A stretch of 64,000 bases of DNA from Flavobacterium turcicum (lineage in GTDB: Bacteria > Bacteroidota > Bacteroidia > Flavobacteriales > Flavobacteriaceae). Every line of letters starts with the position of its first letter. The first letter of the stretch is position 1. Positions 1-64,000 of the stretch are shown here, one piece after another. Made by a program: the position numbers and the translations under genes. The stretch is taken from positions 372,001-436,000 of the forward strand of contig NZ_JAAOBY010000001.1 of NCBI RefSeq assembly GCF_011365745.1, given 5' to 3'. The notes below the pieces were generated by a model. That model worked only from the letters and a program-made list of their open reading frames with translations, ran no database searches and was not told the origin of the DNA.

Positions 1-1440
1 GCTATTGGTACTTTGGTTTTTGATAAAGTGGCTTATAAAAATGTAGTTTCAAACGGATTGGTTTTAGACAAAAACGGACAAAAAATGTCCAAACGTTTGG
101 GCAATGCTGCAGATCCTTTTGATACTTTAAAAGAGTACGGACCTGATGCTACACGTTGGTACATGATTTCAAATGCTAACCCTTGGGATAACTTGAAATT
201 TGACCTTGAAGGAATTGCTGAGGTGCGTAGAAAATTCTTCGGTACTTTATACAATACGTATTCTTTCTTTAGTTTGTATGCCAATATTGATGGATTTACT
301 TTTGAAGAAGCGGAGATTCCGGTACAAGAAAGACCTGAAATTGATCAATGGATCATTTCTGAATTGAATACTTTGATAAAAGAAGTAGATGGTTTTTATG
401 CTGATTATGAGCCTACAAAAGCAGCGCGAGCTATATCAGAATTTGTTCAAGAAAACCTGAGTAACTGGTACGTTCGTTTGTGCAGAAGACGTTTTTGGAA
501 AGGCGAGTATGCGCAAGATAAAATTGCGGCTTACCAAACTTTATACAGCTGTTTGTTGGCCGTAAGTAAACTGAGTGCGCCAATTGCACCGTTCTTTATG
601 GACAAACTTTACAGAGATTTAACACAAGCAACACAGACAGAAAAGTTTGACAGTGTACATTTGGCGGAGTTCCCGGTAGCGGTTGACAACTATGTTAATA
701 AATCGTTGGAGAGTAAAATGCAGAAGGCACAAACCATTTCATCATTGGTATTATCACTCCGTAAAAAGGAAATGATTAAAGTGCGCCAACCATTGCAAAA
801 GGTAATGATTCCGGTACTTGACGAGGCACAAAGAGCCGAAATCGAAGCGGTTTCTGACCTGATAAAAGCAGAAGTAAACGTTAAAGAAATCGTGCTTTTG
901 GATGATGCTTCTGGAGTTTTGGTAAAGCAAATTAAACCTAATTTCAAGGCGCTCGGACCGCGTTTTGGTAAAGATATGGGATTGATTTCCAAGGAGATAC
1001 AAGGGTTTTCTAAAGAGCAAATTGCACAATTGGATAGAGAAGGAAGCCTTGATATTGTAATTGCAGGAAATACCGTAACTTTAACCTTAGAAGATGTGGA
1101 GATTACTTCGCAAGATATCGAAGGCTGGTTGGTTGCAAATGCAAACGGAATTACGGTGGCGCTTGATATCACAATATCGCCAGAATTGAAGCAAGAAGGA
1201 ATTGCGAGAGAATTGGTAAATAGAATTCAAAACATTCGTAAAGATTCTGGATTTGAAGTTACAGATAAAATTAAAGTCTATTTGCAAACAGAAACAACTT
1301 TGCAAGAAGCTGTACAAAATAATGAAGCATACATAAAATCAGAGACATTGACTGAAGTGCTTCTTTTTGAAGATAATTTGGAAAATGGAACTGCTATTGA
1401 ATTTGACGAAATAACAACCAAAATAGTAATTACTAAATAA
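1..1440 (+). CDS. ileS: Isoleucyl-tRNA synthetase, 3' part (5' end outside window)
   Basis: Charges tRNA-Ile with isoleucine in the cytoplasm. The frame is open from base 1, so the gene enters from upstream and about 479 C-terminal residues are visible. The class I signature KMSKR is at 82-96, followed by the anticodon-binding helical domain. The C-terminal part, with ELVNRIQNIRKDSGF-type sequence, and the lack of a terminal Cys-rich zinc finger resemble the eukaryote-like type 2 IleRS, a form often linked with mupirocin tolerance (family knowledge; tolerance here is inference). The gene is 9 nt upstream of a DksA/TraR-like gene and then lspA, a familiar flavobacterial order. The identity is secure. 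Confidence 0.96.
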   Translation, partial: AIGTLVFDKVAYKNVVSNGLVLDKNGQKMSKRLGNAADPFDTLKEYGPDATRWYMISNANPWDNLKFDLEGIAEVRRKFFGTLYNTYSFFSLYANIDGFTFEEAEIPVQERPEIDQWIISELNTLIKEVDGFYADYEPTKAARAISEFVQENLSNWYVRLCRRRFWKGEYAQDKIAAYQTLYSCLLAVSKLSAPIAPFFMDKLYRDLTQATQTEKFDSVHLAEFPVAVDNYVNKSLESKMQKAQTISSLVLSLRKKEMIKVRQPLQKVMIPVLDEAQRAEIEAVSDLIKAEVNVKEIVLLDDASGVLVKQIKPNFKALGPRFGKDMGLISKEIQGFSKEQIAQLDREGSLDIVIAGNTVTLTLEDVEITSQDIEGWLVANANGITVALDITISPELKQEGIARELVNRIQNIRKDSGFEVTDKIKVYLQTETTLQEAVQNNEAYIKSETLTEVLLFEDNLENGTAIEFDEITTKIVITK

Positions 1441-1449
1441 AAAAAAACC

Positions 1450-1830
1450 ATGGTAGATGAAGCAACACGATACTCTGACGCTGATTTAGCAGAGTTCAAA
1501 GATTTGATTCTAAAAAAAATTGAGAAAGCGCAATACGATTTGGATTTGATTAAAAGTGCTTACATGAACGATTTGAATAACGGTACTGATGATACTTCAC
1601 CTACATTCAAAGCTTTTGAAGAAGGCAGCGAAACCATGTCAAAAGAAGCGAACTCACAATTGGCTATTCGCCAAGAGAAATTTATTCGTGACCTTAAAAA
1701 TGCACTTTTCCGTGTCGAAAATAAAACTTACGGCGTATGTAAAGTAACCGGAAAATTGATCAGCAAAGAACGATTGATGATTGTTCCTCATGCTACAATG
1801 AGTATCGAAGCAAAAAATTTACAGCGCTAG
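1450..1830 (+). CDS. DksA/TraR-family regulator with degenerate zinc finger
   Basis: A 126-residue protein of the DksA/TraR type, a family whose members bind RNA polymerase in the secondary channel. The N-terminal two thirds are a charged helical coiled coil, and the C-terminal knuckle reads YGVCKVTGKLISKERL then PHATMSIEAK. Only one Cys (residue 97) remains of the usual four zinc ligands, so zinc binding is unlikely. This loss is common in Bacteroidota homologues as I recall them. It starts 9 nt after ileS, is probably co-transcribed with it, and is followed by an inverted repeat and lspA. The exact regulatory target is unknown. Confidence 0.88.
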   Translation: MVDEATRYSDADLAEFKDLILKKIEKAQYDLDLIKSAYMNDLNNGTDDTSPTFKAFEEGSETMSKEANSQLAIRQEKFIRDLKNALFRVENKTYGVCKVTGKLISKERLMIVPHATMSIEAKNLQR

Positions 1831-1853
1831 TTCGAAACGAAATACAAACTATT

Positions 1854-1901
1854 AATTCCAAATTCCAACACTAATTGTATCAATTATTGGAATTTGGAAT
1901 T
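1854..1901. terminator. 15-bp perfect inverted repeat after the DksA-like gene
   Basis: The arm aattccaaattccaa (1854-1868) and its perfect complement (1887-1901) flank an 18-nt loop, followed by a T-rich stretch. It lies between the DksA-like gene and the lspA promoter, so it probably ends the ileS transcript. The internal doubling of AATTCCA in the arm is unusual for a terminator and may mark a small dispersed repeat instead. Confidence 0.55.
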
Positions 1902-1919
1902 TAATTTTTAGATTTTGCC

Positions 1920-1927
1920 TATTTTTG
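1920..1927 (+). promoter_or_regulatory. -7 promoter box for lspA
   Basis: TATTTTTG fits the Bacteroidota -7 consensus TAnnTTTG and lies 19 nt before the lspA start codon. No clear -33 TTG element is seen at the expected distance. It suggests lspA can be transcribed separately from ileS. Confidence 0.5.
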
Positions 1928-1946
1928 GCAGCATAAAACTTTTAAA

Positions 1947-2543
1947 ATGTCATTACAAAGAGCCTATTTACTTATTTTTATCTTGTTGCTAGTTGATCAA
2001 GCTTCAAAAATTTATATCAAAACCAATTTTCTATTAGGTCAAGAAGTAGAAGTGTTTTCATGGTTTAAAATACTTTTCATTGAAAATGAGGGTATGGCTT
2101 GGGGTGTAAGAATTCCAGGAGCGTACGGAAAATTATTTTTGACTCTTTTTAGAATTGGTGCTGTGGCAGGTATTGGATATTGGTTATGGGATTCGATTAA
2201 GAAAAAAAGTTCTAACTATTTAATTGTTGCTATTGCTTTAATTTTAGTAGGAGCATTTGGAAATATTTTAGATTCTGTGTTTTACGGCGTAGTCTTCAAC
2301 GACAGTCAACAACAATTGGCTACGGCATTTTCTGATCAACCTTACGGAACTTGGTTTCACGGTAAAGTAGTTGATATGTTTTATTTTCCGATTTGGCATG
2401 GTAATTTACCTAGTTGGTTGCCAATTTGGGGAGGTAAAGAATTTACTTTTTTCAATGCTATTTTTAATGTAGCTGACATGGCTATTTCAACAGGAGTGGG
2501 AATCTTGATTTTCTTCAACAAAAAGGCATTTCAAAACAGCTAG
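1947..2543 (+). CDS. lspA: Lipoprotein signal peptidase (signal peptidase II)
   Basis: An inner-membrane aspartic protease that removes the signal peptide from diacylglyceryl-modified prolipoproteins. The protein has 198 residues with four predicted membrane spans. The conserved blocks are visible: NEGMAWG after the first span, GAFGNILDSVFYG with the first catalytic Asp, and FNVADMAISTGV with the second. It is longer than the E. coli enzyme (about 164) because of an insert around residues 105-150, which is normal for Bacteroidota. Many lipoproteins in this window (fasciclin, M23, TPR kinase, CBM-like) are likely substrates. Confidence 0.95.
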   Translation: MSLQRAYLLIFILLLVDQASKIYIKTNFLLGQEVEVFSWFKILFIENEGMAWGVRIPGAYGKLFLTLFRIGAVAGIGYWLWDSIKKKSSNYLIVAIALILVGAFGNILDSVFYGVVFNDSQQQLATAFSDQPYGTWFHGKVVDMFYFPIWHGNLPSWLPIWGGKEFTFFNAIFNVADMAISTGVGILIFFNKKAFQNS

Positions 2544-2563
2544 GATTAAAGCTGTTCAAAATA

Positions 2564-2604
2564 TAAAAAAAGACCTGTTCATAATTTGAACAGGTCTTTT
2601 TTAT
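2564..2604. terminator. Bidirectional terminator between lspA and the cyclo-ligase gene
   Basis: The stem GACCTGTTC/GAACAGGTC has a 7-nt loop, with an A-run on one side and a T-run on the other. It can therefore end transcription from both convergent genes. Confidence 0.85.
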
Positions 2605-2682
2605 TAGTTTATATTTTGTCCAGGAGCATAACACTTTCGACAAATCTTGAATATTATCTTTTGCTAGAGTAATGATTAAAAA

Positions 2683-3246
2683 TTAAAATGAGTGAATACT
2701 ATTCGGAGTCACACAATAGTTCAGTTGTATATCGCCTTCAAAAACATCTTCAATAATTTCCTCAGGTTCAAAAAACGACAATCCAATTTTGATTACATCG
2801 GGTTTACATTCCGCTAGGAATTTATCGTAAAAGCCTTTTCCGTAACCCACGCGATTTCCTTTTTTGTCGTAAGCCAAAAGGGGAACAAAAACCACATCAA
2901 TTTTATGGGAAGGAACTTCAATTCCGTCAACAGGTTCCGGAATATTGTATTCGTTTTTCTTTATTTTGGTATTGTCAGTCAGCAGAAAATGCGTCATTGT
3001 GCGCGTTTCGAAATCAGCTTTAGAAACAATTATTTCCTTGTCTTTGCCGGCTAATGTGTGTAAAATAAATTCGGTATTCACTTCGTTTTGCTCTGTAATA
3101 GGCAAAAAAACATGAAAGTAAGTGCGTTCCCAAATAGGAAGTTGCAACACTTTGTTGGCAATAGTAAGACTCATTTCCTCCAGCTGTTCCTCTGAAAGTT
3201 GTTTTCTAAGTTCTTTATATTTTTGTCGTAATGTAGTTTTGTTCAT
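2683..3246 (-). CDS. 5-formyltetrahydrofolate cyclo-ligase
   Basis: Converts 5-formyl-THF to 5,10-methenyl-THF using ATP, salvaging folate one-carbon units in the cytoplasm. The 187-residue length is normal. The family signature is seen in GNRVGYGKGFYDKFL near residues 130-145, which forms the ATP/phosphate loop, and an N-terminal basic helix (KTTLRQKYKELRKQL) matches the family. It is the second gene of a minus-strand pair, 9 nt after the M14-like gene, and ends at a bidirectional terminator. Whether the two genes act together is unknown. Confidence 0.93.
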   Translation of the reverse strand: MNKTTLRQKYKELRKQLSEEQLEEMSLTIANKVLQLPIWERTYFHVFLPITEQNEVNTEFILHTLAGKDKEIIVSKADFETRTMTHFLLTDNTKIKKNEYNIPEPVDGIEVPSHKIDVVFVPLLAYDKKGNRVGYGKGFYDKFLAECKPDVIKIGLSFFEPEEIIEDVFEGDIQLNYCVTPNSIHSF

Positions 3247-3255
3247 TGTTATATT

Positions 3256-4233
3256 TTATTCGTCTTCTTCGCCAGCAACCACATTTGATAAGTGGTAAAT
3301 AGCATCACCTTCGTACACAATAGGTGCGTGGTTGGCATTGATGATGTAGCCGTCGTTGGGCGCTTTTACTTTGCGTTCAAATTTACCATAAGGGTCGGTG
3401 ATAGTAGCTAAAATAGTTCCTTTTTTTACAAAAGTACCTACGGTGTCAAAATCTTGCAAGAGACCAGAACATTTAGCTCTTATCCAACCTGATTTGTCAA
3501 TATAAATGGTGGGGGATTTTTGTGGAATCACGCGGTGTTTTGGCCCTAACATATCCAAATAAGCAAGTAATCGAATAGCGCCATTCACACCCTCTGTGGC
3601 TATGCTTTTGTTAATGTCTAAAGATTTTCCGCCTTCAAAAAGCAGCATTTTTACATTCATTTTTTCACTTGAACTTCTAAAAGATCCGGTAATATTTCTC
3701 GAGTACAATGTAAACGGAGCATCAAATACATCGGCAAGAATTTTTAAATCTGGATTGTTGGGTGCAATGCGTATTTGCGGCGCGTTAAACCTACTAGCGC
3801 CACCGGCATGAAAATCTACAGCATAATGAACTAAAGGCAAAATTTCAGTCAGAATATGAAAAGCAAATCGGCTAGCCAATGATCCTGATTTGCTTCCTGG
3901 AAAAACGCGATTTAGGTCGCGACCATCTGGAAATTCACGAGATTTATTCACAAAACCATACACATTGATTATGGGAATGCAAATAATGGTACCTATCTTG
4001 GGTTTGTTTATTTTTTTGTGAATCAGTTGACGAACAATTTCAACTCCGTTAATTTCGTCCCCGTGAATTCCTGCAGAAAATAGCACTACGGGACCTGGTA
4101 TTTTAGAGCGGCGAACAATAATAGGTATATTGAGTTTGGTCGTGGTATGTAGGCGCGCAATCTCAACGTTGATCGTTTTATTCTCTCCAGGAGCAATACT
4201 TTCGCCAAAAAGGGTAATAGAGCGTGTATTCAT
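3256..4233 (-). CDS. Succinylglutamate desuccinylase/aspartoacylase family protein (M14-like)
   Basis: A zinc-dependent amide hydrolase of the AstE/AspA branch of the carboxypeptidase M14 fold, 325 residues. Zinc-site motifs are visible: GIHGDEINGVEI (first His and Glu) and the later DFHAGG with the third His. The C-terminal 75 residues look like a biotinyl/lipoyl-type beta domain (SGWIRAKCSGLL, then GYIINANHAPIVYEGD), typical of this subfamily. No signal peptide is seen, so it is likely cytoplasmic. The substrate cannot be told from sequence; succinylglutamate or acylaspartate are guesses. It is first in a two-gene operon with the cyclo-ligase. Confidence 0.85.
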   Translation of the reverse strand: MNTRSITLFGESIAPGENKTINVEIARLHTTTKLNIPIIVRRSKIPGPVVLFSAGIHGDEINGVEIVRQLIHKKINKPKIGTIICIPIINVYGFVNKSREFPDGRDLNRVFPGSKSGSLASRFAFHILTEILPLVHYAVDFHAGGASRFNAPQIRIAPNNPDLKILADVFDAPFTLYSRNITGSFRSSSEKMNVKMLLFEGGKSLDINKSIATEGVNGAIRLLAYLDMLGPKHRVIPQKSPTIYIDKSGWIRAKCSGLLQDFDTVGTFVKKGTILATITDPYGKFERKVKAPNDGYIINANHAPIVYEGDAIYHLSNVVAGEEDE

Positions 4234-4344
4234 TGTGTATACAAATTCTTGAAAAGATAAAAATAAGGATAATAATAGGTTAAGCTCGCATTTTATTTGA
4301 ATTATTTTGCAGCTTGTAAATAAACTACAATGATTTCTATTTCG

Positions 4345-4352
4345 TAATTTTG
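4345..4352 (+). promoter_or_regulatory. -7 promoter box for uvrC
   Basis: TAATTTTG matches TAnnTTTG and ends 17 nt before the uvrC start codon, giving a leader of about 10 nt. Confidence 0.5.
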
Positions 4353-4369
4353 AAGAATAAATTTGTTAC

Positions 4370-6166
4370 ATGACTCCACCTGCTTTAGCCCTTCAAATAC
4401 AGACCTTGCCCGACAATCCTGGTGTATACCAATATTACGACAAGGAAGGTAAAATTTTATACGTTGGTAAAGCTAAGAATCTTAAAAAACGCGTTTCGTC
4501 CTACTTCAATAAAGTGCATGATGCGGCCAAAACAAACGTGCTAGTTAAAAAAATTGTAACCATAAAACACATTGTGGTTCCTACCGAGACGGATGCCTTA
4601 TTGTTAGAAAACAATTTGATCAAAACCTTACAGCCGCGTTATAATGTACTGCTGCGCGATGATAAAAGTTATCCTTGGTTGTGCATCAAAAAAGAACCTT
4701 TTTCACGCATATTTGCCACTCGCAGAATGGTGAAAGATGGCTCGGAATATTTTGGTCCGTACACCAGTTTCAAAACAGTTTCAACCATTTTAGAATTGAT
4801 AAAAGAACTTTATCCATTGCGTACCTGCAATTACGATTTGAACAAAAGCAACATCGATAGTGGGAAATTTAAAGTGTGTTTAGAGTATCATATTGGCAAT
4901 TGCATGGGGCCATGTGAAGGCCATGAAACCATAGAGAATTACCAAAAGCAAGTAGATGCTATTCGCGAAATTTTAAAAGGAAATTTCAAAGAAAGCATGA
5001 AAGATTTTAAACGCGTCATGACTAATCTCGCGGCCGAAATGCACTTTGAAGAGGCTCAAAAAATCAAAGAAAAAATTGAAATTCTAGAGAACTACCAATC
5101 GCGTTCTACCGTGGTAAACCCAAAAATTACCAATATTGATGTTTTTTCGATCGTGTCTGATGAGGCGGCGGCATTTGTCAATTTCTTGCAAATTTCGCAC
5201 GGTTCCATCATTCGCTCCCACACAATGGAGATTAAAAAGAAGTTAGACGAAACCGACGAAGAACTACTCGAATTGGCAATCATCGAATTAAGAGAGCGTT
5301 TCCAGTTGTTGTCTCGCGAAATAATTGTGCCGTTCCCCGTAGATCTTGGCGAAAACATAAAAATCACAGTCCCACAATTGGGCGATAAGAAGCAAATTCT
5401 GGATTTGTCAATTAGAAACGCTAAATTTTACCGCATAGAGCAACTAAAACAACTGCAAATTGTAGATCCAGACAGGCATACCAACCGCATCATGGCGCAA
5501 ATGCAAAAAGATTTACGCTTACCCGTGGAGCCTAGACATATTGAGTGTTTTGATAACTCCAACATTCAAGGAACTAATCCGGTATCTGCCTGCGTAGTTT
5601 TTAAAGACGGAAAACCTAGCAAAAAGGATTACCGCCATTTTAATATCAAAACCGTCGAAGGGCCCAACGACTTTGCTTCGATGGAAGAGGTTGTATACCG
5701 ACGCTACAAACGCCTTTTAGATGAAAACCAACCTTTACCCAACCTAATTATTATTGATGGTGGAAAAGGCCAGTTGTCATCGGCGCTAAAAAGTATTGAT
5801 GATCTTGGTTTACGTGGCAAAATCGCCATCATTGGCATTGCCAAAAGACTCGAAGAATTATTTTATCCCGGCGATTCAGTCCCTTTGTATCTTGATAAAA
5901 AGTCTGAAACGCTCAAAGTTATTCAGCAACTTCGTAACGAGGCACACCGTTTTGGAATCACGCACCATCGCGACAAGCGTAGCAAAGCCGCTCTAAATTC
6001 GTCCATAGAAAGTATTCCTGGCATTGGCGAAAAAACCATGCTCACATTGATACAACATTTTAAAAGTGTAAAAAGATTAAAATTGGCTACTGAAAAAGAA
6101 ATTTCTGAGGTTATAGGAGTATCAAAAGCCAAAAAAATTACCGACTTTTACAACAACACAAAGTAG
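4370..6166 (+). CDS. uvrC: Excinuclease ABC subunit C
   Basis: The nuclease of nucleotide excision repair, making both incisions around UvrAB-marked lesions. The protein has 598 residues. The GIY-YIG domain is at the N-terminus (NPGVYQYYDKEGKILYVGKA, residues 15-35), followed by a Cys-bearing segment, a UVR helical motif near residue 210, the RNase H-like nuclease domain (HIECFDNSNIQGTNPV and IIIDGGKGQL) and C-terminal helix-hairpin-helix repeats (IESIPGIGEKT). Its own promoter lies upstream, and the patatin gene starts 7 nt after its stop, so the two are probably co-transcribed. Confidence 0.97.
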   Translation: MTPPALALQIQTLPDNPGVYQYYDKEGKILYVGKAKNLKKRVSSYFNKVHDAAKTNVLVKKIVTIKHIVVPTETDALLLENNLIKTLQPRYNVLLRDDKSYPWLCIKKEPFSRIFATRRMVKDGSEYFGPYTSFKTVSTILELIKELYPLRTCNYDLNKSNIDSGKFKVCLEYHIGNCMGPCEGHETIENYQKQVDAIREILKGNFKESMKDFKRVMTNLAAEMHFEEAQKIKEKIEILENYQSRSTVVNPKITNIDVFSIVSDEAAAFVNFLQISHGSIIRSHTMEIKKKLDETDEELLELAIIELRERFQLLSREIIVPFPVDLGENIKITVPQLGDKKQILDLSIRNAKFYRIEQLKQLQIVDPDRHTNRIMAQMQKDLRLPVEPRHIECFDNSNIQGTNPVSACVVFKDGKPSKKDYRHFNIKTVEGPNDFASMEEVVYRRYKRLLDENQPLPNLIIIDGGKGQLSSALKSIDDLGLRGKIAIIGIAKRLEELFYPGDSVPLYLDKKSETLKVIQQLRNEAHRFGITHHRDKRSKAALNSSIESIPGIGEKTMLTLIQHFKSVKRLKLATEKEISEVIGVSKAKKITDFYNNTK

Positions 6167-6173
6167 TTTCCTT

Positions 6174-8528
6174 ATGAGCCTATTCCAGCTATTCGTTTCA
6201 AGCGCTCCGCAAAAAAGCTTTTTTTCTACTGCATACCAAGGAGCTTCTACCGTCGCTCTTGCTTTGCAAGAAAAAATAGCTTTTTTTTCGTCGCGGCTTT
6301 ACACTGCTATCTGGGGCTTTGCGTGGTCTAGTACTTTTCTTTTACTGCTTTTCTCATTTTTTATCGGGAACACAAACACGTTTGCACAAACTAAAAAACC
6401 TAAAATTGGTTTGGTATTGAGTGGCGGCGGCGCCAAAGGTTTTGCGCACATCGGAGTTTTAAAAGTATTAGAAGAAGCAGGCGTAAAAGTCGATTATATT
6501 GGCGGAACTAGCATGGGCGCTGTTATCGGAGGTTTGTATGCTTCGGGTTATAACGCGGCACAAATCGATTCGATTTTTCAAACCACAAATTTTAATGAAC
6601 TGATCAATGATTTTATTCCTCGTTCTTCAAAAAACTTTTACGAACGCCGGAATGACGAATTGTATCCACTTATTTTACCTTTTAATAAACTCAAAATCGG
6701 AATTCCTGAGGCTTTGTCAAAGGGAATGTACAATTATAATTTACTAAGTCGTATTACGCGAAATGTTAGACACATTCGCGATTTTAATCAATTACCAACG
6801 CCATTTATTTGTATTGCAACCAATATCGAAACGGGTGACGAGGTGTTACTTAACAAAGGCAATTTGGCGCAAGCCATGATTGCGAGTTCGGCTTTTCCTT
6901 CGTTGTTTTCACCAGTTGAAATTGGCGGTAAAATATTAATTGATGGTGGAGTTGTGAATAATTATCCTATAGAAGAAGTCCGAAAAATGGGCGCAGACAT
7001 CATCATTGGTGTCGATGTACAAGATGGTTTACTCGATCGAACTCAGCTCAAAGATGCTACGAAAATCTTAGTGCAAATTACAAGTTTGCAATCTATTGAT
7101 CGCATGAAAAAAAATATCGCCAATACAGATGTCTACATCAAACCGGATATTTCGCAATACGGCGTAGTATCATTCGATAAAGGAAAAGATATTATTCGTA
7201 AAGGCGAAGAAGCTGCTTTTGGGGTGTACGAACAAATAAAAAAATTAGCTGCTTCGAGTCAAGTATATCACAAGCCCAAGTTGAATGTGCTTACTGATAG
7301 TCTGCACATTGGGTCGATTAATTACGGAAAATTAACGAATTATACCAAAGAGTATGTAAGTAGTAAACTTCGTTTTAAACCTGATTCAAAAATAACTTAT
7401 GACGGTTTGCTTCGTGGCATTAATAATATCAATGCGACACAAAACTTTAGTGGTATCTCTTATTCATTAGAAAATCAAGACGACAAGGTTAACTTGAGTT
7501 TGAACCTCAAAGAAAACCCAACCAAAACCTATTTGAAGTTTGGACTTCATTATGACAATTTATTTAAAAGTGGCGTTTTGGTCAACCTAACTCGTAAAAA
7601 AGCGCTTTTGAAAAATGATGTAGCTTCGCTTGATGTGATTTTAGGAGATAATATCCGCTATAACTTTGATTATTACATCGAAAATGGCTTCAATTTAAGC
7701 TTGGGTTTTAAGTCTACTTTTACACAATTCAGTCGCAATGTGGCAGCAGCAATTAGTCCAGTTGCCAACGCCAATCCTAATATTAATACGGTAAATGTTA
7801 ATTACTCTGATTTGATTAATCAACTGTATTTTCAGTCGTTATTTGTTCAAAAGTTTTTAATTGGTGGCGGTCTTGAATTGCAATACCTAAAAATCAAATC
7901 AGAAACTTTGGCTAATGTTGATCCAATAGTTGATAACAGCACTTACACCAGTTTGTTTGGTTATCTAAAGTACGACTCGTATGACAATAAGTATTTCCCA
8001 AAGAAAGGCTGGTTTTTTTCCGGTGATGTACAAACGTATTTCGCGTCCTCCAATTATACCGGGAATTTTCAACCGTTCTCCATTGCCAAAGGTGATTTTT
8101 CTATTGTGACACCAGTTTTCAATAAAACTACTTTTAAGTTCGAGACAGATGCTGGTTTTTCTTTTGGTAAACAAAGCATTTCATTTTTTAATTTTATTTT
8201 GGGTGGCTACGGTTTTAGCACCGTAAATAATTTTAAATTTTTATACGGCTATGATTATTTGAGTGTGGTGGGTAATAGCTACATTAAATCTACAGGTACT
8301 TTTGACTATGAATTCTTGAAAAAGAACCATGTCAATTTCTCAGCTAATTTTGCTAATATTGGAGACCGAATTTTTGAATCGACTAACTGGGTATCTCTTC
8401 CTAAATATTCAGGATACGCAGTTGGTTATGGCTTAGAAACCATTATTGGACCAATAGAAGTAAAATATACGTGGTCTCCTGAATTGCCTAAAGGATTTAC
8501 TTGGTTCAGTATAGGCTTTTTGTTTTAA
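6174..8528 (+). CDS. Patatin-like phospholipase with C-terminal outer-membrane barrel
   Basis: A 784-residue protein. Residues from about 75 form a patatin domain: the oxyanion loop SGGGAKGFAHIG, the nucleophile elbow GGTSMGAV with Ser113, and the dyad Asp257 in DGGVVNNYP. A POTRA-like linker follows, then a 16-strand-type barrel ending in an aromatic residue (IGFLF), as in type Vd (PlpD-like) secretion. The expected activity is lipid hydrolysis at or beyond the outer membrane. The only ATG gives an N-terminal extension of about 50 residues before the hydrophobic signal segment (STFLLLLFSFFIGNTNTFAQ). The extension is encoded by a dispersed repeat element (6185-6325). The true start could be a downstream TTG. 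Confidence 0.9.
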   Translation: MSLFQLFVSSAPQKSFFSTAYQGASTVALALQEKIAFFSSRLYTAIWGFAWSSTFLLLLFSFFIGNTNTFAQTKKPKIGLVLSGGGAKGFAHIGVLKVLEEAGVKVDYIGGTSMGAVIGGLYASGYNAAQIDSIFQTTNFNELINDFIPRSSKNFYERRNDELYPLILPFNKLKIGIPEALSKGMYNYNLLSRITRNVRHIRDFNQLPTPFICIATNIETGDEVLLNKGNLAQAMIASSAFPSLFSPVEIGGKILIDGGVVNNYPIEEVRKMGADIIIGVDVQDGLLDRTQLKDATKILVQITSLQSIDRMKKNIANTDVYIKPDISQYGVVSFDKGKDIIRKGEEAAFGVYEQIKKLAASSQVYHKPKLNVLTDSLHIGSINYGKLTNYTKEYVSSKLRFKPDSKITYDGLLRGINNINATQNFSGISYSLENQDDKVNLSLNLKENPTKTYLKFGLHYDNLFKSGVLVNLTRKKALLKNDVASLDVILGDNIRYNFDYYIENGFNLSLGFKSTFTQFSRNVAAAISPVANANPNINTVNVNYSDLINQLYFQSLFVQKFLIGGGLELQYLKIKSETLANVDPIVDNSTYTSLFGYLKYDSYDNKYFPKKGWFFSGDVQTYFASSNYTGNFQPFSIAKGDFSIVTPVFNKTTFKFETDAGFSFGKQSISFFNFILGGYGFSTVNNFKFLYGYDYLSVVGNSYIKSTGTFDYEFLKKNHVNFSANFANIGDRIFESTNWVSLPKYSGYAVGYGLETIIGPIEVKYTWSPELPKGFTWFSIGFLF
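6185..6325 (+). repeat. Dispersed intergenic element, copy 1 (lies inside the patatin CDS)
   Basis: It starts with CCAGCTATTCGTTTCAA and ends with TTTACACTGCTATCTGGGGCT; the middle is a long imperfect palindrome rich in AAAAAGCT/AGCTTTTT. Copy 2 (22712-22850) shares both ends. Here the element is read through in frame and supplies the N-terminal extension of the patatin-like protein. Confidence 0.75.
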
Positions 8529-8567
8529 ATTTAATTTAGTTTCAAAATAATTACGATATTTGTGATA

Positions 8568-8633
8568 ATGAAAACAAATTGGACAGGTTTATTAGAGTAT
8601 CTACAATTCTTAATCAAGAGAAATCCTGAGTAG
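8568..8633 (+). CDS. Possible 21-residue leader peptide upstream of hmgA
   Basis: A short frame, ATG to TAG, encoding MKTNWTGLLEYLQFLIKRNPE. It sits 34 nt after the patatin gene and 78 nt before hmgA. No strong ribosome site is seen, and AT-rich DNA throws up such frames often. If translated it could be a leader peptide for the homogentisate/HPP pathway genes. Confidence is low and rests only on position. Confidence 0.25.
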   Translation: MKTNWTGLLEYLQFLIKRNPE

Positions 8634-8711
8634 CGCACTGTTTTTTGATTTAGAATAACAAAATGAAAAGCCTTCCAGCTTGATCTAGTTGCACTTTTAA
8701 AACAAAAAATT

Positions 8712-9869
8712 ATGCCTTTATACCATAAATTAGGGACTTTCCCTCAAAAAAGACACACGCAGTTCGAAAAACCAAACGGTGGTTTTTATTACGAACAGCT
8801 ATTTGGAACAGAGGGTTTTCACGGACACTCGTCCTTATCCTACCACGTTCACAGGCCTACACAAGTAAAAGAAATTTTAAATTCGTATTCAGTAGAGCCA
8901 AAAATTGCCATCGGCAAAAACATTAAATCATTACTCTTAAAAGGGTTTGAATTAAAACCAGAAGACGATTTTTTAGACAGTCGCAAGGCCTTGTTGGTCA
9001 ATAAAGATTGTACTATAGGTCTAGCAGCTCCGCGCAAATCACTCACACAGTATTTTTATAAAAATGCCGATGCTGATGAACTAATTTTCATCCACAGAGG
9101 AAAAGGAAAATTACGTACCATGCTAGGTAATATTCCTTTTGAGTATGGTGATTATTTGATTATCCCACGAGGAATTATCTACCAAATTGAATTTGATACA
9201 GAGGATAATCGCTTGTTTTACGTAGAATCATTTGCTCCATTTTATACTCCAAAACGTTATAAAAACGAATCGGGTCAACACTTAGAGCATTCTCCTTTCT
9301 GTGAGCGTGATTTTATTTTGCCAAACGAATTAGAAACGAATGATGAAAAAGGTGATTTCTTAATCAAAATCAAAAAAGAGGGCATGTTGCATGAAGTCAT
9401 TTATGCCACGCATCCTTTTGATGTAGTTGGTTGGGATGGTTACAATTTTCCATACGGTTTCAGTATTCATAATTTTGAGCCTATCACAGGCCGCGTACAC
9501 CAACCGCCACCGGTGCACCAAACTTTTGAGACCAGTACTTTTGTAGTGTGCTCCTTCGTGCCGCGTTTGTACGATTACCACCCAAAATCAATTCCAGCAC
9601 CCTACAATCACAGTAATATTGATAGCGATGAGGTTTTGTACTATGTTGATGGCGATTTTATGTCACGCAACAACATCGAGCAAGGTCATATCACGTTGCA
9701 CCCAAAAGGTATTCCGCACGGTCCTGCGCCAGGAGCAATGGAGCGCAGTATTGGTCACACCGGAACCGAAGAATTAGCCGTAATGGTTGATACTTTCCGA
9801 CCGCTGATGGTTACTGAAGAGGCTATGGGTCTTGACGATGGTCAATACTACAAATCTTGGGTTGAATAA
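8712..9869 (+). CDS. hmgA: Homogentisate 1,2-dioxygenase
   Basis: A non-haem iron enzyme that opens the ring of homogentisate to maleylacetoacetate in tyrosine/phenylalanine breakdown. The protein has 385 residues, shorter than the human enzyme (445) but usual for Bacteroidota. The cupin-type iron ligands are recognisable in the C-terminal half: PAPYNHSNIDSDEVLYYVDG with His and Glu, and HPKGIPHGPAPGAMERSIG with a further His. The next gene, hppD, makes its substrate, so the two form a catabolic unit. A dispersed element lies between them. No fumarylacetoacetase gene is in the window. Confidence 0.95.
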   Translation: MPLYHKLGTFPQKRHTQFEKPNGGFYYEQLFGTEGFHGHSSLSYHVHRPTQVKEILNSYSVEPKIAIGKNIKSLLLKGFELKPEDDFLDSRKALLVNKDCTIGLAAPRKSLTQYFYKNADADELIFIHRGKGKLRTMLGNIPFEYGDYLIIPRGIIYQIEFDTEDNRLFYVESFAPFYTPKRYKNESGQHLEHSPFCERDFILPNELETNDEKGDFLIKIKKEGMLHEVIYATHPFDVVGWDGYNFPYGFSIHNFEPITGRVHQPPPVHQTFETSTFVVCSFVPRLYDYHPKSIPAPYNHSNIDSDEVLYYVDGDFMSRNNIEQGHITLHPKGIPHGPAPGAMERSIGHTGTEELAVMVDTFRPLMVTEEAMGLDDGQYYKSWVE

Positions 9870-9891
9870 ATAAGTTTTTACCTTGGATTTC

Positions 9892-9971
9892 AGGAGCTAT
9901 TTCCTGCTGTACGCTATATCTTTTCCTGGCTAAAGAAGCCAGAAAAAGGATGCCGCTACCATCAGGGCTAT
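9892..9971 (+). repeat. Dispersed intergenic element, copy 3
   Basis: It runs from AGGAGCTATTTCCTGCTGTACGC to AAAGGATGCCGCTACCATCAGGGCTA. The centre is a hairpin, CTTTTCCTGGCT/AGCCAGAAAAAG, with a 5-nt loop. It lies between hmgA and hppD and could act as a transcript-stabilising or attenuating stem. Copy 4 (47851-47942) shares the segment CTATATCTTTT...AAAAGGATGCCGCT with minor changes. Confidence 0.8.
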
Positions 9972-10062
9972 GAATACAGCATTTAGAACCATTTTAATAA
10001 AATCACAAATCAATTCTTTTATGAGATTCCCGTCTAAAAAAGAATTTAAAAACAAATATAAT

Positions 10063-11223
10063 ATGTCAAAAGAAGTAAAATCAGTAGAGTACGGACTAGA
10101 AAAAATATTCGAAGGAGCGCAAGATTTCTTGCCACTTTTAGGAACCGATTATGTAGAGTTTTATGTAGGTAACGCTAAGCAGTCGGCACATTACTACAAA
10201 ACAGCATTTGGGTACCAATCCTTAGCTTATGCCGGTCTTGAAACAGGAGTAAAAGACAGAACATCTTACGTTTTGAAACAAGATAAAATCCGAATTGTGT
10301 TAACTACGCCATTAACACAGGATTCACCTTTACATGATCATTTAAAAAAACATGGCGATGGTGTAAAAGTAGCAGCGCTTTGGGTTGAAGATGCTACAAG
10401 TGCTTACGAAGAAACCATGAAACGTGGTGCACGCTCTTTTATGGAACCAACTATCGAAGAAGATGAGTTTGGTCAAGTAGTACGTTCTGGAATTTACACT
10501 TACGGCGAAACCGTACATATTTTTGTAGAGCGTAAAAACTACAACGGTGTATTTTTACCAGGTTACAAAGAGTGGAAATCGGATTATAATCCAGAGCCAA
10601 CTGGTTTAAAATACATTGATCACATGGTTGGAAATGTAGGTTGGAACGAAATGAATACTTGGGTAAAGTTCTACGAAGAAGTAATGGGATTTGTTAACTT
10701 CCTTTCTTTTGATGACAAACAAATCAATACCGAATATTCAGCCTTGATGAGTAAAGTAATGTCTAACGGAAACGGACGTATTAAATTCCCAATCAACGAA
10801 CCAGCCGAAGGTAAAAAGAGATCTCAAATTGAAGAATATTTAGATTTTTACGGAGGTCCAGGAATTCAACACATCGCTATTGCTACAGATGATATCATTA
10901 AAACCGTGAGCCAATTAAAAGCAAGAGGTGTTGAGTTTTTATCAGCGCCGCCGCATACCTATTATGAAGCAATTCCAGAACGTTTAGGCGCTCACATGGG
11001 TATGATGAAAGAAGATATCAACGAAATCGAAAAATTAGCCATCATGGTTGATGCCGATGAAGATGGGTATTTGTTACAAATTTTCACCAAACCAGTTCAG
11101 GATCGACCTACCTTGTTTTTTGAAATTATTCAACGAATGGGAGCAAAAGGCTTCGGTGCAGGTAACTTTAAAGCCCTTTTTGAGTCAATTGAACGCGAAC
11201 AGCAATTGCGAGGAACGCTATAA
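10063..11223 (+). CDS. hppD: 4-hydroxyphenylpyruvate dioxygenase
   Basis: Converts 4-hydroxyphenylpyruvate to homogentisate, the step before HmgA. The protein has 386 residues from the chosen start MSKEVKSVEYGLEK. An in-frame ATG 31 codons upstream would add a non-conserved tail derived from the region beside the repeat element, so I reject it. Two vicinal-oxygen-chelate domains are present. The iron ligands are visible in order: His in IDHMVGNVGW, His in GIQHIAIATDDI and Glu in LFFEIIQRMG, with the C-terminal gate helix GFGAGNFKALFESIE. It is paired with hmgA. Confidence 0.96.
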   Translation: MSKEVKSVEYGLEKIFEGAQDFLPLLGTDYVEFYVGNAKQSAHYYKTAFGYQSLAYAGLETGVKDRTSYVLKQDKIRIVLTTPLTQDSPLHDHLKKHGDGVKVAALWVEDATSAYEETMKRGARSFMEPTIEEDEFGQVVRSGIYTYGETVHIFVERKNYNGVFLPGYKEWKSDYNPEPTGLKYIDHMVGNVGWNEMNTWVKFYEEVMGFVNFLSFDDKQINTEYSALMSKVMSNGNGRIKFPINEPAEGKKRSQIEEYLDFYGGPGIQHIAIATDDIIKTVSQLKARGVEFLSAPPHTYYEAIPERLGAHMGMMKEDINEIEKLAIMVDADEDGYLLQIFTKPVQDRPTLFFEIIQRMGAKGFGAGNFKALFESIEREQQLRGTL

Positions 11224-11331
11224 AAGTTGCTTTTTTTTACATTATGCAAAAAAATAAGCAACTTTAAACACTATTCTTTATTGATGATGTGTTAAACTTT
11301 ATTTTTAGCCAAAATAACTGGATTTGTTAGC

Positions 11332-11339
11332 TACCTTTG
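11332..11339 (+). promoter_or_regulatory. -7 promoter box of the candidate small RNA
   Basis: TACCTTTG is an exact TAnnTTTG box, with transcription expected to begin near 11346. No gene begins for 170 nt, and a terminator intervenes. Confidence 0.5.
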
Positions 11340-11345
11340 CACTCG

Positions 11346-11453
11346 CAAAACGGAAGGGGTGGTTTCCTTCCGAGTTGATATAAATTTCATAGTTTATAGT
11401 TTTTTGGTTAGTTAATAGCATAAAAACTCAGTCTTTATTGGCTGAGTTTTTTT
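11346..11453 (+). ncRNA. Candidate small RNA of about 108 nt between hppD and the DUF3108 gene
   Basis: The segment has a -7 box (11332-11339), a 5' hairpin with a perfect 7-bp stem CGGAAGG/CCTTCCG (11351-11372), an AT-rich middle, and an intrinsic terminator (11423-11453, stem AAAACTCAG/CTGAGTTTT then a T-run). No open frame of useful length is present. This is the layout of a free-standing small RNA; the alternative is an attenuated leader of the DUF3108 gene. I cannot match it to a known family from memory. Confidence 0.5.
11423..11453 (+). terminator. Intrinsic terminator
   Basis: Nine-bp stem AAAACTCAG/CTGAGTTTT with a 10-nt loop followed by a T-run. It lies 58 nt before the DUF3108 gene, so it ends either the candidate small RNA or an attenuated leader. 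Confidence 0.8.
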
Positions 11454-11510
11454 GTTTTGATATATTTGGAATAAAATTTGCACAAGCAGTTCTAAACGAT
11501 ACATCAAGTA

Positions 11511-12281
11511 ATGAAAAAATTAATACTAATCTTTGTACTGCTACTTTCTTTAAGTTTTGATACGCCTCAAGAAGATGCCTACACTACTGGCGAATGGTTT
11601 AAATTAAGAATCCATTACGGATTTGTAAATGCCGGATACGCTACACTCGAAGTAAAAGATGCTTCTCTCAACTCCAAAAAAACACATCATATAATTGGTA
11701 AAGGGTATACCACTGGAATGTCTCGCTTTTTCTTTAAAGTTGATGACTTATATGAAACCTATATTGACAAAGAAACTCGTAATCCGTACCAATTTGTTCG
11801 AAAAATAAACGAGGGAGGATATGTTAAAAACCAAGAAGGTTTTATCAATCAAACCGCTAATAAAGTTACGGTTAAAGACTATAAAAATAAGACTGAAAAA
11901 TCCTTTAGCGTTCCCAAAAATACACAAGACATTTTATCTACCTTTTATTATTTAAGGAATCATCCTAATATTGATAAGTTAAATGTAGGCGAATCTATCG
12001 CAATCGACATGTTTTTTGATGACGAAACTACTAAATTCAGGCTAAAGTTCATTGGTCGAGAAAATATAAGTACTAAATTTGGGGTCGTGCCTGCTATGAT
12101 TTTTAGACCGCTCGTGCAATCTGGGCGTGTTTTTAAAGAGCAAGAAAGTGTTACCGTTTGGATTTCAGACGATGATAATAAATTACCACTTAGGGTAAAA
12201 GCTAGTCTTGCAGTAGGTTCCATTAAAGCAGATTTAGATGCATATAAAGGCTTGAAAGGAGCTTTCAAAACAAAAAAATAA
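11511..12281 (+). CDS. DUF3108 domain protein, exported
   Basis: A 256-residue protein with an N-terminal signal peptide (hydrophobic residues 3-15, LILIFVLLLSLSF) and a mature part of alternating beta strands typical of DUF3108. Members are periplasmic envelope proteins of unknown biochemistry. The start of the domain is seen in GEWFKLRIHYGFVNAGYATLEV. Its TAA overlaps the ATG of the following dioxygenase gene by one base, so the two are translationally linked. This coupling to a cytoplasmic tryptophan dioxygenase is not obviously functional. Confidence 0.85.
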   Translation: MKKLILIFVLLLSLSFDTPQEDAYTTGEWFKLRIHYGFVNAGYATLEVKDASLNSKKTHHIIGKGYTTGMSRFFFKVDDLYETYIDKETRNPYQFVRKINEGGYVKNQEGFINQTANKVTVKDYKNKTEKSFSVPKNTQDILSTFYYLRNHPNIDKLNVGESIAIDMFFDDETTKFRLKFIGRENISTKFGVVPAMIFRPLVQSGRVFKEQESVTVWISDDDNKLPLRVKASLAVGSIKADLDAYKGLKGAFKTKK

Positions 12282-13216
12282 TGAGCAATACCGATCAATC
12301 AGAATCGATTCTATCAGCAATTGACCGTAAATACGAAGCTATAAATCAAAAAACAGAAACGCATCTCGAAGGTTTATTGTGGTCTAAACCCATAACGTAT
12401 TGGGATTATATTCAAACCGATGCCTTACTAAATTTACAAGTGCAACGTACCGTTTTGCCAGACGAAATGGTATTTATCATGTACCACCAAGTCAACGAAC
12501 TTTTGTTTAAAATGATTCTTTGGGAAATCAAACAAATAGCGTATCAAGACAATATTTCAACTGCTTTTTTTACCGAAAGATTGAGTAGAGTCAGTCGTTA
12601 TTTTGATATGCTTACCACTTCATTCGATATTATGGGTAATGGCATGGAGGTTGATCAATACATGAAGTTCAGAAATACACTTACACCCGCCAGTGGTTTT
12701 CAAAGTGCGCAATACCGAATGATTGAATTTGCATCTACTGATTTGATAAATTTGATTGATGCCCGTTACCGAGAATCAATTGATCGTAATACATCTTATG
12801 AATTTGCGTTAGAACATTTGTATTGGCAAGCAGCTGGAAAAGATTACCACACTGGTAAAAAATCCTATTTATTAGAAGAGTTTGAGCGAAAGTACAAAAA
12901 AGACTTTTTAGCTCACATGGAAGAATATAATACGATTAACATTTGGCAAAAATTCAAACAGTTGCCTACTGAAGATCAAAAGAATGAAAAATTAGTGCAA
13001 GCCATGCGTCATTATGATCATACGGTAAACATCACATGGGTTATGCAGCATCTAAACACTGCAAAGAAATATATTGATCAAAGTGGGCAAGGAGACGGTG
13101 AGGCAACAGGTGGTAGTGATTGGAAAAAATATATGCATCCTAAATACCAAAGGAGAATTTTTTTCCCAGAGTTGTGGACTGATGATGAATTAGCCAATTG
13201 GGGAGTGGAAGCTTAG
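12281..13216 (+). CDS. kynA: Tryptophan 2,3-dioxygenase family protein
   Basis: A haem dioxygenase that converts tryptophan to N-formylkynurenine. The protein has 311 residues. The conserved helix MVFIMYHQVNELLFKMILWEI (residues 63-83) holds the distal His region, the active-site helix R-x-x-x-TPASGFQSAQYR is present, and ITWVMQHLNTAKKYI near residue 250 would carry the proximal haem His. The start overlaps the DUF3108 stop by one base. With hppD/hmgA nearby it makes an aromatic amino-acid breakdown neighbourhood, but no kynureninase or formamidase gene is here. The substrate call is by family, so moderately sure. Confidence 0.87.
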   Translation: MSNTDQSESILSAIDRKYEAINQKTETHLEGLLWSKPITYWDYIQTDALLNLQVQRTVLPDEMVFIMYHQVNELLFKMILWEIKQIAYQDNISTAFFTERLSRVSRYFDMLTTSFDIMGNGMEVDQYMKFRNTLTPASGFQSAQYRMIEFASTDLINLIDARYRESIDRNTSYEFALEHLYWQAAGKDYHTGKKSYLLEEFERKYKKDFLAHMEEYNTINIWQKFKQLPTEDQKNEKLVQAMRHYDHTVNITWVMQHLNTAKKYIDQSGQGDGEATGGSDWKKYMHPKYQRRIFFPELWTDDELANWGVEA

Positions 13217-13236
13217 GTTGAATTAAAAAAGAAGGT

Positions 13237-14457
13237 TTGAAACAAATTTTTATAATAATATTAGTAGTGTTTACAATGGTTTCTTGTAAACAATCAGAAG
13301 AAGTAAACGAAGAAAAAAAAGTAACAATTGTTCCAAAAAAGGGAGAGTTCGGTTTTGTGTACGCTGATTTTAATGTGGTACACGACACGATTCAAAAAGG
13401 AGATACCTTTGGGACATTGTTAGAATCTCAAAATATTGGCGACCGACAAGTATACGATATCATCGCTAAAGTGAAAGATAGTTTTGATGTGCGGTCCATT
13501 CGTATTAACAAGCCGTTTACTTTGCTACGTTCTAAAAACAAAAAAAACGACCTTCAAGTTTTTATCTACCAACCCGATAATTTGAGTTACTACGTTGTTG
13601 ATTTTAGAGATACTGCCATTGCTGTTTATAAAAAAGTAAAACCGGTTACTATTAAACGCCGCACCATTGGTGGTGTTTTAAAAGAATCGTTATCGGAAAC
13701 CTTGGGTAACGAAAAAATTGAAGGCGCGTTGGCTAGTAAAATCGCTAAAATTTACGCCTATTCTATCGATTTTATGAAATTGAAAAAAGGCGATCGTTTT
13801 GCGTTGACGTTTACTGAACGGTATATCAATGACTCCATTTATGACGGTGTCGAAGAGTTAGAAGCTTCTTTTTTTGAATACCGGGGCAAAATAATTTACG
13901 CATTTGCATTTGAACCCAATTCCAATAGTGATAAAGTAGAGTATTACGATGAGCAAGGTAAAACACTCAAGAATTTCTTTTTAAAGTCGCCTATCAAATT
14001 CAGTCGTATTTCTTCTCGATTTTCATCCAGCAGATTTCATCCGGTACAACATCGCTGGAAAGCACATAAAGGAACTGATTATGCGGCTCCACGCGGCACA
14101 CCTATAACTTCTACTGCCGGAGGTGTGGTTGAACAAAGCGGTTATACAGCAGGCAACGGTAATTTTGTTAAGGTAAAACACAACGGAACCTATTCTACGC
14201 AGTATTTGCACATGTCTAAAATTTTAGTTCGCCGTGGGCAACGTGTTACACAAGGACAAGTAATTGGCTTGGTTGGTAGTACAGGTTTAGCTACTGGGCC
14301 ACATGTTTGCTATCGTTTCTGGAAAAATGGCGTACAGGTCGATGCGCTTCGATTAAAATTACCTTCGGGCGAACCGATGTCAGGTGCAAATAAAGATCGA
14401 TTTATGAAGCAAATTACACCACTTAAATTTGAATTGGATAGCATTGCAAATTTATAA
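13237..14457 (+). CDS. M23 peptidoglycan endopeptidase, lipoprotein, TTG start
   Basis: A putative zinc peptidase that cuts peptidoglycan cross-links at the envelope. The protein has 406 residues. A TTG codon begins the only frame that keeps the lipoprotein signal (IIILVVFTMVSC with lipid Cys17). A linker domain follows, then the LytM domain from about residue 260: HKGTDYAAP has zinc ligands His277 and Asp281. The last motif, normally HxH, reads HVCYRF (His356-Val-Cys358), so the third ligand would be Cys. As I recall, several Bacteroidota homologues share this. It is 20 nt after kynA. Activity is plausible but unproven. Confidence 0.87.
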   Translation: MKQIFIIILVVFTMVSCKQSEEVNEEKKVTIVPKKGEFGFVYADFNVVHDTIQKGDTFGTLLESQNIGDRQVYDIIAKVKDSFDVRSIRINKPFTLLRSKNKKNDLQVFIYQPDNLSYYVVDFRDTAIAVYKKVKPVTIKRRTIGGVLKESLSETLGNEKIEGALASKIAKIYAYSIDFMKLKKGDRFALTFTERYINDSIYDGVEELEASFFEYRGKIIYAFAFEPNSNSDKVEYYDEQGKTLKNFFLKSPIKFSRISSRFSSSRFHPVQHRWKAHKGTDYAAPRGTPITSTAGGVVEQSGYTAGNGNFVKVKHNGTYSTQYLHMSKILVRRGQRVTQGQVIGLVGSTGLATGPHVCYRFWKNGVQVDALRLKLPSGEPMSGANKDRFMKQITPLKFELDSIANL

Positions 14458-14573
14458 TTTGCGGTTTTCTTAGGATCTGATTTTAAATACTGTTTGATTT
14501 TTTTCAAAATGCGGGTTTTTGCTTCATATTGTTATATCCTGATAGCGGTAGAAACGTTTCCAACATTTTTAAG

Positions 14574-14581
14574 TATTTTTG
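14574..14581 (+). promoter_or_regulatory. -7 promoter box for pgi
   Basis: TATTTTTG matches TAnnTTTG and lies 34 nt before the chosen pgi start. This supports the start at 14616, because the longer frame would begin upstream of this promoter. Confidence 0.5.
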
Positions 14582-14615
14582 CAACACTTTTAATTTTACT
14601 ACAAATACCAATTTA

Positions 14616-16268
14616 ATGGCTTTACATACAATAAATCCAACGGCTACTGCTGCTTGGAAACAACTAGAAATGCACTTTCAAACTATGAAAGAGGCAAAAA
14701 TGCAAGATTTATTTCAGCAAGATGCAACCAGAACAGCTCAGTTTAACTTGCAATGGAATGATTTCTTGGTAGACTTTTCTAAAAATATCATTACTAACGA
14801 AACACTTTCGTTATTACTTGAATTAGCCAATCAAGTTGGTTTAAAAGAAGCTATTGCGGAATATTTTGGAGGTGCGATTATCAATCAAACCGAAAATAGA
14901 GCCGTACTGCATACTGCTTTGCGTGCTCCTGCGGATGCTACTGTTATGGTTGATGGTATAAATGTAATGCCAGAGGTTAATGAGGTTAAAGCCAAAATTG
15001 AATCGTTTACCAATGAAGTTACTTCTGGAGCCCGCAAAGGATATACGGGTAAACCATTTACTGATGTTGTAAATATAGGAATTGGTGGATCTGATTTAGG
15101 GCCAGCGATGGTAGTAGAGGCGCTTGCGTATTACAAAAATCATTTGAATGTGCATTTTGTTTCTAATGTAGATGGTGATCATGTTCAAGAAGTAATTAAA
15201 AAACTAAATCCCGAAACAACACTTTTTGTAATTGTCTCAAAAACTTTTACCACACAAGAAACTTTAACGAATTCAGAAACTATTAAAAAGTGGTTTTTAT
15301 CCGAAGAGTTTGGGACAAGTCAGGCTGATATTGCCAAACATTTTGTGGCAGTTTCAACCAATATCGAAAAAGTTACAGCTTTTGGTATTGATCCCGATGC
15401 AGTGTTCCCAATGTGGGATTGGGTTGGTGGTCGTTTTTCATTATGGAGTGCGGTAGGACTTTCTATCAGTCTATCTGTTGGATATGCTAATTTTGAACAA
15501 TTGCTTTCAGGTGCAAATGCTATGGATGAGCATTTTAAAACTACCGAGTTTGATACTAATATTCCTGTAGTTTTAGCTTTGCTAAGTGTTTGGTACAATA
15601 ATTTTTTTGGTGCCGAGAGTGAAGCGCTTATTCCGTACACGCAATATTTGCAAAAATTAGCACCTTACTTACAACAAGGCACCATGGAAAGTAATGGTAA
15701 AAGTGTGGGTCGCGATGGTCAAAAAGTAAATTATCAAACCGGAACCATTATTTGGGGAGAGCCGGGTACGAATTCGCAACACGCCTTTTTTCAATTAATT
15801 CATCAAGGTACCAAATTGATTCCAGCAGATTTTATTGGATATGTATCCTCTCTACATGGCGACGAAAATCATCATGATAAGTTAATGTCTAATTTCTTTG
15901 CACAAACAGAAGCATTGTTACACGGAAAAACGGCTGAGCAAGTTCAAGCTGAATTCGATAAACAAGGATTAAGCGAAGCCAAAGCAAATGAGTTACGAGC
16001 TTTTAAAGTTTTTGAAGGTAATAAACCGACTAATACAATCTTGATTCAAAAATTAACTCCTGCTTCTCTTGGTTCATTGATTGCTATGTACGAGCATAAA
16101 ATTTTTGTTCAAGGTGTAATTTGGAATATTTTTAGCTTTGATCAATGGGGAGTTGAATTAGGGAAACAGTTGGCAAATTCTATATTAAATGAAATTGAGA
16201 GCAAGTCTGTTAACACACATGATAGTTCTACTACTTTTTTACTTGAATATTTTTTAAAAAACAAATAA
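14616..16268 (+). CDS. pgi: Glucose-6-phosphate isomerase
   Basis: Interconverts glucose-6-phosphate and fructose-6-phosphate in glycolysis/gluconeogenesis. The protein has 550 residues from [15 protein letters not shown] longer frame starting 29 codons upstream would precede the -7 box and is rejected. Family marks: [14 protein letters not shown], the phosphosugar SIS loop [12 protein letters not shown], the signature [15 protein letters not shown], the catalytic Glu/His region [23 protein letters not shown], and the C-terminal catalytic Lys in [13 protein letters not shown]. It is a single gene closed by a strong terminator. Confidence 0.97.
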
Positions 16269-16330
16269 ATCAAAATTTGATTCATCAATTTGTTTGAAAA
16301 CATTCTTGTTTTGAACTAATTACAAATAAC

Positions 16331-16365
16331 AAAAGCCTCAATAAAATATTTATTGAGGCTTTTTT
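16331..16365 (+). terminator. Terminator after pgi
   Basis: Thirteen-bp stem AAAAGCCTCAATA/TATTGAGGCTTTT with a 7-nt loop, followed by T residues. Confidence 0.88.
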
Positions 16366-16630
16366 ATGGTTAAGAGTCTCTTTTTAAATGATTTCAACTG
16401 AAAAATTGCATTTTTTTTACTTTATTTTATTCCTTAATATTTGCATTTAATTTATCAATTTATGTTTTTTATTGCGAATATTTTTAAAATTTCAATCGTT
16501 ATAGTTTAAAATTAATTATTACTTCAATTTTTAATCCTTCCAAATTAGCTTTCTTAACCTTGTGTTAACTTACTAAACTAAAAATGTTATAATTTTGCCA
16601 AATATTTTTAAACTAAACAAAAAAGCAAAA
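16366..16630 (+). promoter_or_regulatory. AT-rich upstream region of the TonB-receptor gene, with -7 box
   Basis: No coding frame is visible. A -7 box, TAATTTTG, is at 16590-16597, which leaves a leader of about 27 nt before the chosen start. The flanking 200 nt are extremely AT-rich, as upstream regions of strongly expressed outer-membrane genes often are. No clear -33 box lies at the right distance. Confidence 0.45.
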
Positions 16631-19600
16631 ATGAAAAGAATTATTTTTATTTTGATTATTTTCCTATCGGCTCTTGGTCATGCTCAGGTTACTACCTCGG
16701 CTATGTCTGGAACGGTTAAGTCAAATACTGGAGAGGCTTTACCCGGAGCCTCAGTCATGGTTGTTCACAAACCTACAGGCTCAAAGTATTTTTCTACAAC
16801 TGATTTTGATGGTGGTTATTCAGTACAAGGTTTGAGACCAGGAGGTCCTTACACGTTGACTGTTACCTATATAGGGTATAAGACATCAGAAATTACAGAA
16901 ATTAATGCTCCTTTGGGAAGCAATATAAGTGTAAATGTAGTTGTTCAGGAAGCTTCTAACACGCTTAAAGAGGTTGTTGTGGTTTCAAATAAATCGAACG
17001 GAGCTTTCAACAAAGGTAAAACTGGTGCTTCACAACAATTTTCTAACAGAGAATTAACAGCGATACCTGTAACTGGAGCAAGATCGATCAATTCGATAAC
17101 TAAATACAATGCCAATGCAGGTGGCGGAGGTTCTTTTGGAGGACAAGATTCAAGATTGAATAATTTTACTATTGATGGATCTGTTTTTAATAATGGTTTT
17201 GGACTTGGATCTGATGCGCAAGCAGGAGGTAGAACAGGTTCGACAGCTATTTCATTAGACGCAATTGAGCAGTTGCAAGTAAGTGTAGCTCCATTTGACG
17301 TTCGTCAATCTGGATTTACAGGAACAGGAATAAACGGTGTGACTAGAAGTGGTACCAACGAAATAGAAGGATCTGTTTACACATCAACAAGAAGTAACAA
17401 GAAAGAATTTGTAGGTACTAAAGCTGGTCAAATTAGAATTGTACCTGCTAAATTTGAAGAAAATATTTTGGGTGCTAGAATTGGAGCTCCAATCATTAAA
17501 GACAAATTGTTTTTCTTTGGAAATTTTGAAACAATCAACAATTTAAGTCCAGCAACTACATGGACAGCAACAGGTTCTCCACAGCCAAGTGGACAAGTAT
17601 CTGCTCCTACTTTTCAACAAATGCAGGCACTTTCAACTTTTCTACAAGAGAAATTTAATTACACTACAGGTCCTTGGGAAAACTACGATGCAGAAAGAAT
17701 ATCAAAAAAATTCCTAGCAAAAATTGACTGGAATATCGATGATAATAATAAGTTTTCTGTAAGATATGTGCATCATGACTCTTCTTCTGATGAATTAACT
17801 TCTAATTCTAATTCATTAGGATTTGGTAACAGAAGAACAAATGTTAACTCAATGTCATATAGAAATAGTGGTTATACAATTTTAGATAATACTAGATCTA
17901 TCGTAGTTCAATTAGATAGTAAATTATCTAATTCATGGAGTAATAATTTCATTGGAGGTTATGACAAACAAATTGAAGATAGAGGTTTAATTGGTGGAGG
18001 TTTGTTTCCAACTATTGATATTAAAAACGGTACTGCACCTTCAGGTGGTAATGCAGGTACAGTAGGTAATTTGAATTTTATTGGTGCTGGTCTAGATCCA
18101 TTTACACAAGGAAATAAACTTAATTATTCTACTTTACACTTCACGAATAATTTAACAAAAACAGTTGGAAAGCATTCGTTATTATTTGGTGCTAATTATG
18201 AGCATTTTGAATCAAGCAACTTGTTCTTCTCTGGTTCAAATGGAGTATTTATCTTCAACTCTTTAGATGAGTTTTATAGTGCAGCGAATGAGTCTATTGC
18301 TTTAAATGGTGCGCCTTCTGTAAACAATTTACCAGTAAGAACGCAATTCAGATATTCAGCTTTAGCTGGAGGTGCTGAGCCTTTACAAGTATTAAAATCT
18401 GATAAAATAGATTTATATTTTCAAGATGATTTTAAAGTTAGTGACCAATTAAGAGTTACTGTGGGTATAAGAGGAACAAGAGTTTCGTTTAAAGATACAG
18501 CTTTAGAGAACCCTTTAGTTTCAGGTTTAACTTTTGCAAACGGTGCTAAGTTCAATACTGGTGATATGCCAGATACTCAGTATTTGTTTGAACCAAGAGT
18601 AGGTTTCAATTTAGATGTTACAAGAGATGCAAGAACAATTGTTCGTGGTGGTTCTGGATTATTTTCAGGAAGACCTCCATTAGTGTTTCTTTCTAACGCA
18701 ATTGGAAATAACGGTATTCTTACTGGTTTAGTAGACGCAAGTGATGCCAATGTTGGTTCTGGAGGATACGGTTTTACTGTTAACCCAAGTCAATATTTTA
18801 CGCCAAGTACACCAACTTTACCAAGTACTATTGATTTAGCATTCACTGATAAAAATTACAAGTTTCCACAAGTTTGGAAAACAACAATTGCAGTAGACCA
18901 AAAATTACCATTTGGATTTACAGGTACAATTGAAGGTATTTTTAGTAAAAATATAAATGAAACAGCATATTCTAATGCGAATTTTGAAAATGCAGTAGGA
19001 ACAATTAATGGGCCTGATAATAGACCATTGTTTGCTGGAAATGATAACGGTGTTAGAATAAACAATAATGTTATTAATGGTATACTTTTAAGTAACACTG
19101 ATAAAGGATATTTTTACTCAACTACAATTAAATTAGAGTATCCTTATAAAAAAGGATTATGGGGATCTTTTGCTTATACGCACTCTCAAGCTAATGATTT
19201 GTTATCTCCAGGTTCTACAGCATCAGGTAGCTGGACTGGTGTTAGATCTATCAATGGTAATAATGACCAAAAGCTAGGATTGTCTAATAACAACACTCCT
19301 CATAGAATGGTAGGTATATTGGGTTACAAAATTCAATATGGAAATAAGTTAGGAGCGGCAACGTCAATTAATTTAGGTTACATCGGTGAGCAATCAAGTT
19401 CTTTCTCATACGTATATGGTGGAGACTTAAACGGTGATCGTATCAACGGAAACGACTTACTTTTTGTTCCTAATAAAGCTAGTGATTTACGTTTTGTTCC
19501 AATTACTCAAAACCTTGGTGGTTCTACAATCGTTTTATATTCAGAAGCTCAGCAAATGGAAGCTTTTGATAAGTTTATAGATCAAGATCCTTATTTATCT

Positions 19601-19978
19601 AAAAAAAGAGGTCAATATGTAGATAGAAATGAAAACTTATTGCCAATGCTACACAGAGTGGATTTATCTGTAACCCAAGATTTTTCTCTTAACATTGGAG
19701 GTAAAAAGAATAGTTTTCAATTTAGAGCAGATATCTTAAACTTTACTAATTTAGTAAACCGTTCATGGGGAGTTTCACAGAGAGCAACAAACACCAATAT
19801 TTTGGTTGTAAATCAAGCTCCTAGTAGTACAAACAACTTTATCCCAGGTTACCAAATGGCTTTCCAAACGGATAATCAAGGTAGAAGATTTTTAGCAAAA
19901 GATACTTTCCAAAAAAATGCATCTGTATCTGATGTTTGGCAAGCACAATTTACGCTAAGATATACTTTTGGTAATTAA
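16631..19978 (+). CDS. Oar-like TonB-dependent receptor with carboxypeptidase-regulatory domain
   Basis: An outer-membrane receptor/transporter of 1115 residues from the chosen start MKRIIFILII, which begins a proper signal peptide cut after ALGHAQ. A carboxypeptidase-regulatory-like beta domain spans about 22-105 (GTVKSNTGEALPGASVMV), followed by a TonB plug with LNNFTIDGSVFNNGFGL and a long beta barrel ending YTFGN. The wording of the plug resembles the Oar subfamily rather than SusC with its SusD partner. No SusD gene follows; instead a fasciclin lipoprotein gene starts 50 nt downstream. The substrate is unknown. Confidence 0.88.
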   Translation: MKRIIFILIIFLSALGHAQVTTSAMSGTVKSNTGEALPGASVMVVHKPTGSKYFSTTDFDGGYSVQGLRPGGPYTLTVTYIGYKTSEITEINAPLGSNISVNVVVQEASNTLKEVVVVSNKSNGAFNKGKTGASQQFSNRELTAIPVTGARSINSITKYNANAGGGGSFGGQDSRLNNFTIDGSVFNNGFGLGSDAQAGGRTGSTAISLDAIEQLQVSVAPFDVRQSGFTGTGINGVTRSGTNEIEGSVYTSTRSNKKEFVGTKAGQIRIVPAKFEENILGARIGAPIIKDKLFFFGNFETINNLSPATTWTATGSPQPSGQVSAPTFQQMQALSTFLQEKFNYTTGPWENYDAERISKKFLAKIDWNIDDNNKFSVRYVHHDSSSDELTSNSNSLGFGNRRTNVNSMSYRNSGYTILDNTRSIVVQLDSKLSNSWSNNFIGGYDKQIEDRGLIGGGLFPTIDIKNGTAPSGGNAGTVGNLNFIGAGLDPFTQGNKLNYSTLHFTNNLTKTVGKHSLLFGANYEHFESSNLFFSGSNGVFIFNSLDEFYSAANESIALNGAPSVNNLPVRTQFRYSALAGGAEPLQVLKSDKIDLYFQDDFKVSDQLRVTVGIRGTRVSFKDTALENPLVSGLTFANGAKFNTGDMPDTQYLFEPRVGFNLDVTRDARTIVRGGSGLFSGRPPLVFLSNAIGNNGILTGLVDASDANVGSGGYGFTVNPSQYFTPSTPTLPSTIDLAFTDKNYKFPQVWKTTIAVDQKLPFGFTGTIEGIFSKNINETAYSNANFENAVGTINGPDNRPLFAGNDNGVRINNNVINGILLSNTDKGYFYSTTIKLEYPYKKGLWGSFAYTHSQANDLLSPGSTASGSWTGVRSINGNNDQKLGLSNNNTPHRMVGILGYKIQYGNKLGAATSINLGYIGEQSSSFSYVYGGDLNGDRINGNDLLFVPNKASDLRFVPITQNLGGSTIVLYSEAQQMEAFDKFIDQDPYLSKKRGQYVDRNENLLPMLHRVDLSVTQDFSLNIGGKKNSFQFRADILNFTNLVNRSWGVSQRATNTNILVVNQAPSSTNNFIPGYQMAFQTDNQGRRFLAKDTFQKNASVSDVWQAQFTLRYTFGN

Positions 19979-20028
19979 GAAAACAATAATTTAAATAACG
20001 CAGTACACAAACATTAAATAAAAAAATC

Positions 20029-21057
20029 ATGAAAATAAAAAATCAAATTTTGTCTTTCGTAACTATGTTAGCTGTTGCTTTTGTGACATTCTCATGCTCG
20101 ACTGATGAGCCAAAAGAGGTAACTCCTTTAAAATCGATCGTTGAAATAGCTAAAGCAGACCCTGCAAATTTCAGTATCTTAGTTGATGCTTTAAGAAAAA
20201 CGGGTTTAGAATCTACTTTAACTAGTGCAGGATCTTACACTGTTTTTGCTCCAACAAATGCGGCTTTTACAGCTGCTGGTTATTCAAGTGCAAGTATTAA
20301 TGCTTTAACAGCTCCTGCTGACAATACTGCTATTAATAATTTAAGATTAATTCTTCAGAATCACGTAATTGGTTTAGGAACTAGAGCTAATGATTTGTTA
20401 GCTGCTGGTTATACTAGAACTTTTGCAGCTGTAAGAGTACCTGCTTCGGCTTCTTCAAATGTTAACATCAATTTGTTTGTAAATAAAGTTGGAACTGATG
20501 TGCTTGTTAATGGCGGAGTTGCTAACGGTGGTGCTAAAGTAACTTCTGCAGATATAGAAGCTAGCAACGGTATCGTGCATGTTGTTGACGGTGTAATCTT
20601 GTTACCTACTATTGTAAGTCATATCAAAGCTAATCCAAATTTATCTTCTTTATTAGGTGTAGTTGCTTCAACTGCTCAAGCTTCAGTATTGACTACTCTT
20701 AACGGTGCAACTGCTGCAGCACCTTTAACTGTTTATGCTCCTGAAAATGCTGCATTTACTGCTGCAACTGCAACAAATGGTTACTTGGTTGGTAAGTCTG
20801 ATGCACAAGTTACAAGTATCCTAAGATATCACTTAGAAAATGGAAATAGAGCTCCAAGTTCTACTACTTCATATTCTACATCTGCTGACGTAGCAATAAC
20901 TACGCTTTTTACACCAAACAGATTTACAATTTTGCAAGGTACTGTTAAAATTAAAGATGTTGTAGGTACTACTAATGGTACTGTTAAAACTTTTAATATT
21001 CAAGGAACTAATGGTGTGGTTCAGGTAATTGATAAAGTATTACAGCCATTTCAATAA
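20029..21057 (+). CDS. Lipoprotein with two fasciclin (FAS1) domains
   Basis: A 342-residue lipoprotein. The signal peptide ends VAFVTFSC with lipid Cys23 followed by STDEP, an acidic pattern compatible with surface export in Bacteroidota. Two FAS1 repeats follow, about 33-195 (AGSYTVFAPTNAAF, NGIVHVVDGVIL) and 196-342 (PLTVYAPENAAFTA, NGVVQVIDKVL). FAS1 domains act in adhesion or binding of surface polymers. The gene is 50 nt after the Oar-like receptor with no terminator between and is closed by a strong terminator, so the two are probably one operon. Confidence 0.92.
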   Translation: MKIKNQILSFVTMLAVAFVTFSCSTDEPKEVTPLKSIVEIAKADPANFSILVDALRKTGLESTLTSAGSYTVFAPTNAAFTAAGYSSASINALTAPADNTAINNLRLILQNHVIGLGTRANDLLAAGYTRTFAAVRVPASASSNVNINLFVNKVGTDVLVNGGVANGGAKVTSADIEASNGIVHVVDGVILLPTIVSHIKANPNLSSLLGVVASTAQASVLTTLNGATAAAPLTVYAPENAAFTAATATNGYLVGKSDAQVTSILRYHLENGNRAPSSTTSYSTSADVAITTLFTPNRFTILQGTVKIKDVVGTTNGTVKTFNIQGTNGVVQVIDKVLQPFQ

Positions 21058-21073
21058 GAAACAGATTCGTTAT

Positions 21074-21111
21074 AAAAAAGGCTGTCTAATTAAATTAGAC
21101 AGCCTTTTTTT
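21074..21111 (+). terminator. Terminator after the fasciclin gene
   Basis: A stem of up to 18 bp, AAAAAAGGCTGTCTAATT and complement, closed by a very short loop and followed by T residues. Confidence 0.9.
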
Positions 21112-21156
21112 GTTTTATTGTCTTTTTGTATGTTTAGATTTTACACCTTTTTTTAT

Positions 21157-21164
21157 TATATTTG
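21157..21164 (+). promoter_or_regulatory. -7 promoter box for the small membrane protein gene
   Basis: TATATTTG fits TAnnTTTG, 21 nt before the ATG at 21186. It supports the shorter start. Confidence 0.45.
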
Positions 21165-21185
21165 TTTCAAACAAAATCAATACTT

Positions 21186-21608
21186 ATGTATCAATTCATT
21201 CAAAAATTTCATTCTGGTTGGGCTTATTTAGCACTTTTAATTTTGGTAGTGGCAGTACTAAATGCTTTAATCGGTAAATTTTCAGGTAAAGAGTTCACAT
21301 CTAAAGATAGAAAAATCGCTTTATTTGCTTTAATTGCTATTCATATTCAACTTTTAGTAGGACTCGTTTTGTATTTCGTTTCACCTCTAGGGTTAGAATC
21401 ATTAGGGCAAATGAGTGATAAGGCTTTACGTCTTACTTCATTAGAGCACCCGCTAATCAACATAATTGCAATTGCTCTTATTACACTAGGATGGTCTAAA
21501 CATAAAAAGTTAGTATCATCTGAAAGTAAGTTTAAAACATTTTCAATTTTTTATGGTGTTGGTTTATTTCTTATTTTGTTGAGAATACCTTGGAATTTAT
21601 GGTTGTAA
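21186..21608 (+). CDS. Four-span membrane protein of unknown function, His-bearing
   Basis: A 140-residue inner-membrane protein with four predicted spans: about 12-30, 50-70, 85-105 and 118-136. The chosen start MYQFIQKFHSG lies just after a -7 box; the longer frame adds 8 residues across the promoter. His residues sit near span ends (KFHSGW, IAIHIQLLVG, LEHPLINI, SKHKK), which recalls small b-type haem membrane proteins. Haem binding is inference only. Close homologues have been labelled 'cytochrome b' or, wrongly, a ribosomal protein, as I recall. It is a single gene with its own promoter and terminator. Confidence 0.75.
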   Translation: MYQFIQKFHSGWAYLALLILVVAVLNALIGKFSGKEFTSKDRKIALFALIAIHIQLLVGLVLYFVSPLGLESLGQMSDKALRLTSLEHPLINIIAIALITLGWSKHKKLVSSESKFKTFSIFYGVGLFLILLRIPWNLWL

Positions 21609-21618
21609 TTAACCTATA

Positions 21619-21647
21619 GAAAGCTCTAGAAATAGAGCTTTTTTTTC
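21619..21647 (+). terminator. Terminator after the small membrane protein gene
   Basis: Stem AAGCTCTA/TAGAGCTT with a GAAA loop and an 8-T tail. Confidence 0.88.
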
Positions 21648-21691
21648 TAGGTACGGTTTTTGTAAAATAGAGTTGAACTAATAAAACACAT

Positions 21692-22219
21692 ATGAAAATA
21701 GCATTTACTTTATTATTTAGTATCGTAGTATTGCTGCGGGTAAGTGGTCAAACTAGCACCGCAGAGAAGCAGACTAAAATAAATCAAAAGTCTACTTTAG
21801 ATAAAAATATCACTACAAAATTAGCTGTTGAAAAGGATACAGTTAAAAAAATAAAAGCAACGACAGTCATTCCAGAAAAAACTGCTGATAGCGTTTTGGT
21901 TTATTCAGGTGTTTTTAAACCTTATAAAAAGCTGGTGCACGCTTCTTACTATGCTGATAAATTCAATGGCAAAAGAACTACCAGCGGTAAAAAATTTGAT
22001 AATAATAAGTATACCGCTGCACACAAAAAACTTCCTTTTGGCACCAAAGTGCGTATCACCAACGAAAAAAATGGAAAGTCAGTAGTTGTCGAAGTAATAG
22101 ATCGTGGTCCATTTGTACGCTCAAGAGAAATTGATCTTACCAAAAGAGCCTTTATGGAAATCGCTTCCAATAAAGCAAGCGGCGGTATGATCGTGACCAT
22201 CGAGGTACTCAATAATTAA
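21692..22219 (+). CDS. RlpA-like double-psi beta-barrel protein, exported
   Basis: A 175-residue exported protein with a signal peptide at 1-19 (LLFSIVVLLRVSGQ). A Lys/Thr-rich linker follows, then a C-terminal RlpA barrel from about residue 85: HASYYADKFNGKRTTSGKKF, LPFGTKVRITNEKNG and VIDRGPFVRSREIDLTKRAF. RlpA proteins bind or cut denuded septal glycan; the conserved Asp of DRGPF and the His/Tyr of HASYYAD are kept, so lytic transglycosylase activity is possible. It lacks an SPOR domain. Its stop abuts the convergent CYTH gene with no spacer. Confidence 0.9.
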   Translation: MKIAFTLLFSIVVLLRVSGQTSTAEKQTKINQKSTLDKNITTKLAVEKDTVKKIKATTVIPEKTADSVLVYSGVFKPYKKLVHASYYADKFNGKRTTSGKKFDNNKYTAAHKKLPFGTKVRITNEKNGKSVVVEVIDRGPFVRSREIDLTKRAFMEIASNKASGGMIVTIEVLNN

Positions 22220-22687
22220 CTACCAAGAACTAAAAGGTAGTTGACTCAAGTAGGAGTTGTAGTAGCGCTTATCTCCCGTAACTTCAATACCCAGCCAATC
22301 TGGTATTTCAAATAATTCTGTCTCCGTTTCGAGCTCAATTTCGGCAATAATCAATCCATCGTTTGCGCCGTGAAAAACATCTACCTCAAACGTATGTTTT
22401 CCTAAATAGATTTCGTAACGTGTTTTTTCTATAATTCCGCTTTCGCACAATAATAATAATGCTTTAGCATCTTCAACTGCTACTTCTTTCTCCCATTCAA
22501 AACGGGACAGTCCACTAGCACTGCTTTGTCCCTTTATGGTCAAAAAAGCTTGATCGCCTTTGGTGCGTACCCTTACGGTTCGCAGTGGATCTGAGTTTAA
22601 GTAGCCTTGTGCTATGTGTTTTTTAGTCGTTGATTGGTCAATAAAGGCATCGTTCTTCACCAAAAATTTTCTTTCAATTTCAATCAT
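22220..22687 (-). CDS. CYTH domain protein (triphosphate tunnel family)
   Basis: A 155-residue CYTH (CyaB-thiamine triphosphatase) protein. The N-terminal signature IEIERKFLV gives the EXEXK motif, and later strands carry alternating Arg/Lys/Glu (RTVRVRTKGDQAFLTIKG, FEVDVFHGANDGLIIAEIELE). The fold hydrolyses inorganic triphosphate or nucleotide/thiamine triphosphates with divalent metal; the actual substrate is not decided by sequence. It is a single gene, convergent with the RlpA-like gene, with the two stop codons directly adjacent. Confidence 0.92.
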   Translation of the reverse strand: MIEIERKFLVKNDAFIDQSTTKKHIAQGYLNSDPLRTVRVRTKGDQAFLTIKGQSSASGLSRFEWEKEVAVEDAKALLLLCESGIIEKTRYEIYLGKHTFEVDVFHGANDGLIIAEIELETETELFEIPDWLGIEVTGDKRYYNSYLSQLPFSSW

Positions 22688-22711
22688 TTTTTTTGTTTTT
22701 AGTAGCTTTCT

Positions 22712-22850
22712 CCAGCTATTCGTTTCAATTTACAACTGCTCAAATTTTTTTTCTATAGCAAAAAAGTAGCTTCTTGGGTCGCTCTTTTTTGCTAGAAAAA
22801 TACAATTTGCGTTCTTGTAAATTTACACTGCTATCTGGGCTAGGTTGCGT
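22712..22850 (+). repeat. Dispersed intergenic element, copy 2
   Basis: It begins CCAGCTATTCGTTTCAA and ends TTTACACTGCTATCTGGGCTA, matching copy 1 at both ends. An inner palindrome AATTTACAA/TTGTAAATT flanks a T/A-rich core. The stretch from 22688 to 23008 holds no gene; this element fills much of it. Confidence 0.78.
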
Positions 22851-23008
22851 TGCAAATATAGGAGTTTTGTTTTTGCACGTGCTATATTCATTCCTTGTCA
22901 ATATTAAAGTTCTGATAGTACCTTTTAAAAATAGATGTTTTTAAAAATAGAATAATTGCGCCATAAATTGGCTCTCGATTTGTATTTTTACAGAAATTGA
23001 TTTGCACC

Positions 23009-25093
23009 ATGAAATTATTTCCTAAAACCAATGCGCATCCTACCATAGCGGGTATTTTGACCGAGTTTTTTGGTGTTGCCCAATCATGGCGCGAAACAAA
23101 TGATCCCTTAGAGCCTTTGGTGGAGTTAATAGGTTTGATTAGACCAAAATCGACTAAAAATATTCAAACGGTAGATATTTCGGAAGTCATTGTTTTTTTG
23201 CAAAACAATTTTGCTTGTCGCAAGCAGTTTTCTATCTATTTAGCCGAAATTTTTGCAAATAAAAAATTCAATAAAATTTTAGCTGATGCTGCAATTTTGC
23301 AAGATGCCGATTTCTTTTTTGAAGTTAAAAAACGCATTTTCGCTAAGTTTTTGCCCTACCAACCTCAAAAGGATACACTTGAATATATTTTTAATCAAGT
23401 TTTTTATCTTGCTAATGATGGAATTTGGATTTCTAAAATCCCAATGCAGCAATTACAAGAATTGAGTGATTTGCTGAAATTTAAATCTATTTATGACGAT
23501 GTTGAGCCCAATTCTGTTTTAAGTGAATTGCTGGTAGCCATGCATTTGCTTACCCAAAGAATTAGTGGGCGAGCGATGGAAACCGATGTGATTAAAATGG
23601 TACCTGAATTCGAAAATTTAGAGAGCCCTTTTTCTGCCTTCGAAAAGGAATTGTTCCTTATTGAAGATCGGATTAAAGAGTCTAAAAAACATTATATATC
23701 TTCTGATGATTTATCATACGCTCAGTTACTTGTTTTGTATAAGCAGTGCGAAGACTTTGTAGACACCGCCTTTAACAATAGTTCTAAATATGGCATTTCG
23801 CTTCGTGTCAATCAAAATTTATTAAAAATTAAGCAGCAATTAGTGCGACTTAAATTTTTAATTTCCTTGTTGGTTGTTGATGATGAGAGACATAAAAAAC
23901 TCAACGGTATTAGTCTGGTGCTTCAGCTCATTAAGTACAACTGTTATAAAAACAACGTTCGAAAATTTATTGCCGAGAGTACGCAATTAATATCCTATGA
24001 AATAACGCAGCATACTGCTAAAACAGGAGAACATTACATTACCGAAAGTAGAAAAGAGTACTATAAAATGTTCCGAACTGCTGTTGGTGGTGGCTTTATT
24101 GTTGGTATTTTATGTATTATAAAAGTTTTGTTGTCAAAAGTAGAAACTAGTTTTTTTGGCCATGCATTTTTGTATAGTATGAACTATGCTTTTGGGTTCA
24201 TCACTATTTATTTATTAGGCTTTACCTTGGCCACCAAACAGCCCGCAATGACAGCAGCGGCACTTATCAAAGCGCTCGAAGATGGTGTAGTTAAAAAAGG
24301 GAAAGATGCCGAAAAGTACAAAGCGTTTGCCATATTATTTGCTCGAGTATTTCGTTCTCAATTTATTGCCTTTGTTGGCAACGTGATTATGGCTTTTCCG
24401 GTTTCTCTTTTAGGAATTTGGCTTATTGATCATTATTTAGATTATAATATTGCAGCCACTAAATGGAAAACCTTGGTTATTGATTTGAGTCCGATACATT
24501 CACTAGCAATTGTTCATGCTGCAATTGCAGGTGTTTTTCTGTTTTTATCTGGGATTATTTCGGGAAGTGTTGCCAACAGAGACAAACACAACCAAGTGTA
24601 TTTTAGAATAAGTGAACATCCAGTTTTAAAAAGGTATTTCGGGAAGAAAAAAACCACTCGATTTGCGCAGTTGTATGAAAAAAAATGGGCAGGAATTATA
24701 TCTAATTTTTGGTTTGGTGTATTCATGGGTAGTACGGCCTCGATCGGTTTATTTTTGGGGCTTAATATCGACATTAGACACATTACTTTTGGTAGTGGTA
24801 ATTTGGCGCTAGCCATGTATGGAGCTAATTACGAAGTTCCAAGTGATTTATTGATTTGGGGGATTTTTGGAATCGGTATTATTGGTTTGGTCAATTTTAT
24901 GGTGAGTTTTAGTTTGTCCCTCGGACTAGCATTTCGATCAAGAGCAATGTCTGTATTTGAGTTACGTTTTGTAACTATTTCCATCTGGAGGCATTTTAAA
25001 TCTAGTCCCTTTAGCTTTTTCTTTCCAACCGAAGTTAAAGCTAAATCAGCCGTAATTGAAAATTACTTACACGTTGATGAATCCACAAAATAA
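23009..25093 (+). CDS. Gcr-type 'site-specific recombinase' family membrane protein
   Basis: A 694-residue protein from ATG 23009; a TTG four codons earlier is possible. The first 350 residues are helical and soluble. The C-terminal half holds about six membrane spans, for example GGGFIVGILCIIKVLL, FIAFVGNVIMAFPVSLLG and LLIWGIFGIGIIGLVNF. The family is named for a gonococcal Gcr protein, but I see no tyrosine- or serine-recombinase catalytic signature. The membrane topology argues against a DNA recombinase, so the family name should not be taken as function. Its role is unknown. dinB follows 49 nt downstream. Confidence 0.78.
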   Translation: MKLFPKTNAHPTIAGILTEFFGVAQSWRETNDPLEPLVELIGLIRPKSTKNIQTVDISEVIVFLQNNFACRKQFSIYLAEIFANKKFNKILADAAILQDADFFFEVKKRIFAKFLPYQPQKDTLEYIFNQVFYLANDGIWISKIPMQQLQELSDLLKFKSIYDDVEPNSVLSELLVAMHLLTQRISGRAMETDVIKMVPEFENLESPFSAFEKELFLIEDRIKESKKHYISSDDLSYAQLLVLYKQCEDFVDTAFNNSSKYGISLRVNQNLLKIKQQLVRLKFLISLLVVDDERHKKLNGISLVLQLIKYNCYKNNVRKFIAESTQLISYEITQHTAKTGEHYITESRKEYYKMFRTAVGGGFIVGILCIIKVLLSKVETSFFGHAFLYSMNYAFGFITIYLLGFTLATKQPAMTAAALIKALEDGVVKKGKDAEKYKAFAILFARVFRSQFIAFVGNVIMAFPVSLLGIWLIDHYLDYNIAATKWKTLVIDLSPIHSLAIVHAAIAGVFLFLSGIISGSVANRDKHNQVYFRISEHPVLKRYFGKKKTTRFAQLYEKKWAGIISNFWFGVFMGSTASIGLFLGLNIDIRHITFGSGNLALAMYGANYEVPSDLLIWGIFGIGIIGLVNFMVSFSLSLGLAFRSRAMSVFELRFVTISIWRHFKSSPFSFFFPTEVKAKSAVIENYLHVDESTK

Positions 25094-25142
25094 TAATTTT
25101 TTATTAGAACGCTGATTGGCAATTCGTCAACAAATAGCAATT

Positions 25143-26225
25143 ATGAGTGAAATTGTTTCTTACCGAAAAATTATACATGTCGATATGGATGCTTTTTATG
25201 CCTCTGTAGAGCAAATGGATAATCCGGAGTTACAAGGAAAGCCTATTGCCGTTGGTGGTTCAGAAAATCGTGGCGTGGTTGCGGCTGCAAGTTATGAAGC
25301 TAGAAAGTTTGGTGTTCGAAGCGCTATTAGTGGCGTTTTGGCCAAAAAGAAATGTCCAGATTTAGTGTTTGTACGCCCGCGATTTGATCGTTACAGAGAG
25401 ATTTCGGGTAAGATTCAGAAAATATTTTATGAGTATACAGATCTAGTAGAGCCCTTGTCATTAGACGAAGCTTATCTCGATGTTACTCATAATAAAAAAG
25501 GTAATCCTAGTGCCAGTTTGTTGGCCCAAGAAATTCGAGAGCGAATTTTTAAAGAAGTTGGTCTTACCGCATCTGCGGGTATATCTGTAAATAAATTTGT
25601 TGCCAAAATTGCCAGCGACTACAATAAGCCAAACGGTCAAAAAACAGTTAATCCTGATGACGTTTTACTTTTTTTAGAGGAATTACCTATTCGTAAGTTT
25701 TATGGCGTGGGCAAAGTGACCACCGAAAAGATGTATCAATTAGGAATCTTTACAGGACGGGAACTCAAAAGTAAATCTTTAGAATTTTTAGAAAAACATT
25801 TCGGTAAAGCCGGTCACTTTTATTATGATGTAGTGCGTGGTATTCACAATAGTGAGGTCAAATCACATCGCATTACCAAATCGGTTGCTGCAGAACATAC
25901 TTTCGATGTCAATCTATCTTCGGAGGTTTTTATGATGGAGCAATTGGAAATTATCGCAAACTCTTTAGAAAAAAGACTAAGAAAACACAGTTTAGCTGGT
26001 AAAACAATTACTTTAAAAATTAAATACAGTGATTTCACTCAGCAAACTCGCAGTAAAACCTTGCCTTATTTTATAGCCGACAAAGCGTTATTAATTGAAA
26101 ATGTAAAAGAACTGCTGTATCAAGAACGTCTCAAAGATTCGGTACGCTTGTTAGGTATTTCGCTTAGTAATTTAAATAATGAAGAGAAAAAATTTGTTGT
26201 TGTGCAGTTAAAATTTAATTTTTAA
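25143..26225 (+). CDS. dinB: DNA polymerase IV (Y-family)
   Basis: A translesion DNA polymerase without proofreading. The protein has 360 residues from MSEIVSYRKI; a TTG nine codons earlier is less likely. The Y-family palm motifs are clear: IIHVDMDAFYASVEQ (first catalytic Asp) and SLDEAYLDV (catalytic Asp-Glu), then a helix-hairpin-helix thumb (RKFYGVGKVTTEKMYQLGI) and a little-finger domain. A strict C-terminal clamp-binding peptide is not obvious; the terminal FVVVQLKF may serve. No LexA-type box was recognised upstream. Confidence 0.96.
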   Translation: MSEIVSYRKIIHVDMDAFYASVEQMDNPELQGKPIAVGGSENRGVVAAASYEARKFGVRSAISGVLAKKKCPDLVFVRPRFDRYREISGKIQKIFYEYTDLVEPLSLDEAYLDVTHNKKGNPSASLLAQEIRERIFKEVGLTASAGISVNKFVAKIASDYNKPNGQKTVNPDDVLLFLEELPIRKFYGVGKVTTEKMYQLGIFTGRELKSKSLEFLEKHFGKAGHFYYDVVRGIHNSEVKSHRITKSVAAEHTFDVNLSSEVFMMEQLEIIANSLEKRLRKHSLAGKTITLKIKYSDFTQQTRSKTLPYFIADKALLIENVKELLYQERLKDSVRLLGISLSNLNNEEKKFVVVQLKFNF

Positions 26226-26309
26226 GTGACGTAGAGGTCGTTCAACAATGGTTAAAGTTGCATTAATCCTATTGTATGTTTTTAAATAAATATACATTTG
26301 ACCTATCTA

Positions 26310-26837
26310 ATGAAAATGAACATGAGCACTTTACATCAGTACGATTCAGCTATTGCCAATTATTACAACGCAATGCGCGTTAAAACGCTACCACTTTATT
26401 CCTTTGATTTTCACCATGAATACCGCAAAGATTTGCAAAATATTTTTGTAGACAGCGTAAGGTTAAGGGCTATCGCTCAAGATAACAAGTGGGTTGCAAA
26501 TGACTGGGATTTACAAGAAAAATTAAAAGAGGAAGTTGTAATTGTTACTGATGCACAATTAAAAATTGTTTTTGCATCGCATAACATCATCAAGATGAAT
26601 GGTTATGAAGCCGATGAAGTAATTGGTAGAAGTCCTAAGATGTTTCAAGGAGAAGCCACTAATCATATTACTTCAAAAGAAATTCGTTTGGCCATTCAAT
26701 CCCAACAATCATTCGAAAAAGTGGTTATGAATTATAAAAAGGACGGCAGTATTTACGCTTGCACAATTAAAGGTTTTCCAGTTTTTAATATCAAAGGAGA
26801 ATTGAGTCACTATATTGCTTTTGAAAAAGCAGCATAA
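26310..26837 (+). CDS. Single PAS-domain protein, LOV-like but without the flavin Cys
   Basis: A 175-residue soluble protein from ATG 26310; in-frame ATGs at 26316 and 26322 are alternatives. The N-terminal 75 residues are helical with no recognised domain. A PAS domain follows (EVVIVTDAQLKIVFASHNI, GYEADEVIGRSPKMFQGEATN, YACTIKGFPVFNIKGELSHY). The layout matches PAS/LOV proteins, but the photoactive Cys position in GRNCRFLQG-type motifs is replaced (GRSPKMFQG), so it cannot form the flavin adduct. No output domain is present, so it must act through a partner. It is convergent with pyk. Confidence 0.82.
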   Translation: MKMNMSTLHQYDSAIANYYNAMRVKTLPLYSFDFHHEYRKDLQNIFVDSVRLRAIAQDNKWVANDWDLQEKLKEEVVIVTDAQLKIVFASHNIIKMNGYEADEVIGRSPKMFQGEATNHITSKEIRLAIQSQQSFEKVVMNYKKDGSIYACTIKGFPVFNIKGELSHYIAFEKAA

Positions 26838-26838
26838 A

Positions 26839-26902
26839 AAAACCTCTCTAAATAGAAAGGTTTAAATAAAATCCATCTTTAGGTTTAAAGATGGATTTTT
26901 TT
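26839..26902. terminator. Two tandem hairpins between the PAS gene and pyk
   Basis: The first, AAACCT/AGGTTT (26840-26863), is short. The second, AAAATCCATCTTT with its complement (26868-26900), has a 6-nt loop, A- and T-runs on the two sides, and so serves both convergent genes. Confidence 0.82.
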
Positions 26903-26914
26903 ATTTTTACTGAA

Positions 26915-28345
26915 TTATTCTATTTCAGACACACGTAAGGTATTTACCATACCTTTGTCCTTGATTGGCATTGCAGCAAGGTTGATTAAAAAATCACCTT
27001 TTTCAACAAAACCTTTTTGTCTTGCAATTTCATTTACGTCAGTTACTGTGTCATCAGTACTTACATCTTTCTCGTACATGAATGATTTAACTCCCCAAAG
27101 TAGATTAAGCTGCGTTAAGATGCGTCTGTTAGATGTAAATACCAAAATATGTGCATTAGGTCTCCATGCAGAAATTTGGAAAGCTGTGTAACCACTGTTG
27201 GTTAAGGTGCAAATTGCTTTTGCTTTGATTACGTTGGCCATTGTGGCAGCGTGATGACAAATTGTTTTTGTGATAAAACGTTTGGTCTTGATTTGCGGTG
27301 TATTTTGTGGTACTTGAATTAGCGGAGAATCCTCAACTGCTTCAATAATTTGTGTCATTTTTTGGATAACTTGCACTGGGTAATTTCCCGCTGCAGTTTC
27401 TCCAGAAAGCATTACAGCATCTGCACCATCCATTACAGAGTTGGCTACGTCATTCACTTCAGCACGAGTAGGAGTTAAACTAGTAATCATAGTCTCCATC
27501 ATTTGAGTAGCAACAATAACCGGAATACGTGCTGTTTTGGCTCTACGAATTAATTCTTTTTGAACTAACGGCACTTCGTGTGCAGGCAATTCAACACCTA
27601 AATCACCACGTGCTACCATTAATGCATCGCAATAGGCAACAATTTTATCAATGTTTTCTAGTGCCTCTGGCATTTCGATTTTTGCAACGATCGGAATTTT
27701 ATACTCAGAATGTTCTGCAATAAGTTCTTGTAAATCTTGTAAATCTCGTGGTGTTTTTACAAATGATAAAGCAATCCAGTCAACATTCTGACCAATTGCA
27801 AAAATAGCATCTGCAATATCTTTCTCTGTCATCGCAGGCAACGAAATCTTTGTATTAGGAAGGTTTACTCCTTTTTTAGATTTTAATTCACCACCTTGAA
27901 TAACTTTTGCTAAAACTTCTGATTTTTTATCAGTTTCAACAATTTCAAAAATCAGTTTTCCATCATCTAATAATATGCGCTCTCCAGGATTTACATCGTT
28001 TGGAAAGTTTTGGTATTTCATGAATACTTTTTTCGCAGTACCTAAAATATCCTCTGCGGTAGTAAAAGTTATTAAATCACCATCATTTACTACAACGCCT
28101 TCTTCCATTACTCCTACGCGTAACTTCGGCCCTTGTAAATCGGCTAAAATAGCAGTAGTGTATCCAAATTCTTCATTCAATCCACGAATAAGTTGTATTC
28201 TCTCTTTAACATCCTCGTAGTCTGCATGCGAAAAATTAATTCGAAACACGTTAACACCTGCGTCAATCATATCTTTGATGATCTCTCTTGTACTACATGC
28301 AGGCCCAAGTGTGGCTACAATTTTCGTTTTTTTGTTTGTAAGCAT
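26915..28345 (-). CDS. pyk: Pyruvate kinase
   Basis: The last step of glycolysis: phosphoenolpyruvate plus ADP gives pyruvate and ATP. The 476-residue length is normal for bacteria. Visible marks: TKIVATLGPACSTREI at the N-terminus, NFSHADYEDVKERI, the catalytic Lys region IPIVAKIEMPEALENID, MVARGDLGVELP, and the effector/regulatory C-terminal domain. It is the last gene of the minus-strand acpP-fabF-rnc-IPExxxVDY-pyk block, 5 nt after the preceding gene, and ends at tandem terminators. Confidence 0.97.
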   Translation of the reverse strand: MLTNKKTKIVATLGPACSTREIIKDMIDAGVNVFRINFSHADYEDVKERIQLIRGLNEEFGYTTAILADLQGPKLRVGVMEEGVVVNDGDLITFTTAEDILGTAKKVFMKYQNFPNDVNPGERILLDDGKLIFEIVETDKKSEVLAKVIQGGELKSKKGVNLPNTKISLPAMTEKDIADAIFAIGQNVDWIALSFVKTPRDLQDLQELIAEHSEYKIPIVAKIEMPEALENIDKIVAYCDALMVARGDLGVELPAHEVPLVQKELIRRAKTARIPVIVATQMMETMITSLTPTRAEVNDVANSVMDGADAVMLSGETAAGNYPVQVIQKMTQIIEAVEDSPLIQVPQNTPQIKTKRFITKTICHHAATMANVIKAKAICTLTNSGYTAFQISAWRPNAHILVFTSNRRILTQLNLLWGVKSFMYEKDVSTDDTVTDVNEIARQKGFVEKGDFLINLAAMPIKDKGMVNTLRVSEIE

Positions 28346-28350
28346 TTTTA

Positions 28351-28836
28351 TTAAAAAATTAAATTGTTTTTAGCTTTTATTTGATTCGTATCGATAGTGT
28401 ATACTGTTGATACGTTTTCAATTGTATTTAATGTGCTTTGTATGTCGGCAATATCAATGCATTCATTATTTTCTATTTTTAAAAAATAATCGACTTTTTT
28501 AAATTCAGGGAGCAGAAATATTTTCGTCGATACTTCCATTACCACGTTTGAAAATAAATTTTGAGTCGTGATTGCTGCAATTTTTTTGACCTCATTTTTG
28601 TTTTGAACCAAATCCCAGTTAACTTCATTTTCTGAATCAAAATAAGAAAATCGTGAAAAAAAAGTCTCTCCTTCCTTATTATTTACCGGGATATCAATAC
28701 TGCTTTTTTCTAAAATAATGGGCAGTTTTTGATTAATGAAGTAAGCCAAGCGATAATCTTCAACTAGGGTATGAATCGCAATGAGATGGTAATCTATTTC
28801 GTCAAATTCCCCGAGATTCAGTTTATGAATAGCCAT
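28351..28836 (-). CDS. IPExxxVDY family protein
   Basis: A 161-residue protein of a Bacteroidota-specific family named after a motif, here LPEFKKVDYFLKIE near residues 107-120. No membrane span, signal or catalytic motif is evident, and the function is unknown. It lies between rnc and pyk with 5 nt to pyk, an arrangement I recall as conserved across flavobacteria, which hints at a link with either the kinase or RNA metabolism. No characterised role is known to me. Confidence 0.85.
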   Translation of the reverse strand: MAIHKLNLGEFDEIDYHLIAIHTLVEDYRLAYFINQKLPIILEKSSIDIPVNNKEGETFFSRFSYFDSENEVNWDLVQNKNEVKKIAAITTQNLFSNVVMEVSTKIFLLPEFKKVDYFLKIENNECIDIADIQSTLNTIENVSTVYTIDTNQIKAKNNLIF

Positions 28837-28950
28837 TCCGTTAAAAAATAAGATGTAAATATACCATTTCTATTGAAGTGTATACGCCTCAAAATAAGAT
28901 GTTTTTGTTAATTTATGAACGAAAACGATATAGTTTTGTAGAAATTACTA

Positions 28951-29691
28951 TTATTTTCTATCCATTTTTTCTTGAAATGCAAAATAAGCACGTTGGGATG
29001 CTTTTTCTTCTGCTTTCTTTTTAGAGGTAGCTCTTGCTTTGGCAATTACTTTATCATCAATACTTAGTTTCACACCAAACAATCTTTGTCCATCCATCGC
29101 ATTGTCTTCATAGATGTCATAGTGAAAGGTTTTCTTTTCTTTTTGGCACCATTCAATAATCAAGCTTTTGTAACTTATTACTTTGCCTTCTAAGCGAGAA
29201 ATATTAACGTAGGGTTCGATGACTCTTTTTTGAATGAATTTTTCGCATGCATCATACCCTTTATCTAAATAGATTGCTCCAATAAGCGATTCAAAGATAT
29301 TACCGTGTATGTTTTCACCAAAATGTTGAACGGGTACTTTACTTTCAATAAATTGTATTAAGTTTAAATCTTTGCCAAGTTCATTTAGATGTTCGCGACT
29401 AACAATTTTAGAACGCATTTTGGTGAGATAACCTTCGTCACCTGTTGGGACTTCATTGAATAAATGAGCGGCAATAACTGCGCTAAGCATGGCATCACCT
29501 AGAAATTCTAAACGCTCATAACTTACTGGATTTCCTGCAGAATCAATGCGGTTGCTGGAACGATGCGTAAAGGCTTTAGAATAAAAATCTAGATTTATAG
29601 GGTCAAAGCCAAGTATTGTGGCAATTGAATTAAAAAAAATCCCGTTTTCTTTCGAACGGGATTTTGAAAATATTTTTCTAAGTATGCGCAT
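28951..29691 (-). CDS. rnc: Ribonuclease III
   Basis: A double-stranded RNA endonuclease for rRNA processing and mRNA decay. The protein has 246 residues. The nuclease signature YERLEFLGDAMLSAVIAAHLF (residues about 59-79) and the second acidic region NIFESLIGAIYLDKGYDA hold the metal-binding residues. A C-terminal double-stranded RNA binding domain follows (YKSLIIEWCQKEKKTFHYDI, ARATSKKKAEEKASQRAY). It is 4 nt after fabF and so tightly co-transcribed with it. Confidence 0.96.
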   Translation of the reverse strand: MRILRKIFSKSRSKENGIFFNSIATILGFDPINLDFYSKAFTHRSSNRIDSAGNPVSYERLEFLGDAMLSAVIAAHLFNEVPTGDEGYLTKMRSKIVSREHLNELGKDLNLIQFIESKVPVQHFGENIHGNIFESLIGAIYLDKGYDACEKFIQKRVIEPYVNISRLEGKVISYKSLIIEWCQKEKKTFHYDIYEDNAMDGQRLFGVKLSIDDKVIAKARATSKKKAEEKASQRAYFAFQEKMDRK

Positions 29692-29695
29692 ACAA

Positions 29696-30949
29696 TTAGA
29701 TCTCTAATTTTTTAACCAAAACGCAAGCATTATGACCTCCAAAACCAAAGGTGTTGCTCATAAGTACTTTTACGTCTCTTTTTTGAGCAGTATTGAAAGT
29801 GAAATTCAATATTGGGTCAATGTTTTCGTCACTTGTTGTATGGTTGATAGTTGGAGGAATTATTCCGTATTTTAATGATAAAATAGATGAAATTGTCTCA
29901 ATAGCTCCAGCTGCTCCAAGTAAATGGCCTGTCATTGATTTGGTTGAATTCAGATTCATTGTGTAAGCATGTTCTCCAAAAACGTGTAAAATTGCTTTCG
30001 ATTCAGCAATGTCTCCCAATGGAGTTGATGTTCCATGCATGTTAACACCATCTACATCTGTTGGTTGTAAACCTGCATCTCGTAAACAATTCAACATTAC
30101 ATTTTTAGCACCTAAACCTTCTGGATGCGGTGCTGTAATATGGTGTGCATCTGCTGACATTCCGCCTCCGCCAATTTCACAATAAATAGTGGCACCACGA
30201 GCAATTGCATGTTCGTACTCTTCTAGTACTAATGCTCCAGCACCTTCACCAAGTACAAATCCATCACGGTCTTTGTCCATTGGTCTTGAAGCTGATTTTG
30301 GATCATCGTTTCTAGTTGATAAAGCGTGCATCGCATTAAATCCACCCATTCCTGCTATTGTCACTGCGGCTTCAGATCCACCAGTAACCATCGCATCGGC
30401 ATGACCTAAACGAATGTAGTTGAAGGCGTCAATAATAGCATTTGTTGATGAAGCACAAGCAGAAACCGTTGTAAAATTCGGGCCTCTGAATCCGTATTTA
30501 ATAGAAATGTGTCCGCCAGCAATATCAGCAATCATTTTTGGGATAAAAAACGGGTTGAATTTTGGTGTCCCATCTCCGGCTGAAAAATTAAGAACTTCTA
30601 TTTGAAACGTCTCTAAACCTCCAATTCCAGAGCCCCAGATCACGCCTACTCGGTCCTTGTCTAAAGTATCAAAATCGAAACCTGCATCTTTCACCGCTTC
30701 TTCAGAGGCAACCATGGCGTATTGTGCATAACGGTCCATTTTTCTTGCTTCTTTACGATCGATAAAGTCTTCAACATTAAAGTTTTTAACTTCACAGGCA
30801 AACTGCGTTTTAAATTTGGAGGCGTCAAAATAGGTTATTGGTGCAGCACCGCTTACTCCATTTATCAAGCCATTCCAGTATTCTTCAATAGTATTTCCAA
30901 TAGGAGTTAGAGCGCCTAAACCTGTTACAACCACTCGTCTTAATTCCAT
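29696..30949 (-). CDS. fabF: 3-oxoacyl-ACP synthase II
   Basis: Elongates acyl-ACP with malonyl-ACP in fatty-acid synthesis. The 417-residue length is normal. The Cys-His-His triad is visible: the nucleophile in FTTVSACASSTNA, HGTSTPLGDIAE, and KSMTGHLLGAAGA. The C-terminal Gly-rich loop is SNTFGFGGHNACV. It follows acpP by 177 nt, which encodes its carrier substrate, and is 4 nt ahead of rnc. The acpP-fabF-rnc order is shared with many bacteria. Confidence 0.97.
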   Translation of the reverse strand: MELRRVVVTGLGALTPIGNTIEEYWNGLINGVSGAAPITYFDASKFKTQFACEVKNFNVEDFIDRKEARKMDRYAQYAMVASEEAVKDAGFDFDTLDKDRVGVIWGSGIGGLETFQIEVLNFSAGDGTPKFNPFFIPKMIADIAGGHISIKYGFRGPNFTTVSACASSTNAIIDAFNYIRLGHADAMVTGGSEAAVTIAGMGGFNAMHALSTRNDDPKSASRPMDKDRDGFVLGEGAGALVLEEYEHAIARGATIYCEIGGGGMSADAHHITAPHPEGLGAKNVMLNCLRDAGLQPTDVDGVNMHGTSTPLGDIAESKAILHVFGEHAYTMNLNSTKSMTGHLLGAAGAIETISSILSLKYGIIPPTINHTTSDENIDPILNFTFNTAQKRDVKVLMSNTFGFGGHNACVLVKKLEI

Positions 30950-31079
30950 AAACTCTTTATTTCGTTATCTTTAAACAAATAAAACCCATGCTGATACTGT
31001 ATAAATACTACAAAATAGCTATGGGTATTACAATAAATATCTTTCGATTGAATGTCAATCTTGAATTTAATTTCTTAAA

Positions 31080-31118
31080 AAAAATAATAACACCCGTATA
31101 CCAATAGTGTACGGGTGC
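31080..31118 (-). terminator. Hairpin after acpP on the minus strand
   Basis: Stem CACCCGTA/TACGGGTG with an 11-nt loop, followed on the minus strand by a T-rich run (31080-31090). It may be a partial terminator that lets acpP be expressed more strongly than fabF downstream. Confidence 0.75.
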
Positions 31119-31126
31119 ATGTTTTA

Positions 31127-31363
31127 TTATTTTTTAGCTTCCTCAATGTAAGAGATTGCTTGACCTACAGTAGCGATGTTTTCTGCTTGATCGTCTGGAA
31201 TTTGAATGTCAAATTCTTTTTCGAACTCCATAATAAGCTCAACAGTGTCTAATGAGTCAGCTCCTAAATCATTAGTGAAGCTTGCTTCTGTTACAACTTC
31301 GTTTTCGTCAACGCCTAATTTGTCTACGATAATCGCTTTTACTCTTGATGCAATGTCTGACAT
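31127..31363 (-). CDS. acpP: Acyl carrier protein
   Basis: A 78-residue acidic four-helix protein that carries growing acyl chains on phosphopantetheine. The attachment Ser lies in [17 protein letters not shown], an exact family match. It heads the minus-strand block and is followed by a hairpin that could set a high ACP-to-FabF ratio. It is divergent from purN, with promoters back to back. Confidence 0.98.
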
Positions 31364-31393
31364 AATCTTTAATTTTAGAATTTAATTTGTTGG

Positions 31394-31422
31394 CAAAAAT
31401 AAAAAACTTTATTTTAAAACAA
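31394..31422 (-). promoter_or_regulatory. acpP promoter
   Basis: On the minus strand the -7 box TATTTTTG (31401-31394) is preceded by TTG (31422-31420) at 18 nt. This fits the Bacteroidota primary sigma consensus. The leader is about 25 nt. Confidence 0.6.
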
Positions 31423-31539
31423 CTATTTAGTTAATAAATGTGACATCTAATTTATGAAATATATTTAAACAAAGCCGAAGCATTGCTATTTAATTTCATT
31501 TATTATGCTTTTTTTTGTGCTCTTAAAACTGATGATTTT

Positions 31540-32130
31540 ATGAAAAAGATAGTTGTTTTTGCTTCTGGATCGGGGACTAATGCCGAAAATATTATTCAAT
31601 ATTTTGAAAAAACAACGTCGGGCAGAGTAGTAGCTGTTTTTTGCAATAATGCGCAAGCTCTTGTGCTAGAAAAGGTAAAAAAGTATGCTATTTCGTCTGA
31701 AATTTTTTCTAAAAATGATTTAAATGAAGGTTTAGTTTTGCAAAAAATAAAAAATTTCGCTCCAGATTGGATTGTTTTAGCAGGTTTTCTTTTAAAATTT
31801 CCTTCCAATTTAATTGATGCTTATCCTGATAAAATAATTAATATTCATCCTGCATTATTACCAAAGTATGGAGGAAAAGGAATGTATGGCATGCACATTC
31901 ATGAGGCGGTTGTAGCTAATAAAGAAGTTGAAACTGGTATCACTATTCATTATGTTAATGAAAATTATGATGAAGGAAATATCATTTTTCAGCAAAGCGT
32001 AATTCTCACACCAACAGACAATGCTCATGATGTTGCCGTTAAAATTCATAAACTAGAGCAAGAGTATTTTCCGAAAGTGATAGAAGATTTGCTTTTAACT
32101 ACTGCTAGTGCAGAGAATAAAGAAGGTTAA
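31540..32130 (+). CDS. purN: Phosphoribosylglycinamide formyltransferase
   Basis: Transfers a formyl group from 10-formyl-THF to GAR in purine synthesis. The protein has 196 residues from MKKIVVFASGSGTNAE; the upstream frame adds 19 residues unlike the family. The active-site Asn-His-Asp set is visible in IINIHPALLPKYGGKGMYG and ETGITIHYVNENYDEGNI. It is followed 2 nt later by rnhA. A PurF-like gene lies downstream (33.8 kb), and a folate-salvage enzyme is elsewhere in the window. Confidence 0.96.
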   Translation: MKKIVVFASGSGTNAENIIQYFEKTTSGRVVAVFCNNAQALVLEKVKKYAISSEIFSKNDLNEGLVLQKIKNFAPDWIVLAGFLLKFPSNLIDAYPDKIINIHPALLPKYGGKGMYGMHIHEAVVANKEVETGITIHYVNENYDEGNIIFQQSVILTPTDNAHDVAVKIHKLEQEYFPKVIEDLLLTTASAENKEG

Positions 32131-32132
32131 AG

Positions 32133-32615
32133 ATGACTACGCACGATGTACATATTTACACAGATGGCGCTGCCAAGGGAAATCCGGGCAATGGTGGTTA
32201 TGGTGTTGTGATGGAATGGGTGGGTAAGCCTTATAAAAAAGAATTTTATGAAGGTTTTCGGAGGACGACCAATAATAGAATGGAACTTTTGGCAGTAATT
32301 GTAGGCTTAGAAAAACTTAAAAATCCTGGTACAAAGGTATTGGTTGTATCTGATTCTAAATATGTTGTCGACTCTGTTGAAAAAAAATGGGTGTTGGGTT
32401 GGGAAAAAAAAGGCTTTGCTGCTAGGAAAAATGCCGATTTGTGGAAACGTTTTTTAATAGTTTACCGCAAACATCAAGTCAATTTCAAATGGATAAAAGG
32501 TCACAACAATCATCCTCAAAACGAAAGGTGCGATGAGTTGGCAGTGATGGCATCCATGCAAAAACAACTTTCAATTGATGCTTTTTATGAGCAAGAAGAT
32601 TCAAAATTGATCTGA
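32133..32615 (+). CDS. rnhA: Ribonuclease HI
   Basis: Cuts the RNA strand of RNA-DNA hybrids. The protein has 160 residues. The catalytic DEDD set is seen: Asp in VHIYTDGAAKGNPGNGGYG, Glu in TNNRMELLAV, Asp in VVSDSKYVVDSV and Asp in NERCDELAVMAS. The basic-protrusion sequence (KKWVLGWEKKGFAARKN) is present as in E. coli RNase HI. It starts 2 nt after purN. Confidence 0.97.
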   Translation: MTTHDVHIYTDGAAKGNPGNGGYGVVMEWVGKPYKKEFYEGFRRTTNNRMELLAVIVGLEKLKNPGTKVLVVSDSKYVVDSVEKKWVLGWEKKGFAARKNADLWKRFLIVYRKHQVNFKWIKGHNNHPQNERCDELAVMASMQKQLSIDAFYEQEDSKLI

Positions 32616-32657
32616 TTTTTTTTTCAAAAAGAACCACAATATTACAGTTTCAACACA

Positions 32658-32688
32658 TTGCAACTTTACAACTTATAAACTATCTTTG
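32658..32688 (+). promoter_or_regulatory. Promoter of the PfkB-family kinase gene
   Basis: TTG (32658-32660), a 20-nt spacer and TATCTTTG (32681-32688), close to the Bacteroidota consensus. The leader is about 17 nt. Confidence 0.6.
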
Positions 32689-32711
32689 CCCCTTAATTCG
32701 AAACGTATATA

Positions 32712-33635
32712 ATGAATAAATTATTGATTGTTGGAACTGTAGCTTTCGACGCGATTGAAACTCCTTTTGGAAAAACAGATAAAATACTAGGTGGAGCAGG
32801 AACTTACATTGGTTTATCAGCTTCGTTTTTTAATGTGCAATCAGCCATTGTTTCTGTAGTTGGAGACGATTTTCCGCAAGAATATTTAGATTTATTAACT
32901 GCTAGAAACATTGATATTTCTGGTCTTGAAGTGGTGCCTGGTGGTAAAACTTTCTTTTGGAGCGGTCGTTACCACAATGATTTAAATTCAAGAGATACCC
33001 TTGATACACAGTTGAATGTCTTAGCTGATTTTCAGCCAAAAGTGCCTCAAGATTTTAAGAATGCTGAGATTGTGATGTTAGGAAACTTACATCCATTGGT
33101 ACAAAGCAGTGTTTTAGATCAAATGGAAACGCAACCAAAATTAGTAGTTTTAGATACTATGAACTTTTGGATGGATTGTGCTCTTCCAGAATTACTTGAC
33201 GTAATCAAACGCGTTGATGTAATCACTATTAATGATGAAGAGGCTAGACAACTTTCTGGAGAATATTCATTAGTAAAAGCTGCTGCAAAAATCCACACCA
33301 TGGGTCCTAAATATGTGGTTATTAAAAAAGGAGAACACGGAGCGCTTATTTTTCATAATAAAGAAATTTTCTTTGCACCAGCATTACCACTTGAAGAAGT
33401 ATTTGACCCAACAGGAGCAGGAGATACATTTGCAGGAGGATTTGCAGGTTATTTGACACAAAGCGAAAACATCTCTTTCGAGAATATGAAAAACGCAATC
33501 ATTCACGGTTCAAACTTAGCTTCTTTCTGTGTAGAAAAATTTGGTACTGAAAGAATGCTTGCTTTGAATAAAGAAGAAGTGGTGTCTCGACTACAACAGT
33601 TCAAATCATTGACACAATTTGATATCACACTATAA
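32712..33635 (+). CDS. PfkB-family carbohydrate/nucleoside kinase
   Basis: A ribokinase-fold kinase of 307 residues. N-terminal ILGGAGTYIGLSASFF is the substrate-side Gly motif. The catalytic block DPTGAGDTFAGGFAGYL near residues 234-250 holds the base Asp and the anion hole. Sequence alone does not decide between sugar, adenosine or other substrates. Its own promoter and terminator make it a single-gene unit between rnhA and the PurF-like gene. Confidence 0.9.
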   Translation: MNKLLIVGTVAFDAIETPFGKTDKILGGAGTYIGLSASFFNVQSAIVSVVGDDFPQEYLDLLTARNIDISGLEVVPGGKTFFWSGRYHNDLNSRDTLDTQLNVLADFQPKVPQDFKNAEIVMLGNLHPLVQSSVLDQMETQPKLVVLDTMNFWMDCALPELLDVIKRVDVITINDEEARQLSGEYSLVKAAAKIHTMGPKYVVIKKGEHGALIFHNKEIFFAPALPLEEVFDPTGAGDTFAGGFAGYLTQSENISFENMKNAIIHGSNLASFCVEKFGTERMLALNKEEVVSRLQQFKSLTQFDITL

Positions 33636-33641
33636 TACAAG

Positions 33642-33667
33642 AAACCTCGGAAACGGGGTTTTTTTGT
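33642..33667 (+). terminator. Terminator after the PfkB-family gene
   Basis: Stem AAACCTCG/CGGGGTTT with one G-T pair, GAAA loop and T-tail. Confidence 0.85.
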
Positions 33668-33758
33668 TCCGTAAATTCAGTGTAAATTTTATTTAGTAAA
33701 CTGAATTTATGTTGGTTAACTTATTATTACAACAACACAACAATACAAATTACTTACA

Positions 33759-35657
33759 ATGAGCGATGCTTTAAAACACGAATGTGGAATAGCCTTAGTT
33801 AGATTACTTAAACCGCTTGAATATTACAAAGAAAAATACGGAACTGCATTTTACGGTATCCAGAAAATGTATCTTTTAATGGAAAAGCAGCATAACCGCG
33901 GACAAGATGGTGCTGGTTTCGCCAGTATAAAACTAGATGTCGATCCGGGAGAAAGATACATCAGTAGAGTTCGCTCCAATCATGCGCAACCTATTCAAGA
34001 TGTTTTTAAGCAAATCAACGATCGTATTAACGAAGAAATGGAAGCCCATCCAGAGTACGCTGATAATGTGGCCTTGCAAAAACAAAAAATTCCATACATA
34101 GGAGAATTGTTTTTAGGACACGTTCGATACGGAACTTTTGGTAAAAACAGTATCGAGAGTGTACACCCATTTTTACGTCAGAACAATTGGATGCATCGCA
34201 ACTTAATTCTTGCTGGAAATTTCAACATGACCAATGTGAAAGAGTTGTTCCAGAACCTAATTGACTTAGGGCAACATCCAAAAGAAATGGCGGATACGGT
34301 GACGGTGATGGAAAAAATTGGTCATTTTCTAGACGATGCCGTTACTGATTTGTACCAAGATTGTAAAAATGAAGGATTGACTAAAAGAGAAGCGTCTCCC
34401 GTAATTGCAGAACGATTGGATGTAGCTAAAATTTTGGCACGTGCAGCTAAAAATTTAGATGGAGGGTATGCCATGGCTGGACTTCTTGGTCACGGTGATT
34501 CTTTTGTATTTAGAGATCCTGCCGGAATTAGACCTGCTTACTTTTATCAAGATGATGAAATTGTGGTGGTAGCTTCAGAGCGACCAGTGATTCAGACGGT
34601 ATTTAATGTTCCTTTCGAGTCGGTTCAAGAAATTGAGCCAGGAAATGCATTGATTATCAAAAAGAATGGCACGATTTCTATGAAAGAAATTTTGCCTCCA
34701 ACGGTTAAAAAAGCGTGTTCATTTGAGCGCATTTATTTCTCAAGAGGTAGTGACGCCGAAATTTATCAGGAAAGAAAAAATCTAGGGCGTTTAATTTTGC
34801 CTGCCGTTTTAGAGTCTATCGATGAAGATACGGACAATACTGTTTTTTCATACATACCAAACACTGCTGAAACTTCTTTTTACGGTTTGGTCGAAGCGGC
34901 TCAGGATTTCTTGAACCAACGAAAAAATAATTTTATCCTAGAAAACAGAAATACCTTGACCAAAGAGTCTTTGCAAGAGTTATTGTCTGTAAAAATTAGA
35001 ACTGAAAAAGTAGCAATTAAAGATGCTAAGCTGCGAACTTTTATTACCGAAGATAGTAGTAGAGACGACTTGGTTGCACACGTATATGATGTTACTTATG
35101 GCGTAATCAAACCAACTGATAATTTGGTTATTATTGATGATAGTATTGTACGTGGAACTACTCTTAAAATGAGTATTATCAAAATGATGGATCGCTTGAA
35201 TCCAAAACGAATTGTAATTGTTTCATCTGCGCCACAAATACGTTATCCAGATTGTTATGGTATTGATATGGCCAAGTTGGAGGGGTTAGTTGCCTTTAGA
35301 GCTGCGCTTGAACTATTGAAAGAACGCAATTTGTATCATATTGTAGATGAAGTATATGCTAAATGCAAAGCACAGGAAAATTTCAAAGATAGCGAGGTAG
35401 TCAATTATGTTACTGCTATTTATGAACCATTTCATCCACAGGAGATATCAGATAAAATTTCCGAGATGTTAAGTTCACCTGAAATTAAAGCCGAGGTAAA
35501 AATTATTTTTCAAACAGTGGAGGATTTGCATATAGCTTGTCCTAAAAATTTAGGCGATTGGTATTTTACAGGAGACTATCCTACTCCAGGTGGTAATCGT
35601 GTGGTAAATAGAGCCTTTATGAACTTTTACGAAGGGAAAGATGCAAGAGCGTACTAA
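33759..35657 (+). CDS. Long PurF-like amidophosphoribosyltransferase
   Basis: A class II glutamine amidotransferase fused to a phosphoribosyltransferase, 632 residues, well over typical PurF (about 470-510). The nucleophile Cys9 follows an 8-residue propeptide (MSDALKHE|CGIA), as in PurF proteins that self-process. The amidotransferase part has GHVRYGTFG and the PRPP motif is VIIDDSIVRGTT near residue 465. Extra sequence includes insertions around residues 65-100 and a C-terminal tail. Flavobacteria usually have another, shorter PurF, so this may be a paralogue with altered regulation or substrate. purN is 1.6 kb upstream. Confidence 0.88.
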   Translation: MSDALKHECGIALVRLLKPLEYYKEKYGTAFYGIQKMYLLMEKQHNRGQDGAGFASIKLDVDPGERYISRVRSNHAQPIQDVFKQINDRINEEMEAHPEYADNVALQKQKIPYIGELFLGHVRYGTFGKNSIESVHPFLRQNNWMHRNLILAGNFNMTNVKELFQNLIDLGQHPKEMADTVTVMEKIGHFLDDAVTDLYQDCKNEGLTKREASPVIAERLDVAKILARAAKNLDGGYAMAGLLGHGDSFVFRDPAGIRPAYFYQDDEIVVVASERPVIQTVFNVPFESVQEIEPGNALIIKKNGTISMKEILPPTVKKACSFERIYFSRGSDAEIYQERKNLGRLILPAVLESIDEDTDNTVFSYIPNTAETSFYGLVEAAQDFLNQRKNNFILENRNTLTKESLQELLSVKIRTEKVAIKDAKLRTFITEDSSRDDLVAHVYDVTYGVIKPTDNLVIIDDSIVRGTTLKMSIIKMMDRLNPKRIVIVSSAPQIRYPDCYGIDMAKLEGLVAFRAALELLKERNLYHIVDEVYAKCKAQENFKDSEVVNYVTAIYEPFHPQEISDKISEMLSSPEIKAEVKIIFQTVEDLHIACPKNLGDWYFTGDYPTPGGNRVVNRAFMNFYEGKDARAY

Positions 35658-36016
35658 TAAATCGATTCGAAATAGTTTTTAATCGGTTTTATGAGTTGTT
35701 AGTCTAAAATATTTGCAGTGATTGAAGCACTGTTATACATTTGAAGAACCATAATATTAGTAGGTTAAATTTATGGTAGATTTGGGGCAAAAAGGGTGGA
35801 AGAGATTCCACCTTTTTTATTGGAATAAAGTCAAGGTAGTGAATAGAAATAAGGAAATCGAGAAAGATATAAAGACGAGCAAATTAAGTTTTTTGGCTCG
35901 TCTTTTTTTTGTGAAAAAGTTTTAAAAGAGAAGTCAACTTTAGTTTAAAAACAAAAAATAGACGAACAAACTCAAGGTTAATTCGTCTATTTTATATATT
36001 CTATTGTCCTAGAAGA
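35658..36016. other. Gene-free interval with three hairpins
   Basis: The interval between the PurF-like gene and sodA holds a -7-like box TAGATTTG (35777-35784) and three stem-loops. The stems are GGTGGAA/TTCCACC (35791-35819, T-tail), AAAGACGAGC with complement (35871-35910, T-tail) and AAAATAGACGAA with complement (35954-35995), the last ending sodA on the minus strand. I see no coding frame. The first two hairpins are more than one terminator needs, so a short transcript from about 35790 to 35910 is possible. Confidence 0.55.
35954..35995 (-). terminator. Terminator of sodA
   Basis: Stem AAAATAGACGAA/TTCGTCTATTTT with a 16-nt loop, giving a T-run on the minus strand just beyond the sodA stop. 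Confidence 0.8.
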
Positions 36017-36625
36017 CTATTTCTCTAAAGCATATCTTCTTGAAACTTCAGTCCAATTGATTACGTTGAAAAATGCTTCAATATAATCAGGTCTTCTGTT
36101 TTGGTAGTTTAAGTAGTAAGCATGTTCCCAAACGTCCATTGCCAAAATAGGTGTTCCGCCACAGCCTACTCCTGGCATTAACGGATTGTCTTGATTTGGT
36201 GTACCGCAAACCTCAAGTTTTCCTCCTTTTTGTACACAAAGCCAAGCCCATCCTGAACCAAACTGTGTAGCACCCGCTTTACTAAAACTAGCTTTAAACT
36301 CTTCAAAAGTCCCAAAAGCAGCTTCAATTGCTGCTAATAAATCTCCTGTTGGTAAGCCGCCACCGTTAGGTGTCATTACAGTCCAAAACAAGAGGTGGTT
36401 GTAAAAACCTCCACCATTGTTACGTACAGCAGCGTTTTTTAAATCTAGGTTTATTAAAATATTTTCAATGGTTTTACCTTCCATATCTGTTCCTGCAATG
36501 GCAGCATTCAAATTGGTTGTGTAAGCATTGTGGTGCTTAGAATGGTGGATTTCCATTGTACGAGCATCAATATGTGGTTCTAATGCATCGTATGCATAAG
36601 GTAATTGTGGTAATTCAAAAGCCAT
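36017..36625 (-). CDS. sodA: Superoxide dismutase (Fe/Mn type)
   Basis: Removes superoxide in the cytoplasm. The protein has 202 residues. The metal ligands are seen: His in [17 protein letters not shown], the second His in NHLLFW, and Asp/His in [19 protein letters not shown]. Length and the GSGWAWLCV stretch fit the Fe/Mn family, but whether iron or manganese is used cannot be decided by eye. Single gene with its own terminator. A -7 box lies upstream at 36662-36669. Confidence 0.96.
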
Positions 36626-36661
36626 AATATGTTTGTTTTATAAGTGAATTAATTTAATAGT

Positions 36662-36669
36662 CAAATTTA
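36662..36669 (-). promoter_or_regulatory. -7 promoter box for sodA
   Basis: On the minus strand TAAATTTG matches TAnnTTTG, 36 nt before the sodA ATG. No OxyR-type operator was recognised. Confidence 0.45.
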
Positions 36670-36832
36670 CTCATTAAAGTTTGGAAACGGAAATTCTATT
36701 TCGTTATAATTTCATTAAATTATGCTATAGTAGTTTATTTTTAGAATTAAAACATTGGTAATAAGCAATTTAATTTTTTTTCGGTTCAACTAATGAAATT
36801 GTGTCCATTTGTACCCTATCATTTTTTTAGTT

Positions 36833-37516
36833 TTAGGAATGCGCCATAGCCATACAAACAATACTGATTTTTGCACCAGGAATATTTAATAAAGCCCGTG
36901 AGCAAGCTTCAAGTGTAGCGCCAGTTGTAAGAACATCATCAACCAACAAAAAATGTTTGTTGTGCTCTTTTTCAGAAAAAACAACATCAAAAATTGTCTC
37001 GTTTAGTTCTGACCTGCCCAGCAAGTTTTTTTTAGATTGTGTTTTCGAATAGACTTTTCGAATTAGTACTTTGTTATTATATGCGATATCTAGCTGTTCA
37101 GAAAGTGCTTTTCCAAATCCGCTTACTTGATTGTAGCCGCGTTCTTTATATTTTTTTGGATGCAAAGGAACCGGAATAATTTGGTCTACGTCTTGTAAAG
37201 CAACCACCGTTTTTAAATCTCCGGCATACCATTCACCTATTAATGGACCTAATTCTTCATGGCCTTTGTACTTTAGATTATGAATTAGCTCTTGCACGAT
37301 TCCCTTTTTATGAAAATAAAATAAAGCTGAAGCATGCTGAACTAAAACCCTACCGTAAAATTTTTTGTAGGCATCATTTTCAGGGTTTAAATGATGATGT
37401 GTCAATGGCGCATCGTGACGGCATGTAGTGCAAATCATATTTTCGGTACCCAATAATAAGGTACTGCAGCCGGAACAAACTTTTGGAAAAAAGAGATTAA
37501 TGAGGCTTTGAAACAT
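36833..37516 (-). CDS. comF: ComF family phosphoribosyltransferase-like protein
   Basis: A 227-residue protein linked with DNA uptake in competent bacteria. An N-terminal double zinc knuckle (CSGCSTLLLGTENMICTTC) is followed by a phosphoribosyltransferase fold with the PRPP loop FLLVDDVLTTGATLEACSRAL. The middle RGYNQVSGFGKALSEQL is also typical. In other bacteria it helps move or process incoming single-stranded DNA. No other competence gene is in the window. It is divergent from glyS. Confidence 0.93.
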   Translation of the reverse strand: MFQSLINLFFPKVCSGCSTLLLGTENMICTTCRHDAPLTHHHLNPENDAYKKFYGRVLVQHASALFYFHKKGIVQELIHNLKYKGHEELGPLIGEWYAGDLKTVVALQDVDQIIPVPLHPKKYKERGYNQVSGFGKALSEQLDIAYNNKVLIRKVYSKTQSKKNLLGRSELNETIFDVVFSEKEHNKHFLLVDDVLTTGATLEACSRALLNIPGAKISIVCMAMAHS

Positions 37517-37598
37517 ATAATCAGGGTTTTAATGCTAAAATTAATCAAATCAGGACTTCAAACTCCAAGAAATTGCTTTTTTTTAAGTTCACTTTTTA

Positions 37599-37606
37599 TA
37601 TTTTTG
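37599..37606 (+). promoter_or_regulatory. -7 promoter box for glyS, implying a near-leaderless mRNA
   Basis: TATTTTTG is followed by only 7 nt before the glyS ATG at 37614. Given the usual 4-7 nt between this box and the start of transcription, the mRNA would begin at or within a few bases of the start codon. Confidence 0.5.
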
Positions 37607-37613
37607 CAATACT

Positions 37614-39155
37614 ATGGCAAAACAAGAAGATTTATTTAAGAATGTAGTTTCGCACGCAAAAGAGTACGGATTTATTTTTCCGTCAAGCGAAATATACGAT
37701 GGTTTAAGTGCAGTCTATGATTATGCACAAAACGGAGTAGAGTTAAAAAAGAATATACGCGAATATTGGTGGCGCGCTATGGTTCAGATGAATGAAAACA
37801 TCGTGGGCCTTGACGCTTCCATATTAATGCATCCTACAACTTGGAAAGCATCCGGTCACGTAGATGCGTTTAACGATCCTTTAATAGACAATAAGGATTC
37901 TAAAAAAAGATACAGAGCCGATGTTTTGATTGAAGATTATGCTGAAAAACTCAATCAAAAGGCGCAAAAAGAAATAGAAAAAGCCCGAACTCGTTTTGGC
38001 GAAGCTTTTAATGAACAAGAATTTGTTACTACTAACACGCGCGTTATGGAGTACAAAGCCAAAGAGAGAGAAATTCTTGAACGGATGGCTCGCTCTCTTG
38101 GTAACGAGGACTTGGCCGATGTAAAAGCTTTAATCGAAGAGCTTGAAATTGCTTGTCCTGATTCAGGTTCAAGAAATTGGACTGAGGTAAAACAATTTAA
38201 CCTAATGTTTGGTACCAAATTAGGAGCATCTGCTGATTCAGCAATGGATTTGTATTTGCGTCCAGAAACAGCTCAGGGAATTTTTGTTAACTTTTTAAAC
38301 GTTCAAAAATCCGGACGTATGAAAGTTCCTTTTGGAATTGCTCAAACTGGTAAAGCGTTCAGAAACGAAATTGTGGCAAGACAATTTATTTTCCGTATGC
38401 GTGAGTTTGAACAAATGGAAATGCAATTTTTTGTGCGTCCAGGCGAAGAAATGAAACACTACGATTTCTGGAAAGAAGCCCGACTTAAATGGCACTTGTC
38501 ACTTGGTTTAGGAAAAGAAAGATACCGTTTTCACAATCACGAGAAGTTAGCCCACTACGCTAATGCTGCCGCTGATATCGAATTTGATTTTCCATTTGGG
38601 TTTAAAGAATTAGAAGGAATTCACTCTAGAACCGATTTCGATTTAAAAGCGCACGAGCAGTTTTCAGGTAGAAAATTACAATATTTTGATGCCGAATTGA
38701 ATCAAAATTATGTACCGTACGTTGTAGAAACTTCAGTTGGTTTAGACAGAATGTTCTTGGCTGTTTTTGCTACTTCCTTAAAAGAAGAAACACTTGAGGA
38801 CGGATCAACGCGAACAGTTTTAAAATTACCATCAGTACTTGCTCCTACAAAAGCTGCGATTTTACCATTAGTAAAAAAAGACGGTTTACCAGAAATTGCC
38901 AGACAAATTATTGACGATTTAAAATGGGATTTTAGCGTATCTTACGATGAAAAAGATGCAGTAGGAAGACGTTACCGCAGACAAGATGCCTTGGGAACCC
39001 CATTTTGTATCACCGTAGATCATCAAACTGCAGAAGATCAAACCGTAACCATTCGTCATAGAGATACTATGAAACAAGATCGTGTAGCGATTGCTGATTT
39101 AAAAGCAATTATAGAAAACGAAGTTTCAATGAAAACTTGGTTGATGAAAATGTAG
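37614..39155 (+). CDS. glyS: Glycyl-tRNA synthetase (homodimer type)
   Basis: Charges tRNA-Gly. The protein has 513 residues of the eukaryote/Gram-positive-like alpha-2 class rather than the alpha2beta2 type. Class II motifs are visible: the N-terminal YGFIFPSSEIYDGLSAVYDY, motif 2 in FGIAQTGKAFRNEIVARQFIFRMREFEQ, motif 3 in YVPYVVETSVGLDRMFL, and a C-terminal anticodon-binding domain (PTKAAILPLVKKDG). Its promoter suggests a near-leaderless message. It is a single gene ended by a strong hairpin. Confidence 0.97.
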   Translation: MAKQEDLFKNVVSHAKEYGFIFPSSEIYDGLSAVYDYAQNGVELKKNIREYWWRAMVQMNENIVGLDASILMHPTTWKASGHVDAFNDPLIDNKDSKKRYRADVLIEDYAEKLNQKAQKEIEKARTRFGEAFNEQEFVTTNTRVMEYKAKEREILERMARSLGNEDLADVKALIEELEIACPDSGSRNWTEVKQFNLMFGTKLGASADSAMDLYLRPETAQGIFVNFLNVQKSGRMKVPFGIAQTGKAFRNEIVARQFIFRMREFEQMEMQFFVRPGEEMKHYDFWKEARLKWHLSLGLGKERYRFHNHEKLAHYANAAADIEFDFPFGFKELEGIHSRTDFDLKAHEQFSGRKLQYFDAELNQNYVPYVVETSVGLDRMFLAVFATSLKEETLEDGSTRTVLKLPSVLAPTKAAILPLVKKDGLPEIARQIIDDLKWDFSVSYDEKDAVGRRYRRQDALGTPFCITVDHQTAEDQTVTIRHRDTMKQDRVAIADLKAIIENEVSMKTWLMKM

Positions 39156-39182
39156 ATTAATTTACCGAATAAAAAGATTAAG

Positions 39183-39213
39183 AAAAGCTTTCCGTAACGG
39201 AAGGCTTTTTTTT
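39183..39213 (+). terminator. Terminator after glyS
   Basis: Stem AAAAGCTTTCCGT/ACGGAAGGCTTTT with a single-base loop and an 8-T tail. Confidence 0.88.
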
Positions 39214-39512
39214 ATGGTTTTAGCAAAAATAGCTAATATTTACAGTAATTAGATAGGAATTTACAGGTTCAAAAGCGAATAAAATATGTATTTTATCGGA
39301 TTTATTTGTAGTTCATCTTTATGTGTCAACATTTGTTAAGAACATATTAACAAGATCTTTAATAAAATTGTTATTTGCTTATTTTTAGACTGTTAAATAA
39401 GTGATTCTTGTTTAATTAGTTTCCCAAAATTACCCTATTTATCAAATTTTCGAAAGTCGAAATGGCTTTATAAATTAATTTGCAGGTCCTATTTGTTTTA
39501 GGAAAATCGTTA
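39214..39512. other. AT-rich gene-free interval upstream of the LytTR regulator
   Basis: Almost 300 nt of very AT-rich DNA with no frame, hairpin or repeat that I can support. It marks the left border of the signalling locus and probably holds its promoter, but no clean TAnnTTTG box stands out. Confidence 0.5.
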
Positions 39513-40322
39513 ATGAGTTATTCGTACATTATTATTGATGATCATCACGAATGTGTTTTGGAAACGAAAGCTGCGCTTTCTCGTTTTCCAGAATTAAATT
39601 TTATAGCTGCTGCAAATAATTATGATGAAGGGTTAAATTGTATTTTAGAACACCAACCTGATCTTGTTTTTCTTGAAATTGATCCAGCCAGTAAAAAAAG
39701 TAATTTATCATTACAACTAATAAATGAGCTGCATCGGTATCTAAAAGTTATTCCGAAAATTATAATTACTACCAGAACCAAAAACTTTGCTTTTGATGCT
39801 ATTAAGTTCGAAGTAGCTGATTATCTTATTAAGCCAGTTCAGCATATTGATTTGGTGAAATTGATTTTGAAATTGAATAAATCAATTTTGGAAACGCCTA
39901 CCTGTATTGAAAAAGCGCTACCGAGGCAAGATATAATTACAATCAATAAAGAGGCACAAACCCCATCTGATCAGCCATTAATTTTATGCATCAAATCATA
40001 CGGTGATTACAGGTACATAGATACCAATGATATTTGTTACCTAAAAGCAGATAACAACTCAACGGATATACACCTTAACACGGGCGAAATGATTACGGCT
40101 TTCAAAACCTTAAAACATTTTGAAGCTGCGCTCAATAGTCCATTTATTAGAATTCATAATAGCTATATCATTAACCGAAATTATATTGTACGAATCCATA
40201 CTGGTAATGCGCTTTGCTACATTAAAAATAGTGCGGTTAAACTTCCTTTTTCAAAGTCTTACAAGTCTAATATTGATACAATTATCAATGATTTCTCAGA
40301 TGGAAATTATTTAGAAATATAA
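39513..40322 (+). CDS. LytTR-type response regulator with Glu in place of the phospho-acceptor Asp
   Basis: A DNA-binding regulator of 269 residues from MSYSYIIIDDHHE. The receiver domain (about 1-120) keeps the acidic pair IIIDDHH and the Lys in VADYLIKPVQ, but the phospho-acceptor position in PDLVFLEIDP is Glu55 rather than Asp. The C-terminal LytTR domain (160-265) includes CIKSYGDYRYIDTNDICYLKA and FIRIHNSYIINRNYIVRI. A Glu there often mimics the phosphorylated state, so it may be locked on (inference). It precedes the small exported-peptide gene and the histidine kinase. Confidence 0.88.
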   Translation: MSYSYIIIDDHHECVLETKAALSRFPELNFIAAANNYDEGLNCILEHQPDLVFLEIDPASKKSNLSLQLINELHRYLKVIPKIIITTRTKNFAFDAIKFEVADYLIKPVQHIDLVKLILKLNKSILETPTCIEKALPRQDIITINKEAQTPSDQPLILCIKSYGDYRYIDTNDICYLKADNNSTDIHLNTGEMITAFKTLKHFEAALNSPFIRIHNSYIINRNYIVRIHTGNALCYIKNSAVKLPFSKSYKSNIDTIINDFSDGNYLEI

Positions 40323-40501
40323 AAAACATCCATTTACCATAATTTGAGCATCATTCACTTTCATTTGGTGGCAATCTACCATATAGCGTGTTTTTACGGG
40401 CAAAAAGTAAAGTTGTCTGCTTAGTTTTACAAAAGAATCAACAAATAAATGGTTCTAAAACAAATAAAAAAAACTAACAAAAACATAAAAAACCCAAGGT
40501 T
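40323..40501 (+). promoter_or_regulatory. Leader region of the small exported-peptide gene
   Basis: 179 nt between the LytTR regulator and the peptide gene. It contains TAGTTTTA (one mismatch to TAnnTTTG) about 60 nt ahead of the peptide ATG and an A-rich stretch just before it. The leader is long for a 60-codon gene and could hold a LytTR binding site; I see no clear direct-repeat pair that proves it. Confidence 0.35.
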
Positions 40502-40684
40502 ATGAAAAAAGCACTTTTAGTATCAGGATTATTTTCTTTAGTAATGGTTTTAACTTCTTTTACTTCTAACGCAGAGGTTGCTAATGCATCGAATGACAAC
40601 AAAGTTGAGATTCTTAAAGTTGACAACATGACATTAGATATTTCAGGAAATGGTGGAACTGGTGGAAATAAGAAAATGGACTAA
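40502..40684 (+). CDS. Small exported peptide precursor, unknown
   Basis: Encodes 60 residues: a clear signal peptide (KKALLVSGLFSLVMVLTSF, cut near TSNA|EV) and a mature part of about 36 residues ending in a Gly/Asn-rich tail, SGNGGTGGNKKMD. No Cys and no lipobox are present. The strong terminator directly after it means it is probably a separate short transcript. It lies between a LytTR regulator and a histidine kinase with a periplasmic TPR region, which suggests a secreted signal or a small envelope sensor partner; that role is inference. I do not recognise the family. Confidence 0.7.
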   Translation: MKKALLVSGLFSLVMVLTSFTSNAEVANASNDNKVEILKVDNMTLDISGNGGTGGNKKMD

Positions 40685-40711
40685 TAATTAATAGTTTCTG
40701 TTAAGATAAAG

Positions 40712-40743
40712 AAAAAGCCGTCAAGTATTTGACGGCTTTTTCT
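40712..40743 (+). terminator. Terminator after the small peptide gene
   Basis: Stem AAAAAGCCGTCAA/TTGACGGCTTTTT with a 4-nt loop, so the peptide gene is set apart from the kinase gene 50 nt later. Confidence 0.9.
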
Positions 40744-40791
40744 TTGTTGAGAAGTTTATTTTTTTATTTTTGATAATAAATATTTTTCCAT

Positions 40792-42816
40792 TTGAAACAG
40801 ACACTAAACAAAACTATTTTTTTGATAATGCTATTAAGCTCATGTGATCAAAAAAATCAAGAATTTCATTATACTACAAATTCCAGTGATAGTCTCAATT
40901 CTTATCTGTCTCTTGCAAACGATTTTGATTTAGCATATGAACAACGACAGAGATATATCAAGAAAGCTTTCAAGATTGTATCGACCCAAGAAAATGATTC
41001 CATATATCGCGTAAATCTTTTCAAAATTGCTAATCGTTATTATAATGTTGAAAATTGGAGAGCATATAAAAGCACTGTTGAATTAATTCTGGAAAAATCC
41101 GAATTAAAGAATGATGCTATTAGCATGGCAAAAGCAAATAATTATTTAGGAGATTACTTTGATTCTCAAGGGAAACCAGATAGTTCTTTTTTCTTTTACA
41201 ACAAAGCACAAAAAATGTATTTGCAATTAAATGATAATTATAATTTAGCAGTAACAATTATAAAAAAAGCTAATATCCAATTTTATCAAAGTGATTTTCT
41301 AGGTTCGGAGAAATCGACATCTAAAGCATTAAAGATTAAACAAAATAGGTATCATAGTGATGTAATGTACGACGCATACAATTTATTAGGGTTAATTTAT
41401 AATGAATTAGAAGACTATGATAATGCAATGGTCTATCATAATAAAGCACTTGCAAGTATAGATGGTGAGTTGATGTCATCATTTTATCAACCAGAAGCTA
41501 CTTCGTACAACAACATTGGATATTTATATTTGAAGAGAGAAAAATATAAACAGGCTAAAGATTATTTCCTAAAAGGTTTAAACCAAAAAAATATTTCAAG
41601 TGACAAGCCATATATTTACGCAATGTTATTAAACAATTTGGCCTATTCAAAATTCAAACTTAAAGAAAAAGCACAGCTACCTGATTTGTTTTTTCAATCC
41701 TTAAAAATTAGAGATAGCTTGAAACTAACTAGTGGAGTAATAGCTAGTAAAATTAATTTGTCAGAGTATTTTATTTCAAAAAAAGATACAACTTTGGCTA
41801 GTTTGTACGCCAAACAAGCATTGGTATTGTCGCAAAAAACTAATAATTATCGAAACATTCTAAACTCTTTGAAACATTTGTCTCTAATTGATCCTAAAAA
41901 TGCAATTCAATATGCCAATGAATATATTAAGGTAAGCGAACAACTTCAAAAATCAGAACGCAAAATGGGTAATAAATTTACCCGCATCGAATACGAAACT
42001 GACGAGATTAAAAGTGAAAACAATGAACTAGCGCAGCAAAATAGAAATTTAGTATATCTTTTTTCAGGACTTGGTATTTTAGGATTGTTAATTTTTAAAA
42101 TTAAATCTCAAAAAGCAAAAAACAGAGAGCTGTTATTTAAACAACAGCAACAAATAGCAAATGAGGAGATTTATAATTTAATGATTTCGCAACAAAATAC
42201 TATTGAAATTAGTAGAGTTGAGGAGAAAAAGAGAGTTGCGCGCGAATTGCATGATGGGGTACTGGGCAGAATGTTTGGCGTACGTATGAATCTGGATGGT
42301 TTGAATAAGCAGCAAGACGAATCAGCTATGTTGCAAAGAATCAATTATTTAGCTGAATTGAAAAATATTGAGCAGGACATCCGTGAAATTTCACATGATT
42401 TGAATAGGGAAAAATCAGAATTAATTAATAACTTCGTTGCAATAGTTAATAATTTATTTGAAGAACAGAAGAAAACCTATAAGTCAAAATTTATAGTAAA
42501 TATTGATGCTACTATTCGTTGGGAGTTGGTTAGTAATGCTGTAAAAATTAATTTGTACCGTATAATTCAAGAAATTTTGCAAAATACGAATAAATACGCC
42601 GAGGCTTTAAAGATTAATGTCGATCTGAAGAAAGAAGAAGATCATCTGATATTGAAAATATCAGATGACGGCAAGGGTTTCAATGTGAAAACAGCTAAGA
42701 AAGGAATAGGTTTGCAAAATATCTTGTTCCGAACTAACGAGTGTGAGGGTGTTGTCGATATTAAATCAGCAAAATTGCAAGGGACTACTGTTACGGTTAC
42801 TTTGCCAATTGCTTAA
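40792..42816 (+). CDS. TPR-sensor histidine kinase with lipoprotein signal, TTG start
   Basis: A 674-residue sensor kinase. The TTG start gives a lipoprotein-type signal IFLIMLLSSC (Cys18); the next Met would destroy it. About 380 residues of tetratricopeptide repeats follow (AYNLLGLIYNELEDYDNAMVYH, YNNIGYLYLKREKYKQAKDY), then one membrane span near 420-437. The cytoplasmic part has a HisKA_3 helix with His487 in RVARELHDGVLGRMFG and a HATPase domain (QEILQNTNKYAE, DDGKGFNV, KKGIGLQNI). The TPRs would therefore be in the periplasm and may bind a protein or peptide. A NarL-type regulator follows 17 nt downstream. Confidence 0.9.
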   Translation: MKQTLNKTIFLIMLLSSCDQKNQEFHYTTNSSDSLNSYLSLANDFDLAYEQRQRYIKKAFKIVSTQENDSIYRVNLFKIANRYYNVENWRAYKSTVELILEKSELKNDAISMAKANNYLGDYFDSQGKPDSSFFFYNKAQKMYLQLNDNYNLAVTIIKKANIQFYQSDFLGSEKSTSKALKIKQNRYHSDVMYDAYNLLGLIYNELEDYDNAMVYHNKALASIDGELMSSFYQPEATSYNNIGYLYLKREKYKQAKDYFLKGLNQKNISSDKPYIYAMLLNNLAYSKFKLKEKAQLPDLFFQSLKIRDSLKLTSGVIASKINLSEYFISKKDTTLASLYAKQALVLSQKTNNYRNILNSLKHLSLIDPKNAIQYANEYIKVSEQLQKSERKMGNKFTRIEYETDEIKSENNELAQQNRNLVYLFSGLGILGLLIFKIKSQKAKNRELLFKQQQQIANEEIYNLMISQQNTIEISRVEEKKRVARELHDGVLGRMFGVRMNLDGLNKQQDESAMLQRINYLAELKNIEQDIREISHDLNREKSELINNFVAIVNNLFEEQKKTYKSKFIVNIDATIRWELVSNAVKINLYRIIQEILQNTNKYAEALKINVDLKKEEDHLILKISDDGKGFNVKTAKKGIGLQNILFRTNECEGVVDIKSAKLQGTTVTVTLPIA

Positions 42817-42833
42817 ATACAATAAAAACAAGA

Positions 42834-43535
42834 ATGGGAAGCGAGATTGAATCGGTTGAAAAACAAAAGAAAATACAAAACATATTAATAGTTGATGATC
42901 ATCGTTTTATAATTGAAGGTTATAAAAATGCTATAACACGTTACAATCCAAACGAATACGATTTTTTAATTACTCAAGCTAAAGATTGTGAATCCGCATA
43001 CGAAATTATAACAAACCCAGACAGTCCTGTTTTTGATATTGCTTTTTTAGATATTAGTATGCCTGCATTTGAGGAAAAACAAATCTACTCAGGCGAGGAT
43101 GTGGCCAAATTAATCTTGGATACGATGCCAGATTGTAAAATAATTTTGTTGACCATGTACACGGAATTATTAAAAATAAAAACGATTATTAATACAATCA
43201 ATCCTGCTGGACTGGTTATCAAAAATGATTTGACATTTGATGAATTAATTTTTGCTTTTGATAAAATTATAAACAACAATAATTACTACAGTGAATCAGT
43301 TGTTAAAATGCTTAACTTAGCAGAGGTTGATGCTATTGAAATTGATCAATTTGACGAACAAATTTTATTTCATCTTTCAAAAGGCACAAGTATTACAAAC
43401 ATGGTGCAATATATTCCGATATCGGTGGGGGCTATTGAGCGTCGTATTGTAAACTTAAAAGAGCTTTTACGTGTTGAATACAACGACTACAGCGCCTTAG
43501 TCGTAGAAGCTAAAAACAAAGGATTATTATTTTAA
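42834..43535 (+). CDS. NarL/FixJ-like response regulator
   Basis: A 233-residue regulator. The receiver has ILIVDDHRF, phospho-acceptor Asp in IAFLDISMP and the conserved Lys in LVIKNDLTFDEL, so it should be phosphorylated normally. The C-terminal region (about 178-225) is a helix-turn-helix (ILFHLSKGTSITNMVQYIPISVGAIERRI) resembling LuxR-type DNA-binding domains, though less regular than usual. It is 17 nt after the TPR kinase, whose HisKA_3 type normally pairs with this class, so the two form a two-component system. The operon ends at a bidirectional hairpin. Confidence 0.87.
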   Translation: MGSEIESVEKQKKIQNILIVDDHRFIIEGYKNAITRYNPNEYDFLITQAKDCESAYEIITNPDSPVFDIAFLDISMPAFEEKQIYSGEDVAKLILDTMPDCKIILLTMYTELLKIKTIINTINPAGLVIKNDLTFDELIFAFDKIINNNNYYSESVVKMLNLAEVDAIEIDQFDEQILFHLSKGTSITNMVQYIPISVGAIERRIVNLKELLRVEYNDYSALVVEAKNKGLLF

Positions 43536-43540
43536 AATAA

Positions 43541-43570
43541 AAAAAACGACACTTTTGGTGTCGTTTTTTA
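43541..43570. terminator. Bidirectional terminator between the NarL-type gene and thiL
   Basis: Stem AAAACGACAC/GTGTCGTTTT with a loop of about 5 nt, A- and T-runs on both sides; it serves both convergent genes. Confidence 0.88.
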
Positions 43571-43580
43571 GTTTTGTCTA

Positions 43581-44624
43581 TTAACTAATAGCATCCCAAC
43601 CACGCGCTTTTAGTGGGATTTTAGTATTCGCTCTTGTAATTAAATGAATTCCTTCACTTTCTTGGGTCATGTGACCGATGATAGTAAAATTTGGATTGGC
43701 TTTTATTTTCTCAAAATCTTGAATCGAGATTGTAAATAGCAATTCGTAATCTTCACCTCCGTTAATGGCAACAGTGGTGCTATCAATATTAAACTCTTCG
43801 CAAACATTGATAAACTGCGGATCAATAGGTAATTTGTCTTCGTATAAATTACAACCTACTTTTGACTGTTTACAAATGTGCATAATCTCAGAGGAAAGTC
43901 CGTCTGAAATATCAATCATAGCCGTAGGTTTTACTTCAAGTGCATGCAGTAATGTACGAACATCTTTGCGTGCTTCAGGCTTTAATTGACGTTCAATAAG
44001 ATAAGTATAAGCGTCTAAATCAGGTTGTGAATTTGGGTTCACTTGAAAAACTTGTTTCTCACGTTCCAAAACTTGTAATCCCATGTAGGCAGCACCGATA
44101 TCTCCAGTAACTACCAGCAAATCGGTTTCTTTGGCCCCATTACGATATACAATTTCATCTTCGTTTGCTTCTCCGATGGCAGTAATGCTAATTATTAATC
44201 CTTTTTGAGATGATGTGGTGTCACCGCCAATTACATCAATATTGTATTCAGCTGCGGCATGTGTAATACCAGCAAACAACTCTTCTAAAGCTTCTAGTGG
44301 AAATCGGTTAGAAACGGCAACCGAAACAGTGATTTGTGTTGCCTTGGCATTCATAGCGCAAATATCCGAAACATTGACTACAACAGCTTTATATCCCAAA
44401 TGTTTTAAGGGCATGTAAGCCAAATCAAAATGTACGCCTTCAATCAATAAATCGGTTGAAACAACAATTTTTTTGTCCTTGAAGTCTAAAACAGCTGCAT
44501 CATCTCCAATCCCTTTTAAGGTAGATGATTGGTTGATTGCAAAATTTTTAGTCAAATGATCAATTAGTCCAAATTCTCCTAATTGAGCTATACTTGTACG
44601 TTGTGGATTTTTATCTTCTATCAT
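43581..44624 (-). CDS. thiL: Thiamine-monophosphate kinase
   Basis: Phosphorylates thiamine monophosphate to thiamine pyrophosphate. The protein has 347 residues from MIEDKNPQRTSIAQ; a longer frame of 16 residues would run through the promoter and is rejected. Family marks are GIGDDAAVLDFKDKKIVVSTDLLIEGVHF and the following KAVVVNVSDICAMNAKA (metal and ATP binding), and GGEDYELLFTIS toward the end. The -7 box sits so close to the ATG that the mRNA may be leaderless. No thiamine riboswitch is seen, as the leader is too short. Confidence 0.95.
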   Translation of the reverse strand: MIEDKNPQRTSIAQLGEFGLIDHLTKNFAINQSSTLKGIGDDAAVLDFKDKKIVVSTDLLIEGVHFDLAYMPLKHLGYKAVVVNVSDICAMNAKATQITVSVAVSNRFPLEALEELFAGITHAAAEYNIDVIGGDTTSSQKGLIISITAIGEANEDEIVYRNGAKETDLLVVTGDIGAAYMGLQVLEREKQVFQVNPNSQPDLDAYTYLIERQLKPEARKDVRTLLHALEVKPTAMIDISDGLSSEIMHICKQSKVGCNLYEDKLPIDPQFINVCEEFNIDSTTVAINGGEDYELLFTISIQDFEKIKANPNFTIIGHMTQESEGIHLITRANTKIPLKARGWDAIS

Positions 44625-44628
44625 TTTG

Positions 44629-44636
44629 CAAAGGTA
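44629..44636 (-). promoter_or_regulatory. -7 promoter box for thiL, implying a leaderless mRNA
   Basis: On the minus strand TACCTTTG is followed by CAAA and then the ATG at 44624. With the usual 4-7 nt spacing, transcription would start at or next to the A of the ATG. Confidence 0.55.
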
Positions 44637-44647
44637 CAAAGTTTTCT

Positions 44648-45025
44648 TGCCACAGATTACACAGATTACCACAGATTTTTTCGCATCTTAAGGATTGTAA
44701 AACATCTTTCATGAAAACTCGTAACTCTTACTATACATCCATATTTAGATAATTTACCACAGATTACACAGATTACCACAGATTTTTTCGTTACTTGATG
44801 ATTGTAAAACATCTTACATGAAAACAATCGCAACTCTTACTATACATCCATCTTTAGATAATTTGCCACAGATTACACAGATTTTTTCGTTACTTGATGA
44901 TTGTAAAACATCTTACATGAAAACAATCGTAACTCTTACTATTCATCCATCTTTATATAATTTGCCACAGATTAGACAGATTACCACAGATTTTTTCGCA
45001 TCTTTATGATTGTAAAATATCTTTC
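44648..45025 (+). repeat. Tandem array that copies the start of the downstream kinase gene
   Basis: Three full units, 44711-44817 (107 bp), 44818-44916 (99 bp) and 44917-45025 (109 bp), plus a partial unit from 44648. Each begins with ATGAAAAC and codes for M-K-T-(I)-x-x-L-T-I-x-P-S-L in units 2 and 3, like the true gene start at 45026. Each then carries CCACAGATTACACAGATT-type sequence, TTTTTTCG, and GATTGTAAAA(C/T)ATCTT(T/A)C just before the next ATG. Unit 2 lacks a 10-bp attaccacag segment. One open frame (44818-45009) arises purely from units 2-3 and is not called as a gene. Confidence 0.88.
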
Positions 45026-45943
45026 ATGAAAACAATCACAACGCTAACCATAAATCCTTCCTTAGATAAATCAACTCATTTTACGGGACTTATCGCTGAG
45101 CAAAAAATTAGATGTGGAAAACCGCGTTATGATGCTGGTGGTGGCGGTATAAATGTATCTAAAGCCATTGCAAAATTAGGAGGTACGTCCAAATGTATTT
45201 TTACTTCTGGTGGTTCTTCTGGCGAATTGCTCGAAGAATTAATTAAAAAAGAAGGTTTGCAATCTGAAATGATAAGAACTAAAAGTTGGACAAGAGAAAA
45301 TTTTATTGCTTTTGATTCTGAAACACAATCGCAGTACCGTTTTGGTTTTCCAGGAAATGAGTTGTCTCTAGCTGAACAAGATGAAATTTTGCATAAAGTA
45401 AAAGATTTAAAAACAGATTATCTTGTCATCAGCGGAAGCTTAAATGAAGGATTAGCAACTGATTTTTACAAACAAATAGCCCAAATAGCCCAAGCTTCTA
45501 ACATCAAGGTTATTGTTGATACATCTGGTGAACCGCTGAAAAAAGTCTTAGAAACAGGAGTTTATCTAATTAAACCCAACATTGGCGAATTAGCAAAATT
45601 AATTGGTACCGAACGATTAGAATTACCAGAGGTTGAAAAAGCGGCCAAAAAATTAATTGAAAATAAAAGTGCAGAAATTATAGTAGTTTCACTGGGAGCT
45701 GATGGAGCCATTTTAGTCACTCAAGACGAAACTCATTTTGTTAAAGCGCCAAAAGTAGAAAAGAAAAGTACCGTAGGAGCTGGCGACAGTATGGTGGGTG
45801 GTATGGTGTGGGCATTGTCTCAAAACAAAACTTTAAAAGAAGTGATACAAATTGGAGTTGCTTGTGGTTCTGCAGCAACTATGAACGAAGGAACTCAACT
45901 TTTTAAAGTAGAAGATGTTATGCGATTGTTAAATGAAATCTAA
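45026..45943 (+). CDS. 1-phosphofructokinase-type hexose kinase
   Basis: A PfkB-fold kinase of 305 residues, of the FruK/LacC/PfkB-2 branch. DAGGGGINVSKAIAKLGG is the substrate-binding Gly block, and the catalytic VGAGDSMVGGMVWAL near residues 250-264 holds the base Asp. The substrate could be fructose-1-phosphate, fructose-6-phosphate or tagatose-6-phosphate; sequence does not decide, though the minor PfkB-type 6-phosphofructokinase is likely in Bacteroidota. Its upstream region is the tandem array of start-codon copies, so translation of decoy frames may affect it. Ends at a bidirectional terminator. Confidence 0.88.
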   Translation: MKTITTLTINPSLDKSTHFTGLIAEQKIRCGKPRYDAGGGGINVSKAIAKLGGTSKCIFTSGGSSGELLEELIKKEGLQSEMIRTKSWTRENFIAFDSETQSQYRFGFPGNELSLAEQDEILHKVKDLKTDYLVISGSLNEGLATDFYKQIAQIAQASNIKVIVDTSGEPLKKVLETGVYLIKPNIGELAKLIGTERLELPEVEKAAKKLIENKSAEIIVVSLGADGAILVTQDETHFVKAPKVEKKSTVGAGDSMVGGMVWALSQNKTLKEVIQIGVACGSAATMNEGTQLFKVEDVMRLLNEI

Positions 45944-45944
45944 T

Positions 45945-45978
45945 AAAAAACCTGACAATTTCCATCGTCAGGTTTTCT
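45945..45978. terminator. Bidirectional terminator between the hexose kinase gene and lepA
   Basis: Stem AAAACCTGAC/GTCAGGTTTT with a 10-nt loop between convergent genes. Confidence 0.85.
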
Positions 45979-46015
45979 CTATATTCTTTGTTCTATATTC
46001 TTTTTTCTAAAAAAA

Positions 46016-47812
46016 TTAGTCATTCAGTTTAAGAACCGCCATAAACGCTTCTTGTGGAATTTCAACGTTTCCTACTTGGCGCATACGTTTTTTACCTTTT
46101 TTCTGTTTTTCTAATAATTTACGTTTACGTGAAATATCTCCACCGTAACATTTTGCGGTAACGTCTTTACGCAATGCTTTGATGGTTTCACGAGCGATAA
46201 TTTTAGCACCAATTGAGGCTTGTATTGGGATTTCAAATTGTTGTCTTGGAATTAATTCTCGCAATTTTTCACACATTTTTTTACCAATGGTATAGGCGTT
46301 ATCTGCGTGAATCAAGGCTGAAAGCGCATCTAATTGATTTGCATTGAGCAAAATATCCATTTTTACAAGTTTAGATTCTCTCAATCCTATCGGAGAATAA
46401 TCAAATGATGCATATCCTTTGGAAACCGTTTTTAGCCTATCATAAAAATCAAATACGATTTCAGCCAGTGGCATGTCAAAATTCAATTCCACACGCTCCG
46501 TTGTCAAATAGGTTTGATTGGTAATTTGCCCGCGCTTTTCAATACACAAACTCATTACGTTCCCCACAAAGTCAGCTTTGGTAATGATAGTAGCTTTGAT
46601 AAATGGCTCTTCAACACGGTCTAATTTTGTAGCCTCCGGTAAATCACTTGGGTTGTTTACAATGATTGCTGTATCAGGTTCTTTTTTGGTATATGCCAAG
46701 TACGAAACGTTAGGAACCGTGGTGATTACAGTCATGTTAAATTCACGTTCTAAACGTTCCTGAATAATTTCCATGTGTAACATTCCTAAGAATCCGCAAC
46801 GGAAACCAAAACCTAAAGCTGCAGAACTCTCGGCTGAAAATACAAGCGAAGCATCGTTCAGTTGTAGTTTTTCCATCGAGGCACGCAAATCTTCATAATC
46901 CTCTGTATCAACAGGATAAATACCAGCAAAAACCATTGGTTTTACATCCTCAAAACCCGTGATCATATTTGTTGTTGGTGTTTTTGCATCCGTAAGTGTA
47001 TCACCTACTTTTACTTCTTTCGCCTCTTTAATTCCAGAAATTAAGTATCCAACATCACCTGCTGAAATCACTTGTTTTGGCACTTGATTGAGTTTCAAAG
47101 TACCTATTTCATCAGCAAAATATTCATTGCCAGTAGCCATGAATTTAATTTTTTGTCCTTTCTTAATTTCGCCATTTACCACTCTAAAAATAACCTCAAT
47201 ACCTCTAAACGGGTTGTAATGAGAGTCAAAAATCAAAGCTTGCAAAGGCTCGTCAACATTTCCTTTTGGAGCAGGTATTTTTTCAATAATTGCTGCTAAT
47301 ATATTTTCGACACCAAAACCAGTTTTTCCAGAGGCGTGAATAATGTCCTCTAGGTTGCAACCCAATAAGTCAATAATATCATCGCTCACCTCTTCAGGAT
47401 TGGCGCTAGGTAAATCTACTTTGTTCAAAACCGGAATAATTTCCAAGTCGTTCTCTAAAGCCAGATATAAATTTGAAATAGTTTGTGCCTGAATACTTTG
47501 TGCTGCATCCACAATCAAAAGTGCCCCTTCGCAAGCAGCAATAGATCGAGAAACTTCATACGAAAAATCAACGTGTCCCGGAGTGTCAATCAAGTTCAAG
47601 ATGTATTCTTCACCCTTGTACGTGTACTCCATCTGAATCGCGTGACTTTTAATAGTAATACCACGTTCACGCTCCAAGTCCATATTGTCAAGTAATTGCG
47701 CCTTTTCTTCACGAGCAGTTACAGTTTGTGTAGCACCTAGTAAACGGTCTGCAAGCGTACTTTTCCCGTGATCAATATGTGCAATAATGCAAAAATTTCT
47801 TATATGTTTCAT
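46016..47812 (-). CDS. lepA: Elongation factor 4 (back-translocase)
   Basis: A ribosome-associated GTPase of 598 residues. The G1 motif [17 protein letters not shown]3 [15 protein letters not shown] and G4 NKVDLPSA are clear. EF-Tu-like domain 2, EF-G-like domains 3 and 5, and the LepA-specific C-terminal domain ([19 protein letters not shown], ending [20 protein letters not shown]) follow. It is a single minus-strand gene with a dispersed element just upstream. Confidence 0.97.
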
Positions 47813-47850
47813 TTTCAGTAAATATCAATAAATTTGCTTGTCAGCTTGTG

Positions 47851-47942
47851 GGCGTGCCGGCAGAAAAAGCCGTCGGGCTATGCGCTCTATCTTTTGTTCC
47901 GTTAGCACTTCACAAAAGGATGCCGCTGCTATCCCTCACGCA
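47851..47942 (+). repeat. Dispersed intergenic element, copy 4
   Basis: From GGGCGTGCCGGC through GTCGGGCTATGCGCTCTATCTTTTG to CAAAAGGATGCCGCTGCTATCCCTCACGC. A stem is formed by ATCTTTTG/CAAAAGGAT. The CTATCTTTTG...AAAAGGATGCCGCT core matches copy 3 and the ends are variant. It sits in the interval 47813-48136 between the divergent lepA and PNPOx-type genes. Confidence 0.8.
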
Positions 47943-48073
47943 AAACCCCACTAAGAGTCAATTAATTTGCAAATATAGGCTAAAAGTTTTTTATGTGAGA
48001 TTCAACAATGCCTAATGTTACTGCAATTGAAATTTAATTTTTTAGCAATTCTCATTTGGGGTCTTTCTTATTG

Positions 48074-48081
48074 TATTTTTG
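48074..48081 (+). promoter_or_regulatory. -7 promoter box for the PNPOx-family gene
   Basis: TATTTTTG matches TAnnTTTG. The resulting leader is about 50 nt, which supports the ATG at 48137 over the frame's first codon, which lies upstream of the promoter. Confidence 0.45.
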
Positions 48082-48136
48082 CTCGTATTTACAAAAGCAT
48101 CTTGCAGTTACATTTGAACTTTTATACCAACTATTT

Positions 48137-48775
48137 ATGCCTACTTCACCACAAGATTCTATTACCATAAACGACACTCCCTACAATTTACAAGAGCTAG
48201 AAACACTAGCTTGGAAAAAATTAGTCAACGGTTCAGTTAAGAAAAAAAATGGTTTCCGAACCATGTGCGTTGGCACCATAAATGAAAACAACACCGCCGC
48301 ATTACGAATTGTAGTAAATAGAAAAGTTGATGAGGTAAACAAAACCGTATATTTCCACACAGACAATCGCTCCCGAAAATGTTATGATTTACAAAAAGAC
48401 AATCGCATTTCACTCTTGTTTTACGATGCGCGCCAACGGGTTCAAATTGTTGTGAAAGCGCATGCCGCTTTACACACTAACGATGCCTTATCAAATGATC
48501 GTTGGAAGGCAACCAGTCCGCAAGCTCGTCTAGGTTATATGACACTCGAACCACCCAACACAAAATCAAATCATCCAACCTTGGGATACGAAGAACGTTT
48601 TTCGACCCTAAAGCCCACAGATATTGAAAGTGATTTGTTTCAAGAAAATTTCACGGTTGTTGCTTGTGCAGTCTATGAACTTGAATTTTTATACCTCGAC
48701 TTTACTGGCAACAGAAAAGCTAATTTCTTTTATGAAAACAGTGTTTTGCAAGATAGTTTTTGGGCAGTTCCGTAA
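48137..48775 (+). CDS. Pyridoxamine 5'-phosphate oxidase family flavoprotein
   Basis: A split-barrel FMN-binding protein of 212 residues from MPTSPQDSITIND. It keeps the PNPOx-like core (TAALRIVVNRKVDEVNKTVYFHT, SRKCYDLQKDNRISLLFYDARQRVQIVVKA), but the C-terminal PLP-site residues of true PdxH are not obvious. It is better called a family member, perhaps an FMN-dependent reductase of unknown substrate. The 27 codons before the chosen ATG lie over the promoter. Its stop is 12 nt from the convergent serine hydrolase gene. Confidence 0.83.
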   Translation: MPTSPQDSITINDTPYNLQELETLAWKKLVNGSVKKKNGFRTMCVGTINENNTAALRIVVNRKVDEVNKTVYFHTDNRSRKCYDLQKDNRISLLFYDARQRVQIVVKAHAALHTNDALSNDRWKATSPQARLGYMTLEPPNTKSNHPTLGYEERFSTLKPTDIESDLFQENFTVVACAVYELEFLYLDFTGNRKANFFYENSVLQDSFWAVP

Positions 48776-48787
48776 CCTCCAAAGATT

Positions 48788-49867
48788 TTATTTTTTCAAA
48801 TTGGTAATTGTACTTTTTTTGCCTTTGCAAACTAAATACAATTGTTCCGACAATTCATAAAGATTTGTCGCATTGGTATTGCTAAAAACGATAATGCTTT
48901 TGTTGTTATCGAGCGTATGAATCCAATTGGTATTGGAACCCAAAATTCCGCCTGGACGATATACAAATTTAGTATCGAAAACACCATATCCATCGGCAAA
49001 CCAAAATCCAAAGGCAACGTTGTCAAGATCTCTGTTTGGCGCAATCATTAGTTCGGTAGTATTTTTTGAAAGTAACTTATAGTTGAAAATGGCAGTGTCA
49101 AATTTCAATAAATCTTCTACACTGGAATACATTGCACCCGACCCAAAAAAGTTTTCGATATAGTAAGGTTCGTCATTTTTGAATTCAGTTGTTTTTTCAT
49201 CAATGGTATATGAATCTACCAATCCCGAAATGATGTCCGTTGATTTTAACATATTGGTGTTTTGCATTTGTAACGGTTTTAAAATTCTTTCTTCCAAATT
49301 TTTTTCAAATGATTTTCCGGTAATGTTTTCGATAATTTTATGTAAAATCATATAGTCACCATTATTATATGCGCTTTTCTTTCCGGGAATTGTATCTAGT
49401 TTATTGCTACAATAAGTGTCAATATAGTCATCAATAGATAGCGGCAATTGGTAGGTTTTCAAATCAAGTTTATCGGCAAGATTAGGAATTCCGGAACTGT
49501 AAGTCAGTAAATTTTCAATGGTAACTTTGTCTTTTGCTTCGCCTTTGTACTTTGGAAAATACTTTCCAAAAGTTGCTTTTAAATCAAGCTTTCGTTCTTG
49601 GTATAGTTGCAAAATTAAAACAGCAGTAAAAGTTTTGGTTATCGATAAAATTTTGAATTTAGAATCAGCTTTTATCACGTTACCCGATTGTCTATTAGCA
49701 ATTCCTATTTCTTTCAAAAAGTCGATTTTGCCGTTAGAAGCTACTAGAACAGTTCCGTTAAAGTTTTTTTGCGAGTGATAATACTTTACAATCTCATCAA
49801 ATTGTTTTGTTTGTGCAAAACTGATTTGGCACATTGTAAATAGTACAAGGATTGCAATATTTTTCAT
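48788..49867 (-). CDS. Exported beta-lactamase-fold serine hydrolase
   Basis: A 359-residue serine hydrolase of the class C/AmpH-EstB type with a signal peptide (IAILVLFTMCQISFAQ). The catalytic SxxK is SITK near residues 74-77 (KILSITKTFTAVLILQLY) and the YxN-type motif is KSAYNNGDYM. In this fold these act as peptidases, esterases or penicillin-recognising enzymes; beta-lactam hydrolysis is not implied. It is the last gene of a minus-strand set with a CBM-like lipoprotein, DoxX and a head-GIN protein. Confidence 0.88.
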   Translation of the reverse strand: MKNIAILVLFTMCQISFAQTKQFDEIVKYYHSQKNFNGTVLVASNGKIDFLKEIGIANRQSGNVIKADSKFKILSITKTFTAVLILQLYQERKLDLKATFGKYFPKYKGEAKDKVTIENLLTYSSGIPNLADKLDLKTYQLPLSIDDYIDTYCSNKLDTIPGKKSAYNNGDYMILHKIIENITGKSFEKNLEERILKPLQMQNTNMLKSTDIISGLVDSYTIDEKTTEFKNDEPYYIENFFGSGAMYSSVEDLLKFDTAIFNYKLLSKNTTELMIAPNRDLDNVAFGFWFADGYGVFDTKFVYRPGGILGSNTNWIHTLDNNKSIIVFSNTNATNLYELSEQLYLVCKGKKSTITNLKK

Positions 49868-49905
49868 AATTCAACTTTAAATTGTTTCTCTAAGATATTG
49901 ATTAT

Positions 49906-50265
49906 TTATCTTTTATTAAACTTCGCTTTGTAATACGTAGTGTCTTTTTCAGAGAAAACGACCCTGCGGTTGTCTTCATTTTCGAATTCTAAACTATCAT
50001 TAACCACAAATTTTACTTCTGTAAATTTATAACCGGTAACAAATGTGGTTGTTATTTGATAGGTGTTATTGGCAGTATTCAATTTCATTTCGGTAGCTTC
50101 TCCCCAAGATAATGGTTTGTCTTTTCCACGAATGGCTACGTTTTTTACATTTTTCATTTCGGATGCATCCAAAGTAAAAACAACGGTTTTTTTATAGGTT
50201 TTTTGAACGCAATTTGTCAAGAATAAAGAAAGTAAAAGTGCTAGTAATATCGTTTTAGTTTTCAT
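49906..50265 (-). CDS. Small lipoprotein with starch-binding-like fold
   Basis: A 119-residue lipoprotein. The signal ends LLSLFLTNC, with lipid Cys19. The mature part (KKTVVFTLDASEM, VAIRGKDKPLSWGEATEMKL, GYKFTEVKFVVND) looks like an immunoglobulin-like carbohydrate-binding module of the CBM20/48 kind, where aromatic residues such as Trp hold sugar. Sugar binding is inference. It is 2 nt after the DoxX gene, so co-translated. Confidence 0.72.
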   Translation of the reverse strand: MKTKTILLALLLSLFLTNCVQKTYKKTVVFTLDASEMKNVKNVAIRGKDKPLSWGEATEMKLNTANNTYQITTTFVTGYKFTEVKFVVNDSLEFENEDNRRVVFSEKDTTYYKAKFNKR

Positions 50266-50267
50266 AA

Positions 50268-50750
50268 TTAAGCTTTGTTTTTAGTTAGTAAATAATCAAT
50301 TCCAAATCGGCCTGAACCTAGTATTAAAAAGAACATCGCTACCCAAAGGAATCCCATGGCGGCAAGGCAATTCCACAATCCATTTTGTATTTGTTGCATA
50401 AATATAGCAACTAGCATGGTGCAAATTACTAAGAAAGAAGCAACACGGGTTTGAAATCCAAATAACAGTAGCAATCCGCCAACAGCTTCTGCAAAAGCGC
50501 CCATCCAAGCAAAAAAAGCTGGAGCAATGGCAAAAATCCCACCATAATTTGCCACATCACCGGGAAACCAAAAAGCGACTTCAAACAATCCTAAATTAGC
50601 ATCAACGGGTGACCAAGGCATTCCAAATTTATCGGCTCCAAAGTTAAAAGCCAGCAAGTATCCACAAACAATTCGCGGAATAGTAATAAATAGATCTTGT
50701 GACCAATGTGGTAACAAAACAGGTTTAGTGATTTTGGTAAGTAGTTTCAT
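50268..50750 (-). CDS. DoxX family membrane protein
   Basis: A 160-residue membrane protein with four predicted spans of the DoxX/DoxD type (IPRIVCGYLLAFNFGADKFG, FAWMGAFAEAVGGLLLLFGF, VASFLVICTMLVAIFM, AMGFLWVAMFFLILG). Family members have been tied to redox and stress functions but the reaction is unknown for most. It lies between the head-GIN gene (87 nt upstream) and the CBM-like lipoprotein gene (2 nt downstream). Confidence 0.88.
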   Translation of the reverse strand: MKLLTKITKPVLLPHWSQDLFITIPRIVCGYLLAFNFGADKFGMPWSPVDANLGLFEVAFWFPGDVANYGGIFAIAPAFFAWMGAFAEAVGGLLLLFGFQTRVASFLVICTMLVAIFMQQIQNGLWNCLAAMGFLWVAMFFLILGSGRFGIDYLLTKNKA

Positions 50751-50837
50751 AATGTTGTATTTTTTGATTTTCTTATTGATATTTATATTGAATTTTGAAA
50801 TTGCTATTGAACATTGCCATTGCCATTGAACTTTTCA

Positions 50838-51503
50838 TTAATTAACAATCAAATCGCCATTACCTGATTTTTTCGAATTAGAATCAAATTGGGCTTTTCC
50901 TTTGTTAATGACATCTCCGTTTCCAGTTAATTTTGCAGTAAGTTTTTCAATGACATTGGCAGTTATATTTCCGTTTCCAGTGCTTTTTAAATCAGCTTTT
51001 TTAGCAACTAGATTCTCTGCGTTTACATCGCCATTTCCAACTTTAACAATATCTAAATCATCTATCGTTCCGCTAATTTTACTTTCTCCATTTCCGGTGT
51101 TTTCTAATCTAAAATAACGACCCAAAACATTTTTCACGGTTAAATTACTGTTGCCAACGTTTTTGATGACACTTGCCTCTGGCATCGTGATTTTTATTTT
51201 TAGATTGGTATCTTCAACATACATTTTGTTGTTTTGGTTTCCTTTAAATTGAATTTTTAGCTCTTTACCTGAAACGTTTTCTAAAAAAGTCAAAAGACGT
51301 TCCAAATTGTCATCGATTGTTATAGCAATGCTCCAAGTTTTTCCAATTTCTACCTCAATAGTTCCATCTAAATCTTCAAAAGAAAGCTTGTCGAAATTTT
51401 TGTAGTTGTAATTTTTAGTGATCGTTTTTCCGGATCCTTGTAGTTGTGCGTGTGCAAAAGTTGAAGTTAATATCAACGTAATTGCCAAGATTAATTTTTT
51501 CAT
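50838..51503 (-). CDS. Exported head-GIN domain protein (DUF2807)
   Basis: A 221-residue exported protein with a signal peptide (KKLILAITLILTSTFAHAQ). The rest is a right-handed beta-helix-like DUF2807/GIN domain with many SGNGD/TGNG turns (KVGNGDVNAENLV, KSTGNGNITANV, KLTGNGDVINKG). Such domains are surface or periplasmic in Bacteroidota and have been proposed as adhesin-like. It is first of four minus-strand genes that may form an envelope operon. Confidence 0.87.
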   Translation of the reverse strand: MKKLILAITLILTSTFAHAQLQGSGKTITKNYNYKNFDKLSFEDLDGTIEVEIGKTWSIAITIDDNLERLLTFLENVSGKELKIQFKGNQNNKMYVEDTNLKIKITMPEASVIKNVGNSNLTVKNVLGRYFRLENTGNGESKISGTIDDLDIVKVGNGDVNAENLVAKKADLKSTGNGNITANVIEKLTAKLTGNGDVINKGKAQFDSNSKKSGNGDLIVN

Positions 51504-51841
51504 AATTAGTTTTTTAGTGATTAATAACAGGGCAAAGTTGCGCCATAAATCAGCACCAATCGCTTCAAATTATGATTTGAGACTAGTTTAGTTCTGCTGT
51601 GAAGTATTGTAAATGCTGACAATGTTGTTTTCAACTATTTTTTATCAAAAAACTTTGTTTTTATTCCTGATTTTGAAATACAGCTGACAAATGCACTTGA
51701 TAGGTAGAAAGCAGATCCAAATTTAACGCTTGTTGTAGGGAAACATTTTTGCAGACTATGTACTTTTATATTCAAGAGCATCTACATTTTTAAAAAGCAA
51801 AACGAAACAATAAATTCCTGAACTTTTAATAACATCGAATT
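51504..51841. other. Gene-free interval upstream of the head-GIN gene
   Basis: 338 nt with no frame that I trust. It should hold the promoter of the minus-strand envelope operon and that of the small plus-strand gene at 51842. TACTTTTA near 51760 is a one-mismatch -7 box for the latter. No repeat or hairpin stands out. Confidence 0.4.
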
Positions 51842-52015
51842 ATGAAAAGGAATTCCCTAAATGACATCAGTCACCTTGATGATTTGAACCGATTGAATGA
51901 AATAGTTTCTGATAAACGTCTCGCCAAGAGAGCCACAGAAAAAAAGAATAGACGCAACCGCCACTACGAAAAGCAATTTATAAAAAACACTATTGAACGG
52001 TTTGATGCCGAATAA
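51842..52015 (+). CDS. Small basic protein, 57 residues, unknown
   Basis: The frame ATG-TAA encodes MKRNSLNDISHLDDLNRLN and continues with a highly charged helical part containing KRAT-KKNRR-RHYEKQ. Its predicted charge pattern (acidic-amphipathic start, strongly basic centre) looks like a small nucleic-acid- or ribosome-associated protein, but this is inference. The codon use is normal for the window and the frame is uninterrupted despite AT-rich surroundings. It is convergent with the AraC-type gene, 27 nt away. Confidence 0.6.
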   Translation: MKRNSLNDISHLDDLNRLNEIVSDKRLAKRATEKKNRRNRHYEKQFIKNTIERFDAE

Positions 52016-52042
52016 GTAGTTGCTTTTTATTGGCGGAAAACC

Positions 52043-53245
52043 TTATTCGTTGGTGTATTCTTTTGGTGTTTTACCTGTGTTTTTCTTGAAAGCTCGATTA
52101 AAAGTAGCTTTCGAGTTAAAGCCGCAATCGTAAGCAATTCCTAGCAAAGTAGATTTTTTGTGTTCGCCATTTGATAAACTGATTTTAACAGCTTCAATTC
52201 TGAAATTATTGATGTAATCATTAAAGTTCATTTGAAACCCTTGATTGATCGTTTTAGAAATAACAGAAGCGTTAGTTTCTAATTTTTTTGCCAAATCGGT
52301 AAGCGTTAATTCAGGATTTTGATAGAGTTTTTCAGCTTGAATTAAGGTTTCTATCTTAGATTTCCAATGTTCCGTTTCGGGCGAAACAGTCTCTTCTACA
52401 GTCTCATACTGAATGTCAATGCTCGTTTCCAAATTACCTGCACTGCTGCTGTCCAATAAAAGAATAGGACTTTTGTCAAAAAAAGACATTTTAAACGGTA
52501 TCGTAGCATTTGTAGGATTAGAATATCCCGTAATGGCAATGTAGTACATCACAATCGAAAAGGAAAGATAAAACCACCAACTGCCTTGATACGATTTCAT
52601 TTCTGGTAAAAAGTATTCAACACCATCAAAAACAAGTGGTAAAAGCAACATCACTAAAAAAGCAATCAAATACGTTTGAATCCATTTAAACAAAACCGAA
52701 TCGGCATAACTCACCACCTGAAACATGAGTCTTTTGTAAACATTATAATATCGAATACTCAATATAAAATATACAATCATCGAGAGCAAACCTAGTTTTT
52801 GGTACCATTCCTCAAAGTCTTTGTCCATTCCGTTTTCGTAAAAATAATAGTCGCCAAAAATGAATTTGTCGTAAATCCAAGTAGCAATAATGTAAATAAG
52901 ATACAGCAATCCTGGCAGAATATGTATTGCCTCTTTTTTCGAAAATTTGAATGAGGGATTCAGTAAACTTTGGGTGTAAAAAAAGATGATAGGGCCTATC
53001 CATAAAAGGTGTTGAAAAGGAGTGTAAAATAAAATATCACGATAGGGTTGATTGTCATACCAGCCCGCAAAACCAAGCATCCACGGTGCAATATAGAGGC
53101 TACACAGAAAAATGAAAAAACTCAGCCAATAATTCGATTTATTGTCGGTTTTAATAGCTTTTATAAGTAACAAAACGCTGTAAACAATTCCTTGAGTAAA
53201 CGAAATAAGTAAAACGGAACTGTAAAATCCAAATTGAAAAAGCAT
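52043..53245 (-). CDS. Membrane-anchored AraC-family regulator
   Basis: A 400-residue regulator. The N-terminal 240 residues contain seven or so membrane spans (for example LLISFTQGIVYSVLLLI, YWLSFFIFLCSLYIAPWML, YLIAFLVMLLLPLVFDG). A linker leads to a C-terminal AraC DNA-binding domain with two helix-turn-helices (LTDLAKKLETNASVISKTINQ; SKSTLLGIAYDCGFNSKATFNRAFKKNTGKTPKEY). This membrane-plus-AraC layout is common in Bacteroidota. The signal sensed is unknown. The adjacent head-GIN/DoxX operon is one possible target by position only. Confidence 0.88.
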   Translation of the reverse strand: MLFQFGFYSSVLLISFTQGIVYSVLLLIKAIKTDNKSNYWLSFFIFLCSLYIAPWMLGFAGWYDNQPYRDILFYTPFQHLLWIGPIIFFYTQSLLNPSFKFSKKEAIHILPGLLYLIYIIATWIYDKFIFGDYYFYENGMDKDFEEWYQKLGLLSMIVYFILSIRYYNVYKRLMFQVVSYADSVLFKWIQTYLIAFLVMLLLPLVFDGVEYFLPEMKSYQGSWWFYLSFSIVMYYIAITGYSNPTNATIPFKMSFFDKSPILLLDSSSAGNLETSIDIQYETVEETVSPETEHWKSKIETLIQAEKLYQNPELTLTDLAKKLETNASVISKTINQGFQMNFNDYINNFRIEAVKISLSNGEHKKSTLLGIAYDCGFNSKATFNRAFKKNTGKTPKEYTNE

Positions 53246-53359
53246 CTTGTAGTTTTCGTAAAAATAATTATTTTTTGTAGACCAATGTCATAATTTTTCA
53301 AGTATGACTTCTTGTGTCTTAATCTCTTGATAGTTCCAAAATTATCGGTCTAATTTTTT

Positions 53360-53367
53360 TATCTTTG
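53360..53367 (+). promoter_or_regulatory. -7 promoter box for dus
   Basis: TATCTTTG matches TAnnTTTG and lies 17 nt before the TTG start codon, supporting that start. Confidence 0.5.
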
Positions 53368-53384
53368 CAAAAAAATAAAACATC

Positions 53385-54380
53385 TTGATTAAAATAGGCG
53401 ACCATATTGTTTTACCGGATTTTCCCTTACTTCTTGCTCCAATGGAAGATGTGAGCGATCCGCCGTTTCGTAGATTGTGCAAAATGCATGGTGCTGATAT
53501 GATGTACTCTGAATTTATTTCTTCCGAAGGATTGATTCGTGACGCCATCAAAAGTCGCATGAAATTGGATATTTTTGATTACGAGCGCCCTGTGGGAATC
53601 CAGATTTTTGGTGGCGACGAAGAGGCAATGGCACTTTCTTCTAAAATTGTTTCTACTGTAAATCCAGATCTTATTGATATCAATTTTGGTTGTCCTGTTA
53701 AAAAAGTCGTTTGCAAAGGAGCTGGTGCTGGTGTTTTAAAAGATGTTGATTTGATGATTCGGTTGACCAAAGCTGTTATTGATAGCACTCATTTACCTGT
53801 AACAGTTAAAACGCGTTTGGGTTGGGATGATAATTCTATCAATATCGATGAGGTTGCAGAACGTTTGCAAGACATTGGTGTTGCCGCATTGAGCATTCAC
53901 GCTAGAACGCGCGCCCAAATGTACAAAGGTCACTCCGATTGGTCACACATTGCCCGAGTAAAGAATAATCCTAGAATCACAATGCCAATTTTTGGAAATG
54001 GCGATATTGATTCTCCGGAGAAAGCATTACAGTATAAAAATGAATACGGCATTGACGGAATCATGATTGGTCGTGCTGCGATTGGTTATCCGTGGATTTT
54101 TGATGAAATAAAACATTACTTCAAAACAGGAGAACATTTGGCAAAACCTACCGTTATTGATCGTGTAGAGGCCGTGCGTAATCACCTTACTTGGGCTATG
54201 GACTGGAAAGGCGAACGATTAGGAATTGTGGAAACACGTCCGCATTACACCAATTATTTTAAAGGAATCCATTCTTTTAAAACCCACAAACAAAAATTAG
54301 TAACCCTCGATCGCCCCGAGGAGCTTTTTGCAGCCTTAGATGAAATTCAGGATGCTTATGTGGGGTACGAGGTGGTTTAG
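53385..54380 (+). CDS. dusB: tRNA-dihydrouridine synthase, TTG start
   Basis: A flavoenzyme that reduces uridines in the tRNA D-loop. The protein has 331 residues. TTG is the only start that keeps the N-terminal strand before LLLAPMEDVSDPPFRRL. The family block DINFGCPVKKVVCKGAGAGVL holds the catalytic Cys; SIHARTRAQMYKG and GIMIGRAAIGYPWIF bind FMN. The DusB assignment is the usual one for Bacteroidota, but the exact tRNA position is not decided. A -7 box 17 nt upstream supports the start. Convergent with the FtsX-like gene. Confidence 0.93.
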   Translation: MIKIGDHIVLPDFPLLLAPMEDVSDPPFRRLCKMHGADMMYSEFISSEGLIRDAIKSRMKLDIFDYERPVGIQIFGGDEEAMALSSKIVSTVNPDLIDINFGCPVKKVVCKGAGAGVLKDVDLMIRLTKAVIDSTHLPVTVKTRLGWDDNSINIDEVAERLQDIGVAALSIHARTRAQMYKGHSDWSHIARVKNNPRITMPIFGNGDIDSPEKALQYKNEYGIDGIMIGRAAIGYPWIFDEIKHYFKTGEHLAKPTVIDRVEAVRNHLTWAMDWKGERLGIVETRPHYTNYFKGIHSFKTHKQKLVTLDRPEELFAALDEIQDAYVGYEVV

Positions 54381-54494
54381 TAATTACTGTCAAGATAACC
54401 CGAACTATATCAAATAGGCGAAGCAATTCCGCTAATTTGCACCAATTAATTCGTGTAAATTAGTGGAATTCGTGTTTTATTTTAAAAGGGAAAA

Positions 54495-55694
54495 CTATTC
54501 CAACAAAGATTTGCTCACGCGACTACTAGCAATAAGTGAGGCTAGAAAACCAAGTATAACAATTGTTGTCATCACAATGGCAACATTTTCAAATGAAAAA
54601 ACAACAGGATAAGCCAAACTTTCTGTAAGCATAATCCATTGAAAATGCTCTTGAAGCAACACGATTACAATTCCTAAAAACAATCCTAAAACACCTCCAA
54701 ATACACTCAGTAAGGTACCTTGTAGCAAGAATATTTTACGTAGATCTTGAATAGGAGTACCCAAATTGTACAAGGTTTTCAAGTTGGCTTTTTTATCCAA
54801 AATCATCATAATCAAGGCGCCAACCAAATTAAATAAAGCGACCACAATAACTAAGGTAAAAATCAAGTACACTGCAATATTCTCCGTGTTGAGCATTTTA
54901 TAAAGCGAGGCGTTCAGCTGCGCTCTGTTTTTTATGGTAACGGTATTTTTAAAAATGGTTTGCAACTGCTCGTTAATAACTGCTTCATCAGCGTTGGGGG
55001 CTAATTTGAGTTCTATTCCTGAAACTTTATTGGTAGGATAACCCAATAATTCTTGCGCCAAACCCAAATCGGCAAAAACATATTTCGAGTCTAATTCTTC
55101 GTTGATAGCATAAATTCCAACCGGAATTAAATCCGATTTGTTAAAGGCTTGCTCCAAGTTGTCAATCGTTCCTCGACCAGGCTTTGGAACTAAAACCTCA
55201 AGCTGTCGGTTAAAGTCCAGCAAACCCATCGAAAATTTTTGAGCTATGCCATAACCCACCACTACTTGGTACGTATCAGGTTGCAGCCATTGTCCGTTAT
55301 ATAATTTTGATTCAATGGCGTTGACCTTGCTGTAGTTGGGGTCAACACCTTTTAGGTAAGTCACTTCTTGCTTGCCATCAAAGGTAAACAATACGCGTTC
55401 TTCAATAATTTTGGTAAACGATACCACGCCAGCAACAGTCTTAATTTGCTGCTCTTGTTGCGGGCTCACCACAAACGATTTCCCCTTGGTACTGCTAATT
55501 TTTAAATCAGGGTCAATCTCATTCGTAAACGACAAACTAAATACTTTTAAACCGCTAAATACTGAAAGTACTACAAACAAGGCCATAGCGCCCACAATAA
55601 TACCCAAACTCGCAATGCGGTTTATAATATTGATGGCATTATTTTTACTGTTACTTTTAAGGTAACGCGTGGCTATGTACAGCGGAAAATTCAA
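54495..55694 (-). CDS. FtsX-like permease (LolC/E-type)
   Basis: A 399-residue inner-membrane permease with the type VII ABC layout: one N-terminal span (IINRIASLGIIVGAMALFVVLSVFSGL), a large periplasmic domain (about 45-265), then three C-terminal spans (AVYLIFTLVIVVALFNLVGALIM, LLSVFGGVLGLFLGIVIVLL, VAIVMTTIVILGFLASLIAS). It resembles LolC/LolE of lipoprotein release, but no ATPase gene is next to it. It is 3 nt after rbfA and so co-transcribed, an order common in flavobacteria as I recall. Confidence 0.9.
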   Translation of the reverse strand: MNFPLYIATRYLKSNSKNNAINIINRIASLGIIVGAMALFVVLSVFSGLKVFSLSFTNEIDPDLKISSTKGKSFVVSPQQEQQIKTVAGVVSFTKIIEERVLFTFDGKQEVTYLKGVDPNYSKVNAIESKLYNGQWLQPDTYQVVVGYGIAQKFSMGLLDFNRQLEVLVPKPGRGTIDNLEQAFNKSDLIPVGIYAINEELDSKYVFADLGLAQELLGYPTNKVSGIELKLAPNADEAVINEQLQTIFKNTVTIKNRAQLNASLYKMLNTENIAVYLIFTLVIVVALFNLVGALIMMILDKKANLKTLYNLGTPIQDLRKIFLLQGTLLSVFGGVLGLFLGIVIVLLQEHFQWIMLTESLAYPVVFSFENVAIVMTTIVILGFLASLIASSRVSKSLLE

Positions 55695-55697
55695 GGA

Positions 55698-56090
55698 TTA
55701 TTGGAATCTGCGTTTGTCTAGTAAATCTCTGTTCTCAATAGGATTGTCTCTGTTGGCAAGCGCATTGTCAATTTTTTCAATGTAATCTAATGAGTCGTCA
55801 ATAAAGAAAACCAAATTAGGCACCTTACGCAATTGCAGGCGTACACGTTGCGATAAATCGTGTTTAATATTTTTTGAATTTGATTTTACAGCTTCTAAAA
55901 TCTCTTGCGCTTTGTCCTGAGGAAAAACACTCAAATGCACCGTAGCAACTGATAAATCAGTAGTTACAGCAACTTTAGATACCGAGATCACCAAGTTAGA
56001 AACGCCGTTTTTTCTCACTTCACCTTGCAGGATATCCACCAAATCTTTTTGGATGACCCCGCCTATTTTTTTCTGTCTATTTGTTTCCAT
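55698..56090 (-). CDS. rbfA: Ribosome-binding factor A
   Basis: A KH-fold factor of 130 residues that helps 30S maturation at the 16S rRNA 5' end. N-terminal KKIGGVIQKDLVDILQ, central VSKVAVTTDLSVATVHLSVF and C-terminal RLQLRKVPNLVFFIDDSLDYIEKID match the family. It is the first gene of a two-gene unit with the FtsX-like permease, 3 nt apart. A dispersed element lies upstream of its start at 56172-56265. Confidence 0.95.
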   Translation of the reverse strand: METNRQKKIGGVIQKDLVDILQGEVRKNGVSNLVISVSKVAVTTDLSVATVHLSVFPQDKAQEILEAVKSNSKNIKHDLSQRVRLQLRKVPNLVFFIDDSLDYIEKIDNALANRDNPIENRDLLDKRRFQ

Positions 56091-56171
56091 GCTGCAAAAA
56101 TACTACTTTTAAGGTTTATCCCGAAGTTTCAACTCAAAATTAAAATGTAACCCTCTTACAGCGCAATTTTT

Positions 56172-56265
56172 AGGAGCTGTTTCCCGCTTTTCATTACAAT
56201 CTTTCCTGCTCTGCTAGCGCGCCGCAGTAAAGGATTTTCATTGCAATCGGGGCTAGGGAGTGCGT
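56172..56265 (+). repeat. Dispersed intergenic element, copy 5
   Basis: It begins AGGAGCTGTTTCCCGCTTTTC and ends TTTTCATTGCAATCGGGGCTAGGG, with the inner arms ATCTTTCCTGC/GCAGTAAAGGAT. It lies between the divergent rbfA and addA genes. Confidence 0.8.
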
Positions 56266-56322
56266 AAATGAAGTTCTTAATTTCAGGTAAAGATAGTAGA
56301 TAATCCAAAAGCAAAATTCAAG

Positions 56323-59300
56323 ATGCAAAGACCATCCTTTTCTATATACGACGCCTCAGCAGGTTCCGGAAAAACCTATGCACTTGTCAAAGAATACCTG
56401 AAAATCATTCTTACAGCACACAAAAACGATGCGTACCGGCATATTTTGGCGATCACTTTTACCAATAAAGCCGTACACGAAATGAAGTCGCGTATTGTGG
56501 GTAGCTTGTCTGAATTTGCCAAAGACGAACCAAGCGATAAAGCGCATGATTTAATGCTTGATTTAGCGGCGGCTACCCAATTATCAGTCATTCAAATAAA
56601 AGTAAAATCGCAACAAATCATCAAGCACATTATTCATAATTATGCGGCTTTTGATATTTCAACCATTGACAAATTCACTCACAAGGTAATTCGAGCTTTT
56701 GCGCACGATTTGAATTTGCCCATGACTTTTGAAGTTACTTTGGATACCGAAAATCTATTGATAGAAGCGGTAGATGCCATCATTGCACAAGCCGGTGAAG
56801 ATGAGACTTTGACCAAATTGCTCATCGATTTCACTATGGAAAAAACCGATGATGATAAATCTTGGGACATTTCACGAGAAATTCTCGACACAGGTAAATT
56901 GGTACTGAATGAGAACAACCGAAATGAAATTACACATTTTCAAGACAAATCGATTGCTGAGTTTGTAGCTATAAAAAACAAATTAGATAAAACCTGCAAG
57001 GAGCTAGAAAAGGAAACGGTTGTTTTTGCAGAAGAAATAGTAGCATTAATTGATAAAAATGGTATTGATGTAAAGTCCTTTTCCAGACTTACTTTCCCCA
57101 ATCATATTGCAAGTATTCAGCAAGGAAAATTCAATCCTAAAAATAAAATGTTTCGTGAGTTTGATGATATTGCCATCAATAAAACAGCCAAAGATCGTGA
57201 TCTAATTGAAAGTTTGCTTCCGCAAATGCTGGATCAATTAAAAACGATTTATGGAACTTTCGAGAAAATAAATTTTTACAAAGCCTTTCTCAAAAATATT
57301 ACACCACTTTCCTTGCTGAATACCGTCAGTAACGAATTGGCCAAAATCCAAGAAGAGCAAAATGTGTTGTCTATTTCTGAGTTCAATGCCATCATTCACC
57401 GTGAAATTCAAAACCAACCTGCTCCTTTTATATATGAGCGATTGGGCGAGCGCTACCGTCATTTTTTTATCGATGAGTTTCAGGATACTTCCGAAATGCA
57501 ATGGCAAAATTTGATTCCATTAATTGACAATGCACTTGCGGGTCAAGATGATTATGGTGTAAAAGGAACGCTAATGATTGTGGGTGATCCTAAGCAATCT
57601 ATTTATCGCTGGCGCGGAGGAAAAGCAGAGCAATTTATCGAATTGAGTAAGGACAATAATCCGTTTAGCAATCCGGATAAAGTTTTGGAACATTTAGATA
57701 AAAACTACCGTTCTTATTCGCAAGTTATCGAGTTCAATAATGCCTTCTTCAAGTTAATTGCAAACCATTTTGATCAACCTGATTACCGCGACTTATACGA
57801 AAATCATAGCAGTCAAAAAACAAATGATAAAAAAGGAGGTTTTGTAAGCATCGCTTTTATCGCCAATGTAGATAAAAAATCAGCAGACGCTGAGGAAAGT
57901 AGCGACGGAGAAGTTCTTGAGAAAGCCGATTTGTATCTTGAAGCTACTTTGACAACCATTCAAAAAGTGTTGCAAGAAGGATTTGAGTACAAAGATATCG
58001 TGCTACTTACCCGTAAACGTGACCAAGGTATTGCCATTGCTAATTATTTAACAGAGAAAAAAATACCGTTATTATCATCAGAAACCTTGATGATTCAAAA
58101 TGCAACCGAGGTGCAACTCATTATTCACTTGTTGAAATACCTTAAAAACAGTGCCGACTTAGAGGCGAAAGCACATTTTTTATATCACATAGGATTAAAT
58201 AGTCAAACGGAATTACCGGTTCACGATTTCATCGCGCAAGGCATGGCGCTCAAGCAAGAAGCTGATTTTGAAAAATGGTTATTGCAATGCAATATAGCGT
58301 TGTCGTTTCAAAATATTCGTAAAAAATCGCTGTACGAAGCTGTAGAAGTAATCATTGCTAAGTTTTTGCATTCTCAAAAAAGCAATGCTTATGTACAATA
58401 CTTTTTGGATATTGTTCTTGAACGTGACGTGCGCAATCAAGCCGGCATTGCTGATTTTGTAAGTTTCTGGGAAAAGAGCGGTCACAAATATAGCATTCCG
58501 TCGCCCGAAGGTACGAACGCGGTCCGTATTATGACCATTCACAAATCAAAAGGATTAGAGTTTCCGGTGGTAATTTTTCCTTTCGCAGAAGAAGATTACA
58601 GTCGAAAACCCAAAGATAAATTATGGCTCAATGCCGCTGAAGAAGATTTTGGAATTCCAAAAGTGCTGATTGATAATAGTAGCAGTGTAGAAGGTTTTGG
58701 AGAGGAAGCCGCCGAAGTATATCAGCAAAAAAAACAAGAAGAACTACTGGATAATGTTAACGTACTTTATGTGGCGTTAACTAGGGCCGAGGAGCAGTTG
58801 TATGTGATTTCGAATATGAATTTAAGTTCGAAAGGCGAGTTGCCAAAAAACAATATGTGTACCTTTTTTATAGAGTACCTACAAGCAAATGACGGGTTTG
58901 ATGAAAATCAATTTCTTTATGAATCTGGAAATTCAAAACGGCTATCAAAGGCCAAACCACATGTAGATAGCTCGCGTGTGATTCCGTTTGTGCAGGAAGT
59001 TTTAAATCCTAAAAATATAAAAATTGCACAACGCGAAGCCTTGATGTGGGGTACTCAGCAACAAGAAGCTATTGAGTACGGGAACTTAATTCATGAGGTG
59101 CTTTCCTTTGTAAAAACCTACGATGAGGTCGATGTGGCGATCACCAAAGCAATTGAAAGCGGAATGATCGCCATAACCCAACAAGAAACCGTTCGTACCA
59201 GTTTGCAGGAAATTGTGAGCCATCACGAACTAGCCGCTTGTTTTGCTAAAGGCAATACGGTTCTTAATGAGCAAACCATCATTCAAAAAGAAGGCGGCAC

Positions 59301-59493
59301 TATAAAACCTGACAGAATGGTAGTAAACTCAAACAACGAAGTGTATTTGTTGGATTATAAAACGGGCATGCATCAAAAAAAATACGAACAACAGTTACAC
59401 AACTACCAGCAAGCTATTGAGGCTATGGGTTATAAAGTGACAAAAAAAGCGCTAATTTATATCGGAAAAGGAATTGAAGTAGTAAATTTGTAA
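56323..59493 (+). CDS. addA: AddA-type UvrD/REP helicase-nuclease
   Basis: A large recombination-repair helicase, 1056 residues, expected to resect DNA ends with an AddB-type partner. Helicase motifs in order: Walker A YDASAGSGKTYALVKEYL, TFTNKAVHEMKSRI, Walker B FIDEFQDTSEMQWQNL, VGDPKQSIYRWRGG and MTIHKSKGLEFPVVIFPF. A C-terminal PD-(D/E)XK nuclease region has YGNLIHEVL, IKPDRMVV and YLLDYKTG. The symbol reflects the family; Bacteroidota members are sometimes annotated only as UvrD helicases. The AddB partner begins 2.9 kb downstream, after kbl and an OmpA gene. Confidence 0.9.
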   Translation: MQRPSFSIYDASAGSGKTYALVKEYLKIILTAHKNDAYRHILAITFTNKAVHEMKSRIVGSLSEFAKDEPSDKAHDLMLDLAAATQLSVIQIKVKSQQIIKHIIHNYAAFDISTIDKFTHKVIRAFAHDLNLPMTFEVTLDTENLLIEAVDAIIAQAGEDETLTKLLIDFTMEKTDDDKSWDISREILDTGKLVLNENNRNEITHFQDKSIAEFVAIKNKLDKTCKELEKETVVFAEEIVALIDKNGIDVKSFSRLTFPNHIASIQQGKFNPKNKMFREFDDIAINKTAKDRDLIESLLPQMLDQLKTIYGTFEKINFYKAFLKNITPLSLLNTVSNELAKIQEEQNVLSISEFNAIIHREIQNQPAPFIYERLGERYRHFFIDEFQDTSEMQWQNLIPLIDNALAGQDDYGVKGTLMIVGDPKQSIYRWRGGKAEQFIELSKDNNPFSNPDKVLEHLDKNYRSYSQVIEFNNAFFKLIANHFDQPDYRDLYENHSSQKTNDKKGGFVSIAFIANVDKKSADAEESSDGEVLEKADLYLEATLTTIQKVLQEGFEYKDIVLLTRKRDQGIAIANYLTEKKIPLLSSETLMIQNATEVQLIIHLLKYLKNSADLEAKAHFLYHIGLNSQTELPVHDFIAQGMALKQEADFEKWLLQCNIALSFQNIRKKSLYEAVEVIIAKFLHSQKSNAYVQYFLDIVLERDVRNQAGIADFVSFWEKSGHKYSIPSPEGTNAVRIMTIHKSKGLEFPVVIFPFAEEDYSRKPKDKLWLNAAEEDFGIPKVLIDNSSSVEGFGEEAAEVYQQKKQEELLDNVNVLYVALTRAEEQLYVISNMNLSSKGELPKNNMCTFFIEYLQANDGFDENQFLYESGNSKRLSKAKPHVDSSRVIPFVQEVLNPKNIKIAQREALMWGTQQQEAIEYGNLIHEVLSFVKTYDEVDVAITKAIESGMIAITQQETVRTSLQEIVSHHELAACFAKGNTVLNEQTIIQKEGGTIKPDRMVVNSNNEVYLLDYKTGMHQKKYEQQLHNYQQAIEAMGYKVTKKALIYIGKGIEVVNL

Positions 59494-59538
59494 CGCAAAA
59501 ATGAATAATTCGCAAAATAGAATTGTAAACTATAAATT

Positions 59539-60732
59539 ATGTACGGAAAAATAAAGGAACATTTGCAAGCAGAATTGCAAACAATAGAAGAGAATGGGAT
59601 TTTTAAAAGAGAAAGAATTATTACATCGCCACAGGCGGCTGAAATAACCATTTCTACTGGAGAAACTGTTTTGAATTTTTGTGCCAATAATTATCTTGGA
59701 CTTTCATCTCATCCCGAAGTAGTGCAAGCAGCGAAAGATGCTTTGGATTCTCATGGTTTCGGAATGTCGTCTGTTCGTTTTATTTGCGGAACACAAGATA
59801 TTCATAAAGAACTTGAAAAAAAGATTGCTGATTTTTACGGTTTAGAGGATACCATATTATACGCTGCAGCATTTGATGCAAATGGTGGTGTTTTTGAACC
59901 TTTATTAGGAGAGCAAGATTGTATTATTTCAGATAGTTTGAACCATGCTTCTATTATTGACGGAGTGCGTTTGTGTAAGGCGGCACGCTACCGTTACGAA
60001 AATTCCAACATGGAAGATTTGGAACAACAGTTAATAAAAGCTACTGAAGCAGGTTGTCGTTTTAAATTAATTGTAACTGATGGTGTGTTCTCTATGGACG
60101 GATTGGTTGCGCCTTTGGATAAGATTTGTGATTTAGCTGATAAATATGATGCCTTAGTAATGGTAGACGAATGTCATGCAGCTGGTTTTATTGGTGCAAC
60201 TGGTAAAGGTACTCCTGAAGCAAAAGGGGTTATGGGGCGTGTGGACATCATCACAGGAACGCTTGGTAAGGCTTTAGGAGGTGCGATGGGCGGTTACACT
60301 ACTGCTAAAAAAGAAATTATTGAAATTTTGCGTCAGCGTTCAAGACCATATTTGTTTTCAAACTCTTTAGCGCCAGCTATTGTTGGTGCATCATTAAAAG
60401 TATTTGAATTACTTGAAAAAGATACCACCTTACGCGATCAACTAGAGTGGAATACCAATTATTTCAAAGCAGGTATGAAAGCAGCTGGTTTTGATATCAT
60501 CGATGGTGATTCGGCAATAGTACCTGTTATGTTGTACGATGCTAAACTTTCTCAAATTATGGCTGATGAATTGTTAAAAAAAGGCGTGTATGTTATTGGT
60601 TTCTTCTTTCCGGTAGTTCCAAAAGACAAGGCCAGAATTAGAGTTCAGCTTTCTGCCGCACATACACAAGCACATCTAGATAAGGCTATTAGTGCATTTA
60701 CTGAGGTTGGAAAAGAGTTAAAAATTATATAA
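59539..60732 (+). CDS. kbl: 2-amino-3-ketobutyrate CoA ligase (glycine C-acetyltransferase)
   Basis: A PLP enzyme in threonine breakdown, giving glycine and acetyl-CoA from 2-amino-3-ketobutyrate. The protein has 397 residues. PLP Lys lies in [19 protein letters not shown]; earlier marks are [18 protein letters not shown] and the aldimine-Asp region [13 protein letters not shown]. Related family members BioF and serine palmitoyltransferase differ in the substrate region; the length and sequence favour Kbl. The usual partner tdh is not beside it. It starts 45 nt after addA. Confidence 0.93.
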
Positions 60733-60776
60733 TTCCCACATTGTTACGGATAAGAAGGTTTTTTTTAACATTAAAC

Positions 60777-60807
60777 TTTGTAGTTTAAAATTTACGTACT
60801 ACTTTTG
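60777..60807 (+). promoter_or_regulatory. Strong promoter of the OmpA-family gene
   Basis: TTTG (60777-60780), a 19-nt spacer and TACTTTTG (60800-60807): a near-perfect Bacteroidota primary promoter. The leader is about 30 nt. Confidence 0.72.
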
Positions 60808-60844
60808 TCCATAATTAACTAAATTGTAATTAAAAAATTTAAGT

Positions 60845-62293
60845 ATGAAACATCTTAACAAAATTTTTGTTGCTGCAATAATGGCGATGGGATTAAGCTC
60901 TCAAGCACAAGACAGGAACAATCCTTACGCTATCTCTTTCGGAGTTAACGCAGTTGACACTAAAGCAGGAGCAGAGGGTGGAAAAAACTGGCTAGATCGT
61001 CATTTTTCTCAACCTTTCGCAGTAAAAGATAATTGGAACATTTTACCATCAGTATCATACCTTAGTGTATCTAGATACGTTGGTGACAATTTCTCTTTTG
61101 GTCTTTCAGGATCTGTAAACAAAATTAGCAAATTCGTTACTTTTGCTCCAGAGCCAGCTTCAGTTATGCACGATAGCCGTGGTTACATCGTGACTAACCC
61201 AGGTGATTTGATGTATTACGGAATTGATGCTACTGTTAAGTATAGCTTCATGAACTTGATCAAATCTAAAGTAATTGATCCATCTTTATCTGTAGGTGGT
61301 GGTTATACTTTCCTTGGTGATAGTAGTTTTGGAACTCTTAACCCAGGTGCAGGTTTAACTTTATGGTTTACTGATAATGTAGGTTTAGAGTTAACTACAC
61401 GTTACAAAAAAGCTTTTGGAGATAGAACAGAAGGAAATGTAAATTTTGCTGCTCCAGATGCTCCATCTTTATTCCAACACACTGCAGGTTTAATCTTCAA
61501 ATTTGGAGGTAAAGATACTGATGGTGACGGAATCTACGACAAAGATGATGCTTGTCCAGAAGTTGCTGGTTTGAAAGAATTCAACGGTTGTCCTGATACT
61601 GACAAAGATGGTATCCAAGACAGTGCAGATGAGTGTCCAGAAGAATTTGGTTTAGCTGCATTAAACGGATGTCCTGATACTGACGGAGACGGAATTGCTG
61701 ATAAAAATGATGCATGTCCAGAAGTTGCTGGTTTAGCTTCTTTGAAAGGTTGTCCAGATGCTGACGGAGACGGAATCGCTGACAAAGATGACAAATGTCC
61801 TACTGTTGCTGGTCCTAAAGAAAACGCAGGTTGCCCTTGGCCAGATACTGACGGAGACGGAGTACTTGACAAAGATGACGCTTGTCCATCTGTAGCAGGT
61901 CCAGCTAGTAACAAAGGATGTCCTGAAGTTACAACTGAAGCTTTAGATAACTTAAAAATTCAAGCTAGAGCAATCTACTTTAATTCAGGAAAAGCTACTT
62001 TCAAAGTTGGTGATGTACCTGCTAGATTAGATGCAATGGCTTCTATCCTTAAAAATTATCCAAACGCTAAATTCAGTGTTGAAGGACATACTGATAGCGA
62101 TGGATCTGACGAATTTAACCAAAAACTTTCTGAAGACAGAGCTAACGTGGTTAGAGATGCTTTATTAGAAAGAGGTATCAAAGCTGAAGATTTAAAAGCT
62201 GTAGGTTTTGGTGAGTCTGCTCCAGTTGAAACTAACAAAACTGCTGCTGGTAAAGCTAAAAACAGAAGAACTGAAATTTTATTACAAAAATAA
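60845..62293 (+). CDS. OmpA-family outer-membrane protein with thrombospondin type 3 repeats
   Basis: A 482-residue envelope protein. The signal peptide is about 1-21 ([16 protein letters not shown]). An eight-strand-type barrel of some 200 residues is followed by five calcium-binding TSP3 units ([19 protein letters not shown] and similar, about 225-360). A C-terminal OmpA domain binds peptidoglycan ([37 protein letters not shown]). The role is anchoring the outer membrane to the cell wall. A strong promoter and terminator point to high expression as a single gene. Confidence 0.95.
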
Positions 62294-62315
62294 TTTCTTC
62301 TAAAATATTTATAGG

Positions 62316-62347
62316 AAACGCCTCGATTTATCGGGGCGTTTTTTTTA
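62316..62347 (+). terminator. Terminator after the OmpA-family gene
   Basis: Stem AAACGCCTCGAT/ATCGGGGCGTTT with one G-T pair, a 2-nt loop and an 8-T tail, ending only 11 nt before the next gene's ATG. Confidence 0.88.
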
Positions 62348-62357
62348 TTTTTATAGA

Positions 62358-64000
62358 ATGACAAATATTTCTTTTCTAGATAAAATAGCTTCAGTTTTAT
62401 TGCAAAATCACGCAGCCAGTTTACCCAAAACAATTGTTGTGCTACCCAACAAGCGCGCTAAAATCTTTTTACTTGAAGCGCTTAAAAAGCAAGTTAGTAC
62501 AAATATTCTTGCTCCTCAAATCATAAGTATCGAAGATTTTATACAAGACATAGCCGGAATCAGAACTATCGATCCCATAGAGCTATTATTTGAGTTTTAC
62601 GAGGTTTATTTAAGTCAAACAGATCAGTCTAAACAACAAAGTTTTGAATTTTTTGCCAATTGGGCGAAAACTTTATTGCAAGATTTTAACGAAATTGATC
62701 GCTACTTGCTCGATCCTGCTTATGTATTATCGTACCTAAAGGATATTGAAGACATAAAAAAATGGGGTATTGAAGTAGAAAACAAAACTCCTTTACTTGA
62801 AAAATATATTGATTTTTGGAAGTTGCTTCCACAGTATTACCAAACCCTATACAAGCATTTACTTGAGCTTGGAGTAGGCTATCAAGGTTTGATTTACAGA
62901 GAAGCAGTGAATAACCTGAATTCATTTTGCCAAAATCTTCAAGATAGTCGGTTTTTATTTGCGGGGTTCAATGCCTTAAATGCTGCCGAAGAAAAAATCA
63001 TTCAACACCTATTAGCTGCTGATCGCGCCGAAATTTATTGGGACGCTGATCAAACTTTTTTAAACGATCCGTATCACGATGCGGGTTTGTTTTTACGCAG
63101 ATTTAAAGAAAGTTGGAAACATTATAAGTCGCAACCTTTTGAGTGGATTGTTGACGAATTTTCTCAAACAAAAAACATCCAAATTATTGGTACTCCCAAA
63201 ACAATGGGTCAGGCTAAACTTGCCGGAAGTATAATTGAAAATACTATTGAGAAATCGAGTAAGCTAGGCCAGAAAGAATCACTTGATAAAGTAGCGGTAG
63301 TATTGGGAGAAGAAAGTCTTTTGGTGCCCTTGTTGTATTCTTTGCCTGTTACCGTGGGCGCTTTGAATATCACTATGGGTTATTCTAGTAAAAATAATCC
63401 AGCGCAAATTTTAATTGCAAAATTGTTCAAAATGCACACCAATGCATTAGCTAGAAATGCGAAAAGTTATGTTTTTTATTATAAAGACGTTCTTGATATA
63501 TTGACACATCCTTTGGTGGAGCCGTATGCTGAAACTAAGGCTTTGGTACAATTAATAAATCAAAATAATTACACTTTTATACCCCATCAAAAATTGATGG
63601 AATTGAATGTGATGCCAACAGATTTGTTTGTATTGCTCTTTCAAAAATGGGAACGTGGAGCCATTCCTGTTTTAGAAACCATTTCTCGATTATTATTGAT
63701 TCTAAAAGAGAACCTTAACAACGATAACGAAGAAGAGAAAATAACAAAAGCTTTTGTGTATGCCATTTTTAAAGTGATCAACAAACTGATTAATTATTAT
63801 TCAAAATCAGTACATATTGATAAAATTGAAACCTTATATGCCATTTATAAACAGGTTATTGATCTAGCCGAGGTTTCGTTTGAAGGTGAGCCGCTAAATG
63901 GATTGCAGATAATGGGAGTTCTTGAAAGTAGGGTTTTAGATTTTGATACGGTCATTGTTACTTCTATGAACGAAGGCAAATTTCCAGCCGGTAAATCTCA
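62358..64000 (+). CDS. addB: AddB-type PD-(D/E)XK nuclease, 5' part (runs off window)
   Basis: The frame is open from ATG 62358 to the window end, about 547 residues, and is partial at the 3' side. N-terminal MTNISFLDKIASVLLQN is followed by a degenerate helicase-like domain (TIVVLPNKRAKIFLLEALKK; FLFAGFNALNAAEEKIIQHL) and the segment VIVTSMNEGKFPAGKS, which resembles the AddB/RecB superfamily. The catalytic nuclease motif would be beyond the window. Together with the AddA-type gene 2.9 kb upstream it should form a double-strand-end resection enzyme. Confidence 0.85.
   Translation, partial: MTNISFLDKIASVLLQNHAASLPKTIVVLPNKRAKIFLLEALKKQVSTNILAPQIISIEDFIQDIAGIRTIDPIELLFEFYEVYLSQTDQSKQQSFEFFANWAKTLLQDFNEIDRYLLDPAYVLSYLKDIEDIKKWGIEVENKTPLLEKYIDFWKLLPQYYQTLYKHLLELGVGYQGLIYREAVNNLNSFCQNLQDSRFLFAGFNALNAAEEKIIQHLLAADRAEIYWDADQTFLNDPYHDAGLFLRRFKESWKHYKSQPFEWIVDEFSQTKNIQIIGTPKTMGQAKLAGSIIENTIEKSSKLGQKESLDKVAVVLGEESLLVPLLYSLPVTVGALNITMGYSSKNNPAQILIAKLFKMHTNALARNAKSYVFYYKDVLDILTHPLVEPYAETKALVQLINQNNYTFIPHQKLMELNVMPTDLFVLLFQKWERGAIPVLETISRLLLILKENLNNDNEEEKITKAFVYAIFKVINKLINYYSKSVHIDKIETLYAIYKQVIDLAEVSFEGEPLNGLQIMGVLESRVLDFDTVIVTSMNEGKFPAGKS

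Follow-up and report, generated by a model that had tools for sequence, protein, structure and literature searches.

In the ComQXPA systems of Firmicutes, the gene order and the communication groups with distinct signals (pherotypes) have been described (PMC4008528, PMC4408185). The peptide-plus-sensor block of ComQXPA is variable, and Agr is a peptide-histidine kinase quorum-sensing system of the same kind. RRNPPA receptors (Rap-Phr, NprR, PlcR, AimR) are cytoplasmic TPR solenoids with an HTH or Rap domain. Their peptides are exported as precursors encoded beside the receptor and then re-imported, and in some cases one precursor holds the mature peptide as many as six times (PMC9765709). In Bacteroidota, FimS of the FimS-FimR system of Porphyromonas gingivalis is a histidine kinase with a periplasmic TPR sensor. 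Its signal is given as unknown and a polypeptide ligand has been suggested (PMC11053733); a streptococcal ArcA-derived peptide affects P. gingivalis without FimS/FimR (PMC5431200). The yeast alpha-factor precursor carries several identical exported units that differ between species. No Bacteroidota peptide pheromone system is described in the open-licence literature searched, largely at abstract level. The first-pass annotation knew of no system with the gene set considered here.

This gene set lies in a 64,000-nucleotide stretch of Flavobacterium turcicum DNA (the window, meaning the whole stretch analysed). It is likely, with a probability of about 0.7, to be a peptide-signalling two-component system. 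Computed support covers gene linkage, repeat conservation, co-divergence and upstream boxes; processing, binding, output and cell-to-cell action are inferred. As in ComQXPA and Agr, propeptide, sensor kinase and regulator genes lie in a row on one strand, and the mature peptide and sensor are jointly hypervariable beside a conserved catalytic part, a pattern partly confounded by linkage and history. Unlike those systems, the Flavobacterium locus combines a Sec-type precursor, multi-copy units and a TPR sensor in a Gram-negative member of the Bacteroidota. It shares with RRNPPA systems a TPR solenoid and an exported precursor encoded beside the receptor, but its TPR domain forms one protein with a membrane kinase, and 86 of the 162 precursor genes compared carry repeats. 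Identical units, as in a multi-copy pheromone precursor, are present in many relatives; the window gene has a single unit. The TPR part of the window kinase has a weak NCBIfam match to FimS (0.0029). The yeast proteins and receptor are unrelated, and processing sites in Flavobacterium are unknown. Overall, the picture is like that of a multi-copy pheromone precursor whose receptor evolves with it, in the manner of agr or ComQXPA, though in Bacteroidota.

Organization of the locus

Only four genes lie between flanking genes that we take to be glyS-like and thiL-like. In the window, this interval holds no exporter or modifying enzyme, and no dedicated maturation enzyme of the ComQ or AgrB type is found beside the genes. 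The features are as follows.

39513..40322, + strand: LytTR response-regulator gene (Response_reg 1.8e-8, LytTR 1.4e-17)
40331..40381, + strand: three CATYYACYA direct repeats (40331, 40352, 40373) in 21-bp steps, candidate LytTR sites
40422..40430, + strand: TAGTTTTAC, conserved -7-like promoter element (conservation of the 7-mer TAGTTTT; promoter role inferred)
40502..40684, + strand: 60-codon gene for the peptide precursor, whose first 22 or so residues contain a Sec-type signal
40640..40681, + strand: predicted signal unit ISGNGGTGGNKKMD, one copy in the window species (from comparison among relatives)
40710..40744, + strand: terminator hairpin between the peptide and kinase genes (60 nt past the ORF fold at -25.0 kcal/mol)
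40792..42816, + strand: membrane histidine kinase whose N-terminal part is a TPR sensor (TPR_12 2.4e-12, HisKA_3 4.6e-7, HATPase_c 1.4e-9)
40882..41889, + strand: TPR solenoid, residues 31-366, hypervariable predicted receptor domain (AlphaFold2 model, divergence profile)
42223..42813, + strand: HisKA_3/HATPase core, residues 478-674, phospho-His H487 in ELHDG
42834..43535, + strand: response regulator, receiver Asp in FLDISMP, probable output regulator (Response_reg 9.3e-9)

The first-pass annotation had placed a regulator, a 60-codon exported peptide with its own terminator, a kinase and a second regulator in a row on one strand, and this arrangement held (peptide ORF 40502-40684, hairpin 40710-40744, all on +). 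Its description of the second regulator as NarL-type held in part: the protein is weakly NarL/LuxR-like, and its DUF5932 match (0.0026) falls under the family cut-off. The kinase had been called a TPR histidine kinase with a lipoprotein signal. Its TPR, HisKA_3 and HATPase domains were confirmed. A lipobox-like LSSC is visible by eye at its N-terminus, where TTG is the first start codon of the frame. Lipidation is uncertain across the family, because a strict lipobox pattern is present in 56 of 181 kinases.

Ten-residue blocks of the AlphaFold2 TPR solenoid mostly exceed pLDDT 85, and the solenoid is fused to HisKA_3/HATPase after a hydrophobic helix seen by eye. The model resembles peptide-binding TPR proteins, namely LGN complexes and Rap with Phr. 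Foldseek E values against Rap structures range from 2e-9 to 2e-8, which may reflect generic TPR similarity.

Linkage of the peptide gene to the kinase

Linkage counts tie the small ORF to the kinase. In a first set of 80 fetched from 283 kinase relatives, an exported small ORF precedes the kinase or its array at 72/72 loci with enough upstream DNA. The same is true of 100/100 further Flavobacterium loci and 39/39 loci beyond both sets. Absence or lack of conservation of the peptide gene beside the kinase had been named beforehand as what would refute the signalling hypothesis, and these counts show neither. When every gene at the first-set loci is judged by one rule, a signal-peptide ORF ending no more than 260 bp upstream, such an ORF precedes 69 of the 79 kinase-like ORFs (counting paralogues) versus 17 of 279 other long genes. 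At 32-40% kinase identity the linkage is still seen in further genera of the family.

Usable upstream DNA was missing at seven first-set loci (L046, L055, L065, L067, L072, L073, L092). Two loci were added by hand (L068, where the script missed the start codon, and L062, where a second kinase intervenes), and peptide ORFs were chosen anew at L217, L228 and L218. The 100 further loci were selected by us from the Flavobacterium match list, and species overlap partly between sets.

Three other kinases of the window genome resemble this one over the TPR part at 25-29% identity but lack a small peptide ORF of this kind. No convincing peptide was found at the sole match of a class-wide search outside Flavobacteriaceae (L274, 27% identity) or beside L275, the second kinase of a Flavobacteriaceae genome (32% identity), and the 10.5 kb examined around four tandem kinases (L278, ~32%) contained none.

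A homologue of the output regulator adjoins the kinase in 78 of 80 loci. LytTR homologues lie within 2.5 kb upstream of the kinase in 45 of the 80 first-set loci; in Kordia and Olleya, among others, none turned up next to the kinase. Inclusion of LytTR in the set, as first proposed, is thus correct for Flavobacterium and some relatives, not for all.

The precursor and its C-terminal unit

The peptide ORF matches no family in Pfam or NCBIfam. Signal peptides were called by eye and with a crude pattern, without a dedicated predictor; our own lipobox pattern matches 20 of 162 precursors. These are the genes with distinct DNA among 172, drawn from the first set, from the 100 further Flavobacterium loci and from the window. 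Repeat and co-divergence counts leave out the 39 loci beyond both sets, L062 and L100. The last is cut by a contig end, yet carries about eight copies of another repeat.

Repeat detection at the amino-acid level finds a repeated C-terminal part in the 86 genes mentioned above and no repeat in the other 76. Many relatives have 2-7 copies of the unit, and the window species has one. Copies inside one gene differ almost solely synonymously, and the unit varies between species. Adjacent copies have pS 0.298, pN 0.012 and dN/dS 0.03, and pN exceeds pS in no gene. The dN/dS value shows that identity of units within a precursor is kept by selection. Detecting repeats by their amino acids lowers pN, though hardly down to 1%. 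At L137, L190 and L200, identical units are retained between unrelated spacers. Five tandem lipopeptide genes precede the kinase at L268, every one ending in TDPIIIPKKD. The stretch after their lipid Cys (9/10 positions) is as conserved between gene copies as the C-terminus, so the C-terminal unit is perhaps not the sole functional part.

A mature part of about 36 residues, as first annotated, is probably wrong. Comparison favours the last 14 residues, and a C-terminal unit of about 9-15 residues is the likely mature product, with processing inferred.

Co-divergence of the peptide and TPR domain

The mature peptide and the TPR domain diverge in parallel, and the signal peptide and catalytic core are nearly fixed, although linkage and shared history partly confound this result. 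Across 46 sister pairs, matched greedily on catalytic identity without a tree and using every locus once, Spearman correlations are 0.74 for peptide-TPR and 0.30 for peptide-catalytic distances. Controlling for catalytic and signal-peptide distance, the partial peptide-TPR correlation is 0.71 (p 0.0001), and the same analysis of signal peptide versus TPR gives -0.02. In 28 pairs with catalytic parts at least 90% identical, kinase windows average 64-73% identity over residues 30-359 and 88-99% from residue 390 on. The signal peptide averages 94% in these pairs versus 65% for the last 15 peptide residues; LytTR stands at 86% (12 pairs) and the regulator at 88% (11 pairs). One pair (L220/L224) has identical signal peptides and catalytic parts 97% identical.

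Shared history is not removed, since in a 45-locus partial Mantel analysis the response regulator also follows the peptide (r 0.46) and the TPR domain (r 0.68), and LytTR follows the TPR domain (r 0.28). Synonymous divergence averages 0.63 in the TPR versus 0.48 in the catalytic part, so exchange of a linked block could produce part of the correlation without binding.

The first-pass annotation had suggested that the peptide is a signal read by the periplasmic TPR domain. This idea is supported, because multi-copy identical units and peptide-TPR co-divergence are expected of ligand and receptor; proof is lacking for binding, for secretion and for any effect on transcription. Structural checks lent it no support. 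Prediction of a TPR-peptide complex had been proposed as a check, and an AlphaFold2 model of the natural read-through at L041 (peptide, spacer and kinase) gave no docking information: the peptide had pLDDT below 50 and no placement. Positions that line the groove in the usual TPR layout are not enriched in substitutions across five TPRs (0.323 versus 0.341 at other non-core positions).

Alternative explanations

The alternative that survives best, though unlikely, is that the peptide is an internal periplasmic gauge, with the kinase reading export or cutting of its own cell's precursor (secretion or protease stress). A Sec-type signal and a periplasmic TPR domain would suffice for this, no exporter or modifying enzyme is among the four window genes, and some precursors (20/162, by our pattern) carry a lipobox. 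However, for a gauge, species-private sequences and a sensor that diverges with them would be unnecessary.

It is very unlikely that the peptide is a bacteriocin-like or surface-active effector under two-component control, with the kinase sensing something else. Antagonism is also compatible with multi-copy secreted peptides and fast divergence. However, the TPR domain diverges along with the peptide, the catalytic part does not, and no extra gene able to confer immunity lies between the flanking genes of the window.

Equally improbable is the absence of any functional link, the peptide 3' end and kinase 5' half forming one block that recombines and drifts jointly. The two do adjoin, and in several sister pairs the TPR part has roughly double the pS of the catalytic part (for example, L040/L041, 0.74 vs 0.36). 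Against this stand the linkage at 32-40% kinase identity in other genera, strong conservation of signal peptide and repeat copies, which places the peptide gene under selection beside the kinase, and pairs with diverged TPR domains but no pS excess (L058/L233, L063/L079). A chance ORF is ruled out by kinase linkage and the synonymous pattern, and an attenuation leader peptide cannot explain the signal peptide, C-terminal repeats and species-specific amino acids.

Proposed mechanism

In the preferred peptide-signalling reading, the small gene would yield a Sec-exported propeptide, and proteolysis in or beyond the periplasm would free its C-terminal unit. The neighbouring HisKA_3 kinase may bind this unit through its periplasmic TPR domain and, once bound, would alter phosphorylation of the downstream response regulator, a step inferred from the order of the genes and the families they belong to. 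Several identical units per propeptide, as in many Flavobacterium species, would increase the yield per transcript. The LytTR regulator, probably independent of phosphorylation, may control the peptide promoter through the 21-bp-phased boxes. Joint diversification of the peptide and TPR domain would give related species private signals.

Distribution and significance

Searches find relatives of the kinase in 157 of 199 Flavobacterium genomes (E 1e-90) and in 127 of 185 Flavobacteriaceae genera (E 1e-60), and the system could therefore be a main signalling channel of this abundant family. A class-wide search at E 1e-40 matched 13 of 296 genomes, 12 of them Flavobacteriaceae, including the window genome. 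Sequence analysis makes it likely that this is an undescribed species-specific peptide signalling system. We lean only slightly towards the bolder reading of family-wide Bacteroidota pheromones, in which multi-copy propeptides and periplasmic TPR kinases form species-private peptide-receptor blocks. The hypothesis offers a testable idea for periplasmic TPR kinases with unknown signals: if it is true, others in Bacteroidota, such as FimS, may read their own peptides. More than 150 natural peptide-kinase pairs (162 distinct peptide genes) are usable for specificity tests.

Regulatory elements

The LytTR receiver has Glu at the expected phospho-Asp position (FLEID). CATYYACYA boxes are present at 76 of 113 LytTR-positive loci versus 0.2 expected, with 88 box pairs spaced exactly 21 bp, and boxes upstream of the peptide gene co-occur with the LytTR gene. 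A first box pattern, in the wrong register, was found at 46 of 113 loci versus 19.4 by shuffles; the alignment view gave CATYYACYA instead. Because the motif was read off the alignment, it was picked on the very data used for counting. That the phased boxes are LytTR sites at the peptide promoter is possible, as inferred from motif and co-occurrence without binding data.

The 7-mer TAGTTTT recurs upstream of the peptide gene, in 97 of 161 distinct regions, and the 55 nt after the peptide ORF fold at -8 kcal/mol or lower in 135 of 172 loci.

Gene content and linkage

The four genes that the first-pass annotation placed in a row were all found as it described them:

39513-40322, LytTR regulator
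40502-40684, 60-codon open reading frame (ORF), the peptide precursor
40792-42816, TPR-HisKA_3 kinase
42834-43535, receiver regulator

The two flanks carry what we take, from translations, to be glyS-like and thiL-like genes. The closest named relative is Flavobacterium erciyesense (L032; L-numbers denote fetched loci with a related kinase), whose kinase is 98% identical. Its peptide gene shows two synonymous and two amino-acid changes, with none in the last 14 codons.

Conservation of the peptide gene beside the kinase, on which the proposed pairing depends, held in all three locus sets below. Among the best 80 of 283 relatives, a small signal-peptide ORF precedes the kinase or its array in 72/72 loci with enough upstream DNA (70 by script, two added by hand); seven loci had too little. 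It stands before a two-kinase array in L062. L100, outside the 72, is cut by the end of its contig and shows a truncated repeat ORF. The same holds, within 400 bp of the kinase, for 100/100 further Flavobacterium loci chosen from a search of 199 genomes (two peptide ORFs re-picked by hand), and for 39/39 additional loci (29 family-level, 10 further Flavobacterium). Under one common rule, 69 of 79 kinase-like ORFs in the 80-locus set are positive, whereas among the other long genes there the count is 17 of 279. The window's genome encodes three further kinases that match over the TPR part (25-29% identity), and none has such an ORF; the peptide thus accompanies this particular kinase subfamily. 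The subfamily occurs in 127 of 185 Flavobacteriaceae genera (E 1e-60). A class-wide search found it in 13 of 296 genomes (E 1e-40), 12 of them Flavobacteriaceae; in the genomes drawn, it is nearly restricted to this family.

Repeated units in the peptide genes

Of 162 distinct peptide genes, 86 have a repeated C-terminal part. The repeat period is usually 13-16 residues (56/86) and the copy number three to five (62/86); L035, for example, carries LVGGGSAGGNKKVD four times. L100 has repeats too, as does a lipopeptide from a different genus (L147). Between neighbouring copies, 30% of synonymous sites but only 1.2% of nonsynonymous sites differ (dN/dS 0.03, 86 genes). Nonsynonymous differences are absent in 51 of the 86, and pN exceeds pS in none. 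Copies are therefore kept the same within a species, while the unit varies between species. Identical units are separated by unrelated spacers in L137, L190 and L200, and the five tandem lipopeptide genes of L268 all end in TDPIIIPKKD, which together indicate the C-terminal unit as a product. The stretch behind the lipid Cys is conserved in L268 as well. The window's gene has a single unit, ISGNGGTGGNKKMD, in a form common to L032, L033, L034 and L074.

Co-divergence of peptide and TPR domain

With the catalytic part held constant, peptide and TPR distances correlate (partial Mantel r 0.43, p 0.001, n=162), and the signal peptide shows no significant effect (r 0.07, p 0.10). Adding LytTR and regulator as covariates leaves 0.37 (n=45). 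Because peptide-regulator (0.46), regulator-TPR (0.68) and LytTR-TPR (0.28) correlations are also significant in these 45 loci, shared history is not removed from this result.

Comparing 46 sister pairs, with no locus used twice, gives a cleaner test. Spearman correlations are 0.74 for peptide-TPR, 0.30 for peptide-catalytic and 0.32 for signal peptide-TPR. With catalytic and signal-peptide distance held, peptide-TPR remains at 0.71 (p 0.0001); the signal peptide falls to -0.02. In 28 pairs with catalytic parts at least 90% identical, mean identity in 30-residue windows is 64-73% over kinase residues 30-359, 81% over 360-389 and 88-99% beyond. In the same pairs the signal peptide is 94% identical versus 65% for the last 15 peptide residues; LytTR (12 pairs) and regulator (11 pairs) are 86% and 88% identical. 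The extreme pair, L220/L224, has values of 100% (signal peptide), 40% (last 15 residues), 63% (TPR) and 97% (catalytic).

In several sister pairs TPR pS is about twice catalytic pS, which suggests block exchange between lineages. The reverse is seen in window/L032 (0.04 vs 0.18), L052/L095, L211/L213 and L063/L079.

Upstream boxes and the LytTR regulator

Direct repeats of CATYYACYA at 21-bp steps lie upstream of the peptide gene (40331, 40352 and 40373 in the window). Two-turn spacing fits LytTR binding. Box pairs (two sites with at least 8/9 matches, 20-22 bp apart) are present at 76 of the 113 loci that have a LytTR match, where shuffling predicts 0.2; the motif was derived from the data on which it was counted. 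Such pairs also occur in 15 of 48 loci without a match. Thirteen of these 15 come from a group of 23 Flavobacterium loci fetched with just ~1 kb upstream, so that LytTR may sit beyond the fetched sequence; the remaining 25 loci give two. The receiver's phosphorylation place holds Glu in the Flavobacterium copies that could be read, including 39513-40322, Asp in L082 and L084, and Asn in L085. LytTR may therefore act without phosphorylation.

Predicted receptor and proposed mechanism

The AlphaFold2 model (45 kinases; mean pLDDT 83, pTM 0.56) predicts a TPR solenoid spanning residues 31-366, with a long helix that crosses the hydrophobic segment and continues into the kinase. Foldseek matches include LGN TPR-peptide complexes, Rap-Phr and DesK/VraS kinases. 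Positions that canonically line the concave face of a TPR vary no more than the rest (0.323 vs 0.341), which speaks against a simple groove model. Nor did a model of peptide and kinase fused by read-through place the peptide.

In the proposed mechanism, the peptide gene would yield an exported propeptide, often multi-copy, that is putatively cut into short units. The neighbouring kinase would read these units through its TPR sensor, the regulator would be the kinase's output, and LytTR would set peptide dose. Peptide signalling is the simplest reading and a likely one (about 0.7); direct binding, processing and cell-to-cell action are not shown. Confidence is slightly lowered by the L268 conservation outside the C-terminus and by the regulator-TPR correlation.

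The module would work like agr and ComQXPA, but without a maturation enzyme beside the genes. RRNPPA receptors share the TPR sensor but are cytoplasmic; their precursors can be multi-copy too (PMC9765709). Porphyromonas gingivalis has a periplasmic TPR kinase, FimS, whose signal is unknown (PMC11053733), and a foreign peptide acting on P. gingivalis does so independently of FimS/FimR (PMC5431200). No Bacteroidota or Flavobacterium peptide signal was found in the literature searched (listings and abstract starts).

Variant arrangements

Four tandem TPR kinases (~32% identity) in L278 have no peptide ORF in the 10.5 kb fetched. L276 and L117, from one genome, carry a glyS-like gene, LytTR, one peptide gene and then a run of eight TPR kinases in tandem. 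One of the eight is broken into two ORFs, and only the last two are followed by regulators. L124 is a second, distant LytTR-lipopeptide-TPR kinase module; its genome contains the main one as well. The post-kinase regulator of L057-L061, L063, L064 and L079 is merely 34-37% identical to the window's. L120 has this type, then a second kinase with a regulator 62% identical to the window's, so the locus may have gained a kinase-regulator pair. Within the window, short ORFs at 44583-45030 echo the opening of the PfkB-like gene downstream (MKTI.TLTI.PSL), possibly through small duplications.
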